Virus record (IMG/VR): IMGVR_UViG_3300030294_000051
Coordinates: 1 to 52,205 of that record
DNA: 52,205 nt
DNA from: a virus
Strand: one strand, 5' to 3'
Position 1 is the stretch's first letter. The number at the start of each line of letters is the position of its first letter. Below are positions 1-52,205 of this stretch, one piece after another. The notes under the pieces were generated by a model. The model was not told the DNA's origin. It searched no databases and worked only from the letters and a program-made list of their open reading frames with translations. The position numbers and the translations under genes are program-made.

Positions 1-116
1 ACCGCCAACTGTCAAGTTATCGGGTAGGACACTGATTTGCGTACCACGTAGGTCGAGAGAACCGCCAACTGTCAAGTTATCGGGTAGGACACTGATTTGC
101 GTACCACGTAGGTCGA
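1..116. repeat. Terminal direct repeat, left copy
   Basis: Bases 1-116 are identical to 52090-52205. They span nearly two copies of a perfect 60-bp unit (1-60 and 61-120). Removing one copy joins the ends in frame inside a single gene, so this looks like the overlap of a circular assembly, not two separate loci. The number of 60-bp units may be under-counted, because exact tandem copies collapse in assembly. Confidence 0.9.
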
Positions 117-207
117 GAGAACCGCCATAATGAAATTTTCCGTCTTTAATTTCAATTTTTACACCTAAGAGTTTTTCAACTTCTTCTTTTGTCTTGTAAT
201 TTTCCAT
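1..207 (-). CDS. Leucine-rich-repeat-like protein, N-terminal part (continues at 52205)
   Basis: The ATG at 207 follows the leader motif AGTAGCAGT directly. A 28-residue non-repetitive head (MENYKTKEEVEKLLGVKI and on to HYGG) is followed by exact 20-residue repeats of the form SLDLRGTQISVLPDNLTVGG. The frame is open to base 1 and continues in frame into 52205-51598 if the molecule is circular, giving about 232 residues with two perfect and one degenerate repeat. The repeats have an LRR-like spacing of Leu, Ile and Val that suggests a solenoid. Proteins with such repeats are common in phage metagenomes, but their function is unknown to me. It would be the first gene of the RecT operon, under the promoter at 244-282. 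Confidence 0.8.
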   Translation of the reverse strand, partial: MENYKTKEEVEKLLGVKIEIKDGKFHYGGSLDLRGTQISVLPDNLTVGGSLDLRGTQISVLPDNLTVGG

Positions 208-243
208 ACTGCTACTATAAATTTGTTTGTTTTAAATAATATG

Positions 244-282
244 TAAATCTAGCAATAAGTGAGTGTTATACACTCACTTATT
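244..282 (-). promoter_or_regulatory. Operator-promoter S1 (repeat-protein/RecT operon)
   Basis: A perfect inverted repeat with 13-bp arms and a 3-bp centre (254-282) contains the 19-bp core GTGAGTGTATAACACTCAC on the minus strand. Seven bases further lies TAGATTTA (244-251), matching the Bacteroidetes -7 element TAnnTTTG. The start codon is 37 bp downstream. The palindrome also lies 3' of the ATPase gene ending at 296 and could act as its terminator, but the same core occurs at six other operon starts, which favours a regulator-binding site. Confidence 0.75.
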
Positions 283-295
283 GAGTTAAAGATTA

Positions 296-2227
296 CTAAA
301 CGATAGTAAGTTTTTGTTTCTCAGGATTTACAACCAAATTGATAACTTGTGCTGTCATTTCAGGGATTTCAGTTACTCCCTCACGGTTGTCAAGCCATAT
401 AGGTGCGTACTTATCGTTATAGGCTGAAATGGTATTGATAATATCCAAACCGCATTTGTATTGATCTGCATTGTTCAAAGTAGAGTAAAGAACTCCATCA
501 ATCATAGCTTCACAAGTTGGGATAATCTGACCATCTACTTGCTGAGCAAATAACTTGAATTTTACATATTTGAACATTTGATTGATACGAACTTCGTATT
601 CAGTATTCTTTGCAAATTCAAATTCTTTCAGCGTAAATTCTTTTCTTTCAAGATGGGCCAACTCCTGGTTGAGTGTTTTGAATTGTCCTTCTAGTTGCTT
701 GATCCGGGTATTCGTATTTTCAACAACGTCTTTCAATGCAAGTCGTTCTTTCAATTTATCAATCTCGCCTTGCAGTTGGTTCTTTTCTTCAATGAAGCGT
801 TGATTTCCTTGCAAATTTACTTCTTCATTGAGCTTGGAACGGAACCAGTTTATTTTTCCTTGGTTTTCGTTTTGCTTTTCGGTTAACGGTATCGGCTGTG
901 ATACTTTTACAAGTTCTTCGTTTAGAATATCCAACTTTGTGCCTGTGAACTTTTCAGCTTCAACAGGTACAACAAGCTGTTCAAGTTCTTTCTCAATTTC
1001 ATCCAATCGAGTTTTAATCGCAAGACCTTTCTTCTTATTTTCTTCAATCCGTCTTGCCTTTTCGTTGTTGAAATTGGCTACCAATTCAGCTTGCTTTGCA
1101 TCAATGTCTGACGGTTCAAGTAATCGTTTGCAGGTAGGACATTCAAAAGCTCCTTCGGGAAATGTTAGAGTTTCAGCATTTATATTCTGATATTCTTTGC
1201 GATACTGTGCAATAATTTCAAGCTTTTCGTCCTTTTCTTTATTCAAAGAAACTACTTTCTGTTTCCGTTGAGCTTCTTTGTTTTCTACTTCAAGGTTACT
1301 TGATTTTACGACATCAATCTTACGTTTTACTTCCTGAATTGCTTGCGATTGCTTTTGAGTTTCTTCAAAGCCTAGTTGTTGGTTTTCAAGCTCCAACTTG
1401 TTGATTTCACCCTGCCATTCTAACCGTTCTTTCTGAACGCTTTCGGACTGTTTAGCAATGTCTGAAATTGACATTTCGACAAGTTCAATTTTACCTTTCT
1501 TTTCTTCCAATTCTTTGTTGATTGCATCAAGATCGGGAATTTCGGGCATCGTTCTTTTCAACTCGTCAATTCTCGGTTCAATACCGGCTAACTCCTCTTT
1601 TATCCTGCGTTTTTTGGCTGCCAATTCCTTACGGAAAGAGTCAAACGAAACACCAGTAATTTCAGTCAATAACTCTTGAAATGCTTTGTTAGTTGCTGCA
1701 ACCGATTCGTTGGTTATTTCTCCGGCCATGCTGAATAATAAAGCTCTCTGTTCGTCCTTACTAAGACTTGGGAAATAATGCGGGTTGGTAATTGACTTGA
1801 AAACTTTTTCACCACAAAGACCTAATACAAAAGCATCGTACTCAGATTTTGGTACGTCCACATCATTGATATAATAGGTCGTTGTATTTCCTTTGAATAC
1901 TTCTTCGGCTTCTCCTTTTGGTTTTACCCAATTTTCACCGTACACTCGTCTGAGTGTAGTAATCTTACCATCTACATCAAGAACTTCTTCAACTTCGCAT
2001 TCTGTTTTTGGTTTCGTGTTACCAAGTAAATCACGAGTTTTCAATTGATAATCGGAACGATCCAAGTGGTCCTTTCCGAAATTCACCCATAGGAAAGCAT
2101 CGTATAGCGATGTTTTTCCTGCTTTGTTTCGACCATGAATGAAAGTTTCACGACCGATAAACTCAAAACTTTCTGAAACGACCCCTCTAAATCCTCGGAG
2201 TGTCAGCTTTTTTAGTGTTATTTTCAT
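296..2227 (-). CDS. SbcC/Rad50-like AAA ATPase
   Basis: This 643-residue protein has an SMC/Rad50-type layout. A Walker A motif lies at residues 32-40 (GRNKAGKTS), long coiled coils fill roughly 200-350 and 375-560, a zinc-hook-like CPTC sits near 363-366 between the coils, and a Walker B-like segment (WLDNREG) lies near the C-terminus. Family knowledge points to an ATPase that works with a nuclease or annealase on DNA ends. It is the last gene of the operon from the lysogeny switch and, on the circle, sits next to the RecT and MBL-hydrolase operon, a grouping seen in other phages. The ATG at 2227 is preceded by CAGCAGT. Confidence 0.85.
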   Translation of the reverse strand: MKITLKKLTLRGFRGVVSESFEFIGRETFIHGRNKAGKTSLYDAFLWVNFGKDHLDRSDYQLKTRDLLGNTKPKTECEVEEVLDVDGKITTLRRVYGENWVKPKGEAEEVFKGNTTTYYINDVDVPKSEYDAFVLGLCGEKVFKSITNPHYFPSLSKDEQRALLFSMAGEITNESVAATNKAFQELLTEITGVSFDSFRKELAAKKRRIKEELAGIEPRIDELKRTMPEIPDLDAINKELEEKKGKIELVEMSISDIAKQSESVQKERLEWQGEINKLELENQQLGFEETQKQSQAIQEVKRKIDVVKSSNLEVENKEAQRKQKVVSLNKEKDEKLEIIAQYRKEYQNINAETLTFPEGAFECPTCKRLLEPSDIDAKQAELVANFNNEKARRIEENKKKGLAIKTRLDEIEKELEQLVVPVEAEKFTGTKLDILNEELVKVSQPIPLTEKQNENQGKINWFRSKLNEEVNLQGNQRFIEEKNQLQGEIDKLKERLALKDVVENTNTRIKQLEGQFKTLNQELAHLERKEFTLKEFEFAKNTEYEVRINQMFKYVKFKLFAQQVDGQIIPTCEAMIDGVLYSTLNNADQYKCGLDIINTISAYNDKYAPIWLDNREGVTEIPEMTAQVINLVVNPEKQKLTIV

Positions 2228-2237
2228 ACTGCTGTAT

Positions 2238-2618
2238 TTATGCCTTTTCGGCTGATTTGTTTTTTACATTTTTATAATCCATTATTCTAAATAGCCAAGT
2301 TCGAATGTCCTCTAAATTCATAATGTCATTACATGCATCAAAACCTTCATCTTCTATTAATTCCTGTAAATCATCAATTGAGTCAACCAACCCATCGACA
2401 TTATCGCAAAAATCTTGCTTGCTAGATTCTAATTTTAGATATTTTTTTTGAGATATTCCTTGATTTACATTTACAAAATCTTCCAATACGGGTTTTATTT
2501 TGATTGCACTTTTAGCGATTTGTGTTAGCGAATTTTCATCTGACTTACTTAATTCAGACATTATCAAAGCTAATGGTTCACATAAACTTATAATTTCTTC
2601 AATATCTTTTGTTTTCAT
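2238..2618 (-). CDS. Hypothetical protein, 126 aa
   Basis: Not recognised. It is a soluble, acidic, mostly helical protein (many Asp, Glu, Leu and Ser) with no visible motif or membrane segment. It lies 10 bp upstream of the ATPase gene and 3 bp after the HTH gene, so it is cotranscribed with them; a role in the same early functions is only guilt by association. Confidence 0.7.
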   Translation of the reverse strand: MKTKDIEEIISLCEPLALIMSELSKSDENSLTQIAKSAIKIKPVLEDFVNVNQGISQKKYLKLESSKQDFCDNVDGLVDSIDDLQELIEDEGFDACNDIMNLEDIRTWLFRIMDYKNVKNKSAEKA

Positions 2619-2621
2619 GTT

Positions 2622-2876
2622 TTATTTGTTTAAAATTTTGTCCAATTCACTTTTTCGGTATCTTCGAATACCGCCTTTTTTATCACTTTTCAAGTAATCT
2701 TTATTCCAACGGTTCAGTGTGCTGATGCTAACTTTCAAATAGGCTGCTGCTTCCTTTGTGTTTAGAATTACTTCCTCAGGAACAAGCTCTACTGGCTTTG
2801 GTTGTAGAGAAGTCATTAGTTCTGTGAACTGCCCTACTGTCAACTGCCATACTGGTGTGTTCGGGTCAAGATTCAT
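2622..2876 (-). CDS. Excisionase/MerR-like helix-turn-helix protein
   Basis: This 84-residue protein has a C-terminal HTH of the HTH_17 type: residues from NTKEAAAYLKVS through the recognition segment STLNRWN to a GGIRRYRKSEL wing. Such small proteins act as excisionases or DNA-bending regulators in phages and integrative elements. Its start overlaps the end of the preceding gene by 11 bp. The integrase lies about 2.6 kb away across the lysogeny switch, so an excisionase role is plausible but unproven. Confidence 0.75.
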   Translation of the reverse strand: MNLDPNTPVWQLTVGQFTELMTSLQPKPVELVPEEVILNTKEAAAYLKVSISTLNRWNKDYLKSDKKGGIRRYRKSELDKILNK

Positions 2877-3141
2877 TGCTAAACTGCTTTAATTCATTTG
2901 CATTTTGCTCTACTGTCATCAGTAGATTTTCGTAATCCAAAAGGCTAAACGAATGATCCTTGAAACTAAGTAATTCTATCTCTTTACCATTTTTGAACGT
3001 TTTAATCACTTTATTTTTTAAATCAACAAATACAGTGAAAGGGTCAATTTTCTGTGTCCACGTGTGATTTGCTGTGTCGTGTTCCATACTTAGATTGAAC
3101 ACTTTTGATACTTCTACAATTGGTTCTGCTACGTTTTCCAT
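2866..3141 (-). CDS. Hypothetical protein, 91 aa
   Basis: Not recognised. The middle reads like beta strands (DPFTVFVDLKNKVIKTFKNG). Its ATG overlaps the stop codon of the LuxR-type gene (TAATG) and its end overlaps the HTH_17 gene by 11 bp, so translation is probably coupled across the three. Confidence 0.7.
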   Translation of the reverse strand: MENVAEPIVEVSKVFNLSMEHDTANHTWTQKIDPFTVFVDLKNKVIKTFKNGKEIELLSFKDHSFSLLDYENLLMTVEQNANELKQFSNES

Positions 3142-3692
3142 TACTTGAAAAGTTTGTTGTTATGTGCGTAATCTTTAAATTCAATAAGTGAATGCAATCC
3201 AAGCTTTTGAAGTGCATTTCTTCGGTGGTTCTTTACTGTGTGGATAGAAAGAAACAAGTCCTCTGCTATCGTTTCAGTTTTACAGTTTTCATAGTACTTT
3301 TTCATTACTTCCAACTCTCTTGCTGATAGCGTACTATCAAATTTCGGCTGACAAATAATTTTGAAATACTTACATTCTGCTATCAATGGACATTTTACCA
3401 TTTCGAAATTGTAATTTCCAAACTGGTCAACATCGGGTTGACGGTCATTTTCTCCAAAGCAACAGTTTATTATTCTCCGGGCTCTCAAAAAATCGTAATA
3501 CGGTTTATTGGCAGAACTTTTTGCATACTCCTTTTTTAAAGCTTCTGCTTGTTCAGGATAAAACGTTTCACTTCTTTCGAGCAATTCGGCTGCAATGTCA
3601 GTGTCTTTTAAGGTAAACTGATTAACTACAGATTCACCAACTCTTCTGTACATCCCTTCGCCAGTCATTGGATCAGTGCTAAACTCTGTCAT
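3141..3692 (-). CDS. LuxR-type HTH regulator with Cys cluster
   Basis: The C-terminal part (from about residue 119, STLSARELEVMKKYYENC, to KNHRRNALQKLG) is a LuxR/GerE-type HTH. Ahead of it are Cys77/78, Cys101 (VKCP), Cys107 and Cys114, spaced like a metal- or Fe-S-binding cluster; this arrangement is common in Bacteroidetes phage regulators. No receiver or autoinducer domain is present. LuxR-type HTH domains usually bind dyads of about 18-20 bp, so this is the leading in-window candidate for the seven 19-bp palindromes, which is inference. The gene overlaps its upstream neighbour by 4 bp. Confidence 0.8.
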   Translation of the reverse strand: MTEFSTDPMTGEGMYRRVGESVVNQFTLKDTDIAAELLERSETFYPEQAEALKKEYAKSSANKPYYDFLRARRIINCCFGENDRQPDVDQFGNYNFEMVKCPLIAECKYFKIICQPKFDSTLSARELEVMKKYYENCKTETIAEDLFLSIHTVKNHRRNALQKLGLHSLIEFKDYAHNNKLFK

Positions 3693-3928
3693 TTTTCAAA
3701 TAGATTTTCGGCAGCAATGCCGGTTTCTTTTACCAATATTTCGATATATGCAGGATCGCTTGGTTTATTAGTCCCTGCAACCCATGTTCTAACTGTTTGC
3801 TCATTTACATTACACTGAAGTGCAACACGTTCAACAAAATCAGTTTTTGGAGCTACTGCCCTTGGCAGATTCTTGTAAAAAGTCTTTAAATCGATTTTCG
3901 ATTGACTTTCGGATGTCATATTTTCCAT
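3689..3928 (-). CDS. Small HTH regulator (Cro-like position)
   Basis: This 79-residue protein contains a Cro/CI-like HTH (FVERVALQCNVNEQTVRTWV). It is the first gene of the leftward early operon and is divergent from the repressor gene at 4106, the position of Cro in lambdoid phages. The start could be the ATG at 3928 or the in-frame ATG at 3919. It probably regulates the switch region at 3929-4105. Confidence 0.75.
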   Translation of the reverse strand: MENMTSESQSKIDLKTFYKNLPRAVAPKTDFVERVALQCNVNEQTVRTWVAGTNKPSDPAYIEILVKETGIAAENLFEK

Positions 3929-3998
3929 ATAATTTTAATTTATGTGTGTCGATATACCACTTTTTACTACTTTTGTTTAGTGGTTTTATATTATAGTG

Positions 3999-4039
3999 TA
4001 AAAGTATCGAATATAATTGATATATCAATGATATATTGA
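3999..4039 (-). promoter_or_regulatory. Early leftward promoter with overlapping repressor operators
   Basis: On the minus strand TACTTTTA (3999-4006) matches the -7 element and TTG (4026-4028) lies exactly 19 bp upstream as a -33 element. The TTG is part of a perfect 12-bp palindrome TTGATATATCAA (4017-4028), which overlaps a second dyad TCAAT-GATAT-ATTGA (4025-4039). A protein bound here would block the -33 element, as expected for a lysogeny operator. The repressor gene on the other strand starts 67 bp away. Confidence 0.65.
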
Positions 4040-4105
4040 TGATATTGTTGCATAATTAATGTTTATTCACATATATACATATTTATTTTAATTAAAAATA
4101 GATAC

Positions 4106-4450
4106 ATGTTTGATTTACAAAGTTTGCGAAAAGAGCATCGTATAACACAAAAAGATGCAGCGATACTGTTAGGTTGTAAACAGCCGAATATATCTGCGAT
4201 TGAAAATGACGGAAAAGACCTGACCGAAGAGCAATTAAATATTTTAATTGACAAATACGGAAAAGAGAACATAATGAGATATTACACAGAAAGTGGAATT
4301 GTATCTGATGAACACCCACATTATGGTGGTCATAAAAATGAACTTCAAATTGCTTTTGAGATAATGAAAAAACAAGCCGATAGCCTGGAACGAAAGGATC
4401 AGCAAATTGACAGACTTATTACACTCATAGAAAACTCATTAAACAAATAA
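4106..4450 (+). CDS. XRE-family phage repressor
   Basis: The N-terminus is a clear XRE HTH (LRKEHRITQKDAAILLGCKQ, then PNISAIENDGK). The C-terminal third is a likely coiled coil (KKQADSLERKDQQIDRLITL) suited to dimer formation. At 114 residues it lacks a LexA-type self-cleavage domain, so induction would need another route. It is the first gene of the rightward lysogeny operon and divergent from the leftward early operon, with AT-rich palindromes between them. This is the best candidate for the main lysogeny repressor. Confidence 0.8.
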   Translation: MFDLQSLRKEHRITQKDAAILLGCKQPNISAIENDGKDLTEEQLNILIDKYGKENIMRYYTESGIVSDEHPHYGGHKNELQIAFEIMKKQADSLERKDQQIDRLITLIENSLNK

Positions 4451-4451
4451 C

Positions 4452-4988
4452 ATGGCATTAATTAATTGCACAGAATGCGGGAAAGAGGTAAGCGACAAAG
4501 CTGTATCATGTCCTCACTGCGGTAACCCAATAGCTACAAAAATTCAAGAGGAATACTTATGCTGTCCAAAATGCTATTCAAAAGAACTTCACTCAGAACA
4601 AAAAGGATTTAGCGGAAGTAAGGCACTGGCAGGAGCATTGCTTACAGGTGGAGTAGGAGTGTTAGCCGGAACAATCGGCAGCAAAGATGTATCAATAACA
4701 TGTCTTAAGTGTGGGAACAAGTTCAAAGCAGGTGAAGCTCTTACTATAAGTTCGGCTGACGAAGATATTGAAGAACTTCTCATTCCAATCATTCAAAAAG
4801 GTGATATTATTGATGCAATCAAATTATATCGCGATAAAAAGAACGTTGATTTACAAACAGCTAAATCAAAAGTCGAATTTATCAAAGCAAAGCACAATAT
4901 AATATCAGCGAAAAAATCAGGCTGTGCCGGCATATTGGTGATATTTATTGCAGTCGGATCAATACTTTCATATATAATATACAGTTAA
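4452..4988 (+). CDS. Zinc-ribbon protein with L7/L12-like segment and C-terminal membrane anchor
   Basis: This 178-residue protein starts with a zinc ribbon (CTECGK and CPHCGN), followed by a second four-Cys set (CCPKC and CLKCGNKF) around a Gly-rich hydrophobic stretch. Next is a segment resembling the L7/L12 C-terminal fold (AIKLYRDKKNVDLQTAKSKV), and finally one transmembrane helix (ILVIFIAVGSILSYIIYS). It starts 1 bp after the repressor stop and should be made in the lysogen. Membrane-anchored zinc-ribbon proteins in this position could affect superinfection or host signalling; that is inference. Confidence 0.75.
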   Translation: MALINCTECGKEVSDKAVSCPHCGNPIATKIQEEYLCCPKCYSKELHSEQKGFSGSKALAGALLTGGVGVLAGTIGSKDVSITCLKCGNKFKAGEALTISSADEDIEELLIPIIQKGDIIDAIKLYRDKKNVDLQTAKSKVEFIKAKHNIISAKKSGCAGILVIFIAVGSILSYIIYS

Positions 4989-4999
4989 CAACAACGAAT

Positions 5000-5206
5000 A
5001 TGAAAACAGAACAACTAGAAAAACTGTTATTACTTTACAAACAAGCAGTAGCCAACAATATTACTGCAGGACAATTTGCTACAGAAATTCAAGCAGCAAA
5101 AATTGAACTTGACAAGTCATTTGTAAAAGATGGCAAAGAGGATATGAACCTTGGAGAATACATTGAGGAATTATATTTACTTCAAACAGCAGTTAGCCAT
5201 GAATAA
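5000..5206 (+). CDS. Hypothetical protein, 68 aa
   Basis: Not recognised. A short helical protein without membrane segments, 11 bp after the zinc-ribbon gene and overlapping the next gene by 8 bp, so it belongs to the lysogeny operon. Confidence 0.6.
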   Translation: MKTEQLEKLLLLYKQAVANNITAGQFATEIQAAKIELDKSFVKDGKEDMNLGEYIEELYLLQTAVSHE

Positions 5207-5540
5207 TCCTGAAAGTGTCAAAATCATTAATCGCTTCTATGAAGCATTGGATGTACTAATTTCAAACAGACAATTGAGAGGTGTAAAATCTTTCACTGAC
5301 AAGTACGACATTAATCGTTGGACATTGAACAACGTTCGCAAAGACCCAAAATCAGACATGTTCCAACTTATTTGGGCTTCCCATCTTATAGCAGACTTTG
5401 GCGTTTCTGCAGAGTGGCTAATGACTGGAAAGGGTTGGATGTTCGGTGTTGAAAATCCAAAGTTTCAAAAAGTAGTTCACAAAAACGTTGGCTACAACAG
5501 AAAAGAAACTACAGAAGTAGATTCACCAAGTCAGTCTTGA
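5199..5540 (+). CDS. CI-like regulator of the Bacteroidetes phage type
   Basis: I chose the ATG at 5199 (MNNPESVKII), which overlaps the previous gene by 8 bp; an upstream ATG at 5151 would overlap it by 56 bp. The layout, with an N-terminal helix bundle, a degenerate HTH (FTDKYDINRWTLNNVRKD) and the signature VSAEWLMTGKGWMFG, is typical of Bacteroidetes phage repressor-like proteins. The product is 113 residues. Its 3' end overlaps the convergent integrase gene by 32 bp, so lysogeny-operon transcription runs antisense into the integrase gene. Confidence 0.7.
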   Translation: MNNPESVKIINRFYEALDVLISNRQLRGVKSFTDKYDINRWTLNNVRKDPKSDMFQLIWASHLIADFGVSAEWLMTGKGWMFGVENPKFQKVVHKNVGYNRKETTEVDSPSQS

Positions 5541-6831
5541 TTTCTTCGTCAATGTCTCGGTAACGGGCAAATGCTTTGCTTCCTTCTTTATGGCCGGATA
5601 ATGATCCTACTAAATTTGGGTCCTTGACTTGCTTGTACAAATTTCCTATAAATGATCTTCGTGCCAGGTGCGAGGATGCTATTTTATCTAACGGTTTTTT
5701 TTCCTCTTCCCTTGTGGTAGGATTAAGAACCGTTACCATTCTATTCAGTTTTGCAAACGTGAACATTTCTTTGATAGCTTCATTGTATTTCTGTTCGCTG
5801 ATAAATGGCATTAGTGATTCTCTATTAGCATCCTTATAACGCTCGATAATTTCAAGCGCAATGGAATTGAGAGGAACACGTACAGTAATCGGATTACCAT
5901 CTTTTGTTTTTCCGGCAATATACTCAATGGCACCATCCATTATGTTTGACATCTTCATTTTGTAATAATCACCAACACGGCAACCAATAAGACACTGCAA
6001 CACAAAAATATCTCTTTGTACCGCTAGCGATGGTAACTTTTTCATGTTCTTTGCATAAAGCTGATTTCTTTCGCTTATCTTAATATAGTACGGAGTTCCA
6101 TAAATACACTCTGATACTGGGAACTTCTTAAACGGATTTGAATCAATCTTCTCATTATCGGTGCACCAAATAAAAAACGTTCTTAGCTTAACCAACATAT
6201 CATTCACCGTGTTCTGTCCTCTTGGCTCAGGATTTCTTGACTCTTTTACAATTTTGTAAATGTCCGGGTACTTGGCAAAAACAGTCGGTTCATCCTTGAA
6301 AAATTTTTCAATGTCAGCAAGTATATTTTCATCTATATTTTTCAAATCTAAAATGAACAATTCATTCGTTTTTTGCTTATACAATTGGTAACGCTTCAAT
6401 GATCGGAATACAACATTTATCGAACGAAGTCTTCCGGCAGATAATTTACGTTTTGATAGAAATTCGTCCACGACATCAAAGAACGTTGGCTCATGGATCA
6501 CTTCAATATATTTTTCAGGGAAATGAAATCTATCAACACATTCAAATAACCATTCTTTAGTAACTTGTGATTTGTCTGAATTTTCAAAACATTTGAATAT
6601 ATGTACTTTCAAATTATCGAACCTAGAAGCTAATGAAACGAGCTGTTGGCGTTCTTCTGTTTCAATCTTAGGAATAGATATTTCATTCTTCTTTGACCAA
6701 CGACTGGCCGACACGAATAAATTTGATTTTATTCTGTATCTTTGAACTTTACTGATGGAAAATCTCAACATTATTTCAGATTTTCCAATTTCATTACATT
6801 TCTTTGATAGACTTAATGTTATTGTTGCCAT
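5509..6831 (-). CDS. int: Tyrosine recombinase integrase
   Basis: A 440-residue integrase. The N-terminal arm-binding region is at about 1-100, the SAM-like core-binding domain at about 115-225, and the catalytic domain follows. The catalytic set is Arg285 (IGCRVGDY), Lys308 or Lys310, His388 and Arg391 (HLARR), His414 (LSGHKEG) and the nucleophile Tyr424 (FARYRD), so it looks active. It catalyses integration and excision at attP, which lies immediately upstream of its start (6861-7105). A TATCTTTG promoter element lies 20 bp upstream of the ATG. Confidence 0.95.
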   Translation of the reverse strand: MATITLSLSKKCNEIGKSEIMLRFSISKVQRYRIKSNLFVSASRWSKKNEISIPKIETEERQQLVSLASRFDNLKVHIFKCFENSDKSQVTKEWLFECVDRFHFPEKYIEVIHEPTFFDVVDEFLSKRKLSAGRLRSINVVFRSLKRYQLYKQKTNELFILDLKNIDENILADIEKFFKDEPTVFAKYPDIYKIVKESRNPEPRGQNTVNDMLVKLRTFFIWCTDNEKIDSNPFKKFPVSECIYGTPYYIKISERNQLYAKNMKKLPSLAVQRDIFVLQCLIGCRVGDYYKMKMSNIMDGAIEYIAGKTKDGNPITVRVPLNSIALEIIERYKDANRESLMPFISEQKYNEAIKEMFTFAKLNRMVTVLNPTTREEEKKPLDKIASSHLARRSFIGNLYKQVKDPNLVGSLSGHKEGSKAFARYRDIDEEIKTDLVNLLL

Positions 6832-6850
6832 GCTACTTTGTTTATTAATG

Positions 6851-6889
6851 CAAAGATAATGTTTTTGTCCACGAATTGTCCACCTGATG
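6851..6889 (-). promoter_or_regulatory. Integrase promoter overlapped by arm-type site
   Basis: TATCTTTG on the minus strand (6851-6858) matches the -7 element perfectly. No good -33 TTTG is seen at the usual distance; that region is occupied by the first 29-bp arm repeat (6861-6889). Integrase bound to this arm would cover the promoter, suggesting autoregulation. Confidence 0.55.
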
Positions 6890-7105
6890 TAAATTAACTT
6901 GAACCAACATGAACCTATTTAAACATTTTTATTATCTTTGCACAGTGAATCAGAGGTTCTTGAACATTTTGAAATACTATCCAAAATCATGCTATTTCAA
7001 CCATCAGTCCCCTCCTGGGTCACAAAACAAAAAGCTAATCGGCTCATAACGAGCGATTAGCTTTTTTTAATGGTGTGTTTTTGTCCACCAAATGTCCATC
7101 TGTTG
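6861..7105. other. Probable attP with two arm-type repeats
   Basis: Two 29-bp direct repeats (6861-6889 and 7077-7105), each with two TGTCCA boxes, flank a gene-free stretch next to the integrase gene. They differ at only a few positions. Between them, 7006-7022 (AGTCCCCTCCTGGGTCA) reads like the 3' half of a tRNA T-arm plus acceptor strand, followed by a T-run terminator, as in a phage that inserts into a tRNA 3' end. The exact core cannot be fixed without the host junctions. Confidence 0.6.
7029..7068 (+). terminator. Rho-independent terminator in attP
   Basis: A 13-bp perfect stem (7029-7041 with 7054-7066), extended inside by CTC/GAG after one bulged G, is followed by seven T residues on the plus strand. 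It is probably the terminator of the host tRNA gene carried in attP; it would also work for a short plus-strand RNA, since TATCTTTG occurs at 6933-6940. Confidence 0.75.
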
Positions 7106-7119
7106 AAATCCTAGCTATT

Positions 7120-7515
7120 TTAACGCATTTCAGAGCGTATAATTTCTTCAACCTCATTCCAAAATTTCTCTTCTTCCAAAGTGTCTGTATTATTCCATTC
7201 TCCAAAACATTGTCGCAATGCTCCATCTTTTCCGAGCTTATCAATTAACTCTTTTGCCTGCTCATTTGGAGTACGCAAATTTAAGTTTATTATTTTACTT
7301 GTTGGGGTAGTGAATAATGTATATGCTGAATCTATTAAGCTTAAATTATGAGACTTTGCATGCTCAATAGTTTGCCTACACTCATCCTCTTTTGGAACTA
7401 TTTTGTTTTTTAATTTGTATAGAATCTCAATCAATATTCCAATATCAGCACTATTGTAAGGGTAATCTGAACATAATGAAATCCAGTATTTTGGGAATAA
7501 TTCTGTTGGTATCAT
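7120..7515 (-). CDS. Hypothetical protein, 131 aa
   Basis: Not recognised. A soluble protein with mixed helices and an acidic C-terminus (DTLEEEKFWNEVEEIIRSEM). It is the last gene of the accessory operon from 11452 and ends 15 bp from the attP arm repeat, so it may be a late-acquired cargo gene. Confidence 0.65.
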   Translation of the reverse strand: MIPTELFPKYWISLCSDYPYNSADIGILIEILYKLKNKIVPKEDECRQTIEHAKSHNLSLIDSAYTLFTTPTSKIINLNLRTPNEQAKELIDKLGKDGALRQCFGEWNNTDTLEEEKFWNEVEEIIRSEMR

Positions 7516-7549
7516 ATAATTTAATTTTTTACAAAGATATAAAATTCAT

Positions 7550-7786
7550 TTAATCCTGATGATAAACGTCCGGCCATAAGTCCGAAACTTTACAATGATA
7601 TTTTCGCCCTTCTTTCCAATCCATACGAGTATCATTTTCACTGTACTTGTAGAATTCAGTTATACACTCAACGTCATTACCGACCATGCTTAGTATTCTA
7701 ACTCTATCACCGTAACAATACCCTTGACCATCCAATGCAACTGCATGCATATCCATTATCGCACAATACATTCCATTTTTCGTCAT
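7550..7786 (-). CDS. Hypothetical protein, probable 3' part of a frameshifted gene
   Basis: This 78-residue frame overlaps the preceding one by 80 bp. Its sequence (AIMDMHAVALDGQGYCYGD, then RVRILSMVGNDVECITEFYK) looks like a small beta-barrel domain. Removing one base from the run of five T at 7776-7780 fuses it to the upstream frame as VADDENGMYCAIMD, giving one protein of about 128 residues. It is either a real or sequencing frameshift, or a separate overlapping gene starting at the ATG at 7786. Confidence 0.5.
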   Translation of the reverse strand: MTKNGMYCAIMDMHAVALDGQGYCYGDRVRILSMVGNDVECITEFYKYSENDTRMDWKEGRKYHCKVSDLWPDVYHQD

Positions 7787-7937
7787 CAGCTACTTGAAAG
7801 TAGTTTCTATAAAACGAACTAGGTAGTGATTTGTATTCCTTTCTTGGGTTAACCAATGCATCATATAACGTAATTCCTAATGCATGTGCCATATTATCAA
7901 GCTGCTTGATTGTTGGTTTAAATTCTTGATTTTCCAT
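7707..7937 (-). CDS. Hypothetical protein, probable 5' part of a frameshifted gene
   Basis: A 76-residue frame starting at the ATG at 7937 with AAAGT in front. The first 55 residues look coding (KPTIKQLDNMAHALGI, SLPSSFYRNYFQVADDEK); the tail after the A5 run is Cys- and Trp-rich and less convincing, which fits loss of frame there. See the overlapping frame at 7550-7786. Confidence 0.5.
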   Translation of the reverse strand: MENQEFKPTIKQLDNMAHALGITLYDALVNPRKEYKSLPSSFYRNYFQVADDEKWNVLCDNGYACSCIGWSRVLLR

Positions 7938-7941
7938 ACTT

Positions 7942-8166
7942 TTATTTCTCCTTTTTTACTTTTTCAACTGGCTTTTTCAATTCTCTGATAGTCTCTGCAA
8001 CATTATCTTCAAATCTACAAAGATTAAGTTGCGTTTCTCCTTCAAACTCTTCGAGTAGGAATGTTTGAGTTTCTTCCGACAGTCCGGAATAAGCAGACTG
8101 CAAATTTGCTGTCATTACTTGAATTGACTTCAACCGTCTCAGGTCTTTTCTGTTTGGATTGTTCAT
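7942..8166 (-). CDS. Hypothetical protein, 74 aa
   Basis: Not recognised. A charged helical protein with a Lys-rich C-terminus (ELKKPVEKVKKEK). Its start overlaps the previous gene's stop by 4 bp. Confidence 0.65.
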   Translation of the reverse strand: MNNPNRKDLRRLKSIQVMTANLQSAYSGLSEETQTFLLEEFEGETQLNLCRFEDNVAETIRELKKPVEKVKKEK

Positions 8167-8357
8167 AATTTATCAATATAAATTTCTTTTCTGTTTGATG
8201 GATATCCTGTATGGATTAATTTAACTGGGTTTTTTCTTGAAAGGCGACTAAGTGCCTTTTTCTTTGCGTCTGTCTTTGATGTAGCTTTTACCTCAATTTC
8301 TACAATTTGTAGTTGTACCGTAACACGGTAATCTTCAAGTTTCTGTTTTGCTTTCAT
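8163..8357 (-). CDS. Hypothetical protein, 64 aa
   Basis: Not recognised. Short and basic, with a beta-like start (YRVTVQLQIVEIEVKATS) and a Lys/Arg-rich middle. The start carries the AGCAGTATG motif and overlaps the methyltransferase stop by 4 bp. Confidence 0.65.
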   Translation of the reverse strand: MKAKQKLEDYRVTVQLQIVEIEVKATSKTDAKKKALSRLSRKNPVKLIHTGYPSNRKEIYIDKL

Positions 8358-10168
8358 ACTGCTATTTTTGTTTGTTGATGTAATTTAATTGCTACTGCTT
8401 CACAAAGGACTCTTGCCATCGTTACCTCTACTGCATTACCTATATATTTCTTTTGCTCTGCCTGCGTTCCGATAAGCTTGTAATCCTTTGGGAATCCCAT
8501 TATCATTTTGAGTTCAGGAATTTTCAGCATTCGCATTTTAATGTCAACTATTCCGTAAATCGACATGAATTCTTTGATTTTTACGGTAAATTCAGAATCA
8601 TCTTTCTCAATTCGAATTTGCATTTTACCATCTTCTGCAACTATGAAATAAGGGGGCATTTTGTCCATTCTAGCAATCAAAGTGAAACATGGATCATCAA
8701 CCGAGCGAACCTGGTTACCAAATTGCGGGTTCATCAGGTAATGCCATTTACGATTAGCTGTAATTACTTTGGATGGTTCATCAATCGAGCTGCCAATATT
8801 GCTAAAGTTGGTATTCATTATCCACGGTTTCAAGGTAACTAGATTTTGTTTTGGAGTTGATAAAACAGCAGGACACGGATTATTTACGTCTGAATGTTGA
8901 CCACCTCCTGAATACTGATTTACAATAAATCGATTACATGTTACCAGGTTGTACTTTGGATTTGCAGTTAATGCACCGCATGGTTTTTCAATTGATGCAG
9001 GCTTTGACTGTCCAAATTGTTGATCAATGAATCGTGGAGAAACTAAAGCTAATCTGTCTTTTGTCGTTACGGTTGGACTTGGATTATTCACAGAACTAAC
9101 ATTGTCACCATTTCCATAATAAGCTGATAAAAAATCACATTGAACTTTTGCAAAACGGTTATTCGTTGTAACTACTCCACAAGGATCATTTATTGAAGTA
9201 TTTCTATGATCCGGATTACCTGAATTGTATATTGATAGAAAATCACACTTTACAATTCCCAATCTTCCTTGTGTACTAACTACTGGACAAGGATCATCTA
9301 CAGATGGTGGATTATGTTTCCCTGTTTTCCCATTAGTGGAATTGTATTTCAAAATCCATTTGTCTTTTCCACCTGCAACAAACTTGATCAGTCCCGCATG
9401 AATCCGTTCTAGCGTTTTTTCGGATAAATCTTTCTTTCGTGTGAAAATTGACACACCTTCATCCGTGAAGTCGAGTACTTCTTTTACTGGCTTCCATTTT
9501 TTGAAATCAAACATTCCAACCGATCCACCTTTGCAATGTGTAGGTTCAGGCCAGTTGATAGGTAAACCGTATTTTGCGAATTGAATAAACAATCGCTTGC
9601 GTGAAGTATATGCTCCAAAATCTGCTGAGTTCAAAATTCTGAAATCTGAATCATATCCATAAGAGCAAACTTGCTTCATCCATCGGATATAATCTTTTCC
9701 ATTATTTCTACTAACTGGTTTTCCATTATCATCCAACTCACCCCAACTCATAAATTCTTCTACGTTCTCAATATGAACGTAATCAGGATTAAGAGCTTCT
9801 ATGTACCTGAATAAATGTTCTGCAAGCGTTCTACTGTCTGCATCTCTCGACTGTCCACCTTTTGCCTTACTGAAGTTTGTGCACTCTAACGAAGCCCAAA
9901 GAACAAGCTTTGCATTTGGGTACATAATGCGCATAAACTGAACATGTGCAATAAGCTTTGATAGGTCGAGTGTTCTTATATCCTCGGTGAAGTGAAGCGC
10001 ATCAGGGTGGTTTTCTTCATGCGAAGCAATCGCATTTTTATCGTGATTGACACAAGCGATTACCTTGGCACATTGTTCTTTTCTTACTTTTGCACTTTCA
10101 ACTCCTGTGGAAGTTCCACCTGCTCCACAAAATAAATCAACGTAAATCAATTTTATATCTTCATTCAT
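8354..10168 (-). CDS. C5-cytosine DNA methyltransferase with repeated recognition region
   Basis: This 604-residue enzyme transfers a methyl group from SAM to cytosine C5, probably shielding phage DNA from host restriction. Motif I is DLFCGAGG (11-18), motif IV is SLECTNFS with catalytic Cys96 (the usual PC is replaced by EC), motif VI is ENVEEF, motif VIII is SRKRLFIQF, and motif X is YIGNAV near the C-terminus. Between motifs VIII and IX, about residues 285-475, a unit of 25-35 residues repeats seven times around the signature [SD][VI][DN][DNEK]P[CS] and a later V.T or similar strand. This is longer than a usual target recognition domain. No restriction enzyme gene is adjacent. Confidence 0.9.
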   Translation of the reverse strand: MNEDIKLIYVDLFCGAGGTSTGVESAKVRKEQCAKVIACVNHDKNAIASHEENHPDALHFTEDIRTLDLSKLIAHVQFMRIMYPNAKLVLWASLECTNFSKAKGGQSRDADSRTLAEHLFRYIEALNPDYVHIENVEEFMSWGELDDNGKPVSRNNGKDYIRWMKQVCSYGYDSDFRILNSADFGAYTSRKRLFIQFAKYGLPINWPEPTHCKGGSVGMFDFKKWKPVKEVLDFTDEGVSIFTRKKDLSEKTLERIHAGLIKFVAGGKDKWILKYNSTNGKTGKHNPPSVDDPCPVVSTQGRLGIVKCDFLSIYNSGNPDHRNTSINDPCGVVTTNNRFAKVQCDFLSAYYGNGDNVSSVNNPSPTVTTKDRLALVSPRFIDQQFGQSKPASIEKPCGALTANPKYNLVTCNRFIVNQYSGGGQHSDVNNPCPAVLSTPKQNLVTLKPWIMNTNFSNIGSSIDEPSKVITANRKWHYLMNPQFGNQVRSVDDPCFTLIARMDKMPPYFIVAEDGKMQIRIEKDDSEFTVKIKEFMSIYGIVDIKMRMLKIPELKMIMGFPKDYKLIGTQAEQKKYIGNAVEVTMARVLCEAVAIKLHQQTKIAV

Positions 10169-10172
10169 AATA

Positions 10173-11084
10173 TCATTCTGATTTAGATATAAATAAATTA
10201 TTACTCTTCAAAAATAGCTTAGTCGAATAAATCGCATTCCCAGTCAATTGTCTTTGCCAAACTCCGGTGGACGGAGCCCATTTGAACGCATGACTTTTTA
10301 ATTCTTGAATAATACTATAGGAGGGCTTTTCGTCAAATTCAAGTTGCAATCTGTCAATTTCGTAATTGTAGATAACTTTACCGCCAATTATCAAAAGCTC
10401 TTGATTTTCCATTTGTGAACGTTCCTCAATACTTTCTTTCTTTGCTTCGGCCTTTTCAGCCAACTTGAAAAACTTGTGTCTTTCGGTAATTACTACAGAC
10501 ATTGTTTCGTTGAAGTTACGAATACAATTAATTGCTAGCTGAACAGTTTCAAAGTCCCCTTTCTTAGCGAATGTTTCAGTCTTTTGATAAATTGAACTGA
10601 CAAAAAGAGCTTTACTACAGCCCCTTTCAAGCCCTTTGTTTATACCGTGAATTACTGCTGCAGAATGCAAAATATCTTTTTCTAATCGCTGCCATGCTTC
10701 TGATTTCTTTTGTGCTTCTGGCTTATTTTGCTCGATACGTTTTTCAATAGATTTCTTTGCATTGGTTCTCCACTCGTCAAAGTTTTTATAAGCGTTACGC
10801 TCACTGTTGTTTGCTTTCTCAGCTCTTCTAACATTGAACCCTGATCCACCTGTTATTGCTGAACTTGCACACCTTGAATGAGCACTCAACCATTTAGAGA
10901 ATAGTTCTACATATTTTGCGATGTATCTTTCATGCTCCGAACTTGGGATAGATTTAATGTCATCACTCAGCTGTGATTCATGTTCGTCAATACACTGTTT
11001 ACCTCTAACATCAGGACTGAATGAAGTCCAATAAAATGCCCGGTAAGCTGATTCCTGTAAATGTGATAAATAATTTGTTTCCAT
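10173..11084 (-). CDS. Hypothetical protein with polyvalent-protein-type C-terminal domain, 303 aa
   Basis: The N-terminal two thirds are helical and charged. The C-terminal 80 residues (YNYEIDRLQLEFDEKPSYS, then HAFKWAPSTGVWQRQLTGNA) resemble a small domain found at the ends of polyvalent and DUF3560-type proteins in Bacteroidetes mobile elements, whose role may be in protecting incoming DNA. I am not sure of the family. It sits 4 bp upstream of the methyltransferase gene, which supports a link to restriction evasion. Its ATG carries AGTAGCAGT. Confidence 0.7.
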   Translation of the reverse strand: METNYLSHLQESAYRAFYWTSFSPDVRGKQCIDEHESQLSDDIKSIPSSEHERYIAKYVELFSKWLSAHSRCASSAITGGSGFNVRRAEKANNSERNAYKNFDEWRTNAKKSIEKRIEQNKPEAQKKSEAWQRLEKDILHSAAVIHGINKGLERGCSKALFVSSIYQKTETFAKKGDFETVQLAINCIRNFNETMSVVITERHKFFKLAEKAEAKKESIEERSQMENQELLIIGGKVIYNYEIDRLQLEFDEKPSYSIIQELKSHAFKWAPSTGVWQRQLTGNAIYSTKLFLKSNNLFISKSE

Positions 11085-11095
11085 ACTGCTACTTT

Positions 11096-11452
11096 TTAAA
11101 TTATATTCTTAACTATATTTTCAATTTTCATTTTTGTAATTTCAACTCTTTGCTTATAATCATTGACATCAACACCTTGTCCGTCTTTGATTAATTTATT
11201 CTTACCTGCAACACTAAAGAACTCACGAACACCTTCTTCTTGTTCTTGAAGAACTCCTTTAAGCTTAACTAAATCGAAAATTTGAACTAACCAATGATTT
11301 GCATTGACTTCCTTTTGAAAGTTGCTTTTTAGTGTTGAGGATATTCCCCAACTAAATAGTATTGTTTCACCTCTTAATCCATTTTCTGCTTTAGAGGTAA
11401 CCTCAAAACCAATTGTCTTAAAATCATTGTCTTTTACGATTATTGCTTTCAT
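11096..11452 (-). CDS. Hypothetical protein, 118 aa
   Basis: Not recognised. A mixed alpha/beta soluble protein and the first gene of the accessory operon that carries the cytosine methyltransferase, directly under operator-promoter S2. Its leader contains ACAGTATAAAAATG, a variant of the start-codon motif shared by other genes here. Confidence 0.65.
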   Translation of the reverse strand: MKAIIVKDNDFKTIGFEVTSKAENGLRGETILFSWGISSTLKSNFQKEVNANHWLVQIFDLVKLKGVLQEQEEGVREFFSVAGKNKLIKDGQGVDVNDYKQRVEITKMKIENIVKNII

Positions 11453-11500
11453 TTTTATACTGTTTTTAAACTGTTAGTTTTATATTGAATTAATAATATG

Positions 11501-11538
11501 TAAAACTAGCAAATATGATTGTAATACGCTCACATTTT
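11501..11538 (-). promoter_or_regulatory. Operator-promoter S2 (methyltransferase operon)
   Basis: On the minus strand the dyad GTGAGCGTATTACAATCAT (one arm imperfect) is followed after 6 bp by TAGTTTTA (11501-11508). The sequence from TTTGCTAG through TTTTACATATTATT is nearly the same as at S1, showing common descent of the two promoters. Confidence 0.7.
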
Positions 11539-11603
11539 GCGAGAATGTTTCTTTGTTTTAAGTTTGATTAACTGTATTCTTCTTTTTGTTGACGTTTACT
11601 AAC

Positions 11604-11639
11604 AAAAAAAAGCCGTTGACCTTCACAGGCTAACGGCTT
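11604..11639 (-). terminator. Terminator of the lysis operon
   Basis: On the minus strand a GC-rich stem with arms of about 12 bp (one G-T pair and one mismatch), AAGCCGTT at its base, ends in a run of eight T (11604-11611). It lies about 160 bp after the spanin-like gene; no gene lies in between. Confidence 0.8.
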
Positions 11640-11697
11640 ATCAAACAAATTTTAAACAGTATAAAACAGCAGTATATTTTTTCGGAAAAATCTCTTT

Positions 11698-11815
11698 TCT
11701 ACTCTACTCTATTCTTCTCTACTTTACTCTACTCTTATGATCCGCGCGCGAGACGGAATAATTGCCAAAAGTTCGGGAAGTTTTACCAATTGTTCCTGAA
11801 TTATTTCTGTTTTCC
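11698..11815. repeat. Composite repeat, copy A
   Basis: A CTACTCT-rich tract (11698-11737) is followed by a short GC-rich spacer (CGCGCGCG) and by GCCAAAAGTTCGGGAAG (11764-11780). The latter 17 bp occur exactly, in opposite orientation, in copy C at 47208-47224. The copy lies downstream of the spanin-like gene and upstream of its terminator. Confidence 0.6.
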
Positions 11816-12553
11816 GAGAATTTTTCTGACGAAAGAAAACATTTTTACAAATAACTCAACAATTGGAATTTTGAAAACGAAAATAAGTAGAACAGTAACA
11901 CCGAGAACACCAAGCAGTATCAAAGACATATTTGGTAATTTTTTCACGGTTGTTGTATCTTCCGTTTTCGTTTTAGCTTTTACATTGGCCGAACTGTCTG
12001 ATTTGTTTTTCGAAACGCTTTTTTCGTCAATTTTCAAATCATTCTTTTTCTGATCCGTAGTAACAACATTCGATTTTTGATTTTCACTTTTCTGAGTAGT
12101 TTTTTTATTAGTCCAAACTAATTCAGATTTTGCAGGCGGTTTTCCAGTCTTAGCATCTACCGGCAATGAAGTATCGAAAATAGTCAACTTACCTGTAACC
12201 TCGCCAATCTCATTTTCAGTAATATCCAATGTTTTTCCAATTGACGTATTATTCGATATAATCGACTTATCTACCAAGTTGGTAGTATTGGTTAGTTCGG
12301 AAGACTTTTTGACCTGTGTATCGCTAGAAATCGCTTGGTCGGTCTTTATTTTGGTTGTTTTGGTAGTTGAACACCCAACAAACAATAACCCAACAATGAA
12401 AACGGCTAAGAAACTCCACGAATATGCAATCATGTTTCTCCTTTGTTCCCGATAGATCAAAGCATCAATGTTTTTCGGACTATGGAACCAACGTTCGTTT
12501 TTGACTAATATCAAAAACAGAGTTTTTAAAAAAGTTCGTTTACTTGTTTTCAT
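11801..12553 (-). CDS. Unimolecular-spanin-like lipoprotein
   Basis: From the ATG at 12553, which overlaps the previous gene by 14 bp, the product is 250 residues. An internal ATG at 12433 has a rare good Shine-Dalgarno (AAAGGAGAAAC) and gives 210 residues with a short lipoprotein signal ending in the lipobox FVGC (Cys21). A Ser/Thr/Lys-rich linker of about 145 residues is followed by one transmembrane helix (MSLILLGVLGVTVLLIFVF) and a basic tail. A lipoprotein N-terminus plus an inner-membrane C-terminus in one chain is the plan of u-spanins such as T1 gp11, which fuse the two membranes at lysis. Last gene of the lysis cassette. Confidence 0.65.
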   Translation of the reverse strand: MKTSKRTFLKTLFLILVKNERWFHSPKNIDALIYREQRRNMIAYSWSFLAVFIVGLLFVGCSTTKTTKIKTDQAISSDTQVKKSSELTNTTNLVDKSIISNNTSIGKTLDITENEIGEVTGKLTIFDTSLPVDAKTGKPPAKSELVWTNKKTTQKSENQKSNVVTTDQKKNDLKIDEKSVSKNKSDSSANVKAKTKTEDTTTVKKLPNMSLILLGVLGVTVLLIFVFKIPIVELFVKMFSFVRKILGKQK

Positions 12554-12788
12554 CTTGTTTGGTGTTAGTTTCATGACTTTGACAATACGCTGTAAGGCTT
12601 GCAGCAATGAACAGGGCAACGGTGAGAACCGTTTTTGTTGAATCGGGCATTGATAGATCAACTACTTTTACAGCAACTAATCCACCTGTAATCCCGGCAG
12701 CTACCCCGCCAAAATAATTTCGTGCATCCTTCCACTTCTTGGGTGTAGGATTGGTGAACCTTATCCACCAACGTTTCAGCTTTTTCAT
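12540..12788 (-). CDS. Small two-helix membrane protein of the lysis cassette
   Basis: This 82-residue protein has a basic Trp-rich N-terminus, then two hydrophobic segments (GGVAAGITGGLVAVKVV and TVLTVALFIAASLTAY) and a hydrophilic tail. It overlaps the amidase gene by 4 bp. By size and place it may be a second holin or an antiholin, but nothing in the sequence decides this. Confidence 0.65.
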   Translation of the reverse strand: MKKLKRWWIRFTNPTPKKWKDARNYFGGVAAGITGGLVAVKVVDLSMPDSTKTVLTVALFIAASLTAYCQSHETNTKQDENK

Positions 12789-13384
12789 GACAAGTTAGCT
12801 ATTTTTACAATTGCATTTACATGCAGATCAACAACGGCTTTCTTACCTGCTGCAGACAACAGAAACTTACAATCCTGGTCGTTGGTCATAAATAAGTTCT
12901 CTGTCAAAACAGAAGGACAAACCGTGTCACGCAACATAGCAAAATTGCTGTCATAGTCCGGGTCCTTATCCGACCAATCGCCACGCATTTTTGTTTCTTG
13001 TTTCAAAATCGCTTCTGCTTCTTTCCAAAAAACTGTAGCATAAACATCAGAAATGCTTTGACCAGTGAACGTGTGAACTTCCCAACCACGAGCTTCCGCA
13101 TTCGTGTCACTCGCATTTGCATGAATTGAGACAAGCAAGCAGTTCTTTGCTCCAACGATTGAAGCAATTTTGTTTACTCTTTTGCAACGTTCAGTAAGTG
13201 GAATATCATTCTCTTCGGGAACAATCAAATCAACAACAAGTCCTAATTTCTTAAGCTTTGCTGCTACAAGTTGAGCAATCTCACGTGCATACTTGTATTC
13301 AAGTAGCTGTGACTTGTCCGGCCATACAGGCGAACGCTTGCCAGGTGTTTCAATACCATGACCATTGTCAATTAAAATTCTCAT
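12785..13384 (-). CDS. N-acetylmuramoyl-L-alanine amidase endolysin
   Basis: A 199-residue Amidase_3-type enzyme that cleaves the bond between muramic acid and L-alanine. Zinc ligands are His9 (DNGHG), Glu29 (LLEYKY) and His88 (SIHANAS), and Glu162 (TENLF) is the catalytic acid. It has no signal peptide and no cell-wall-binding domain, so it needs a holin to reach the wall. It overlaps both neighbours by 4 bp. Confidence 0.93.
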   Translation of the reverse strand: MRILIDNGHGIETPGKRSPVWPDKSQLLEYKYAREIAQLVAAKLKKLGLVVDLIVPEENDIPLTERCKRVNKIASIVGAKNCLLVSIHANASDTNAEARGWEVHTFTGQSISDVYATVFWKEAEAILKQETKMRGDWSDKDPDYDSNFAMLRDTVCPSVLTENLFMTNDQDCKFLLSAAGKKAVVDLHVNAIVKIANLS

Positions 13385-13860
13385 AATTCATTGTCTTTAT
13401 TATTGTTAGCTTTAAAACCTAATGCACTCTTTAATCGGTCGAAAATCTGAGTTGAGAAAACCAAGTACAGAAATGATATTGTCTTATTGTCAGGCCATAT
13501 CAGCGTTCCATTCCTTAGAATGTTTGTTATGTAGAAATAAATTACAATCAGCGTAGTCCACTTTACTCCAAGCACTTGAATGTATTCGTCCTTTGTCCTT
13601 ACTCCTGTACTATAAATGAAATACACCAAAAAGACATAAAAACCAAAATGCTTAAATGCTTCGAATGCCTTGTCAATTTTGAATGGCTTATTATTTACGT
13701 TTACATCAGTATAAATTCCTGCTGCTATGTTTGCCACAAAAGCAAAGAAAATCAGGATGTAAACATCTTCAAGTTGCATGTAAATTGTGAATAATGTCGT
13801 GACTATCATTACAATAGCGTTCTTCAAGAAATCATACAATTGATAGAATAAATCATTCAT
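13381..13860 (-). CDS. Holin-like membrane protein
   Basis: This 159-residue protein has three to four hydrophobic helices (about residues 14-30, 33-50, 72-86 and 100-115) and a hydrophilic C-terminus (ending KANNNKDNEL). It resembles Bacteroidetes phage holins in size and pattern and is the first gene of the lysis operon, directly before the amidase. It would open the inner membrane for the endolysin. Confidence 0.75.
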   Translation of the reverse strand: MNDLFYQLYDFLKNAIVMIVTTLFTIYMQLEDVYILIFFAFVANIAAGIYTDVNVNNKPFKIDKAFEAFKHFGFYVFLVYFIYSTGVRTKDEYIQVLGVKWTTLIVIYFYITNILRNGTLIWPDNKTISFLYLVFSTQIFDRLKSALGFKANNNKDNEL

Positions 13861-13908
13861 AGTAATTGACTATATTACATTATTTCAAAATTGATAAACT
13901 TTACTCTA

Positions 13909-13946
13909 CAAAAATATAAAATATGATTGTAATACGCTCACTTATT
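13909..13946 (-). promoter_or_regulatory. Operator-promoter S3 (lysis operon)
   Basis: The dyad GTGAGCGTATTACAATCAT, identical to that at S2, is followed after 6 bp by a perfect -7 element TATTTTTG (13909-13916). The holin start is 49 bp downstream. About 100 bp away on the other strand lies the promoter of the lipoprotein moron. Confidence 0.75.
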
Positions 13947-14042
13947 TCTGAAAAACATGCAATAAATCAGCAAATTGATAACATTCTAGTGTCAATTATC
14001 AAATTCTTTTAAAAAACAAACCTCAATTTATGTTATTATCTA

Positions 14043-14050
14043 TATCTTTG
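14043..14050 (+). promoter_or_regulatory. Housekeeping-type promoter of the lipoprotein moron
   Basis: TATCTTTG matches the -7 consensus exactly and lies 22 bp before the ATG. No phage palindrome accompanies it, so this gene is probably expressed by host factors in the lysogen. Confidence 0.6.
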
Positions 14051-14072
14051 TCGAAATTTAATTCATACAATT

Positions 14073-14648
14073 ATGAAAAAACTAATTATCATCACCCTAA
14101 TTTCAATTGCTTTCGCATCATGCGGTTCAAAAGATGAGCCTAATATTTTGAAACTTGATCCAAATGCTATGATTAGCATTAAACCCGCTTATGGAGCATC
14201 AAAAGCACCCGCTTTTGTAAAAGTTACAGATACACATTTGAGCGCATTGGATATAGTAAAGCAAACTACAATTATTCAATATAATTTCAACAACCTTAAA
14301 TGGGAACGAGTCTTTGAGTCGAATCAACGAGATACTGTTTCAAGTACACCGTGCTTAAAAATGTATGGAGTCGACATAATCAATCAGGACGGTAATTATG
14401 TGCCAGACTTTATAGAATCAGCTGATTGTATTTTAATTAAGTTTAACCTACATGCCCCCGCTGGTGCACCTCGTGATACTCTTGGTTATATTCCGAACTC
14501 AACAATACGGTCGGCTCAAATAATCATAAAGCAAGCTTACGAAAATAAAGATGAAGCTTTAATGATAAAGACGTTTAACGAAGCATTTACTTTCATTCCA
14601 ATTACAGGGGCAGAATACAAGACACTAAAGGCACAAAATTTACAATAA
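14073..14648 (+). CDS. Lipoprotein of unknown function (moron)
   Basis: This 191-residue protein has a standard lipoprotein signal (MKKLIIITLISIAFASC, Cys17). The mature part has no motif I recognise. It is the only plus-strand gene between the lysis and tail genes, with its own housekeeping promoter and terminator, which is the usual form of a moron expressed during lysogeny. A surface-exposed lipoprotein could change phage adsorption or host fitness; that is inference. Confidence 0.8.
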   Translation: MKKLIIITLISIAFASCGSKDEPNILKLDPNAMISIKPAYGASKAPAFVKVTDTHLSALDIVKQTTIIQYNFNNLKWERVFESNQRDTVSSTPCLKMYGVDIINQDGNYVPDFIESADCILIKFNLHAPAGAPRDTLGYIPNSTIRSAQIIIKQAYENKDEALMIKTFNEAFTFIPITGAEYKTLKAQNLQ

Positions 14649-14664
14649 AATTAAGAACAATTTA

Positions 14665-14697
14665 AAATAAGGGTTGCAGTTTTTGCAGCCCTTATTT
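14665..14697. terminator. Bidirectional terminator between the moron and tail genes
   Basis: A 14-bp stem with one G-T pair (14665-14678 with 14684-14697) and a short T-rich loop, with T-runs on both sides. It ends the moron transcript and overlaps the last bases before the tail-tip gene stop. Confidence 0.85.
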
Positions 14698-14699
14698 TT

Positions 14700-17600
14700 T
14701 TATTTAGTACGAACAAATATAAAATCAGCTGAACCCGATGTAACAACTTGTATTTGGGATGCTGTTTTACCAGTTACATAAAATGTATTATTAGATGTCA
14801 TCGTTACTATAATGGCGTAATCAGTATCTCCAATACCATGTGTTATTGTTTTTGTTGTAGCTCCACCACAACCTGTTGGTGGAAATTTACCCCAAGAAGA
14901 TGCAAGTCCACCACCACTTGAAAAACCTCCTCCTCCCAATCCTGCCGGTATATCAGTTGCTCCACGTCTTGAAAAGTCATCATCTCCCAGGTGTAACCAT
15001 TCTGTAGCTGATTTTATGAAATTAAACCCATTCAGCCCTATTTCAGAAATAGTATTTACAATAGTTCCGGTAAGCGTTTGCCCTGCCGAAATGGAAGCAC
15101 TTGCCAATCCGGTTCCTGCACCTTCGTGTGAAATACTAATCGTAACATCAATACGGTAAACGCTCCCTTTCATCCCGGTAAGTGTTTTTGCTCCGATAGT
15201 GCCACTATCCTCAGATACGGATGAATTACTTGATGAAACGCTTTCGTTACTTTCCCAAACAGATACTCCTTTTGATACATCAAATAGACTAACACGAACG
15301 CTTGCATCACCTGTATAGTGAATTTTATTAATACCGTCGTAGTCTCCACTTGCTGAAAGTGAGAAGTTGACTGCAGGCGTTACTATGGTAAAGAATTTAG
15401 TTGCGTCAAGAGTTATTGTTTCAGAACTCCCAATGTTAGCAGTACCATCTTCATCTATCGTATTAGAGTGCGCTGCATAGGTAGTTGTAGTAACTGTTGT
15501 AGAACCTCCAATATCACCACGTGGCGATACTGTTTTGGGAGATATTTTTACTTTCTCTAACCCAGCATAATCATAAATAGTTATAGAGTTATTGGAGTTA
15601 CTTATTTCTAACCTATCACCCGATACAGCAGTTCTAATAAGTGCGCTAATCAGCATTATTTGTGTAGCTGCATCGAAATCAATCAATCCACCACCTAGTC
15701 GGAAATTCCCATTTTTATTTAATATATTTTTCGCTATACCCTCGATTGCATCCGCATACGTTCCACCTGTCCAAATGCCAACATTATCATTTTGTACGCC
15801 TGACATTCCACCCTTAACAACATTATCTGTATCTCGTACTTGAATCAATGTTGTACTGAATAAACCGCCATTAATATCTGTATTGGATTGAAGAGCTTTC
15901 TTTACGTAATCATCTTCGGGGGCTTCTGTCCAATCTGTTGCTTTATTCCCGTACTCAATTTTAATATTTTTTACTTGAAAATCACTATCTCCATGAGAAA
16001 TTACATACAGCATAGAAGAGCTTAATTGGTTTACTTGATAGTATTTTGGGACAAATGTCTTTATCAATTTAACCCATCCGCTATTTCCAATTACTGTACC
16101 TAGATTTAAGCTGTCGTTACCATTAATCCATGAATCTATTGAAATTTGATTTGATTTATTGTTTTTTGCATAAAAAGAAATTGTGACCTCTCTAAACGCA
16201 TCAATCGCCTGCGTGTAAGTTGCTAGAAATCCAACATGGCTATTGCTCCCTAATACTCTTAACGAACTATCAACTATTGACAATGAAGAATTATAAGCGT
16301 CCCACCCAATCGTAGATTTTATTTCACTATTTGAAAAATAATTTCTACCGCCTATCTGCAAATTATTCAAATTAGTTTGAGCTAAATTTGCAGTACTTTG
16401 AGCTGTCGATGCGTTCGCATTTGCAGTATTAGCCTGAGATTGTGCTGCATCTGCTAATGTTTTTGACTTTATAGCAATAGAATTTAGCAAATCAATTCTT
16501 GCATCATAGTACGCTTTAAAATTAGTTCTAAAAGTGGTTCCTACTATGTCGCTTGTGGTAGTCAAATCAGCTAGCAACGCAGTAATGTAGTTACTCAATG
16601 CAGTATATGCCGTACCGTATGCAGTTCTTGAAACCGAAAAAGCATCTGCTTGAGTATCATTTTTCGTTTTTTCAGATACGATTGAATCCCATTCGGTTTT
16701 AGTTTGCTGTTTTTCAGAAGCTGTCAACTTATTGTCATTAGCTATGTCAGCAAGTAATGAATTTGCCGTTGTTGCCGAATTTGCCGCATTAGTAGCTGTT
16801 GTTTGAGCATTTTGAGCAGCTGTTACAGCTTGATTTGCAACGGTATCATCGGTGTATTTTACCCCTTTTGACCAATCACTTGCAATAAAAGTACCTGTTG
16901 AACGAGCTACATTACAACTAAATAAATCACCACTGTTCAGCCATAAATCACCGACCAAATAAGGTGTAGTTGGTTGTACTGCGAATGTTGTGCGCTTACC
17001 ATTGGCAATAGTTTGAGCCGTTGCAGCATCATTTAACGCTTTAGTTACATCGGTATCGGATATTTTAGTCCAGGAATAGACGCTGCCTGATTTCATATAA
17101 CGATAAGCCCATCCTTTTGAAGTCCAATAAAATAAATCACCTAAATGAATATCTTTTACAGAATCAGGGTTCCAATTTGAAGCAGGAATATTCGATGTTG
17201 TTGGTTCGTAGTCATAAAACCATGAAGTTATATTTCCATCAATTTGACTTTGCAGGTCTGTTTTTATAGCATTCACATACGATTGTGCATTTGCATAAGC
17301 TAATTCTGCCGCTGCATTTGCTTTCGCTATTGTAAATGCATCTATATCTTTTTTTGACAATTTCCAATCTGTCACCTTATTTCCAAATCCTACAAAAACA
17401 CAATCTACATTAATTATGTCACCTGAAGTAAAATTTCCAAAAATATAAGAAAAGAACACTGTCGAGTTGGTCGGAACAATCGCTGTCATCCATATTTGCT
17501 GCCAGCTGCCATCAAGTGTGAAATTATCTCCGTATTTATCGGTAGCCCCAAAATATAAATATGGTACTATAGTTCGACCGATTGCCGACCCTGATGCTTT

Positions 17601-20060
17601 GACATATATTGAATGAACAATCTGTTTTCCTTTTATTTTGTCTAAAAAATCATATTGCGACATAATGCTATATATTCCACAAGGCTCATCTGATTGACTT
17701 CTACTGAATATATGCTTCATAGATTTACTTCCATCAAAAAATATAGATGTATCTACACTTACAGTTCCAGATGGTGTTGCTCCATACGTTTGAATTGATC
17801 GCCCATTTTCATAACTGCTATCATCAACAAGGTTTTCACCACCAATCTGCAAATTATTGACCTTAGCTGTAGCATCTCCGGCAGCCGTTTGAATTGCTTC
17901 TGATTTGGCGTTACTAATACCAGTCTCAACAGTAACCCCCGACTGAAATTTGATATTTCCTTGGATAACCTCGTTTTCCAAATCGAAAAAAGTATTTCCG
18001 CTTGGACTGACGACTTTCTTCACTGTCATTCGTGCAGGCGTAAGTTCTGAATAACCATAAAACTGACTGTACGATCTGTCACCATCATTCTCGGAGTTGA
18101 GAATTCCCATTAAAAGGTGATAGTACCCTGCAACGCTTTCGAGGGCTATTGCATTCTCGGAAAGTAAGGAAACACCTGTATTATCCGTTTTACTGACTTT
18201 AGCATACAAATAGTAAGACTTACTACTATCATCCAATACAGCCGAAACAAATGCGGTCATATTCCACCATTTCAACTCTGATGCAGCGTGCGAACTTGAA
18301 AGCGTAGTTACTCCAAGCGTTTTATGCTGCAAAATACCTGCTTCAGAACTGAATTGTTTCGTAGCCGGATTGTAGTTTTCGTTATGAGATACTGAAGTGG
18401 TAGAGGTTGAACTAGAAACAAATTCAAATTGCAGTGTTTCATCACCGGCAATCACCTGCATAGTCTGAACAGTTAGCGGAGAAATGGAGCTGCTGAAATT
18501 CAACAATGCCGATTGAAGCATTTCTGTTGTTTGCTTTGCATCTCGGAAACCACGCTTTGCAAAACGGATCGCATCTTTCTTTGATTCTTCAACAACAACT
18601 TCGTTTTGATCAATTCGTCCAAGTTCGCTACTCAAACTATTACCACCTACAGTAATATTTGACAGTTCAACGACAGGAGTATGAGGGTTGTTTATGTAGT
18701 CTTTAACGCCAACAATCCTGATAAGCAAAGGTGTTTGTTGAAACTTTTCGTTAGTAAAGCTCACATAACCGCCAAGAACTATTTTACCACCAATATTCAC
18801 CCAATCTGTTTTTGTCCAGTCACCATCAAGTTCACCTGTGAAGCTATAACGTGGGTCTTCGTTCTCAAAGAAATATTTTGCTGCTTCACGAAACATGTCC
18901 CAAGAACTTCCTGTTTTGCTTGCATTATCACATACATAAGCATCAGGCAAACTAATTCCGAAAACTGCATAAGTATCACCAACAATAGGTTTAAATGTAG
19001 CATTCGGCATTGTAACACCATCAATTTCCTGAGGAACAATTTCAAACTTCCTAGTTGAGTGGCTATAGTTTACGTCAAACTCTTTACCTTCAAGTATTCC
19101 TGACTGAAAAATAACAGTCATTTTCTCACCATCCATCAAACAAACGGAATAGTCTAGCCCTGCAGGAATGCTTGTATCAATAAAATCGTAGAAACTCTTA
19201 GCTGCATCAACTACTACAACGCTAGAAATGGTACCAATACGTGATGGATAAATGTGTGAACAATCAGTACTATCTTCTATATGAGAAAATAATTCCTTAT
19301 CGGCCCTTCTGATTGAATAACCATTTTCGTCAGAAATATAGGTTCTTCCCTCATAAACCAAGGTCTGATTTTTTGGCAACAACAGTTCACTTGATCCATA
19401 CGTTGAAGCATTTATATTTTTTTCACCCCCGGACACGAAAAGAACTTCAACAGCTTTTGAGTTATCGAAGTTTTCACGCTTAATGCCAGTCTTGAATCCA
19501 TTCCCAAAACCATACGAAAGTGGGAGAGGGTTTGCTTTGTTGTACTCGATTTTCTTAAGCGAAATAACTTTCCCGACAACTTCAAATTCGGTATCGAATT
19601 TTTGTGCTATCATCTTCAACGCTTCATCGCAGTAGGTGTGATTGAAATTCAATACCTTTTCTGTTGAATCAATACACTCGCCAACACTCCACCCTGAATC
19701 ACGTTGATTTAAGTTCCAAACCAACATTGCCAGGTGTGCACTTGCCTTAGCAGTATTCGCGAACTTCAATTTCTTTGATGAACTATCACGGAACTTGTAC
19801 CGGCCTAGAAGTGCTTTTGCACTTTCTAAAATCAATGTATATTCAAACTCTTTCGAACTGATTTCTGTGAAAACCTGAGGTTTCAAAAGCGTGTAGCGTT
19901 CTCCTTCAAAATCAGCGTATGCACCACGTGGAATTTCAATAAATGTTGAAAGTGAGAACGTCAACGTCAATGCGTTTTCGCCCATTATAGTACGATAACG
20001 GTAACTTTCATCCTTTACGATTATATCGATTATCTCTATGTTATTATTGAAAATTTTCAT
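14700..20060 (-). CDS. Large tail tip/receptor-binding protein
   Basis: At 1786 residues it is the last gene of the tail operon. The N-terminal part (about 1-500) resembles the baseplate hub/tail-associated proteins downstream of Dit. Two segments begin with NNLQIGG (LQIGGENLVDD and LQIGGRNYFSN) and continue into carbohydrate-binding-like beta domains. Long Ala/Thr/Asn-rich stretches form coiled coils, and the C-terminus is Gly-rich (GLGGGGFSSGGG) and ends in a small beta domain likely to contact the receptor. This protein probably sets host range. Its start overlaps the preceding gene by 4 bp. Confidence 0.85.
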   Translation of the reverse strand: MKIFNNNIEIIDIIVKDESYRYRTIMGENALTLTFSLSTFIEIPRGAYADFEGERYTLLKPQVFTEISSKEFEYTLILESAKALLGRYKFRDSSSKKLKFANTAKASAHLAMLVWNLNQRDSGWSVGECIDSTEKVLNFNHTYCDEALKMIAQKFDTEFEVVGKVISLKKIEYNKANPLPLSYGFGNGFKTGIKRENFDNSKAVEVLFVSGGEKNINASTYGSSELLLPKNQTLVYEGRTYISDENGYSIRRADKELFSHIEDSTDCSHIYPSRIGTISSVVVVDAAKSFYDFIDTSIPAGLDYSVCLMDGEKMTVIFQSGILEGKEFDVNYSHSTRKFEIVPQEIDGVTMPNATFKPIVGDTYAVFGISLPDAYVCDNASKTGSSWDMFREAAKYFFENEDPRYSFTGELDGDWTKTDWVNIGGKIVLGGYVSFTNEKFQQTPLLIRIVGVKDYINNPHTPVVELSNITVGGNSLSSELGRIDQNEVVVEESKKDAIRFAKRGFRDAKQTTEMLQSALLNFSSSISPLTVQTMQVIAGDETLQFEFVSSSTSTTSVSHNENYNPATKQFSSEAGILQHKTLGVTTLSSSHAASELKWWNMTAFVSAVLDDSSKSYYLYAKVSKTDNTGVSLLSENAIALESVAGYYHLLMGILNSENDGDRSYSQFYGYSELTPARMTVKKVVSPSGNTFFDLENEVIQGNIKFQSGVTVETGISNAKSEAIQTAAGDATAKVNNLQIGGENLVDDSSYENGRSIQTYGATPSGTVSVDTSIFFDGSKSMKHIFSRSQSDEPCGIYSIMSQYDFLDKIKGKQIVHSIYVKASGSAIGRTIVPYLYFGATDKYGDNFTLDGSWQQIWMTAIVPTNSTVFFSYIFGNFTSGDIINVDCVFVGFGNKVTDWKLSKKDIDAFTIAKANAAAELAYANAQSYVNAIKTDLQSQIDGNITSWFYDYEPTTSNIPASNWNPDSVKDIHLGDLFYWTSKGWAYRYMKSGSVYSWTKISDTDVTKALNDAATAQTIANGKRTTFAVQPTTPYLVGDLWLNSGDLFSCNVARSTGTFIASDWSKGVKYTDDTVANQAVTAAQNAQTTATNAANSATTANSLLADIANDNKLTASEKQQTKTEWDSIVSEKTKNDTQADAFSVSRTAYGTAYTALSNYITALLADLTTTSDIVGTTFRTNFKAYYDARIDLLNSIAIKSKTLADAAQSQANTANANASTAQSTANLAQTNLNNLQIGGRNYFSNSEIKSTIGWDAYNSSLSIVDSSLRVLGSNSHVGFLATYTQAIDAFREVTISFYAKNNKSNQISIDSWINGNDSLNLGTVIGNSGWVKLIKTFVPKYYQVNQLSSSMLYVISHGDSDFQVKNIKIEYGNKATDWTEAPEDDYVKKALQSNTDINGGLFSTTLIQVRDTDNVVKGGMSGVQNDNVGIWTGGTYADAIEGIAKNILNKNGNFRLGGGLIDFDAATQIMLISALIRTAVSGDRLEISNSNNSITIYDYAGLEKVKISPKTVSPRGDIGGSTTVTTTTYAAHSNTIDEDGTANIGSSETITLDATKFFTIVTPAVNFSLSASGDYDGINKIHYTGDASVRVSLFDVSKGVSVWESNESVSSSNSSVSEDSGTIGAKTLTGMKGSVYRIDVTISISHEGAGTGLASASISAGQTLTGTIVNTISEIGLNGFNFIKSATEWLHLGDDDFSRRGATDIPAGLGGGGFSSGGGLASSWGKFPPTGCGGATTKTITHGIGDTDYAIIVTMTSNNTFYVTGKTASQIQVVTSGSADFIFVRTK

Positions 20061-20890
20061 CTTTGAACTCCTAATTTTGTGAACACTAAACTAATTTCAA
20101 ACTCACACCATATACGGCCTTTCATATCAAATCTTGAAACAGAAGAAGACTTATAGTGACACTTATAACCTAGTCCTGAATAGTAGATAGTTCTTAGTCC
20201 GGACTTTGATAAATCAAACAGCAAAGCGTTGTAATTACGCCAAAACTCTGAAATGTTAGTAGCTAGTAATAAGCATTTCAATTTGACATCTTTCGACTGA
20301 AAAACAACACCATCATTCGAATACGTTTGACCTGATACATACTTTACATTAACTGTCAAGTTTGGTTTTACAGCGTTTGGCTTAAGAATTTCAGCATCCG
20401 ATCCTTCCAGTATTGCAACTCCATATTTTGAAAAATCATTACTGTCCAGTTCGTAACCTCGCTGTGAAATTTGCGTAGAAACAGGCACCTGATAACTGTA
20501 TGCACTCAACGGAAAGTCATCTGAGAACTCTAAACTAAAAAACCTTAATGAATTATTCGTTCCTTTGAAATCGGAACAAGAAACTACACGTAACGACTTA
20601 ATTAATCCTACTTCTGCAAAATTGAATGTGTGATAGGCTTGATTGAATATCAATGCCATTAATCCATTGAAGTCACCGTTTGATTTTACAGCAAATGATA
20701 CAGAGAATTTCTTTGCATCAAGCACCGGGTTAAGCAAGTCAACTTCAATTCCATCACGCTCAGCCCAATCGGTTTTGTCGGGTTCTTTTAGACTAGGAAA
20801 TGACAACAAACCATTATACCCACCTTCTGTAATGAAAATGCCGTAGTCGACAAATACATCATGTCCATCTATGTATAAAGTTGCTATCAT
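20057..20890 (-). CDS. Distal tail (Dit)-like protein
   Basis: A 277-residue, beta-rich protein directly between the tape measure and the tail tip genes, the fixed position of distal tail proteins that link the tube to the baseplate. The N-terminal half (YIDGHDVFVDYGIFITEG) fits the Dit pattern. It overlaps its neighbours by 4 bp on both sides. The assignment rests mostly on position and fold-like composition. Confidence 0.75.
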   Translation of the reverse strand: MIATLYIDGHDVFVDYGIFITEGGYNGLLSFPSLKEPDKTDWAERDGIEVDLLNPVLDAKKFSVSFAVKSNGDFNGLMALIFNQAYHTFNFAEVGLIKSLRVVSCSDFKGTNNSLRFFSLEFSDDFPLSAYSYQVPVSTQISQRGYELDSNDFSKYGVAILEGSDAEILKPNAVKPNLTVNVKYVSGQTYSNDGVVFQSKDVKLKCLLLATNISEFWRNYNALLFDLSKSGLRTIYYSGLGYKCHYKSSSVSRFDMKGRIWCEFEISLVFTKLGVQR

Positions 20891-23800
20891 CCTACTTTGA
20901 TATTTATTCCCTTAGTATTAATTGAATCAAGACTCATTTTCATTGAACCTATCCCATTTTCAATGGCTTCAAGTCTTGACGTATGACCTTTTATTTCAAT
21001 GACATTTTCAAGAATACTGCTTGAATTTGCTTTCAATAAATCCATACTGTCTGCAATTCTTAAAGTATTGGTTGATACTTCTGTCATGGTACCGTCCATG
21101 TGAGTAAATCTACCGTTCAATTCAGTACCAGTATCTTGACTCATAGATGCAAAACCCTTTGTCGTGGCTTCACGTGTAGTTTTATTCCAAAGGTCAAAAC
21201 CGGCTGCTGCTGCTGCATCCTTACTATCTGAAAGAAACTTATTTGCTGCTTCAACATCTGATCCAACATTTGAATAAAAATCACCTAATAAGGCAATATC
21301 CTTTGCTGCTTGCTGTTCGGGAGTTAGTGAATTATCTGCAATAACAGCTTTTACGTCATTCGATAACTTCGTAAAGTTATCAGCCAAAAACATTGAGTAA
21401 GCTATATCAGTCATTAGCTTTTCAATAGACTTTGCAGCAGATTCACCAAACTTATCAATCGCTGATTGAGTATCGTTAAGATTGTCTGTTATTGCAGTCA
21501 TCATGTCAGTACCTAATGAACCAAAAACGGTAGTTAGATAGTCACTTAATGATTGTAAAGCATCATCATATTCTTTTGAATAATCCAAAGCAGATTGCAG
21601 AGCCTTTTTACTCGTTTCATCAAGCGTTTTGTTATCCAAAATCGATTGAGCCAGTTCTTGGTTTAGCTTTCCTTGACCATCAATCAGTTTAGGATATGTT
21701 GCCAATAAGCCTGAATAATCTGCTTTCTCTCCTCCCCAACCAAACAGCCCCGTTTTGTGCGAACCGGTTTGTACTTTTGCATTGTTCAGTTCTGCAATTG
21801 CACCTTTATACTCCTTTATTTCAGGGACAAGAGATACAAAAATTCCAGTTCCACGTTTTTGAACAACAGTTGATTCTTTGCTATAAAGAGCTTCACTAAT
21901 TTTATCAGCAACCTGTGCATAGCCAATGGCCTTTGCATAAGCATCAGTTCCAAAAATATTTGTTGCATTTTCTAGGAGTTCGTTTTGTTTCATCAACAAA
22001 TCGTTATACTCCTTTTGCTGTGCCGTTTTTTCATCCTGCAATTTTTTCAACGCAGCTTGGTGAGCTTTCTCGGCTTCAAATATCTTAGTAGCAACTGACA
22101 TGGTAAATGCTACAGCAGCACCAACAACACCGCCTTGTTGAAATCCTTGCATGGTAGAATTAGCAACGTCCATAACGGCACCAATGCTTTTTGCTGCTGA
22201 ACTTGCTGCATCGCCCTCTTCGGTACTCATTGCGTTGAGAAGTCCTTGTGCTTGTCCGGCAAATGAAGAAACAGTTTGAAGAGTGCCTTGCAACCCTTCC
22301 ATTAATTTCTGAGTCTCACCAACCGTTTTTTTTCCTTTCCCAAAACCGTCAAACACTTTCTTGATGTTGGCACCAAACTCACCAAATACTAACTCACCTT
22401 TGTCAGCCGTACCATTCAGGGTGGTTATTTGGTCCTTCATCCCTTTCATCTGCTCTTTGCTCAATTTCAAAGAGGTCAGTTGTTCTTTAGAAAATCCAAA
22501 CTTGTCCGTAAGATCGCCAACAGAAGTGTTATTCAGATAATCAAATAATGCTTGTGACTCGGCAGAAATAGCACGAATACTATTCACAGACTTCATAGAA
22601 GCATCACCAAACAATTGAATGAATAGGTCTGATGTTTTCAATAGAGAATCCGATTCGTCAGAATTGACCCCTTTGATTGCTTCTTTGTGTCTTGAGTCAA
22701 GTTCTTTCAATTTCACATCAAGTTCTTCACCACTGAACATAGCCTTTATAGCTACACCATCATCAGAATATTTTCGGTCAATTTCTCTTCGTTTTTCATC
22801 AAACAAAGCATACTTGTCGCTAAGTTCCTTTAGCAAATTATCGTTGTCAGCATTGTAGGTAATATCAACTACTAACTTTGAATCAGATAGTGTTTTCTTA
22901 CTTTCTGCAGATAGGTTTGAACTATCGGTTGTCTTCGGAGTAAATACGCCTTTCTTGCCGTTTTTCTCCCAAGCCAGTTTTTCAGCTTCCTGTTCTTTTT
23001 CTACAAGCTCCTGAGCCTGTTTATCAATGTCAAGTAGTCTTTGCTTGTGATTAAGTTCGATAACTGATTTCTGCTTAGCAAAACCATCTTCCTGAGTGGC
23101 TATGACAGCGTTCTGATTGTCAATCTCGGTTTGTTTCTGTTCAAGAGCAGCTTTTGCAGCGTTGTTCTTTATCTTCAAATTGGCATCAGCAGTTTCCTGA
23201 GCTTTCTTATTCACCTCAGTAGCAACCTTGCCGGTAGTGTCCCAAAGTTTCAATTTCTCAGTAGCCTGGTTCGACAGACGGACTTGTTCGTTCCATTCCT
23301 TAGAACCTTTCTTGGCTTCACCCATCAAAGCCAAAGCGTCCTGAGCATTTTTCTTTTGCTTTTCCCAATAATCTTTGTTCTTTTCAGGAGCGACAATTTT
23401 GGTCGTAGTAGTAGATATTTCAGCAGTAAGTTCGCTTTCAATGGCTTTAATGGCTGTTACTGTATCGGTGAGTTCTTTCTTTGCAGCATTTGCATAACCT
23501 CTAGTTTGCCCGGCCATTAATCCACGAGCAGAACCCCCTAATTGACTTTCGCCAATAATTGTAGTATTTGCTGCTGCCTCAGCACTTGCAGCACTTGCAT
23601 CTCTTTCCTTTGCTGTTTTTTCTTGAAGTCTCTTTTTCTTATACAGTTCAATTAGTTCGTCTTTAGCTGCTTGCAGTCTAATTTCTTTCTCTAACGACTT
23701 CAAATATTCGTCAATGGCCGACTTATTGTTATTGATAAGTTTACCTTCATTATCCAACGAAGCGTGGTAGTTCGGAATTATTTTTTGTAGTTCGCCCAAG

Positions 23801-24963
23801 GCGTTTTTGCGTTCAGATAATGCAACCTTTTCGTTATTCAGAACACCAACAAGCATGTCGATCTTTGACTTCTGTTCGTCATACTGTTTGCTTACCTTGT
23901 CCTGAATAGTTTTCTTTGAAATTTCAGTCTGATTGACATCTTCGAGCGTTGACAAGTAAATAGCAAGTCCGGCAACTAATGCGGTTACAGCAACTGCAGC
24001 AGCTACATAAGGATTCGTCAACATTGAAGCATTGACCGCAAGCTGTGCTTTTTCGACAAGTAGTAACGAAACAAATTCAAGATTTTGAGCAATGGTATAA
24101 CCTTTACTTACGGCAGTAGCAACCAATACGGCAGCCCTGTAAGCTCCATAAGTAGCAACAAGACCCATAAGAACCTTACCAACCATTTCGTAGTTATCTA
24201 CAATGGCAGTAGTTCCATTCAGAATGCCATAAATAAGAGTTTTATTGTCTGTTCCAATTTTGTTTGCTGCAGCAGCCATTTTATCTTCCAAATTGGAGAT
24301 AATACCTGTCATTGCAGCAGCTATTTTCGCATTTGATCCGGCTACTCCTTCAAGATCGCCAAGAGAAAGAATATATCCACGAATTGCAGCATTTGTTTTG
24401 TCAACGGTGGTTTTTTGATCCCTGAAAGTGAAAGTAACTTTGTCACCTGATTGAGATGCTTTTACTCCAAACTCTTTCAAACGTTCAAATTCGCCTGTCT
24501 GAGCATCAAGAACGGCTTCGGTCAATTGGTCAAACGATTTCTTTGTGAAAGAAGCAAAATCACCTAGTTTTACCATTTCTTGACGTGTAGGGGTAAATCC
24601 CTGATTTGTCAACTTAATGAATGACCCGGTTACTTCATCCAACTGAAAAGGAGTAGTTGCTGCAAAATCAGCAATCATTCCTAATGCCTTATCTCCCTCT
24701 AAGTCACCAAGAGAATTTCTAAGTACAATACCAAAAGTTTCAAACTTAGCTGTTGTATCGAGAATGTCTTTACCCATCATAGCAATAGCAGCCGTCCCAC
24801 CGATTGCAGCAAGACTCTTGCCGACAGTGGAAAAACTGCTATCCATTTGTGCAGACTGAGCTTTTACTTTGTTGCTCAATCCGTTTACTATGTTTGACGC
24901 TTCGTCAGCATCTTTTCTTAATCCTGAGTTGTCAATGCCTGACTTCCACCATTTTTCGCTCAT
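20887..24963 (-). CDS. Tail tape measure protein
   Basis: This 1358-residue protein sets tail length. It has an N-terminal globular region, hydrophobic helices at about 255-340 (VGKVLMGLVATYGAYRAAVL and further), long coiled coils with Lys/Glu/Ala at about 560-720, and another hydrophobic stretch near 960-1000. Tape measures scale at about 1.5 angstrom per residue, so the tail would be near 200 nm. Its ATG overlaps the stop of the frameshifted tail chaperone (ATGA). Confidence 0.93.
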   Translation of the reverse strand: MSEKWWKSGIDNSGLRKDADEASNIVNGLSNKVKAQSAQMDSSFSTVGKSLAAIGGTAAIAMMGKDILDTTAKFETFGIVLRNSLGDLEGDKALGMIADFAATTPFQLDEVTGSFIKLTNQGFTPTRQEMVKLGDFASFTKKSFDQLTEAVLDAQTGEFERLKEFGVKASQSGDKVTFTFRDQKTTVDKTNAAIRGYILSLGDLEGVAGSNAKIAAAMTGIISNLEDKMAAAANKIGTDNKTLIYGILNGTTAIVDNYEMVGKVLMGLVATYGAYRAAVLVATAVSKGYTIAQNLEFVSLLLVEKAQLAVNASMLTNPYVAAAVAVTALVAGLAIYLSTLEDVNQTEISKKTIQDKVSKQYDEQKSKIDMLVGVLNNEKVALSERKNALGELQKIIPNYHASLDNEGKLINNNKSAIDEYLKSLEKEIRLQAAKDELIELYKKKRLQEKTAKERDASAASAEAAANTTIIGESQLGGSARGLMAGQTRGYANAAKKELTDTVTAIKAIESELTAEISTTTTKIVAPEKNKDYWEKQKKNAQDALALMGEAKKGSKEWNEQVRLSNQATEKLKLWDTTGKVATEVNKKAQETADANLKIKNNAAKAALEQKQTEIDNQNAVIATQEDGFAKQKSVIELNHKQRLLDIDKQAQELVEKEQEAEKLAWEKNGKKGVFTPKTTDSSNLSAESKKTLSDSKLVVDITYNADNDNLLKELSDKYALFDEKRREIDRKYSDDGVAIKAMFSGEELDVKLKELDSRHKEAIKGVNSDESDSLLKTSDLFIQLFGDASMKSVNSIRAISAESQALFDYLNNTSVGDLTDKFGFSKEQLTSLKLSKEQMKGMKDQITTLNGTADKGELVFGEFGANIKKVFDGFGKGKKTVGETQKLMEGLQGTLQTVSSFAGQAQGLLNAMSTEEGDAASSAAKSIGAVMDVANSTMQGFQQGGVVGAAVAFTMSVATKIFEAEKAHQAALKKLQDEKTAQQKEYNDLLMKQNELLENATNIFGTDAYAKAIGYAQVADKISEALYSKESTVVQKRGTGIFVSLVPEIKEYKGAIAELNNAKVQTGSHKTGLFGWGGEKADYSGLLATYPKLIDGQGKLNQELAQSILDNKTLDETSKKALQSALDYSKEYDDALQSLSDYLTTVFGSLGTDMMTAITDNLNDTQSAIDKFGESAAKSIEKLMTDIAYSMFLADNFTKLSNDVKAVIADNSLTPEQQAAKDIALLGDFYSNVGSDVEAANKFLSDSKDAAAAAGFDLWNKTTREATTKGFASMSQDTGTELNGRFTHMDGTMTEVSTNTLRIADSMDLLKANSSSILENVIEIKGHTSRLEAIENGIGSMKMSLDSINTKGINIKVG

Positions 24964-25678
24964 GCTCGTACAATTATTTCGTCAGTATCATCATTAAAAT
25001 TATTCGGGTCGTTAGCATCTTTAGAACTGTCAAAATCAGGTTCTTTGCTTTCTTCGTTGCTTGGAAGAACTGAACTGTACATGACTACATTTGCGTAACT
25101 TAGTTCATACAAGACATAATCAAAATTCAATGTGTAACCCTTAGAAACCCCTGCTATTACAGCCCAAATACTATCGTTTAAACCATTTCCCTTTTTGTTT
25201 TCCTTAGCAGGTTTACTTCGAGTAGGGAAATGGTAAGATCGAAAAAATCTTTTAGCTCCATTCTTGTCAAAAGGTCAACAACTAACTTGTCCAACTGACT
25301 TGGAGAGTAATTTTCTAAAATCAAATCAGAAAGTTCCTTGTATTGGAATTCTTGGGATTGGTCTTTCTGTTTTCCTATTTTAAGCCAGTTTAAGGCTTTA
25401 TTCTTTTGTTCGGATATGTTTGAGTGTTTTTTCACACCTAAAATCAGTGTTGCAACTGTTAGACCGATAATTTCGCAGTCTTTCGCAATCATTAGTGATC
25501 CGTATATGTAATTATCAGTTTTTTCGAGGTTGGTCGGCAATTGTGACATTAGTTTTGAAACCTGAATGAGCGTTGCCGTGGTTGGTGGTGCAACATCAAA
25601 ACGTCTTCCGCAAATTTCAAAGACATTCGGTGTTTGCAAAATTGTTTCAGCCGTTTTTGTTTCTATTGTTTTTGACAT
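24960..25678 (-). CDS. Tail assembly chaperone, -1 frameshift product (gpGT-like)
   Basis: Joining the 25678 frame to the -1 frame at TTTTTTC (25247-25241) gives a 239-residue protein: 146 zero-frame residues plus 93 new ones. The -1 frame has no stop from upstream of the slip site down to TGA at 24960-24962, which overlaps the tape measure ATG. The extension (SIWAVIAGVSKGYTLNFDYV and on) has the W/aromatic helical look of T extensions. A G/GT frameshift pair just before the tape measure is conserved in long-tailed phages. Confidence 0.75.
25178..25678 (-). CDS. Tail assembly chaperone, zero-frame product (gpG-like)
   Basis: This 166-residue protein lies between the tail tube and tape measure genes. 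It is helical, with an N-terminal beta segment (FEICGRRFDVAPPTTATLI). It ends at TAA 20 codons after a slippery heptamer. It would bind the tape measure protein and recruit tube subunits. Its ATG is preceded by CAGTATGAAATT, a variant of the leader motif. Confidence 0.75.
   Translation of the reverse strand: MSKTIETKTAETILQTPNVFEICGRRFDVAPPTTATLIQVSKLMSQLPTNLEKTDNYIYGSLMIAKDCEIIGLTVATLILGVKKHSNISEQKNKALNWLKIGKQKDQSQEFQYKELSDLILENYSPSQLDKLVVDLLTRMELKDFFDLTISLLEVNLLRKTKREMV
25241..25247 (-). other. Slippery heptamer T TTT TTC for -1 frameshift
   Basis: In the zero frame the codons are GAT TTT TTC, so the heptamer fits X XXY YYZ with both tRNAs able to re-pair. It lies in the region where zero and -1 frames are both open. 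Confidence 0.7.
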
Positions 25679-25707
25679 AATTTCATACTGAAAAATTGTT
25701 CGCGAAA

Positions 25708-25838
25708 ATGCTTTTTTCTACTCTTATCTACTCTTCTTTATTCTACTCTACTCTACTCTGTCGAAAAGTTCCGGAGTAAATAGATAATATTCGGGAAGAA
25801 TGTGTAATTCTTCCCGAATATTCAGTTATTCTTCCCGA
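25708..25838. repeat. Composite repeat, copy B, with perfect 16-bp hairpin
   Basis: A CTACTCT-rich tract (about 25708-25756) is followed by a 22-bp segment (25757-25778) matching copy C at 19 positions, then a perfect inverted repeat with 16-bp arms and a 5-bp loop (25786-25801 with 25807-25822), and a third TTCCCGAA. The hairpin may terminate tail tube transcription, though a T-run is missing. No gene fits the gap 25679-25841. Confidence 0.65.
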
Positions 25839-25841
25839 ATT

Positions 25842-26342
25842 TTATGCTGCTTTTTTCTTGAACTTTGTGTAAAGTTCTCCATCAGCACAAGTCAAAACGA
25901 TAAAAGTCAAATCGGCAAATTCACCTTCTTCTTCTGATCTACCAGTAACGTAAGACACGCTCGCTTTGCGAACTTTTACACCGGTTGCTCCAAGATTTTT
26001 TGGAGTTACGACAACAGAATAAGGATCATTGATAACGTGTGATTTTACAATCAATTCGTCTTTTGCCACATTCAACGTAGAGTCAAGCAATGTGCTCAAC
26101 ATCTCGAAATCAGGCTCAATAATTCTTGTTTTGATTGTAATTTCTCCGTCAGAACCTTGAACAGCAACAAGCTTTCCACCTGTTGCAGTTGCTTTCAATT
26201 GCGCTCCATCAGTAGAAGCCATATTGGTCGTTTTGTCTTTGATTACACCAACATCTGTAAGTGTAACTGCAATAGCATCAGCAGCACCGGTTTTCCCGAT
26301 CTTGATATCTGCTTCGCTCCATGACATAATTATTTCAGACAT
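25842..26342 (-). CDS. Major tail tube protein
   Basis: A 166-residue beta-rich protein (strands such as GEITIKTRIIEPDFEML and KVRKASVSYVTG) with the size and position of the siphophage tail tube, between the tail terminator and chaperone genes. It would polymerise into the tube around the tape measure. Starts at ATG 26342; an internal Met at position 6 is an alternative. Confidence 0.8.
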   Translation of the reverse strand: MSEIIMSWSEADIKIGKTGAADAIAVTLTDVGVIKDKTTNMASTDGAQLKATATGGKLVAVQGSDGEITIKTRIIEPDFEMLSTLLDSTLNVAKDELIVKSHVINDPYSVVVTPKNLGATGVKVRKASVSYVTGRSEEEGEFADLTFIVLTCADGELYTKFKKKAA

Positions 26343-26363
26343 ATATTTTTCCCTTTCTTTAAA

Positions 26364-26762
26364 TTAAATTGTTTTGAATTTTAATCTTGCATTTACAAAG
26401 TATTGATCAATCCCTTCTGCTTTTTCTGTTGAAATCATTTCATCTAAACTAAAGTCGTAGTTGATATCTGACAGTGATTCAAAAAATGAATTCATTAGAA
26501 CTTCAATTTCTACACACCTATCAACATCCTTTACATTAGCCCCATTTGAAGTGATATTCGGAACGTAAACATTGATATTTACTATTCCAATCTGAACCTG
26601 ATTAGCTGTACCAATTGGCCTTTGAATCACTAAGTCTTCTGTATCTGCATTATCTGGTCGAAGTCCTGGTCTATAAATATTACCTCTGATATCCGTTTTC
26701 AACGAACTACCATTAATCAATACATAAACATATTCCTCTATTTGTCCACTTGTTTTTTTCAT
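26364..26762 (-). CDS. Tail terminator-like protein
   Basis: A 132-residue protein located between the HK97 gp10-like gene and the tail tube, the place of the lambda gpU-type tail terminator. Its alternating beta strands (VQIGIVNINVYVP) fit this. Function is given by gene order more than by sequence. Confidence 0.6.
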   Translation of the reverse strand: MKKTSGQIEEYVYVLINGSSLKTDIRGNIYRPGLRPDNADTEDLVIQRPIGTANQVQIGIVNINVYVPNITSNGANVKDVDRCVEIEVLMNSFFESLSDINYDFSLDEMISTEKAEGIDQYFVNARLKFKTI

Positions 26763-27202
26763 GCTGCAAATCCTAGTTGTCTTAATAATTCAGGTATCTT
26801 TTGTTCAGCGTATAATTCAGCAGAAATAAGTACATCCAATCCCATTGCTTCAACACAGCTAGCGTAATTCATTCCGGCAACAACAATCAAAACCATACCT
26901 TTTTTATTCTCAGCAATTAAGCTTTTCAGAAAATTGGTACCATCTCTTTTGCCTTTGCTTCCTTTCTTTACAGTAGGGAATGAGGACTTACTTACAACCA
27001 CACCATCATCCAAAACGACAAAGCCAATTGACGATGTAAGATTACCTGTTTGATCAATGTATTTATGACTACTTCTAGCCTTGTTTACGGCTTCCTTTCC
27101 AACGTATATCAGTGTTCGTAAAACAGCTTTCTTTCGGGTCTCAATCTCTTTGTAGAGTTGTTCCTGAATGGCATGAATACTGAAACTATTGTCTGATAGC
27201 AT
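26759..27202 (-). CDS. HK97 gp10-like head-tail connector
   Basis: The ATG at 27202 overlaps the stop of the previous gene (TAATG), so I chose it over longer starts in the same frame; the product is 147 residues. It has an N-terminal helix (IQEQLYKEIETRKKAVLRTL) and a beta-rich C-terminus with YASCVEAMG, as in HK97 gp10-type proteins that join the neck to the tail. Confidence 0.7.
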   Translation of the reverse strand: MLSDNSFSIHAIQEQLYKEIETRKKAVLRTLIYVGKEAVNKARSSHKYIDQTGNLTSSIGFVVLDDGVVVSKSSFPTVKKGSKGKRDGTNFLKSLIAENKKGMVLIVVAGMNYASCVEAMGLDVLISAELYAEQKIPELLRQLGFAA

Positions 27203-27513
27203 TAGATAGTTATTTTTACACGTTGTATTGTTTCTAGCACTTCCAAATACTGAACTTGCTTTTCGCAAACTACATTTCCACGACTGTCTTTCAAGAGTAC
27301 TTGCGTAGCGTTGAAATTTTGATCTTGAACGGTAATGACATATTCTGACTGGGTAAAATTTCCGTCCTGATACTTGCCTTTGTTGTTGTGAGTGTTTGCT
27401 TTGTACAAACATTCAACAGGTTCGCCCCAATCGAAAACATCAGGGATAGCAGTACCTTTCGGAGTTTGTCCACCGCCTGACTTTTTTACTTTTGCCTGAA
27501 TAGTTCCTTTCAT
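27202..27513 (-). CDS. Head-tail stopper-like protein
   Basis: A small (103 aa) beta-rich protein with strands such as YVITVQDQNF, in the second connector position. It likely closes the head after packaging and joins the tail. The role is taken from order and size. Confidence 0.55.
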   Translation of the reverse strand: MKGTIQAKVKKSGGGQTPKGTAIPDVFDWGEPVECLYKANTHNNKGKYQDGNFTQSEYVITVQDQNFNATQVLLKDSRGNVVCEKQVQYLEVLETIQRVKITI

Positions 27514-27818
27514 TATTCTAATCTTTCGACAGTTGCTTGTTTAATGTAAGTCGTTGAATCAATACCGGCTTCAACACATTTCCGTTTGATAAATGTGTTT
27601 ACTTCTTCCTTATTGAAAGAAATAGAAACACCACCCTCGGAAACGTTATTGAGCATCACCATTTGCGACAAAATTTCAACAACAATAATTGCTATCTTTT
27701 TTTCATCGCTTACAGCCTCAGTAGCCGCAAGGCTGTGCTTTTCACACTGCCTTACGATTAATGATTGACGAACAGGATATGGTTGCAAGTCCTCTGTTAT
27801 AGCTGCAAGATTGGTCAT
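27513..27818 (-). CDS. Head-tail adaptor-like protein
   Basis: A 101-residue helical protein directly after the capsid gene, where siphophages have the first connector (gp6/gp15 type). The 1-bp overlap with the next gene indicates translational coupling. Confidence 0.55.
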   Translation of the reverse strand: MTNLAAITEDLQPYPVRQSLIVRQCEKHSLAATEAVSDEKKIAIIVVEILSQMVMLNNVSEGGVSISFNKEEVNTFIKRKCVEAGIDSTTYIKQATVERLE

Positions 27819-27819
27819 C

Positions 27820-28920
27820 TTATAATCCTCCGTTCCAAGCTACGTTGGTAGTGTTGATGAACACTAACGAAGCACGGTTGATCAATGCAGGTTGTACATA
27901 GGCTTCTGCCATTGTAACCTCCAACATAGGGTTAACTTGCGAGTAAACAGTTGTTTTTGCAAAAGCTCCCTGAGCTTGCAAAGCAGCAGTTTCTTCGATA
28001 ACTGGAACAGGCTTGTAATAAGTCCAACCCAATTGTGGAACAGGCGAAAGAGTAACTACATTTTCATTCCAAGGTTTGATTGTAGTTTGTTTTCCCGCTT
28101 TGTCTTCGATAGTTGCATAACTATCCAAAACAAGGAACTGAGGAAACCCTTTTGAGCGCATGTAAGCATTTACGTTATCAACAGAAAGAACTTCTGTTGA
28201 AGTCAAACCACTTACGTTCATCAAGATAGAAGCCACTTTTTTAGCAGTAGCAGTTTGAGCCAAAAGTTGCTCGAATTTGGAAGTTTCCAAAATGGCAAAC
28301 ATTGGTTTTTTCAAACCTTTTTTAGTGATTTCTTTCTGCATTTTCACAACATCGCCAATTCCATCAGCAGTAATATCACTCCAAGCTTTTGTAACTCCTA
28401 CGAAGTTTTCAGCAGCAATATTGAAGTTGATTTCATCGGTAGTTGCCATGTCACCCTCAATGGATGCAGGGAAAGTTTGCTTTCCGGCTGAGCCGATACG
28501 CAAAGCATCAATTTCAACTTTGTAGTCGATACCGTCAGAACAAGCCTTGATGTCATCATACACCATATCAACCAAGTACCTTGCAGTAGCTTTGTCTTGT
28601 GTATTTGCAGCAGAGATTGTTTTAAGGTCGCGATATTCGTTGATTTGAACTTCGTCTTTCTCTTTCGACATAGAGATTTTACCAAGCTTTCCGCTCCAAG
28701 AACCAACAGTCTTTCGTGTTTTCAAAGGAGCTTTCACATTGAATGCAACACGGTCGGCAGAAATAGGAATTCCTTCATTGCCCTCAATTCCTTTCAGGTC
28801 AAATTTAGGAGTGTACTTCAACGGGAACAAGATGGACCAAACAAGTCCAGTACCCGGTTTATACGAGTTCACCTCGGCATTCATGCCGGGTTGATCTAGC
28901 TCAAATAATGGTTTTTCCAT
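27820..28920 (-). CDS. Major capsid protein
   Basis: A 366-residue protein resembling lambda gpE-type capsid proteins in length and in its extended N-terminal part (KTRKTVGSWSGKLGKISMSK) with a later FLVLDSYATIEDK segment. It follows the scaffold-like and decoration-like genes, the order seen in lambda (protease/scaffold, D, E). It forms the HK97-fold shell. Confidence 0.87.
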   Translation of the reverse strand: MEKPLFELDQPGMNAEVNSYKPGTGLVWSILFPLKYTPKFDLKGIEGNEGIPISADRVAFNVKAPLKTRKTVGSWSGKLGKISMSKEKDEVQINEYRDLKTISAANTQDKATARYLVDMVYDDIKACSDGIDYKVEIDALRIGSAGKQTFPASIEGDMATTDEINFNIAAENFVGVTKAWSDITADGIGDVVKMQKEITKKGLKKPMFAILETSKFEQLLAQTATAKKVASILMNVSGLTSTEVLSVDNVNAYMRSKGFPQFLVLDSYATIEDKAGKQTTIKPWNENVVTLSPVPQLGWTYYKPVPVIEETAALQAQGAFAKTTVYSQVNPMLEVTMAEAYVQPALINRASLVFINTTNVAWNGGL

Positions 28921-28922
28921 GA

Positions 28923-29477
28923 TTATACAGCTTTAATGGTTTGTAACAGAGCTAAAACTTCTGTAGAAGCATTAACCGTTTCTTTTCTCACATTGGCAAT
29001 GTTGATAACTCTTACAAGTTGATCTCCTTCGCCTGCATACACCGGTGCACCTGTTAGGAAACTTGGTGTGTAGATTGGAGTAGCTGCCGAAGCAGAAGCC
29101 GAAGCTGCCTGATACAGTACTGTTCCAACTGGAATAACCAAACCAAGAGTTGCAGTAACAATATCCTTTACAGTACTGGTAGTTGTGTCAACCTCAGTAA
29201 CTGCAACTGATTTTGTACCGTTAGCGATAAATTCGCCTACAATAACACCACTACCTTTTTCTACTTCAATGGTAGTGTCAGAAACACCAACAGCCTTTAC
29301 AAGTCGCAGTGCTTTAATTGGTTTTAGGATACCTGCAGATAAACCTACAGCAGTCCCGGTCTTAATGTCGTAAGTAGGGTTAGCTACTAAGGCACCACCA
29401 GGCTTTTCTCCAAGAACTTGCTCGAAAACTACCTGTTCGACAGCAGCCGGATCGGTATGTCCAAATTTTACATTCAT
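28923..29477 (-). CDS. Head decoration-like protein
   Basis: A 184-residue protein rich in Val, Thr, Ala and Gly with predicted beta structure, directly before the capsid gene. The position and composition match head decoration or fibre proteins; a motif that would settle this is not visible. Confidence 0.6.
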   Translation of the reverse strand: MNVKFGHTDPAAVEQVVFEQVLGEKPGGALVANPTYDIKTGTAVGLSAGILKPIKALRLVKAVGVSDTTIEVEKGSGVIVGEFIANGTKSVAVTEVDTTTSTVKDIVTATLGLVIPVGTVLYQAASASASAATPIYTPSFLTGAPVYAGEGDQLVRVINIANVRKETVNASTEVLALLQTIKAV

Positions 29478-29488
29478 GATGATTTAAT

Positions 29489-30151
29489 TTATTTTGGGAG
29501 CCCGGTAATTGCAGTTGCTCCCTGCTCTGCATTTCTTTCAGCAACACGTTCGAGTACTTCCGCAGATGGCTTATCAGGGACATCGCCTTTTCCACCTACT
29601 CCTGGCGCACCGATAATTTCAAGACCTTTGTCGGCTAACTCCTGTTTGATACCTTTCATAACTTCTTCTTGCTCGGTAACATAGGAATTGAAATCTTCAT
29701 CATCTTTGAAATTGATACGGTCAAAATCTTTCAATTTTGCTGCTTTTTGTAGGGGTAGAAGTCCTTCAAGTGTTGCTTCAAATGATGCTCTGCGGTCTTT
29801 CTTTTGATTGGCATTTATCAAAGAATCAATAAGAGCTTTTTGCTCTTCCTTTTCCTTCTTATACCAAGCAGGCATTTCATCATTCTGTTCAACAGGTTTT
29901 TTGTCAGACCCCGGTGCGGGTTCTTGTTTCTTGTTAAGTTTCTCTTTCTCGGCATTGATTACTCGGTTAGCCATTGACTGAGACACTTTCAAATAGGGAA
30001 GGACTTTGTCGATTTCGGATTGAATCGCTTCATCTGTTGCATCTTCTTGTAAGTTTCCAGCAAGGTCTGCTGCGACACCTTCAAGCTCTTCTTTACTAAA
30101 CCCCAACGATACAGTTTTGGGTTTTAGGAGTTGTAACACTTTGGTTTTCAT
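29489..30151 (-). CDS. Scaffold-like protein
   Basis: A 220-residue, highly charged helical protein (Glu/Lys-rich coiled coil at about 70-130) and first gene of the capsid operon. Scaffolds guide capsid assembly and then leave the head. No protease signature is visible, so a separate protease is not evident in this phage. Confidence 0.75.
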   Translation of the reverse strand: MKTKVLQLLKPKTVSLGFSKEELEGVAADLAGNLQEDATDEAIQSEIDKVLPYLKVSQSMANRVINAEKEKLNKKQEPAPGSDKKPVEQNDEMPAWYKKEKEEQKALIDSLINANQKKDRRASFEATLEGLLPLQKAAKLKDFDRINFKDDEDFNSYVTEQEEVMKGIKQELADKGLEIIGAPGVGGKGDVPDKPSAEVLERVAERNAEQGATAITGLPK

Positions 30152-30180
30152 TTGATTAATGAATTAATGGTTTGTTTTAT

Positions 30181-30230
30181 GAGCTTGCCATGTCAACAAA
30201 CATCACTTTTTTGACCTGTGTTACAAGCTC
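30181..30230 (-). promoter_or_regulatory. Hairpin in the 5' leader of the capsid operon
   Basis: The leader between S4 and the scaffold gene holds a perfect 7-bp stem GAGCTTG/CAAGCTC (30181-30187 with 30224-30230) enclosing a second stem GTCAA/TTGAC (30192-30196 with 30211-30215). It may stabilise or regulate the message. Confidence 0.45.
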
Positions 30231-30239
30231 GTTAGGCCA

Positions 30240-30278
30240 CAAAAATACAAAAAGTGAGCGTAACACGCTCACTTTTTG
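30240..30278 (-). promoter_or_regulatory. Operator-promoter S4 (capsid-tail operon)
   Basis: A perfect inverted repeat with 14-bp arms (30248-30261 with 30265-30278) contains GTGAGCGTGTTACGCTCAC; six bases further lies the exact -7 element TATTTTTG (30240-30247). It drives the scaffold-to-tail operon. Confidence 0.8.
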
Positions 30279-30312
30279 AAGAAAAAATATAAAAAAAATT
30301 ACATTGGGTCAA

Positions 30313-30528
30313 TTACCATGGTAAATCATCTGTTTCAATAGGGAATTTATAATTCAAAAATTCCAAATCTAAACGGTGTTTTTCGTTACCATTATCTTTC
30401 CAATACTCATACTTTGCATCAAGCATCGTTCTTACTGATCCGCATGAAATGCCATCGACAATAGTAGGAATTTCGGCAGTTTGGAAGAAATCTAATTTTA
30501 TACCATCATTGTTAGAATAAATCTGCAA
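30313..30528 (-). CDS. Nucleotidyltransferase-like protein, 3' part of a frameshifted gene
   Basis: This frame has no ATG at its start, only TTG. Its sequence (IKLDFFQTAEIPTIVDGI, then CGSVRTMLDAKYEYWKD) is the natural continuation of the nucleotidyltransferase-like N-terminal part at 30498-30764. Adding one base near 30525-30529 joins the two into about 150 residues. Confidence 0.5.
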   Translation of the reverse strand: MQIYSNNDGIKLDFFQTAEIPTIVDGISCGSVRTMLDAKYEYWKDNGNEKHRLDLEFLNYKFPIETDDLPW

Positions 30529-30764
30529 TACTCTGATTCTTCATACTCTTCTTCTGTTTCAATTTCCTTTTGTTTAAATCCATTAGGAATAATTAATGCA
30601 CCAGTAACACTACTTACTAAAATATCAATATCAGTAGCTTCTCTTCGCTTATCAATTCCACGATAAGCTAACATTAAACTCCCACTTAGCATAGCATTCA
30701 AGTGACTATTGCTTTTGATTATTTCTTTTGCTATTTCAAGCAATTCTAATTCTTCATGTGTCAT
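30498..30764 (-). CDS. Nucleotidyltransferase-like protein, 5' part of a frameshifted gene
   Basis: The 88-residue frame contains the minimal nucleotidyltransferase signature: GSLMLAYRG followed by a DIDILVS acid pair. The last residues (CRFILTMMV) break the pattern, while the other frame continues it, so the gene is probably broken or the base count is wrong here. The start overlaps the previous stop by 4 bp. Confidence 0.55.
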   Translation of the reverse strand: MTHEELELLEIAKEIIKSNSHLNAMLSGSLMLAYRGIDKRREATDIDILVSSVTGALIIPNGFKQKEIETEEEYEESEYCRFILTMMV

Positions 30765-31075
30765 GTTCTAACTGTTCTTTTTACTCTTAGTTCTCGTTTC
30801 ACATTGTACATGTTTATGTCGGAAGCATTGAAACGTTTTTCGAACTTCTCGATAATCTGTTCTCTTGTCAAATCAGGAGAAACAAACAATGTCAAAGCTT
30901 TTTTAAAACCATACTTTAGTGAGGAAACTGGAACCGTTGGTTTTTGATTACTTTCTTTGAACTCTCTTAGTTTTTCTGCTGCACTGGCAACTCCACGCTT
31001 AGGAACTATCTGATCCATCAATTCGTCTTTTGATACAGGCTTCTTTTCGATTTTGTTTTTTACAATACGTTTCAT
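30761..31075 (-). CDS. Basic hypothetical protein, 104 aa
   Basis: Not recognised. Lys/Arg-rich at both ends (MKRIVKNKIEKK and NVKRELRVKRTVRT), which suggests nucleic-acid contact. Member of the small-gene operon from S5. Confidence 0.65.
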   Translation of the reverse strand: MKRIVKNKIEKKPVSKDELMDQIVPKRGVASAAEKLREFKESNQKPTVPVSSLKYGFKKALTLFVSPDLTREQIIEKFEKRFNASDINMYNVKRELRVKRTVRT

Positions 31076-31093
31076 AACTATCTTATTTTAAAT

Positions 31094-31543
31094 TTACATT
31101 TCTCCTTCATCTCCAAAACTGTAATAACTATCTTCGGTAACAATGATATGATCCAGTAATGTAATGTTGAATAACTTACATCCGTCTTTCAACTGTTTTG
31201 TAACAGCTTTATCATGAGTGCTAGGGAATGCGTTTCCGCTTGGGTGATTGTGCGAAATAATTATTCCGGAAGCTCCCATTTTTAATGCTGCACCGACTAT
31301 AAGTTTTGGATCAATAACGGTTTGATTTGTAGCTCCTGTTGAATGCTTCATCCAACCAATGGTATTATTTGCTGAGTTCAAGTAAATGACAATTACACTT
31401 TCTGTCAATTCGAAAACGTCCTGGTCATAGAATTTCATGAATAACTCTGCTGCATCTTTGGATGAAGCAATCTTACATCTCAGCGTATCGCCTTTTTTGT
31501 ACTTCAACTCTATTTCTGGAAGAGTGCCTTTGTATGTTTTCAT
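31094..31543 (-). CDS. RadC-type JAB/JAMM protein
   Basis: A 149-residue single-domain RadC homologue. The JAMM motif is present: Glu45 or Glu48, His98 and His100 (SHNHPSGN) and Asp111 (THDKA). The N-terminal HhH region of host RadC is missing, as is usual for phage and mobile-element copies. The true function of this family is unresolved; it often travels with antirestriction genes. Confidence 0.88.
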   Translation of the reverse strand: MKTYKGTLPEIELKYKKGDTLRCKIASSKDAAELFMKFYDQDVFELTESVIVIYLNSANNTIGWMKHSTGATNQTVIDPKLIVGAALKMGASGIIISHNHPSGNAFPSTHDKAVTKQLKDGCKLFNITLLDHIIVTEDSYYSFGDEGEM

Positions 31544-31830
31544 TCTGTTGCTCTTTTGATTACTGCGTTTATCTGTTTCTCAATTGAATAATTATTTGCT
31601 CTTTGTGCAGGATTGCCATTTACAACCCATTCTTCTTGAAATCTTTTCAATGCTTCTAGCATTACCGGTGCTGCAACTATTAACTTTGCATTTTCAAAAT
31701 CATTTTCATTTGTTATGATTCTACAAATAGATTTTTTTGAACCATCTTTTGCTATTGCTTTGATAATGCAAGTTTCAGGACTATTCTTTGTGTTCCATAC
31801 TCGTTGCCAATCTCCGTTTGTGTGTGCCAT
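31540..31830 (-). CDS. Hypothetical protein, 96 aa
   Basis: The segment ENAKLIVAAPVMLEALKRF is a common ending of small phage proteins of unknown function; the N-terminal half is beta-rich. It overlaps the RadC-type gene by 4 bp. Confidence 0.7.
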   Translation of the reverse strand: MAHTNGDWQRVWNTKNSPETCIIKAIAKDGSKKSICRIITNENDFENAKLIVAAPVMLEALKRFQEEWVVNGNPAQRANNYSIEKQINAVIKRATE

Positions 31831-31836
31831 ATTCCT

Positions 31837-32031
31837 TTATTCTGAAAAGATTAAACTATTTTCTTCAATCGTTACAACAAGACCATCGAAGTCTTCTTCT
31901 GCTCCGAGCATTTGAGCCAGTTGTAAAACTACAGAGTATTCAATTCCATTCTCTTCCGAAATAGACCTCAAATAATCTTCACGGCTGTTGTAACCGTTCA
32001 TTTGATAGGCATTTAATTTTTGCTTTTTCAT
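31837..32031 (-). CDS. Hypothetical protein, 64 aa
   Basis: The ATG at 32031 follows AGTAGCAGT directly, which decides this start over a longer frame. The protein (MKKQKLNAYQMNGYNSREDY and on) is acidic toward the end; no family recognised. Confidence 0.65.
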   Translation of the reverse strand: MKKQKLNAYQMNGYNSREDYLRSISEENGIEYSVVLQLAQMLGAEEDFDGLVVTIEENSLIFSE

Positions 32032-32038
32032 ACTGCTA

Positions 32039-32242
32039 CTATTTAAAATTTGTTGTTGTGCTAAGTGCATATTCAGAAGTAAAGAACTCATTTGACTTTA
32101 CATGCTTGATTTCTATCTCTTTTATTGGCTTACTGGTGTCAATTTTACTATTCACTCTATTGTATTTTAAATCGTGTTCAATAACAATTTCAGCTTCCTG
32201 ATTTAATTCTTGCAGTATTTGAACTAATTCATTTACTTTCAT
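32039..32242 (-). CDS. Hypothetical protein, 67 aa
   Basis: Start at the ATG at 32242, 4 bp after the previous stop; a longer frame to 32278 would overlap that gene. N-terminal helix (MKVNELVQILQELNQEAEI) followed by beta strands. Not recognised. Confidence 0.65.
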   Translation of the reverse strand: MKVNELVQILQELNQEAEIVIEHDLKYNRVNSKIDTSKPIKEIEIKHVKSNEFFTSEYALSTTTNFK

Positions 32243-32246
32243 GGCA

Positions 32247-32522
32247 TCAGTGTTTTGAACAACGAGGTAAAAAACCACGAGTTAGTTTTCCATTGGTCCT
32301 GTCGATATGATCCATGATACCATAAATATCATGTGAAAAGTTGAATTCATCAAAGGCTAATAGCTTTTCCAAATCCAAAGGAGTTCCATTACAATGAGTT
32401 GCAGTCACATCCATGTTCAAGTCCATGACTACTATTTCATCTAATTCTTTTACTGCACGTTTTACGATTTTTCCAATAAGTTCGTGCTCACTTTTTGGGG
32501 CATTCCAATTAATTGTTTCCAT
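32247..32522 (-). CDS. Hypothetical protein, 91 aa
   Basis: Not recognised. Mixed alpha/beta with a hydrophobic strand DEIVVMDLNMDVTATHC. The leader AGTAGCAGAAAATG carries the shared start motif with a slightly larger gap. Confidence 0.65.
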   Translation of the reverse strand: METINWNAPKSEHELIGKIVKRAVKELDEIVVMDLNMDVTATHCNGTPLDLEKLLAFDEFNFSHDIYGIMDHIDRTNGKLTRGFLPRCSKH

Positions 32523-32535
32523 TTTCTGCTACTGT

Positions 32536-32787
32536 TTAAAGATTATACTTTGATTTGATAAGTTGTAAGGCTTGTGTCTTGATAGCGTCTGTATCAATCT
32601 GTAATGACTTGTAGAACGACTCTTTCCCGGTCATTGATTCATGTGCTATTTGAAGTGTTCTACGTTCGTCTGCTGAAAAACCAATTCTGAACGTTTTGAA
32701 AATTCCGAAAGCTGCTACTATGTTGCCAAGGTTGAATAATTCAACTGCCTTGTCGGTCTTTGTTGGGGGTAATGTTGCTACTGACAT
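32536..32787 (-). CDS. Hypothetical protein, 83 aa
   Basis: Not recognised. Short helical protein and first gene of the S5 operon, with a Lys-rich end (LQLIKSKYNL). Confidence 0.65.
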   Translation of the reverse strand: MSVATLPPTKTDKAVELFNLGNIVAAFGIFKTFRIGFSADERRTLQIAHESMTGKESFYKSLQIDTDAIKTQALQLIKSKYNL

Positions 32788-32821
32788 TGTCTTGTGTTTA
32801 TTTGTTTGTTTAAAAGAATGT

Positions 32822-32871
32822 GTAAAGCTAACAATAATAATTGAAATGTGTGTGCAATACGCTCATAAATT
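32822..32871 (-). promoter_or_regulatory. Operator-promoter S5 with 10-bp displaced palindrome
   Basis: The dyad ATGAGCGTATTGCACACAC (weaker arms than elsewhere) lies 17 bp, not 6-7 bp, upstream of the -7 element TAGCTTTA (32822-32829). The difference is one helical turn, so the protein would bind on the same face of the DNA. Confidence 0.6.
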
Positions 32872-32936
32872 GAAGTGAATTAATGTTGTTTAACGTGATA
32901 ACTTACTGATAGCCATGTTCGTAACATATATAAACA

Positions 32937-32967
32937 GTAAAAGCAACCATTTTCAGATTGCTTTTAC
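32937..32967 (-). terminator. Terminator of the packaging operon
   Basis: A perfect 10-bp stem GTAAAAGCAA/TTGCTTTTAC (32937-32946 with 32958-32967) 20 bp after the head morphogenesis gene stop. The stem is AT-rich and lacks a strong T-run, so it may terminate only partly. The rest of 32872-32987 holds no gene. Confidence 0.5.
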
Positions 32968-32987
32968 ATTATTGTGTTGATTACTAG

Positions 32988-34046
32988 CTAGTTCAAGTGT
33001 TTTGCATTGTCTTTCAAGAAGTATGGGAGTGTTCCGTTTTTCGTTGCATTTGTGATCCGTTCTTCATTATCGGAAACCCACCCAGTGAACCCTTCCGGCA
33101 GTGTTGATACTTCGTTCTTTGATTTAAGTTCTACATCTTCACCTGCAAGTATTCGTTTTTGGTGATTGATGAACTCTTCTTCGCTTGCAAGAATATCTTC
33201 GATATGACAACGGCAATGTGGGTGCCAACCAACAAACTTGAACCACTTCGGATAATTGCCTTTCAAAGAATCACAAACAGAACAATCGAAATGGTGGTTG
33301 GAGCGAACAACTTTAAAACCTACAACAAAATCTAACTGCTGATTTTTCAGATAGTCCGATTCACGATAGGCCATGTTGATTGATGTTCGAGTCAATCGCA
33401 TTGCATTCTTATACGAACTTCTATATTGTCCTTCACCTGGGTGGTACTTCTTCGCATTCTTTGAAAGTTGCAATACTCCATGCTTATCACGAACTCTTCG
33501 AAAAAGTTTTTCAGGATCATTTAGGTAGGAACGAACATCACGGCTTAACTCTGCTGCAGAACGTCCGTCACCAATTCCAATGTCCAACGCCATTTCCAAA
33601 TCACCTTTGAATTGGTTGGTGTATTTCCAAACCTTTTCCGATAGATTGAGACCGCCAATTTTTCTGTTCTGAAATGCTTGTAAGGCTTCCAAATTTCGAC
33701 TGTTGTACGATTCCAGTTGTGATTTAGTGAGCTGTGTTTTTTTGATGAATGAATCAATCAAACTAGCTTTGTTGGCTACAGCTTCGTACCATTCTTTGCC
33801 AGTTGCTTCGTTGATAATGAATGTCATTTTTTGAGACATCGTTTTCATAAACTTATCAATCCTTGCTTTAGTCTGAGGATATTGGTCAAAAGTAAACTGG
33901 TCGCTACCTTCGGGCAATGATATGGTTGAACCAATGCTTACAGCTTCCTGTATTGCTTCAAGGTATAATTGCTCAACTTGTCGTGCGTATCGATCTACAC
34001 GACTAAAGTGAGCTGCTTCCGGGTCTAATTTGAATACTTTTGGCAT
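32988..34046 (-). CDS. Phage head morphogenesis protein (Mu gpF-like)
   Basis: Start at the ATG at 34046 (TAATG overlap with the kinase-like gene), giving 352 residues. The C-terminal part has the HxxC/CxxC-type motif of minor head proteins: HFDCSVCDSLKG followed by VGWHPHCRCHIEDIL. Such proteins act with the portal in head assembly or DNA entry. Last gene of the packaging operon. Confidence 0.87.
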   Translation of the reverse strand: MPKVFKLDPEAAHFSRVDRYARQVEQLYLEAIQEAVSIGSTISLPEGSDQFTFDQYPQTKARIDKFMKTMSQKMTFIINEATGKEWYEAVANKASLIDSFIKKTQLTKSQLESYNSRNLEALQAFQNRKIGGLNLSEKVWKYTNQFKGDLEMALDIGIGDGRSAAELSRDVRSYLNDPEKLFRRVRDKHGVLQLSKNAKKYHPGEGQYRSSYKNAMRLTRTSINMAYRESDYLKNQQLDFVVGFKVVRSNHHFDCSVCDSLKGNYPKWFKFVGWHPHCRCHIEDILASEEEFINHQKRILAGEDVELKSKNEVSTLPEGFTGWVSDNEERITNATKNGTLPYFLKDNAKHLN

Positions 34047-34525
34047 TAATTCCAATTTACTTTTGTGTTCTGTGTGCAAAATGCGAAGTCTATACCACGT
34101 GTTATGAACTGATAATCTATACAAACAAGTCTATCATCGATATATCCAAAGTTACCTGTGTGTATGTCAGTAAAGAAATTAGGCAATTTCTTTGGCAACT
34201 TATCTTCGTTAGTAATTGCACGAGCCTTTTCCATTAATAAGAATCTACCACAAGGGGATATATCTATGACAGGACAAAACCACTTCGCATTTTTAGTGTC
34301 TTTGACAGACTCCCAAATTGCATACTCAGTCCAATTAGATTGACAGTCATCAGCCTTGCAGAACTTTATAACAGTGTTTGGTCTAAACTTCCATTCAAAT
34401 ACTATACGACTTTGACCACTATTGATGAAATCGCCTAAACAGAATCTAACCATATCTTGCATAGCAAAGGGTAAATGGCAAATTTCCATTTTGGCCCAAT
34501 AGTTCATTTCGTTATTTGTTTCCAT
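34046..34525 (-). CDS. Small kinase-like protein
   Basis: This 159-residue protein shows a reduced protein-kinase/APH-like pattern: a strand with Lys54 (TVIKFCK), Glu67 in the next helix, a hinge-like FLLMEKA, a catalytic loop D120-I-H-T-G-N125, and a DFG-like D137 in CIDYQ. It is about half the size of a normal kinase and lacks most of the C-lobe. It overlaps its neighbours and sits among packaging genes. What it would phosphorylate, if anything, is unknown. Confidence 0.6.
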   Translation of the reverse strand: METNNEMNYWAKMEICHLPFAMQDMVRFCLGDFINSGQSRIVFEWKFRPNTVIKFCKADDCQSNWTEYAIWESVKDTKNAKWFCPVIDISPCGRFLLMEKARAITNEDKLPKKLPNFFTDIHTGNFGYIDDRLVCIDYQFITRGIDFAFCTQNTKVNWN

Positions 34526-34910
34526 AGATTGTTGGTGTTATTGATATATCTAGATAATATTGAGGGTCTTTATGGTATGTCATTTCAGCAAATCCACCAC
34601 CACTTAAATATCCACCTCTATAAATATCAATCACGTAAACAACACGTCCATGTGGTTTATCAGAGAATAGTCGCTTGTCATCATTTATCATTATCTCACC
34701 ACCTATAAAGTCAGACATTTCGGTTATCATTTCCAAGTGTGGACGCAATTCATTATTCCATGGAATAGCAATCAAATCCATATCTCTATTCATTGAGCCG
34801 TGAATAACTAGGTTATAGCCATACTTAAGAGCAATCTCCTTTAAAAATGGGAAATAAACTGCATATAGATTTGGCTTAACTTGTATTGGCTTTATTTCTT
34901 TTGTTTCCAT
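34512..34910 (-). CDS. Nucleotidyltransferase-fold phage protein
   Basis: Start at ATG 34910; a TTG start 3 bp upstream is less likely. The 132-residue protein has the GS...D.D pattern of minimal nucleotidyltransferases (YNLVIHGSMNRDMDLIAIPW) and a third acid in YVIDIYRGG. Such proteins occur in many phages with unknown substrate. It overlaps the kinase-like gene by 14 bp. Confidence 0.65.
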   Translation of the reverse strand: METKEIKPIQVKPNLYAVYFPFLKEIALKYGYNLVIHGSMNRDMDLIAIPWNNELRPHLEMITEMSDFIGGEIMINDDKRLFSDKPHGRVVYVIDIYRGGYLSGGGFAEMTYHKDPQYYLDISITPTIYGNK

Positions 34911-34934
34911 CAAACTATCTTTTTGATTATTTTA

Positions 34935-34974
34935 GTGAGCAACTATTTCGTTTTTTATAAAAATAGCTGCTCAC
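34935..34974. promoter_or_regulatory. Inverted repeat ahead of the nucleotidyltransferase gene
   Basis: A 14-bp inverted repeat with one G-T pair (34935-34948 with 34961-34974), arms GTGAGCA and TGCTCAC at the ends. It resembles the operator arms but has a 12-bp AT-rich centre and no T-run, so it may be a terminator-like hairpin or another protein site. A TATTTTTA lies inside it on the minus strand. Confidence 0.4.
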
Positions 34975-34999
34975 GTTATACTAACTTTGTAAAGCAAAA

Positions 35000-35188
35000 T
35001 CAAACTTTCACTATCCATTTGTCATTAGAAGTATTCCCGACTTTAATTCTACCATCTGTAAAAAGTGTATTCAGTGATGCCGAAACGGCTTTATCTATTT
35101 CCGACCGCAAGACATGAACCGGTGCGATACCTGATGCTGTCTTGCGGTCTTGAATATTCTGAATAAGGATCAATAGTTGTTCTTCCAT
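35000..35188 (-). CDS. Hypothetical protein, 62 aa
   Basis: A short protein with a helical N-terminus and a winged-helix-like end (LNTLFTDGRIKVGNT). Possibly a small DNA-binding protein; not recognised. Confidence 0.6.
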   Translation of the reverse strand: MEEQLLILIQNIQDRKTASGIAPVHVLRSEIDKAVSASLNTLFTDGRIKVGNTSNDKWIVKV

Positions 35189-35431
35189 TTATTCGACTTC
35201 TATCGGTGAAACAGATTCTATTATTGAAGAACCTTTGAACTTTTCTTTATAAAATTCCGCATGATCTTTCCTAATTACTTGGATTGATCCTTCTACATGT
35301 AAAATAGTTACATTTGACTTTTTGAAAGACTTAACACCAGTTATTTTATGAAAATTCCCACTTACACAAATAGAAATCTCATTGTTTGGGTCTTCGTCAA
35401 TTAGAAGTAAAGCTAATTCTTGATTTGTCAT
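35189..35431 (-). CDS. Hypothetical protein, 80 aa
   Basis: Start at the ATG at 35431 (MTNQELALLLIDEDPNNEIS), 10 bp after the portal gene stop. It is a beta-rich protein; similar short NxELxxLL starts occur in phage proteins of unknown role. Confidence 0.6.
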   Translation of the reverse strand: MTNQELALLLIDEDPNNEISICVSGNFHKITGVKSFKKSNVTILHVEGSIQVIRKDHAEFYKEKFKGSSIIESVSPIEVE

Positions 35432-35441
35432 ATTTTTACAA

Positions 35442-36869
35442 TTACATTGAGGTTGGGAATGCACTCACAGCATTTGCTGCAAGTTCTTCTTTTTGAATTT
35501 GTTCTAGTTCAGCATCAATGTTTTCAACAAGTCCGGCCTGACCAATTGCTTCTTTCTGAGACATAATTTGCTTACCGGCTGTTGCTTTCATCAACTTGTC
35601 GATAGTGGCCGATTCGTCATTCTGAATAAATGGAGTAATGATATGCTCACATTCCAGTTCATTGATTGAGTCTTTCCAATCTTTCTTCATCTCACCTACA
35701 AATGCTTTGATAACATTGAATTCACGTTCGAAGAACTCAACAATATCACCGCTCTCTTCACCTACTTTCAGGTGTGCATCAGTCAATAGAGTTTTACGAG
35801 CTTCACCGGATATAGCACCAAGTCCTTTGACATTCTCTAGTGATAGGTTAGGCAATTGCAGTTCTTCTTCAATGTTTTGCTTCAATGTAGAAACCATGAA
35901 CTTCATCGCTTCAATAGCCTGATCAAATGTAACGTACTCAACATTTCCACCCTCTTTCAATTGATAGACCTCACGTGCTGCATCTTGTGATATATCAACA
36001 CTTCCAGTCTGCTGAAACTCTCCTGTTACTTTTACAAGTGGGGCAGAATTTTTCTTGATAATATCGCTCTCTCTTGACAATGTAAGCTCTATCTCAGTAA
36101 CATTTCCACTTGAATCTTCCCAAATAGGAACAGGACGAACAAGGTATGAAAGAGGCATCTTACCAATGCTAATCGGAATATCATTGGTTACTTCTTCCCA
36201 CTTGCCATCAACTTTTTTCCAAATCTTTTTCAAGTCCTTAGAGTAAGTTTCAAAGTAGGTAATATCCTTTTTGTTTTCACTAACCACATACTCAAAACTT
36301 TGAGCAATCATATCGCCAAGGTTATCAAATAATGGGTAAAGAGTAGCACTTTCAAGCCGGGAGAACTTCTCGGACATAGGTGAGTAAGTACGACATTTCA
36401 ACTCAAAATTAGTTTCAAAGCCGTACTTGTTATGTTTTTGTTCTTTCTTCACAGGGAACCAAACTGTGCAAATTTCGCAAGCAGCAAAATAAGCGTGCAT
36501 ACGCTTCATGTTCACAGAATTGATACGAGCCAACTTGTAAATAAGTTCAATTGCCTTAGCCTGTTCTTTCTTCGTCTCATCATTGCCAACACTGTAAATC
36601 CTTTTCACAGGTATAGAGAACGCCATTTGTGTCATTCTACGAGTAGACAGCTTTTGGAGTCCGTAAGTGATCCGAGCAACCTTGTCGATAGAACCATCTT
36701 TCTTGACTTTGTCCTTACGCAAATTCTTGTCGATTTTGATAGGGTGTTTCTTCGGGTCGTATTCCTTTTCAATACTAGACCATGACATCACAGTCACACA
36801 TTTGTTCTTAAGGTCTGTGATTATATCTTCGACCTTTCTGTCTTTGCTGATAATTTCTTTTGCAGTCAT
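35442..36869 (-). CDS. Portal protein (SPP1 gp6-like)
   Basis: At 475 residues it has the length and pattern of SPP1-type portals, including a long helix region near 290-360 (AIEAMKFMVSTLKQNIEEEL) and the segment GLGAISGEARKTLLTDAHLK. It directly follows the terminase genes. It forms the dodecameric DNA channel of the head. The C-terminus is Glu/Ala-rich. Confidence 0.9.
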   Translation of the reverse strand: MTAKEIISKDRKVEDIITDLKNKCVTVMSWSSIEKEYDPKKHPIKIDKNLRKDKVKKDGSIDKVARITYGLQKLSTRRMTQMAFSIPVKRIYSVGNDETKKEQAKAIELIYKLARINSVNMKRMHAYFAACEICTVWFPVKKEQKHNKYGFETNFELKCRTYSPMSEKFSRLESATLYPLFDNLGDMIAQSFEYVVSENKKDITYFETYSKDLKKIWKKVDGKWEEVTNDIPISIGKMPLSYLVRPVPIWEDSSGNVTEIELTLSRESDIIKKNSAPLVKVTGEFQQTGSVDISQDAAREVYQLKEGGNVEYVTFDQAIEAMKFMVSTLKQNIEEELQLPNLSLENVKGLGAISGEARKTLLTDAHLKVGEESGDIVEFFEREFNVIKAFVGEMKKDWKDSINELECEHIITPFIQNDESATIDKLMKATAGKQIMSQKEAIGQAGLVENIDAELEQIQKEELAANAVSAFPTSM

Positions 36870-36878
36870 AATGTAGTT

Positions 36879-38429
36879 TTATAGCATATCGTTAATAATA
36901 TCTTCGTCTGATAATATAGTTCCATTACCACTAGGGTAAAATGTATTTGCAAGTGAATCGAACTTATCGGTTGAGCGTTTCAATCGTTTCACAATGTCTT
37001 CTTTCGGTTCGATAAGGATAGAGCCATTAGATTGAAACTTCCACCTTATCTCTGTTGCTTCTTCGGTGAATTCATCATCGGGTGGAAGACAAGGGTTATT
37101 CTTATTCTTCGGGTCCAACCAGTCACGCACACACCAAAATAAAAATGCCCGCATGTTTGCGAACGTGTAAACGTTGTTTATATCACTCAGTCCACTAGCT
37201 CCTTCGGAGTACTTGCAGGATATAGCATTCCAAAAGTTCTGCTCCAAAAGCCTTGAATAAACCCCCGCACCCTCTCCAATCGTGTCAATGAATGCAAACG
37301 TACCTTTACGGTTAATGTAGTTCTTTACAAGTCCCGCAATGTGCATGTGGTCTGCCTTACCTGCCGACTGGTGTGTTATGAACTTTTCAACCCAATTGTC
37401 ACGCCTTGGACACAGTACGCTTTTATCTCTACCCATACCGGCAACGTCAACACCTAACCGGACAGGAACATCAACAGTAGAATTTGTTTCCTGATAAATC
37501 AACCAACGTTGGTTTGCTAGTTCAATCCATTCGTAAGGAATAAGAACATCTTCACCAACTTTCGGGAACATTCCGAGTACTTTTACTCGAAACAAGTCAT
37601 TTGGCCTATAGAAGTGTTTAAGGTTGGTTTCGTCATTCCAAATAAAATCTCCATCTCCCTCATTGAATTCATTCTCAACAATTGGAGTGCACCAACTCTT
37701 TATCTTGTCATTCACCCACTCAAAGTCAACCTGACCCGGTATCGTTACTTTTCGATTGACTACATTTTCAGCGTGTAGTGAATTTAATCTAAACTTATTG
37801 AAACGGTCTGATTTCATTGCTTTTGCAGCGTAACCAGTCGTAACATTAGGGTTGAATACTAGCAACAACCTTGAATTTCCCTGCAAGTTACCCTCGATGG
37901 CATTAAAGATTAATTCAGACATCCCAGAAGCTTCCGTTGCAACAAACATGGTATTTACAGCGTGAAACCCTGACCATGCTTCCGTATTGTTATCGTCAGC
38001 CTTGAAACCTGTTAGAAACCATTCTTCGTAACTTGTTCGAATATCTCCAGACACGATCCTGCCGGGCAAACATTTAGCGTTACGCATCAACCTACGAATT
38101 TCAGGAACCATAATGTTAGTTACTTGTCTTCCTGTAGGTGCTGTCATTGCTACCTTTGTGTTCTCAACCAGTTCGCCTTTAGAATTAAACTTAGGAGTTA
38201 GATACAAGAAACACAAAGAAGCGCAAGCAGCTACGAAGTCTTTACCTCTCGCTGTTCCGCTTGCAACCGCAGTCATCTTGTTGTGCTGAACAGACCTGAT
38301 AATATCCTGTTGCTCTTTGTCCAGTCGAGCCTTTAGGACCTCCCGAACAAATTTATTCCAATCAGCTTGCCATGACTTGAAAACTGCAATTTGTTTTTCT
38401 TTGTCATTTGCTTGCTTCTTCTTCATCAT
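36879..38429 (-). CDS. terL: Terminase large subunit
   Basis: A 516-residue packaging ATPase/nuclease. A Walker A-like motif lies at about 57-65 (SGTARGKDF), followed by KVAMTAPTGRQV and a Walker B region (TMFVATEASGMSELIFNAIE). The nuclease part starts near RLGVDVAGMGRDKS, with a further acid in AFIDTIGEGAGVY. Start at 38429 or 38426 (two ATG in tandem); overlaps TerS by 26 bp. Confidence 0.92.
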   Translation of the reverse strand: MMKKKQANDKEKQIAVFKSWQADWNKFVREVLKARLDKEQQDIIRSVQHNKMTAVASGTARGKDFVAACASLCFLYLTPKFNSKGELVENTKVAMTAPTGRQVTNIMVPEIRRLMRNAKCLPGRIVSGDIRTSYEEWFLTGFKADDNNTEAWSGFHAVNTMFVATEASGMSELIFNAIEGNLQGNSRLLLVFNPNVTTGYAAKAMKSDRFNKFRLNSLHAENVVNRKVTIPGQVDFEWVNDKIKSWCTPIVENEFNEGDGDFIWNDETNLKHFYRPNDLFRVKVLGMFPKVGEDVLIPYEWIELANQRWLIYQETNSTVDVPVRLGVDVAGMGRDKSVLCPRRDNWVEKFITHQSAGKADHMHIAGLVKNYINRKGTFAFIDTIGEGAGVYSRLLEQNFWNAISCKYSEGASGLSDINNVYTFANMRAFLFWCVRDWLDPKNKNNPCLPPDDEFTEEATEIRWKFQSNGSILIEPKEDIVKRLKRSTDKFDSLANTFYPSGNGTILSDEDIINDML

Positions 38430-38871
38430 CGGTTGCTGTTGCAGACTTCATTAAATCCTCAAAGGGATTACCGGAAAGTTCAACATCTTTCTTGTCACGC
38501 CACTCGTCAGGTCTGCGATTTTTCAACCAAAAACAAATCGCCCCTACATCAGGAACAATGTGTTTGTCTGTCGTTTCAATTCGTGCAGGCTTTTGGTTGC
38601 CCTGTGCATCCATCTCAATAACTACTTTCTTTTCTTTGTCTGTGTAGCCAGTAGCCCTTTTGAACAAAGAAGTAAGTACTTTAGCATCAGCACAGTCTTT
38701 TCCAATTTTTAAGGCGTCCGAAAACTCAGGATAAATCTTCTCCCATAGCTTCAATGTTGACCTTGAAACGCCAATGCATTTTGCTATCTCCTTGTCAATC
38801 AATCCTTCCATTGCTAGGCTTTGCACCCATGGTATATGAATGTCAGGTGTATAATCAGTTGGTCTCCCCAT
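38404..38871 (-). CDS. terS: Terminase small subunit
   Basis: A 155-residue protein with an N-terminal HTH (DKEIAKCIGVSRSTLKLWEK), then FSDALKIGKDCADAKV and the KNRRPDEWRDK signature typical of TerS proteins. It recognises the packaging site. Immediately upstream of TerL. Confidence 0.92.
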   Translation of the reverse strand: MGRPTDYTPDIHIPWVQSLAMEGLIDKEIAKCIGVSRSTLKLWEKIYPEFSDALKIGKDCADAKVLTSLFKRATGYTDKEKKVVIEMDAQGNQKPARIETTDKHIVPDVGAICFWLKNRRPDEWRDKKDVELSGNPFEDLMKSATATDDEEEASK

Positions 38872-38874
38872 AAT

Positions 38875-39804
38875 CTATTCTCCTAAGTATTGATTTGCTA
38901 GTACTTCTAGTGATTTCCATTTTGTCTTTTCGGTAATCTCCCCTTCTTTTTTCATTTTTTCGATTACTTTTTTCATCGTTTCGTTCAATGATTGGGGAAT
39001 AGCTGCCGAACCGAACAAATGTGATAACGTTACCCATTCTTCCGTTCCGTCATATTCCGAAGCTTCCATTTCAGCATTGGCAAGGCTTATCATTGAATGC
39101 ATGGCTGTTCCGAGATTCTTTACATTCTTGAAATTCTGATACTTTGCTAACGTTTCCATTAATTGCTCATACTGGTCAATGTATGCAGCGCCTATGTAGT
39201 CGAAACTTCCTTGCGTTTTACTTACGAGCAATTCCAAATCTTTCAATTGGTGTGGCAGGAAAACAATCTGTAATTGCTTCCAGTCAAAGTCCACCATAGG
39301 TGCCAACAGCTTTTCCAATTCAGCAAGTGGTTCGCCTATTACATCCTTTCCGATAAAACTTTCAATCATGTCGTCTACGTCAGTAATCATTTTGGCAATC
39401 TCTTTCAACATTGAAGGATCATCGAAACCATTAATGGCGTTGTGTGCAAGTTGTTTTGCTGCAATCTGGCTTCTTGTTAGCCCTGTAATATCAAGCAAAA
39501 CAATTATCTCTTTCAATCCTGCTTCTTTTGAAGCTCTCAAACGGTGGTGTCCTGAGATAACCTCTATTTTATCCGTAAATGCACAAAGAGGTAAACTTTC
39601 AAGCCCACCTCTCTTTTTTATGTTCTCATGCAATTGACGAAACATTTCAGGTTTCATCAAGTGAGCGTTTTTATCCTGCTCACGGATTAAATTTATTTCA
39701 ACTCTTGCAACTACGATTCCATAACCTAAATCTGCAAGTACAGTAACTCCGGAAGGTAATTCTACTCCTGTTGTGATTTTGCTTTCGCTCTTTCCTGTTT
39801 CCAT
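38875..39804 (-). CDS. ParB-like nuclease-domain protein
   Basis: Start at the ATG at 39804 (METGKSESK); the upstream frame extension begins with TTG. The N-terminal 110 residues form a ParB/sulfiredoxin domain with the box VISGHHRLRASKEAG. The rest is helical without a known domain. It overlaps the adenine methyltransferase gene by 43 bp, and such ParB-methyltransferase pairs are frequent in phages before the terminase genes. Confidence 0.85.
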   Translation of the reverse strand: METGKSESKITTGVELPSGVTVLADLGYGIVVARVEINLIREQDKNAHLMKPEMFRQLHENIKKRGGLESLPLCAFTDKIEVISGHHRLRASKEAGLKEIIVLLDITGLTRSQIAAKQLAHNAINGFDDPSMLKEIAKMITDVDDMIESFIGKDVIGEPLAELEKLLAPMVDFDWKQLQIVFLPHQLKDLELLVSKTQGSFDYIGAAYIDQYEQLMETLAKYQNFKNVKNLGTAMHSMISLANAEMEASEYDGTEEWVTLSHLFGSAAIPQSLNETMKKVIEKMKKEGEITEKTKWKSLEVLANQYLGE

Positions 39805-41174
39805 GTTTCTTCTTTTTTCAACCAAAGCTTTAGTGTTTCTTCCTTGGTACGATCTTGTATTTCGGTTTTGTAAATTAATTTGTAGCCTAACTTTCCTTTT
39901 TCTTTCGAAACTAACTTCATTACACCACGCATTTCCTTTGATTCGGGGTACTTGGTGATTTGTGTTGTTTGAACTCCATGAAGTCGGGAAATTTGATAAT
40001 CGGTTAGCATTGCTTTCAGCGTTTGCCGGTTCGTTGCTATCATGGTGAGTAATCGGCCCAATCGGTAGTTTTTTGTCGGGATCGTAATTCCAAACATGAT
40101 CAGCAAATCTTTCAGAACCATGGCACCAATAGCTATTTGATAACCGAACACTCCTGCAACATATCGGTCAATAAGCAAAACTACATTTACCTGGGCTTGA
40201 CCACCTACAAAGTTGTGAGTCCAAATGCCACGATAGTACTGGCAATACTGTGGTTCAACCTGCATGAATTCTATCTTGGAATTTTCAGTAATTACGTAAT
40301 CAGTTGGGAGGGTTGAGCAATCGAGCGGTGACATTTTGCTTTCATTGGAACGAACAACCATTTTACCCTCTGCAAGAGCTTCGGCCTTTTCTTCTTGGTT
40401 GGTAGTTAGGTAAACATTGAAACCTTTGCGAACACCGTAACGAGTAAAGATAGCTTTGCCGGCCATCTTTTGCGTTTCGTTCTCTTCATAGCAAATTATC
40501 AGTGCTTTTGCACCTTTCATCAATTCGAACAAATCGGTTAATCCTGTCTTTGGGTCAAATATGCCATACTCAGGTTCTTTCCAGTTCATGTTTCCACCTG
40601 TTCCGTACCACTTTTCAAAACCTGCAGTGTATGTTGGAGGGTTCGCGATAATGATTGTCTTTTCATCATTGATCACTTCGTTGATATGCTCAAACATATC
40701 GAGAGGACGGTAATTGAAACCTTGCAGCAATCCTTTTCCACGATCCAGTTGCTCTTGAATCTTAGCAATATGTTCTTCTTTGCGAAGCTCCAAATCTTTG
40801 AGCATGGCATAAAAAAAATCACTACCTGCAGTCATCATTGTTTTCAAGTACATCAATGCGTAAAGCGAGGTTGCAGGATCAAGCAATTCTTCTTTCGAAA
40901 ATCCGGTTGCTTCAATCTCTAAATCTTCAAGAGACTTTCCCATCATAGCATAACCGAAAATTGACGAGAACATGGTTACATCACTTGATTCTATCTGTTC
41001 AGGTTTAAATCCTGCCTGAATGGCTAGGTGCGACATAGCAAATGCACCACAACAAGGTTCAACAACACGTGTGAAACCTGCTTTGCGTGCATTTTCCAAA
41101 ATCGTTTTCATGTACTTCTGTTCAGAAGGAACGAGCGTTCCGAGAAAGAATGCTCCAGGTGTTTGTAGTGCCAT
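39762..41174 (-). CDS. Putative antirestriction adenine methyltransferase
   Basis: A 470-residue N6-adenine methyltransferase-like enzyme. Motif I is VVEPCCGAFAMSHLA (37-51) and the catalytic motif is NPPT (178-181). The length and the neighbouring ParB-like and DUF488 genes match the phage family of putative antirestriction adenine methyltransferases. It probably modifies phage DNA before packaging. Its start is 13 bp after an intrinsic terminator, so expression may depend on readthrough. Confidence 0.82.
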   Translation of the reverse strand: MALQTPGAFFLGTLVPSEQKYMKTILENARKAGFTRVVEPCCGAFAMSHLAIQAGFKPEQIESSDVTMFSSIFGYAMMGKSLEDLEIEATGFSKEELLDPATSLYALMYLKTMMTAGSDFFYAMLKDLELRKEEHIAKIQEQLDRGKGLLQGFNYRPLDMFEHINEVINDEKTIIIANPPTYTAGFEKWYGTGGNMNWKEPEYGIFDPKTGLTDLFELMKGAKALIICYEENETQKMAGKAIFTRYGVRKGFNVYLTTNQEEKAEALAEGKMVVRSNESKMSPLDCSTLPTDYVITENSKIEFMQVEPQYCQYYRGIWTHNFVGGQAQVNVVLLIDRYVAGVFGYQIAIGAMVLKDLLIMFGITIPTKNYRLGRLLTMIATNRQTLKAMLTDYQISRLHGVQTTQITKYPESKEMRGVMKLVSKEKGKLGYKLIYKTEIQDRTKEETLKLWLKKEETWKQERAKAKSQQE

Positions 41175-41186
41175 ACTTTTGTACTT

Positions 41187-41222
41187 AAAAAAATTATGCG
41201 GGAAGTCGTATTACTCCCCGCA
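41187..41222 (-). terminator. Intrinsic terminator directly ahead of the methyltransferase gene
   Basis: On the minus strand a 9-bp stem with one G-T pair (TGCGGGGAG with CTTCCCGCA, 41197-41222) is followed after ATAA by seven T (41187-41193). No promoter of the phage type lies between it and the gene at 41174, so either readthrough or antitermination is needed for the packaging operon. Confidence 0.7.
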
Positions 41223-41339
41223 TTTCATTACTTTTCCGTGCCTACAGGCTAAATTATTTGTCCGCCCTGACTGAGTTACGCAGCCAACCCCTCCATAAAG
41301 TGTGGAGTACTCTTTTCCTTGAGCTAAGGACGGGGGTAA
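41223..41339 (-). ncRNA. GC-rich, probably structured leader/intergenic RNA
   Basis: This 117-bp stretch is richer in G and C than its surroundings and codes for nothing visible. Possible helices include CTCCA/TGGAG with a 7-base loop and CCGTCC/GGGCGG. It precedes the terminator at 41187-41222, as in an attenuator or an antitermination RNA. No known riboswitch consensus was recognised. Confidence 0.4.
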
Positions 41340-41828
41340 TTACATTACTCGTTTATTGATAAGATAACTTACAGTACTTCTATCAGTAATGTTATATCTT
41401 TCCATTATTTCCTTATACGAATGACCATCTTCACGGTACTTTCTAATTTCCAAAACCTGATCAAAAGGGTATTTTATAATTTCTTTAGTTCCAGTCAATC
41501 CACGTGTATTTCTTACTAACTTAGGAATATCCATTTGATTTTCACTTCTTGTTCCGATCAATATATTTTCCCAAGAATTATCTAATGGAATACCATTAAA
41601 ATGCCGAACTTCAACCCCTTCTTTATAAATTTCACTTCCGAATTTTTGAAATGCTTGAAGTCTATGAACTCTTATAGATGCTTTTTCACCATTAATTCTT
41701 ATTTCAAATTTACTATATCCACGAGCAGTTGATAATTTCAATACATTTCCTTTCGGACTATAAACAACCCCTTGTTTGGAAACAAAATATCCTTTTGATA
41801 TTGCAATAAATTCTTTTTTGATTTCCAT
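41340..41828 (-). CDS. HNH homing-type endonuclease
   Basis: A 162-residue protein with an HNH core of the type seen in free-standing phage endonucleases (VHRLQAFQKFG, then VRHFNGIPLDNSWENILIGT), and a C-terminal HTH-like segment (SYKEIMERYNITDRSTVSYL). It lies between the DUF488 gene and the structured region before the methyltransferase, breaking the usual gene pair, so it is likely a later insertion. Confidence 0.85.
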   Translation of the reverse strand: MEIKKEFIAISKGYFVSKQGVVYSPKGNVLKLSTARGYSKFEIRINGEKASIRVHRLQAFQKFGSEIYKEGVEVRHFNGIPLDNSWENILIGTRSENQMDIPKLVRNTRGLTGTKEIIKYPFDQVLEIRKYREDGHSYKEIMERYNITDRSTVSYLINKRVM

Positions 41829-41834
41829 ATTACT

Positions 41835-42266
41835 TCAATCAAAAAGTGAAGTCTGTGCATCAATAACTTTTGGCTTTTCAATTTCGGTTTTGGTTTCAAC
41901 TTTGAATTCTTCAATCTCGAAACCTGCTTTTTGAAGCCAAAGAGCCACATTGTAACGGTGACATTCTTTTTGTTCTTTTTCAAAACAGCAAAGAGCAATT
42001 TTAGTACTATTTGTTTTTTCGGCAATCCATTCAATCTGCTTAATAATGTTTTTTGGAGTTGTAACCCCTAGAACTCTTTCAGCAAATAACTTGTCGTATT
42101 CTTCGGCTCCAAACTTCAACATGTAAGATAAAGGAGCTAACTCCAACATTACAGGTCCAGTCCAATTTTTTGGAGGATAACGACTTATACTAATCATTAA
42201 AACATTGTTGTTTTGCAATGCTCTGAAATTACCGAAGTAACCGGTGTAAAGTTTTACTTTTGTCAT
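41835..42266 (-). CDS. DUF488-family protein
   Basis: Start at ATG 42266 (MTKVKLYTGYFGNFRAL), preceded by AGTAGCAGA; the longer frame to 42290 is not needed. The 143-residue protein has DUF488 features: SISRYPPKNW near the start and CCFEKEQKECHR near the end. The family's activity is unknown. It is the first gene of the packaging operon, next to methyltransferases in several phages. Confidence 0.75.
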   Translation of the reverse strand: MTKVKLYTGYFGNFRALQNNNVLMISISRYPPKNWTGPVMLELAPLSYMLKFGAEEYDKLFAERVLGVTTPKNIIKQIEWIAEKTNSTKIALCCFEKEQKECHRYNVALWLQKAGFEIEEFKVETKTEIEKPKVIDAQTSLFD

Positions 42267-42292
42267 TCTGCTACTGTTTTGTTTCAACAACT

Positions 42293-42367
42293 AAGGCTTT
42301 GAAAGAAATGGTGCAATGTGTGGAGTGCTTTCTTTCAAAAATTCACACGCTTGTGAGCTTTTGCCTT
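42293..42367 (-). ncRNA. Predicted three-way-junction 5' leader of the packaging operon
   Basis: In the leader between S6 and the DUF488 gene, P1 is AAGGC/GCCTT (42293-42297 with 42363-42367), P2 is TCACA/TGTGA with a 4-base loop (42343-42356), and P3 is an 11-bp perfect stem TTTGAAAGAAA/TTTCTTTCAAA (42298-42308 with 42329-42339). The nested order allows all three at once. It may sense a ligand or protein, or only protect the message. Confidence 0.5.
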
Positions 42368-42385
42368 AATTATTGAATTGTGATG

Positions 42386-42426
42386 TAAAAGTAGCAAAAA
42401 GTGAGTGTATAACAATCACTTTTTGC
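42386..42426 (-). promoter_or_regulatory. Operator-promoter S6 (packaging operon)
   Basis: The dyad GTGATTGTTATACACTCAC within longer arms (GCAAAAAGTGA and TCACTTTTTGC) is followed after 7 bp by TACTTTTA (42386-42393). A TTG inside the dyad lies exactly 19 bp upstream of this element, so a regulator bound here would cover the -33 element. Confidence 0.75.
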
Positions 42427-42443
42427 GTTAAAAATGAAAATAA

Positions 42444-42881
42444 TTAGCGTTTTTGTTCAATTTCTTTCAATTTTTTCTTGTAATGAACAAAAAGTAGGTC
42501 AATTTCTACTTCTGACAAATTACAGGTGTTGAACTTCTTTATTTCGAGTGATTCAGCTATTTTCTCGCCATATTTCGCAATCAAACCCTTTCGGTAGCCC
42601 TGTATGTTCCCTTCGTCAAAACGGTTGCAGGAACGACACTGAGCGTTGCAATTGTGTTCGTCAAACCTGGTTGACATGTGTTTTCTGTTCACATAATGAC
42701 CGCAATCACAATCTTCGAACTTGATTATCTTTCCACAGCTGATACAACGACCAAAAGTAAAACTGCAATCACGTCTTCGAATGAATTTCGAAAACACTAT
42801 ATCGAGACGTTCTACTTTCTTACTTCGTGTTGATTTTTGAACTTTTGCGCCTTTCGGCCTTGATCTGTCAATCCAAGTCAT
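42444..42881 (-). CDS. ninG: NinG-like recombination protein
   Basis: A 145-residue NinG/Rap-type protein. It has the Cys/His set CISCGK, CDCGHYVNRK and CNAQCRSCNRF expected for zinc binding and HNH-like nuclease folding. NinG family members act on branched DNA during phage recombination. Last gene of the replication operon. Confidence 0.88.
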   Translation of the reverse strand: MTWIDRSRPKGAKVQKSTRSKKVERLDIVFSKFIRRRDCSFTFGRCISCGKIIKFEDCDCGHYVNRKHMSTRFDEHNCNAQCRSCNRFDEGNIQGYRKGLIAKYGEKIAESLEIKKFNTCNLSEVEIDLLFVHYKKKLKEIEQKR

Positions 42882-42883
42882 GA

Positions 42884-43306
42884 TTAGAATGGCAAATCTT
42901 CACCTTCACTAGCACTTGGAAGCGGTTCGGTGGTTGTTGGTATTGGTTCAGCTTTTAAAGGTCCTTGTTGAGCCTGAGAATCGGCTTGTTTCGGACTTAA
43001 TAGTTCCAAATGAGAAACGTTGCAGTTCAGGCCACAAGTCATTTGACCAGCTTTCTCAAACATTTTCTTTGAAAGTTGCCCTTCGACATAAACCTTAGTG
43101 CCTTTTTTCAATAATGGAACTAAAGCACTACTTCCATCCTTTACTCGCTTTAAGCATGAAATCCACTCTGTCGTTTCATGTTTAACTCCTTGTCCATCAG
43201 TGTAACTTTCGGTATTAGCTACTGAGAATGCAGCATAAGTATGACCGCTCCACTCTTTGATTGTTGCATCATTTCCAAGATGCCCGATAGTGATTAATTT
43301 AAGCAT
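42884..43306 (-). CDS. ssb: Single-stranded DNA-binding protein
   Basis: A 140-residue SSB with an N-terminal OB fold (LITIGHLGNDATIKEW, WISCLKR, GTKVYVEGQL) and a Gln/Pro-rich linker ending in the acidic tip EGEDLPF that recruits replication proteins. It overlaps the previous gene by 13 bp. Confidence 0.93.
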   Translation of the reverse strand: MLKLITIGHLGNDATIKEWSGHTYAAFSVANTESYTDGQGVKHETTEWISCLKRVKDGSSALVPLLKKGTKVYVEGQLSKKMFEKAGQMTCGLNCNVSHLELLSPKQADSQAQQGPLKAEPIPTTTEPLPSASEGEDLPF

Positions 43307-43659
43307 AACTCTTTGTTGTTTAATTGTTTAGTATCTTTTTCTTGTAAATCTTCAAGCTTTGCAAATGCTCTGAACTGAGCATCAAACCCTTCGTAATCAA
43401 TGAAGAAGTTTTGTTCTTGACTTTCGTGAATCATGCTTCTTACATGTTCAAGGTAAACTTTAGTGTCTTTGTTGATCTTGAAAGTCATTTCGGAAGCTTT
43501 ACCTTTGAACCCCCAACTTTTCATGTATTCGTCATATTCAAGCCGTAGGGTATTGGACATATTTTGAAGTAGGAAAATTGCACTTTCGTACTTACTCATT
43601 TTCTCAGGATCAAATCCTTTTGCAATCAATGCTTTCAAGTGGTCTTGTGATATTGCCAT
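43294..43659 (-). CDS. Hypothetical protein, 121 aa
   Basis: Not recognised. A helical protein with several aromatic residues (FFIDYEGFDAQFRAF), between SSB and small genes, so a link with replication is possible. Confidence 0.65.
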   Translation of the reverse strand: MAISQDHLKALIAKGFDPEKMSKYESAIFLLQNMSNTLRLEYDEYMKSWGFKGKASEMTFKINKDTKVYLEHVRSMIHESQEQNFFIDYEGFDAQFRAFAKLEDLQEKDTKQLNNKELCLN

Positions 43660-43668
43660 GGTTATATT

Positions 43669-43854
43669 TTAAAGTTGTTCATCGTGTATTGCTGCTAAAT
43701 TTCGTAATTCCTCTGCTTTGCAAAAAAATTGCGCTTCGTCATACCCTACGCACATACCATTTAACTCTCTGTTTTTGTTGAAAGCTTTCATTCCTTCTAT
43801 GTCTGCCTGAACAGCTAAAACTAGGGCTAGTCGTTTAATGTCGTAGGTAGTCAT
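43669..43854 (-). CDS. Hypothetical protein, 61 aa
   Basis: Not recognised. Short helical protein; overlaps its upstream neighbour by 4 bp. Confidence 0.6.
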   Translation of the reverse strand: MTTYDIKRLALVLAVQADIEGMKAFNKNRELNGMCVGYDEAQFFCKAEELRNLAAIHDEQL

Positions 43855-44120
43855 TTCAGAGGTTTTTTAGTTTCAATTAATTTATCCCAATGGTTGAAAT
43901 GTTTCTTCAAGGATTGACCATCAGGAATGTCGTAAGTACTTTCAACATTATACTTTATCAATCCGAATACTCTTGTTCGTTCAAGCTCCATGTCGATTGT
44001 GGTACAATCAGAATTAAGTGCTTGGAACGTCTGCATTTTATAAGACAGAAGCCTTGTTTTAGGCTTTGTTACAATTCTGATAATTACCAAAATTGCAAAG
44101 ATGATTAGTGCTGTTTTCAT
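43851..44120 (-). CDS. Small N-terminally anchored membrane protein, 89 aa
   Basis: One N-terminal hydrophobic helix (MKTALIIFAILVIIRIV) followed by a basic, beta-like region. Unknown role; a signal anchor is more likely than a cleaved signal, as no cleavage site is visible. Confidence 0.65.
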   Translation of the reverse strand: MKTALIIFAILVIIRIVTKPKTRLLSYKMQTFQALNSDCTTIDMELERTRVFGLIKYNVESTYDIPDGQSLKKHFNHWDKLIETKKPLK

Positions 44121-44131
44121 GTTCTAATATG

Positions 44132-44512
44132 CTATTTAATTGTTATTTCATCAGTAGAAATTATTTCAGAAAGGACACAATGAAAATTAACAAATCCAAT
44201 CCCTTCTGATTCAAATCTAGGGAAATGTACTGCAAATCCAAATGTGTGTTTCTGTTCATTTATGTACCAATAGAAATTGCCGTATTGTTTCAATGTCAAT
44301 GCTTCTTTACATTTGTCTTTCGCTTCTTGTTCTGTTAAGCATTTTATTGCATTGCATCCGATACATTCGGGAGAATCAGGGCATCTATTTAATAGAAAAT
44401 AGTGTGAACACTCATTATTCAAAGTCCAAAATCTTGGGGTATATCCACAAAAATTCAAATGCTTTTCACCTTTTATAATGAACCAATATGGTTTTTGATT
44501 ATATTTTTTCAT
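44132..44512 (-). CDS. Cys-rich hypothetical protein, 126 aa
   Basis: The middle holds a cluster NRCPDSPECIGCNAIKC that could bind zinc or an Fe-S centre. The flanks have Trp/Tyr-rich strands (PYWFIIKG, FYWYINEQKHTFGF) that look like two similar units. Family not recognised. Confidence 0.65.
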   Translation of the reverse strand: MKKYNQKPYWFIIKGEKHLNFCGYTPRFWTLNNECSHYFLLNRCPDSPECIGCNAIKCLTEQEAKDKCKEALTLKQYGNFYWYINEQKHTFGFAVHFPRFESEGIGFVNFHCVLSEIISTDEITIK

Positions 44513-44718
44513 TTCCTGACCTCTTTCTTTATTACGTCCAAATTATCTTCAATGTACGCTTTGACTGGATGATTTATAAATCCAAACCTTGGATTTGGAG
44601 AAGTATATTCAGCATACAACCAAAGCAAATAATCTCCGGGCACATTTGCCATTTCAACTCCTTTATGTTTACCAAATGGCATTGGGCTTTTGTCGGTCAA
44701 TACAACTTTACTGTCCAT
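44509..44718 (-). CDS. DUF3820/ExoX C-terminal-like protein
   Basis: A 69-residue protein with the MPFGKHKGVEMANVPGDYL and LLWLYAE signature of DUF3820 and the exonuclease X C-terminal domain. The family may bind DNA structures; function in phages is unknown. Confidence 0.8.
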   Translation of the reverse strand: MDSKVVLTDKSPMPFGKHKGVEMANVPGDYLLWLYAEYTSPNPRFGFINHPVKAYIEDNLDVIKKEVRK

Positions 44719-44719
44719 A

Positions 44720-45007
44720 TCAATCTACGTAAAGCGTTGAACAAACTAATTCACCGGGTCCACCTTCTCCTTTGTATTCTCTGAAATAGTCAAACAAGTT
44801 CATTTCAGGCAATTCCATGTCTACATTTGCAAGAATAGTGCGTTCTTTCATTTCTTCTTCCGACAATTCATTAGTATCAATGATTTCATCGGGTTGGATT
44901 GAATCTTCTTCTTTGAAGAGGATCTCTTTTGCGTGTTGTGAGTCAGTTGCGATAATGCAGAACATTTCATCTATCGCTTCAATTTGAAACATTTTTAAGT
45001 CTTTCAT
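44720..45007 (-). CDS. Acidic hypothetical protein, 95 aa
   Basis: Start at ATG 45007 (MKDLKMFQIEAIDEMFCI); the upstream extension overlaps the previous gene. Strongly acidic (DEIIDTNELSEEEMKER), which could mimic DNA, but this is only composition. Confidence 0.65.
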   Translation of the reverse strand: MKDLKMFQIEAIDEMFCIIATDSQHAKEILFKEEDSIQPDEIIDTNELSEEEMKERTILANVDMELPEMNLFDYFREYKGEGGPGELVCSTLYVD

Positions 45008-45008
45008 A

Positions 45009-45656
45009 TCAATATCTGAATTTAGTGAAGTGAATAAGAGCAACTGGTTTTGATAGGTCTGCTTTCATAAACCATGATCTGAAATCAGCGAAGGATAAGC
45101 CATCATTTTGGGCTATTTTTTCAATATCTAAGATTGGGTATAAATCACCATCTTTTCCATTTTCAATGAATGGATAATCAATCTTTCTACTGAATCCTAA
45201 CCGTTGTACTCCAATTCCTGAATCTTTATCAAACTGAGCAATTTCGACAGGGTGACTTCCATCGTGTAGTCTATTGTAAGCACTTCCCGACCACATCCGT
45301 ACTGAAAGAATTGCTTCGCCACGGTTTACTTCGTCAATCTTTCGTTTCCATTCTTCGTAAGCTCCTTTCTTTTTTTTGCTGTTTTTGGAGTCAGCCCGAC
45401 AAGTATGAAGTTTTGGCTCAATCATTCTTCTGTAGCATGGTCGCTTACATGAAGTGAGACATCTTGCATATAATTCCATGTGACCACCACTGAAACCAAT
45501 TGCATTTAAAATCTTACAGGGGAAATCTGTTCTTTCTCCCTTTCTCGGATGATCATGTGGAAACGTTGGAGAAATCCAAAGAACATGGGTTTTAATTTTC
45601 GTTGCTTTTCGAACTTCCTTGAAAGATTCCATTGCATTTGTCATTGACTCGCTCAT
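45009..45656 (-). CDS. Hypothetical protein, 215 aa
   Basis: Similar proteins are known to me in Bacteroidetes phages without a function. It has several Cys residues (RCLTSCKRPCYRRM) and a conserved-looking core (SVRMWSGSAYNRLHDGSHPV). The ATG carries AGCAGT. Confidence 0.7.
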   Translation of the reverse strand: MSESMTNAMESFKEVRKATKIKTHVLWISPTFPHDHPRKGERTDFPCKILNAIGFSGGHMELYARCLTSCKRPCYRRMIEPKLHTCRADSKNSKKKKGAYEEWKRKIDEVNRGEAILSVRMWSGSAYNRLHDGSHPVEIAQFDKDSGIGVQRLGFSRKIDYPFIENGKDGDLYPILDIEKIAQNDGLSFADFRSWFMKADLSKPVALIHFTKFRY

Positions 45657-46222
45657 ACTGCTTGAATTTTTGTTGGTGGATAATTTTCAAATGTTGCAGC
45701 GAAGTATTCACCGCTTTCAAAGCCCCAAATGGTGTGCTGTAAATCCCAATCCTCAGGCCATGTGTTGAACTGTTCGTTGGTTTTGGTTGTACACTCCACT
45801 TTCAGTATTTTGTTAGGGAAATCGAATGCTAGGATTTCAACACGACCTGTGAAATTCTTTCCTGTAAATATCAATCCTTCGGTGACTCTGATAGAATAGA
45901 AGTCTCGCATTTTTACAGTTGCACTGATCACAAGACCCTCAATAAATTTTCTGATCGAACCTGGCAGTTCGCATTTCTTTTGTTCAATCAATGAGTACTG
46001 ACTGATAATGTATTCAACTCTGAAACGACCATTTTCTTTTAACTGATCATATCCGTCTCGTTTGTACCTGAATCCTGCAGGTGGTTCTACCATTCTGCCT
46101 TTCTTCACACTATCCATTTCACTGGATAGAAACGTTTGAAACTCTTTGTCCTTAAGGACATCTTCGAGTGTATCAAATTTCTTTGTGAAAATCAAAAACT
46201 CATTTTTTTTGTTTTCGTCCAT
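45653..46222 (-). CDS. Hypothetical protein, 189 aa
   Basis: Not recognised. A beta-rich C-terminal half (FTGRVEILAFDFPNKILKVE) and a charged N-terminus. ATG directly after AGTAGCAGT; 4-bp overlap with the next gene. Confidence 0.65.
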   Translation of the reverse strand: MDENKKNEFLIFTKKFDTLEDVLKDKEFQTFLSSEMDSVKKGRMVEPPAGFRYKRDGYDQLKENGRFRVEYIISQYSLIEQKKCELPGSIRKFIEGLVISATVKMRDFYSIRVTEGLIFTGKNFTGRVEILAFDFPNKILKVECTTKTNEQFNTWPEDWDLQHTIWGFESGEYFAATFENYPPTKIQAV

Positions 46223-46226
46223 ACTG

Positions 46227-46880
46227 CTACTTTTTAATTCGTTTGATTCTGATTTTTTTTATTGACATTATTTTTTTTCGTTTCCGAATAATTCTTTCTT
46301 TCAGTAACTTTTGAGCCATATCGTTTTGTACGCTCCATTCTATCTCTTGACGTTTACTATCTCGCTGTGCAGCGTTTAAAGCATCCATTCTATCCATCAT
46401 AAATTGGCAGAATGCGGAAGAAATTTTCAATGGATCAACACAGCCATAGAACTGTCCAAAATAGCCTGATTTGAATTTCAAAATGAAAAAAGCTATTTCA
46501 GCAATGTTCAATTGTGGATAGGTGTAAAAGATTATTTTCGAAACTTCGCTAAGTTGTTCTAGTGACATTTTTTCCTTTACTCCACAGTATTCATTGAGGT
46601 TTTCAAGTTGAATCTTGATCCATACGACAATGGCCTTTTCTCCGTAAATCTGTGCCGACATTTCCAAGGTTGGTAAATCGTATGACTTGCATTCTACAAA
46701 TCCGGCTCTAGCTCTAAGCAATCCATCTTGTACAGACGTTGGGTTGAATCGCTCCAGGTACTGAGTAATTGTACCTAACTGCTCTTTGAACTTTTCAATT
46801 TGTGGCGATAACTTCGGCAACTTCTGCAAGCAATTGACTTTGCCTGTCACTTGTGCTATTTCTTTTCTGTTCAGTTCCAT
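46227..46880 (-). CDS. DUF6633-like replication-associated protein
   Basis: The 217-residue protein resembles DUF6633 proteins, with FFILKFKSGYFGQFYGCVDP and a following helix with FCQFMMDRMDALNA. In Bacteroidetes phages these follow the DUF4373 gene and may act as helicase loader or primosome partner. The C-terminus is very basic (RIIRKRKKIMSIKKIRIKRI). It overlaps the DUF4373 gene by 86 bp, which is long; a downstream start is possible. Confidence 0.65.
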   Translation of the reverse strand: MELNRKEIAQVTGKVNCLQKLPKLSPQIEKFKEQLGTITQYLERFNPTSVQDGLLRARAGFVECKSYDLPTLEMSAQIYGEKAIVVWIKIQLENLNEYCGVKEKMSLEQLSEVSKIIFYTYPQLNIAEIAFFILKFKSGYFGQFYGCVDPLKISSAFCQFMMDRMDALNAAQRDSKRQEIEWSVQNDMAQKLLKERIIRKRKKIMSIKKIRIKRIKK

Positions 46881-47619
46881 TCTGTTTTGAATTTTGGAGT
46901 TGCTTTATAAACCAATTCACAAAGTGATCATAAGCTTCTTTCGGGGACTTGCCGGGTACTTTTTTCTGACGGAGATTTGATACAAATTTTTCTATGAAAC
47001 CATGAAACTCATTTATCTGATCAGGACTAAATCCATTCTGTGAGCAAACAATATCGCACCACTCTGTATCATCTTTCAGGAATTGTTCTAACTCGTCAAT
47101 TTCGACAAAATATTTGGGTGAGTAATTTCCTCTACTTTCCTCTTCTTTTTTCTCTTCTTCTTTACTCTTCTCTACTCTGTCTGAAAGTTCCTGAGTATTT
47201 CCACTTTCTTCCCGAACTTTTGGCGATACTTCCCGAATAATGTGTATTTCTTCGGGAATATTTACGCCTGTTCGTTTGGCTCGTCTACTCATGTCGACAA
47301 ATCTTTCTTGAATTGTTCGCGAAGTAATGATTGATAATTTGGCAAAAACAATCTTATCGAAAAGACCTACATTGCAACAGAAATTCACTATTTCAGTAAC
47401 CAATTGTTCTTCTATCGAAAAGTAATCTGCTACGTCAAACAAGAAGTTATCATCCCACTCTGTAAAGCAACCACGAACCCTGTAAACCTCACAAAGTATG
47501 TAGTCGTAGACAGCAATTCCATTACAGCTATACTTCTTCTTTAGCCGTTTTATTTTCATGTCCTGATACCGGTCTGTATCTACATTGTAGAATTTAAACC
47601 CTGACTTATTATCTGCCAT
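46795..47619 (-). CDS. DUF4373-type replication protein
   Basis: Start at ATG 47619 (MADNKSGFKFYNVDTDRYQD), giving 274 residues. The N-terminal 120 residues are a DUF4373 (Lin1244/Lin1753-like) winged-helix domain (KYSCNGIAVYDYILCEVYRV). A disordered Glu/Lys-rich linker (REVSPKVREESG through VEKSKEEEKKEEESRG) is encoded by composite repeat copy C, and a C-terminal helical domain follows. The family is thought to start phage replication, and origins are often inside such genes. Confidence 0.8.
   Translation of the reverse strand: MADNKSGFKFYNVDTDRYQDMKIKRLKKKYSCNGIAVYDYILCEVYRVRGCFTEWDDNFLFDVADYFSIEEQLVTEIVNFCCNVGLFDKIVFAKLSIITSRTIQERFVDMSRRAKRTGVNIPEEIHIIREVSPKVREESGNTQELSDRVEKSKEEEKKEEESRGNYSPKYFVEIDELEQFLKDDTEWCDIVCSQNGFSPDQINEFHGFIEKFVSNLRQKKVPGKSPKEAYDHFVNWFIKQLQNSKQNGTEQKRNSTSDRQSQLLAEVAEVIATN
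47130..47262. repeat. Composite repeat, copy C, inside the replication gene
   Basis: It shares with copy B a 22-bp segment (47176-47197, 19 matches) and a 24-bp segment (47239-47262, 21 matches), and with copy A an exact 17-bp segment (47208-47224). It also has a CT-rich tract (about 47128-47175). In frame it encodes the linker of the DUF4373 protein. Confidence 0.65.
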
Positions 47620-48061
47620 CGTTATGAGAATTAAACCGTTCGTATTGTCTCCTGAATTCCTCGAAATGCAGGTCTTCACGTGTAGGTAACTGACAACCAA
47701 ACTCACTTGCTGCATCTGCTTGTACTTTAGTGAGGAAGTTAGCCATTACATCAGTTTTCAGATTTTTTGTGCCGGAAACTACTACTTCACGCTTGTTGTT
47801 GATTACTACTTCACGCCTTAAGAATAGCTTGCAATAATAATCGTGAATGTCTTGCTTGTCTTGTCCTGTTTCGTCTTCTAAGCATGTGAACCACAACCAC
47901 ATTAAAGCATTTTGATCGTTAGAACGGTTCTTCTTGAATAGCTTATGAACTATCTCATAATCACCATTTTTAAGACTAAGGAATGACTGCTTCAATTGCT
48001 TGAATAGCTGTTCTTCTTCCTTAATTTCTCCGTTCTCTTTTTTGAAATATAGTGTCTTCAT
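47609..48061 (-). CDS. ninB: NinB-like recombination protein
   Basis: A 150-residue protein with NinB-type features: RSNDQNALMWLWFTCLED, the helix DIHDYYCKLFL and the end ADAASEFGCQLPTREDLHF. NinB proteins bind single-stranded DNA and help recombination. First gene of the replication operon; overlaps the DUF4373 gene by 11 bp. Confidence 0.78.
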   Translation of the reverse strand: MKTLYFKKENGEIKEEEQLFKQLKQSFLSLKNGDYEIVHKLFKKNRSNDQNALMWLWFTCLEDETGQDKQDIHDYYCKLFLRREVVINNKREVVVSGTKNLKTDVMANFLTKVQADAASEFGCQLPTREDLHFEEFRRQYERFNSHNDGR

Positions 48062-48078
48062 TTGTGTATAAAACGAAA

Positions 48079-48162
48079 CCCCAATTTTCCAAACTTCCGA
48101 GTAGCAGGTCGGAATAGGAAAAAAGGGGTCGTAAAATTTTTATCTAGGCTGCTACTCCTATT
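48079..48162 (-). ncRNA. Structured, possibly switching 5' leader of the replication operon
   Basis: Three sets of complementary segments compete: GAGTAGCAG with CTGCTACTC (48149-48157 with 48099-48107), AATAGG with CCTATT (48157-48162 with 48113-48118), and a hairpin TTCCGA/TCGGAA (48095-48100 with 48109-48114). In addition GGGG and CCCC pieces (48079-48082, 48125-48128) can pair across. The order does not allow all at once, as in a conformational switch or pseudoknot. Confidence 0.5.
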
Positions 48163-48173
48163 GATTGAGGATG

Positions 48174-48211
48174 TAAAGATATATAAAAGTGAGTGTAATG
48201 CAATCACATTT
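48174..48211 (-). promoter_or_regulatory. Operator-promoter S7 (replication operon)
   Basis: The dyad GTGATTGCATTACACTCAC is followed after 7 bp by TATCTTTA (48174-48181). TTG within the dyad lies 19 bp upstream of that element. A second copy of one arm (GTGATTGCATTAC, 48246-48258) lies 38 bp further in inverted orientation, so two protein units could bind. Confidence 0.75.
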
Positions 48212-48268
48212 TTGAAATAATCCCACGAAAAAGAATTAAATTTTTGTGATTGCATTACGTTTCCCTTT

Positions 48269-49045
48269 TTACTGCTCGATAATTACAATGTTGGGTGCAA
48301 TTTTTCGAATAGCTTCAATCTGTTCGTCAATTACAGTGTCCCTTATTGATTCAAACAGTTCGTTAGCACCTGGCGATACCAGTTGAACGAAAATCTCACG
48401 ACCACTTACACTTGCATAGAATTCAACATCGATTATTTCGGGTTTTGTGCCTTTAAATACCGGTAGTTGAACGCTGAAAGAATCGGGTAGGTTGGAGGTT
48501 ACAACCGCACTGAAATTGTCCTTAAAACTTCCTTTGTCTTCTTTCTGCTGTTCAATTGTTGAATCAACTTTCCCAACGAAATTTTTCAACTCGCTAACCA
48601 AAGTCATGTTCTTTGAACGGTCAGGGAAAAACGCCCGGTTCATTTTCAAGAACTGGCCAAGCTCGTTTGGCTCCCACAGCTTTTTGCTGTCATTTATTCC
48701 GAACTCTACAAACTTAGGGTGAAGTTCAAGTGATCCAACAACAGTTCCACGCTTGTATTCATCGTGTTCGTCAATAACGAGGGTAATTTTTACATCCTCA
48801 CGATTTACTAAAACGTGTAATCGGGTAGGATCAAAGTGGGCAAGCATCTCAATACAATCAGGTTTTGCTGCATCCACACAATGCTGAAATCTCCTTGCCA
48901 AAAATTCAGTAGGTGCGCCAATAACTCCTACAAGTGCAATTTTTACTGGCGGTTTTACATCCAAGATGTTTTGCGCTTTACCTTCTCTGATAACTAATTC
49001 TGTTTGTCCTTCATGCAGGACAACTTGCATTTTTTCGTTTTCCAT
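48269..49045 (-). CDS. DUF2303-like hypothetical protein, 258 aa
   Basis: The pattern (IGAPTEFLARRFQHCV, VLVNREDVKITLVIDEHD, FGINDSKKLWEPNELGQFLK) resembles DUF2303 phage proteins, which lie near recombination genes and have no known function. It is the last gene of the RecT operon. Certainty about the family is moderate. Confidence 0.6.
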   Translation of the reverse strand: MENEKMQVVLHEGQTELVIREGKAQNILDVKPPVKIALVGVIGAPTEFLARRFQHCVDAAKPDCIEMLAHFDPTRLHVLVNREDVKITLVIDEHDEYKRGTVVGSLELHPKFVEFGINDSKKLWEPNELGQFLKMNRAFFPDRSKNMTLVSELKNFVGKVDSTIEQQKEDKGSFKDNFSAVVTSNLPDSFSVQLPVFKGTKPEIIDVEFYASVSGREIFVQLVSPGANELFESIRDTVIDEQIEAIRKIAPNIVIIEQ

Positions 49046-49069
49046 AAAATTTTAATTTTTTCGAGTAAA

Positions 49070-49498
49070 TTAATTATTTGTTCCTGTTCTCAAAACCTGA
49101 TGAATAGTTCCTTGAAGCTCTTTAGGCATTGCAGGACGTTGTGAAATAAGCATCCCTTCCGCATTGTATGTTCCAACCATTTTTTCGGCCTGATCAATGA
49201 ATGTGTAGCATGTTTCGGTAACGTACTCTGCACGTTCTTTGATTCCTTTTAAGCAAAGTTGCTTTTCTTCTTTGAGCGGGTCCATTTGGAATTTGAACGT
49301 TTTCTTAATGTCGTTCAGTTCTTCTTCCTTGTCGTTGATTTCAATAGAAACCTCTGAAAGTCTTTCTTTCAATTCAACTACTTTGTCATTGCTGAACTGT
49401 TTCATGTAACCTTTGTCTTCTACAACATCGCAATTGTCTTTCAAAAAACGTTTTCTTTGTTCCGGGTCTACTATTTCAAGCCCTAAATTTTTGTCCAT
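49070..49498 (-). CDS. Coiled-coil hypothetical protein, 142 aa
   Basis: Residues about 40-85 form a coiled coil (ELKERLSEVSIEINDKEEEL). Not recognised. The leader contains ACAGTATCATTATG, a variant of the start-codon motif. Confidence 0.65.
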   Translation of the reverse strand: MDKNLGLEIVDPEQRKRFLKDNCDVVEDKGYMKQFSNDKVVELKERLSEVSIEINDKEEELNDIKKTFKFQMDPLKEEKQLCLKGIKERAEYVTETCYTFIDQAEKMVGTYNAEGMLISQRPAMPKELQGTIHQVLRTGTNN

Positions 49499-49530
49499 AA
49501 TGATACTGTTTTTAATGAAAATTATTAATT

Positions 49531-49794
49531 TTATTTTTGCTTTAACTTCATTTCGAGTTCAATAATCCGTTCGTCTTTTTGACGTAGTTGCTTTCTAAGA
49601 CATGATACAATAGAGGTAAGGTAATTGCAACGATTTTTGCTTCCGGTTGCTTCTCTTACAGCTTGGTCTCTTTCAGAAACTAACTTATTAGCAAACTTTC
49701 CAGTTCTATCGTGAAATTGTCCTTTTTTTACGTCTATTTGTACCACTTCTACAACTGGGACAATATCTTCAACTCGAAATAATGTTAGTTCCAT
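49531..49794 (-). CDS. Hypothetical protein, 87 aa
   Basis: C-terminal helix rich in Lys, Glu and Leu (KQLRQKDERIIELEMKLKQK), N-terminal beta strand. Not recognised; 2 bp after the MBL-hydrolase gene. Confidence 0.6.
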   Translation of the reverse strand: MELTLFRVEDIVPVVEVVQIDVKKGQFHDRTGKFANKLVSERDQAVREATGSKNRCNYLTSIVSCLRKQLRQKDERIIELEMKLKQK

Positions 49795-49796
49795 GA

Positions 49797-50519
49797 TTAA
49801 TAGGGATTTTTGATTAATTCAATTTCAACACCGGGCTTAGCTATAGTTATCGGCTTACCGGTTGCTTTGGCGATAACTTCAAAGAATTCTGCAGGATCAC
49901 TGTTTTGTCCTGATAAGTGCAATAGAACCACGTTGTGGACATTGGTAAGGTTTTGATTGAGCAATACCTTTTTGGTCGTTTTTAGCTCCATGTGGCTAGT
50001 CATTACCCGTTCTTTTACTTTCCAATGTAAACCATTACGAACACTCTCATCAATGCAAGCATCTGAATAATTACATTCTATCAAAATATGATTCAAATTG
50101 TCAAAAGTGTAATCGCAAAGGAAACTATCGGTCAAAAACATCATATTCCCAAAATCACTGTGATTGATAAGGAAACCAAGGCACGGAACATCGTGTGCTG
50201 CATGAAATGGTAGTACTTTGAAATTTCCTACCTTAATGCCTTTCTCTGCTTGAATTTCCTTTGCTCTTTGCAATCCTTTTGCTTCTATGACACTTTTATT
50301 AGCGTAGACAGGGAAACATTGCTCAAAATCCTTTGCTTTGCCTGAGTGATCTCCGTGCAAGTGAGTGATTAAGCAACCTGACACCTTGCTAATGTCGAAA
50401 CCGAGTGCTTGCTTTACTTTCGCAAGTGTTACACCTGCTTCCAATATCAATGCTTCGGTGTCAGATTGGATAATATAGCAGTTACCTGCTGAGCTACTTC
50501 CGAGGATAGTTAGTTTCAT
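49797..50519 (-). CDS. MBL-fold metallo-hydrolase
   Basis: A 240-residue metallo-beta-lactamase-fold protein with THLHGDHSG (His53, His55, Asp57, His58) and the N-terminal GSSSAGNCY typical of YycJ-type enzymes. In phages such genes stand next to recT and are thought to supply a nuclease that processes ends for the annealase. Its ATG overlaps the stop of the small membrane protein gene. Confidence 0.9.
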   Translation of the reverse strand: MKLTILGSSSAGNCYIIQSDTEALILEAGVTLAKVKQALGFDISKVSGCLITHLHGDHSGKAKDFEQCFPVYANKSVIEAKGLQRAKEIQAEKGIKVGNFKVLPFHAAHDVPCLGFLINHSDFGNMMFLTDSFLCDYTFDNLNHILIECNYSDACIDESVRNGLHWKVKERVMTSHMELKTTKKVLLNQNLTNVHNVVLLHLSGQNSDPAEFFEVIAKATGKPITIAKPGVEIELIKNPY

Positions 50520-50668
50520 TTTGGCTGTTTGTTGGATAGATACCTGAAATACACTTTTACAACCGATATTATAGTTTCAGAAATAAAAGCAATAGGTATT
50601 GATATTAAAATTGTTGTTCCAACAAACACCCAAAATCCACTTGTTACATATTTTATGACTTCTAACAT
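50516..50668 (-). CDS. Small membrane protein, 50 aa
   Basis: An ATG at 50668, 2 bp after the RecT stop, opens a 50-residue frame whose TGA overlaps the ATG of the MBL gene (ATGA). The product has one long hydrophobic helix (FWVFVGTTILISIPIAFI) and a basic end (RYLSNKQPK). The close packing on both sides supports it as a real gene. Confidence 0.7.
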   Translation of the reverse strand: MLEVIKYVTSGFWVFVGTTILISIPIAFISETIISVVKVYFRYLSNKQPK

Positions 50669-50670
50669 AA

Positions 50671-51582
50671 TCAATAACCTGGTCCATCTCCTGATGGTGT
50701 TGGAGTTTCACTTTCGGTAGTCGCTGCAGTAGTTTCGTCTGTGAAGTCTGTATCCTCGATATTCAAGTTATTAGGTCGAATGTCATTGATTGCTTTGTTA
50801 CGGTCATCCGTGCTGTCGTAATCTTCGTTGTCAGAAGTAAGTACGCTTTGCATTTCAACTGATAAGTAGCCCCACTTAGCTAGTAGGTTTCGCAAGCATG
50901 TTTTTAAGGCCATGTCTGTGAAATTTCCAAGCCAACCAACCTTATCACCTGACTGTTCTGAGTTGGCAAGAATTTTCAACGTTTCAACCGTTACATCCTT
51001 GTTATTTTTCAACGAAGCAGCGTAACGTTTAGCGTGTTTAGACATTTTTTCAACATCGATGTAGAGCGTTTTTTCAAAGCCATTCAACAACTCGAAATAA
51101 GCGAAATACCCAATAATTTTGTCAGAAGTTTTGACACCATCGAAGTTGATTTCACCTGACAATTTTTTGACTTTTTGAAGCTCTCCTTCGTAAACCACAT
51201 CGGTATTCATTGTGCGATACTGGCCAGTTCTCATAGCTAACTGAATGTAGCCTTTGTAGCCGGGAACAAACGTTGGTGTTGGGACTTTCACCCAACCGTT
51301 TTCTGTTTTCACTGAGTTATTGAAAACGACAATGAAAGCAAAGCCTAATGCCTTGTTGATTGGGAGTTTCAGAACTGCTGCTTTCAATGCTTGTGCAACT
51401 ACTAGGTTCGGGTCGCATGTCTGCAATTGAGGATCACCTGTGTACAGGTCGATAATACTTGCTACAAACGCATTGCTGTTTGCTCCTAATGCGTTTTTGA
51501 ATTGTTCGTTGATACTATCCGTACCCAACGTTTTTTTGAGAATGTCCACTTTGCGAACAGGGACTTTGTTTTCGTCTGCCAT
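50671..51582 (-). CDS. recT: RecT-family single-strand annealing protein
   Basis: A 303-residue RecT: residues from INEQFKNALGANSNAF to FVPGYKGYIQLAMRTGQYRT and LRNLLAKWGYLS follow the family pattern, and the C-terminus is acidic and Pro/Ser/Thr-rich. It anneals complementary single strands during phage recombination, with the MBL hydrolase and perhaps the SbcC-like ATPase. ATG directly after AGTAGCAGT. Confidence 0.92.
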   Translation of the reverse strand: MADENKVPVRKVDILKKTLGTDSINEQFKNALGANSNAFVASIIDLYTGDPQLQTCDPNLVVAQALKAAVLKLPINKALGFAFIVVFNNSVKTENGWVKVPTPTFVPGYKGYIQLAMRTGQYRTMNTDVVYEGELQKVKKLSGEINFDGVKTSDKIIGYFAYFELLNGFEKTLYIDVEKMSKHAKRYAASLKNNKDVTVETLKILANSEQSGDKVGWLGNFTDMALKTCLRNLLAKWGYLSVEMQSVLTSDNEDYDSTDDRNKAINDIRPNNLNIEDTDFTDETTAATTESETPTPSGDGPGY

Positions 51583-51597
51583 ACTGCTACTGTTTTA

Positions 51598-52205
51598 TTA
51601 AATAAAGAAATTTTGAAAAGTTGAACTACCATACTCGCCTTTTGTGACTTCAATCATTTCAGCGATTGTGTATTCTTTCTTTTTTGATATAAGTCGATTT
51701 GATACAAAATCTTTCGTTCCAAAGCTACAGGCACCGGTTATGATACGATAACATTCAATTGCTTTTTCAAAGCTCATTTTGCTTTCCAGTGTCAATCCTT
51801 TGTAGTCTGATTTATCACGATTTGAAATTTTGAAAATCAAATCATCTTTTGCTTCTTTGATTGTTTCACCATGTGAGAACTTTCCGTTTCCATCAGTAAC
51901 CAAATATGTTTCTTTCGTAGAACCTATTTTTTGAATTTTGTATACATTTCTTTTGTGAGAAATCACTTTGGAAAAAATACCGTCAGCCTTTACGTATTTC
52001 TTATTTCGCCACTCGAAAAATGAATTTTCATCAATGTTCCGGTTTACCTTACTTTCATCACTGATTTGCGTACCTTCAAGGTCGAGAGAACCGCCAACTG
52101 TCAAGTTATCGGGTAGGACACTGATTTGCGTACCACGTAGGTCGAGAGAACCGCCAACTGTCAAGTTATCGGGTAGGACACTGATTTGCGTACCACGTAG
52201 GTCGA
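51598..52205 (-). CDS. Leucine-rich-repeat-like protein, C-terminal part (starts at 207 across the join)
   Basis: The frame is open to the right window edge and continues from base 1 when the circle is closed. It shows the perfect 20-residue repeats, one degenerate copy (SLDLEGTQISDESK) and a 130-residue non-repetitive C-terminal domain (KYVKADGIFSKVISHKRNVY to GEYGSSTFQNFF) that includes GACSFGTKDFV. A TTG start at 52164 is only an artefact of the window edge. Function unknown. Confidence 0.8.
   Translation of the reverse strand, partial: DLRGTQISVLPDNLTVGGSLDLRGTQISVLPDNLTVGGSLDLEGTQISDESKVNRNIDENSFFEWRNKKYVKADGIFSKVISHKRNVYKIQKIGSTKETYLVTDGNGKFSHGETIKEAKDDLIFKISNRDKSDYKGLTLESKMSFEKAIECYRIITGACSFGTKDFVSNRLISKKKEYTIAEMIEVTKGEYGSSTFQNFFI
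52090..52205. repeat. Terminal direct repeat, right copy
   Basis: Identical to 1-116. See the left copy; 52089 joins to base 1 in frame. Confidence 0.9.

Follow-up and report, generated by a model that had tools for sequence, protein, structure and literature searches.

The leader of the replication operon of this phage contains one copy of an octamer that recurs directly ahead of start codons in the same genome and, in the loop region of a hairpin, the exact complement of that octamer. The question is whether the leader acts on its own operon, switches between two folds, regulates other messages of the phage, or does none of these. The window, by which we mean the whole stretch of viral DNA that was analyzed (52,205 bases, positions 1-52,205 of record IMGVR_UViG_3300030294_000051), has ends that match each other (1-116 = 52090-52205). 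Based on the genes for a portal, a terminase small subunit, a tape measure protein, RecT, NinB, NinG, a replication initiator, and an integrase-family protein, the window is a tailed phage and probably a temperate one. The relatives of its terminase-like protein (36879-38429) sit in Bacteroidales genomes and in one Capnocytophaga, and its promoters fit the Bacteroidota pattern TAnnTTTRC (consensus from PMC7366714); the host may thus be one of the Bacteroidales, perhaps Paludibacter-like.

The Leader, Its Promoter, and Its Predicted Hairpin

The first-pass annotation described this region as the leader of the replication operon, and the promoter box TATCTTTAC together with the ninB ATG at 48061 bears this out. 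The start of transcription is placed by the promoter match about 5 nt past the -7 box, near 48168. The features are collected in Table 1.

Table 1. Coordinates of the leader, its pairing partners, the upstream elements, and the start-codon boxes
Feature	Position	Strand	Basis
ninB, NinB/Orf-type recombination mediator, operon gene 1	47609-48061	minus	PHROG 72, E 8e-22
Replication initiation protein (Lin1244_N)	46795-47715	minus	
5' leader (UTR) of the ninB/replication operon	48062 to about 48168	minus	sequence, promoter match
Extended hairpin ACGACCCC..TTTTCC..TTCCGA-CCTGCTAC-TCGGAA..GGAAAA..GGGG..CGT	48073-48132	minus	folding
Apical loop of 8 nt, CCUGCUAC, complement of GUAGCAG	48101-48108	minus	sequence and folding
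GAGTAGCAG, 5' partner of the 9-bp helix; copy of the start box without a start codon	48149-48157	minus	sequence
CTGCTACTC, 3' partner of the 9-bp helix; loop and first two bases of the 3' arm	48099-48107	minus	sequence
AATAGG, 5' partner of the third (crossing) pairing	48157-48162	minus	sequence
CCTATT, 3' partner of the third pairing; 2-nt overlap with the TTCCGA arm	48113-48118	minus	sequence
-7 promoter box TATCTTTAC (Bacteroidota TAnnTTTG type)	48173-48181	minus	promoter match
Operator-like near-palindrome GTGATTGCATTACACTCAC	48185-48213		repeat family D3, one of seven copies in the genome
Inverted repeat GTAATGCAATCACA (48258-48245) / TGTGATTGCATTAC (48208-48195), 36-nt spacer	48195-48258		sequence
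AGTAGCAG box, start 207	209-216	minus	
AGTAGCAG box, start 11084 (primase-like)	11086-11093	minus	
AGTAGCAG box, start 32031	32033-32040	minus	
AGTAGCAG box, start 32522	32526-32533	minus	
AGTAGCAG box, start 42266, end of the other strongly structured leader	42268-42275	minus	
AGTAGCAG box, start 46222, gene downstream of ninB in the same direction	46224-46231	minus	
AGTAGCAG box, start 51582 (RecT)	51584-51591	minus	

The minimum free energy of the 107-nt leader was determined to be -28.9 kcal/mol (z about -3.1), and a 121-nt stretch that includes it gave -30.8 kcal/mol (z -3.4); 1/200 and 2/500 shuffled sequences folded as well as the leader. The short hairpin proposed earlier, TTCCGA (48114-48109) with TCGGAA (48100-48095), is present, but the predicted fold is larger. 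It includes the outer stems ACGACCCC/GGGG..CGT and TTTTCC/GGAAAA, is 60 nt long, and ends 11 nt ahead of the ninB ATG. A small protein gene over the leader (ORF 48058-48255) was considered and rejected, since its codon-usage score of -0.06 per codon is like that of junk ORFs, whereas the small genes of the phage score from +0.13 to +0.27.

A second leader on the minus strand (42267-42380) is more structured than that of ninB, at -31.8 kcal/mol and z -5.0. It is predicted to fold into a three-way junction, the outer stem of which begins near the predicted transcription start, and it stops just short of a AGTAGCAG-A-ATG start. Rfam searches of the window at the gathering threshold and of both leaders at E up to 10 returned chance matches only.

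The promoter is preceded by one of seven operator-like copies (255-283, 11511-11539, 13919-13947, 30250-30278, 32844-32872, 42397-42425, and 48185-48213) that share the pattern GTGAnYG..TACRCTCAC. Most copies lie directly upstream of a Bacteroidota -7 box, and the family is probably a regulon of the phage. The LuxR-type (GerE) regulator at 3141-3692 and the HTH_3 protein at 4106-4450 are candidates for binding to it. The inverted repeat that precedes the promoter of the replication operon has a counterpart in the related contig L235 (2902-2955), with the same layout and a different arm sequence. Both arms have changed together between the two phages, which points to a constraint at this place, on either the DNA or the RNA.

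Alternative Pairings in the Leader

The first-pass annotation proposed that the leader has competing folds, and the elements it named are there. GAGTAGCAG and its exact complement CTGCTACTC are found 41 nt apart on the minus strand, and in the RNA the loop CCUGCUAC has a complement in GAGUAGCAG, which lies 41 nt upstream. AATAGG and CCTATT occur, as described, in an order that excludes the first pairing. This helix crosses AGTAGCAG:CTGCTACT, so that nesting of the two is impossible; together they would make up a pseudoknot in the topological sense, with zero bases separating the two 5' strands.

The energies do not support a switch at equilibrium. For a 129-nt sequence the hairpin was calculated at -30.4 kcal/mol, compared with -21.8 kcal/mol when the 9-bp helix was forced and -19.1 kcal/mol when AATAGG/CCTATT was forced. 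In the ensemble of the same sequence, the inner stem has a probability of at least 0.94 and the 9-bp helix a probability of about 0. With 5' fragments of growing length, minimum-energy folding, which is not a kinetic simulation, gave GGAGUAG:CUAUUCC at about 60-66 nt; the 9-bp helix took its place at about 72-78 nt, and from about 84 nt onward the hairpin was the best fold. Thus, the alternative pairing proposed earlier exists, but these energies lend no support to a thermodynamic two-state switch. Because the hairpin is favored by about 9 kcal/mol, a switch at equilibrium would require something to make up this difference. Since the 9-bp pairing is the best fold only during a short stretch of transcription, it would be at most a kinetic intermediate, and a switch would be possible solely as a kinetic one.

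The complement itself is modestly surprising when taken alone. About 1% of shuffles, and 34 of the 2084 windows taken from the genome (1.6%), have a complement of at least 9 nt between the first 37 nt and the remainder. When all pairing between these two parts of the leader is summed, its energy is not unusual, with 13% of shuffles being equally strong. More surprising than the complement is the identity of the word, which is that of the start-codon box.

The Start-Codon Box and the Relatives of the Phage

The octamer AGTAGCAG occurs 11 times, with 0.8 expected, and its enrichment is clearly non-random. The loop had earlier been matched to a motif at ten start codons; the exact octamer precedes seven starts (207, 11084, 32031, 32522, 42266, 46222, and 51582), standing 1-3 nt before the start codon. 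Intragenic copies at 32712-32719 (minus) and 28246-28253 (plus) have no start after them. GCAG was found within 7 nt of the start in 10/73 predicted genes of the window, compared with 0-4% in 20 related records or loci, and the exact octamer is absent from the five related records that were searched whole. In the other viral contigs inspected, occurrences of AAAGTAGCAGTATG were discarded as chance matches that showed no enrichment before starts, and the GTAGCAGGAATG copies of L188/L192 were likewise set aside as boxes, as they appear to sit within a conserved reading frame.

No complement of the 7-mers of the box was found in two 16S loci, and among the proteins scanned there was no phage-encoded translation factor of the bS21, Hfq, or CsrA type. 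In seven genomes of likely hosts the box was not evidently common relative to a reversed-pattern control, with the exception of one genome (6 vs 1). In Flavobacterium johnsoniae, A at -3 and -6 is reported to favor initiation (PMC6847099). The sequence AGTAGCAGT-ATG resembles such Kozak-like start contexts of Bacteroidota in placing A at both positions, but the phage has a fixed octamer in one lineage and not a general preference for A. These two positions may explain why the box is tolerated at starts; they do not explain why one octamer recurs.

The leader was found only in contigs that are 100% identical to the window and represent the same phage. Searches with the loop pattern, a stem-only pattern, the promoter pattern, the NinB protein, and the DNA against 16 genomes returned identical copies or chance matches, and no divergent homologue was present in the collections searched. 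Relatives of NinB were identified in two of 393 Bacteroidales genomes and in Bacteroides phage BS-TP3, all of them without the leader; a scan of the genome collection gave none. The upstream neighbor gene (PHROG 11501) is kept in three relatives that lack the leader. The arrangement at this place differs from one relative to another. In L235 the same inverted-repeat layout is followed by a promoter, and the ATG of the next gene is 3 nt past the -7 box. In G001 the order is a terminator-like hairpin, then the promoter-like TAACTTTAC, and then about 37 nt of leader that lacks such a hairpin. In L160/G006 the next gene comes straight after a terminator-like hairpin, and there is no promoter at this place. 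Judged from these comparisons the leader and its hairpin appear to be specific to the lineage, and since the relatives manage without the leader, any function it may have is not essential to this type of operon. In prophages of isolate genomes (L161-L171), the corresponding site after the PHROG 11501 gene often looks by eye like a tRNA gene.

A Proposed Hairpin Acting in cis and the Alternatives

Our preferred reading, to which we assign a probability of roughly 0.45, is that the leader is the 5' UTR of the replication operon with a dominant hairpin that acts in cis, and that the 9-nt pairing is at most a transient anti-hairpin. The operon (ninB, the initiator, and further genes) would be transcribed from a phage-controlled promoter. 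The leader RNA would then fold into one dominant extended hairpin that begins some 36 nt into the predicted transcript and leaves the start region of ninB open. The hairpin would most likely set the stability, elongation, or translation of the operon. During transcription GAGUAGCAG:CUGCUACUC may pair briefly while the 3' half of the hairpin is still to be made, and this may delay folding of the hairpin. The sequences, the predicted fold and its stability, the match to the promoter consensus, and the order of the genes are shown; the transcription start, the action in cis, and any role of a transient helix are all inferred. Pairing in cis is favored because, of all the boxes, only that of the leader itself has complementarity extending over 9 nt (a bare duplex of -13.6 kcal/mol), compared with 7 loop bases for a box at a start codon (a bare duplex of -9.1 kcal/mol). 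It is favored as well because none of the start-codon boxes extends the pairing, whereas some extension would be expected if pairing with the loop had shaped them.

It is also conceivable, if somewhat unlikely, that the complement is fortuitous and that the leader contains a stable 5'-UTR hairpin or a relic, with no switch and no regulation. The modest rarity of a 9-nt complement, in both the shuffles and the genome, and the lack of conservation of the leader are consistent with this explanation. It must contend with the facts that the matching octamer is the very one enriched at start codons, that the leader holds sense and antisense copies of it, and that the hairpin is more stable than those of shuffled sequences. 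A transcription attenuator, in which part of the transcription would stop ahead of ninB at the hairpin and the UUUCGUUUUAU behind it, with the 9-bp helix as the antiterminator, is unlikely. The leader resembles known attenuators in that the loop and one arm of the downstream hairpin can pair instead with a segment nearer the 5' end, the two folds being mutually exclusive and in the usual order, and the U-rich tail and the transient helix of stepwise folding agree with such a role. It differs from them in the quality of the terminator: CG interrupts the U tract, internal loops break up the stem, and the hairpin is not listed in a consensus terminator scan that did list a convincing terminator at 41223-41196. 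Neither a leader peptide nor a recognized ligand- or protein-binding domain was found in it. Still less probable is cis antitermination of the put type, in which a structured leader at the head of a long operon would modify RNA polymerase. In its favor, strongly structured leaders follow two of the operator-promoters (48185 and 42397), immediately after the promoter as in the structured 5' UTRs of lambdoid phages, and the four short leaders of the operator family are unstructured. Against it, these two leaders have no sequence or fold evidently in common, and the structure of the leader after 30250 does not reach significance (z -0.9). The likeness to put RNAs is one of position, with no similarity seen, and the host RNA polymerase differs; to our knowledge, put RNAs have been described only for HK022-type phages of enterobacteria.

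The first-pass annotation further suggested, as a speculation, that the leader could regulate in trans. In such a mechanism an RNA consisting of the leader, or cut out of it, would pair through its loop with the AGUAGCAG boxes at start codons and jointly lower translation of the genes behind them, in the manner of c4 RNA. The c4 RNA is encoded ahead of its target, on one transcript with it. According to a passage in PMC12197685, which cites Citron and Schuster 1990, the c4 RNAs of P1 and P7 present complementary stretches in loops and target the region of a ribosome-binding site. The present RNA is similarly from a phage, and its loop CCUGCUAC complements the GUAGCAG ahead of the seven ATGs. 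It differs in having one complementary stretch, several possible targets, and a host of another phylum, and it does not match the c4 family (RF01695) at the gathering threshold or at E up to 10. The complementarity of the loop to the boxes stands; there are only two exact CTGCTACT sites on the minus strand, one being the loop of the leader, and both the leader and the enrichment of the box are missing from the relatives examined, a joint absence that favors a link between the two but concerns a single lineage. We nevertheless regard the action in trans as quite improbable. The free loop bases number only 7, which limits the pairing to 7 bp, and no box is flanked by a G on either side, so that the pairing is never extended, whereas the copy in the leader gains one G. 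The T before the ATG in 5/7 boxes mismatches the loop, the boxes are only partly unpaired in their predicted folds, and the terminator scan did not identify a separate terminator for a small RNA.

The broadest version of this idea, that the lineage evolved the start box AGUAGCAG on about one-tenth of its genes along with a hairpin in the replication leader that reads it, thereby forming a translational regulon, is very unlikely. If it were true, the onset of replication would lower the translation of the boxed genes, and the operon would regulate itself through its own copy of the box. Such control would be phage-wide and would operate where ribosomes do without Shine-Dalgarno pairing, as in this phylum. 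Bacteroidota ribosomes largely ignore Shine-Dalgarno sequences, and we know of few descriptions of regulatory RNAs in the phages of this phylum.

The cis-acting hairpin that we favor is of an ordinary kind; a start-codon box specific to one lineage is unusual for Bacteroidota. If an RNA or a protein reads the box, a phage would here be marking its own messages in a new way, and the pair formed by box and loop makes such reading directly testable.

Two kinds of repeats were also noted in the window. Tandem repeats of 60 bp at the contig ends (1-127 and 52059-52205) appear inside a gene that spans the ends, and contigs L240 and L241 have one or two extra units, so that the repeat number is either uncertain or variable. 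Two sets of 21-bp repeats with TTCCCGAA cores, at 25787-25843 and 47188-47262, lie near pyrimidine-rich stretches, one within the replication initiator gene and the other intergenic. They look like the iterons of replication origins, and there are possibly two origins.
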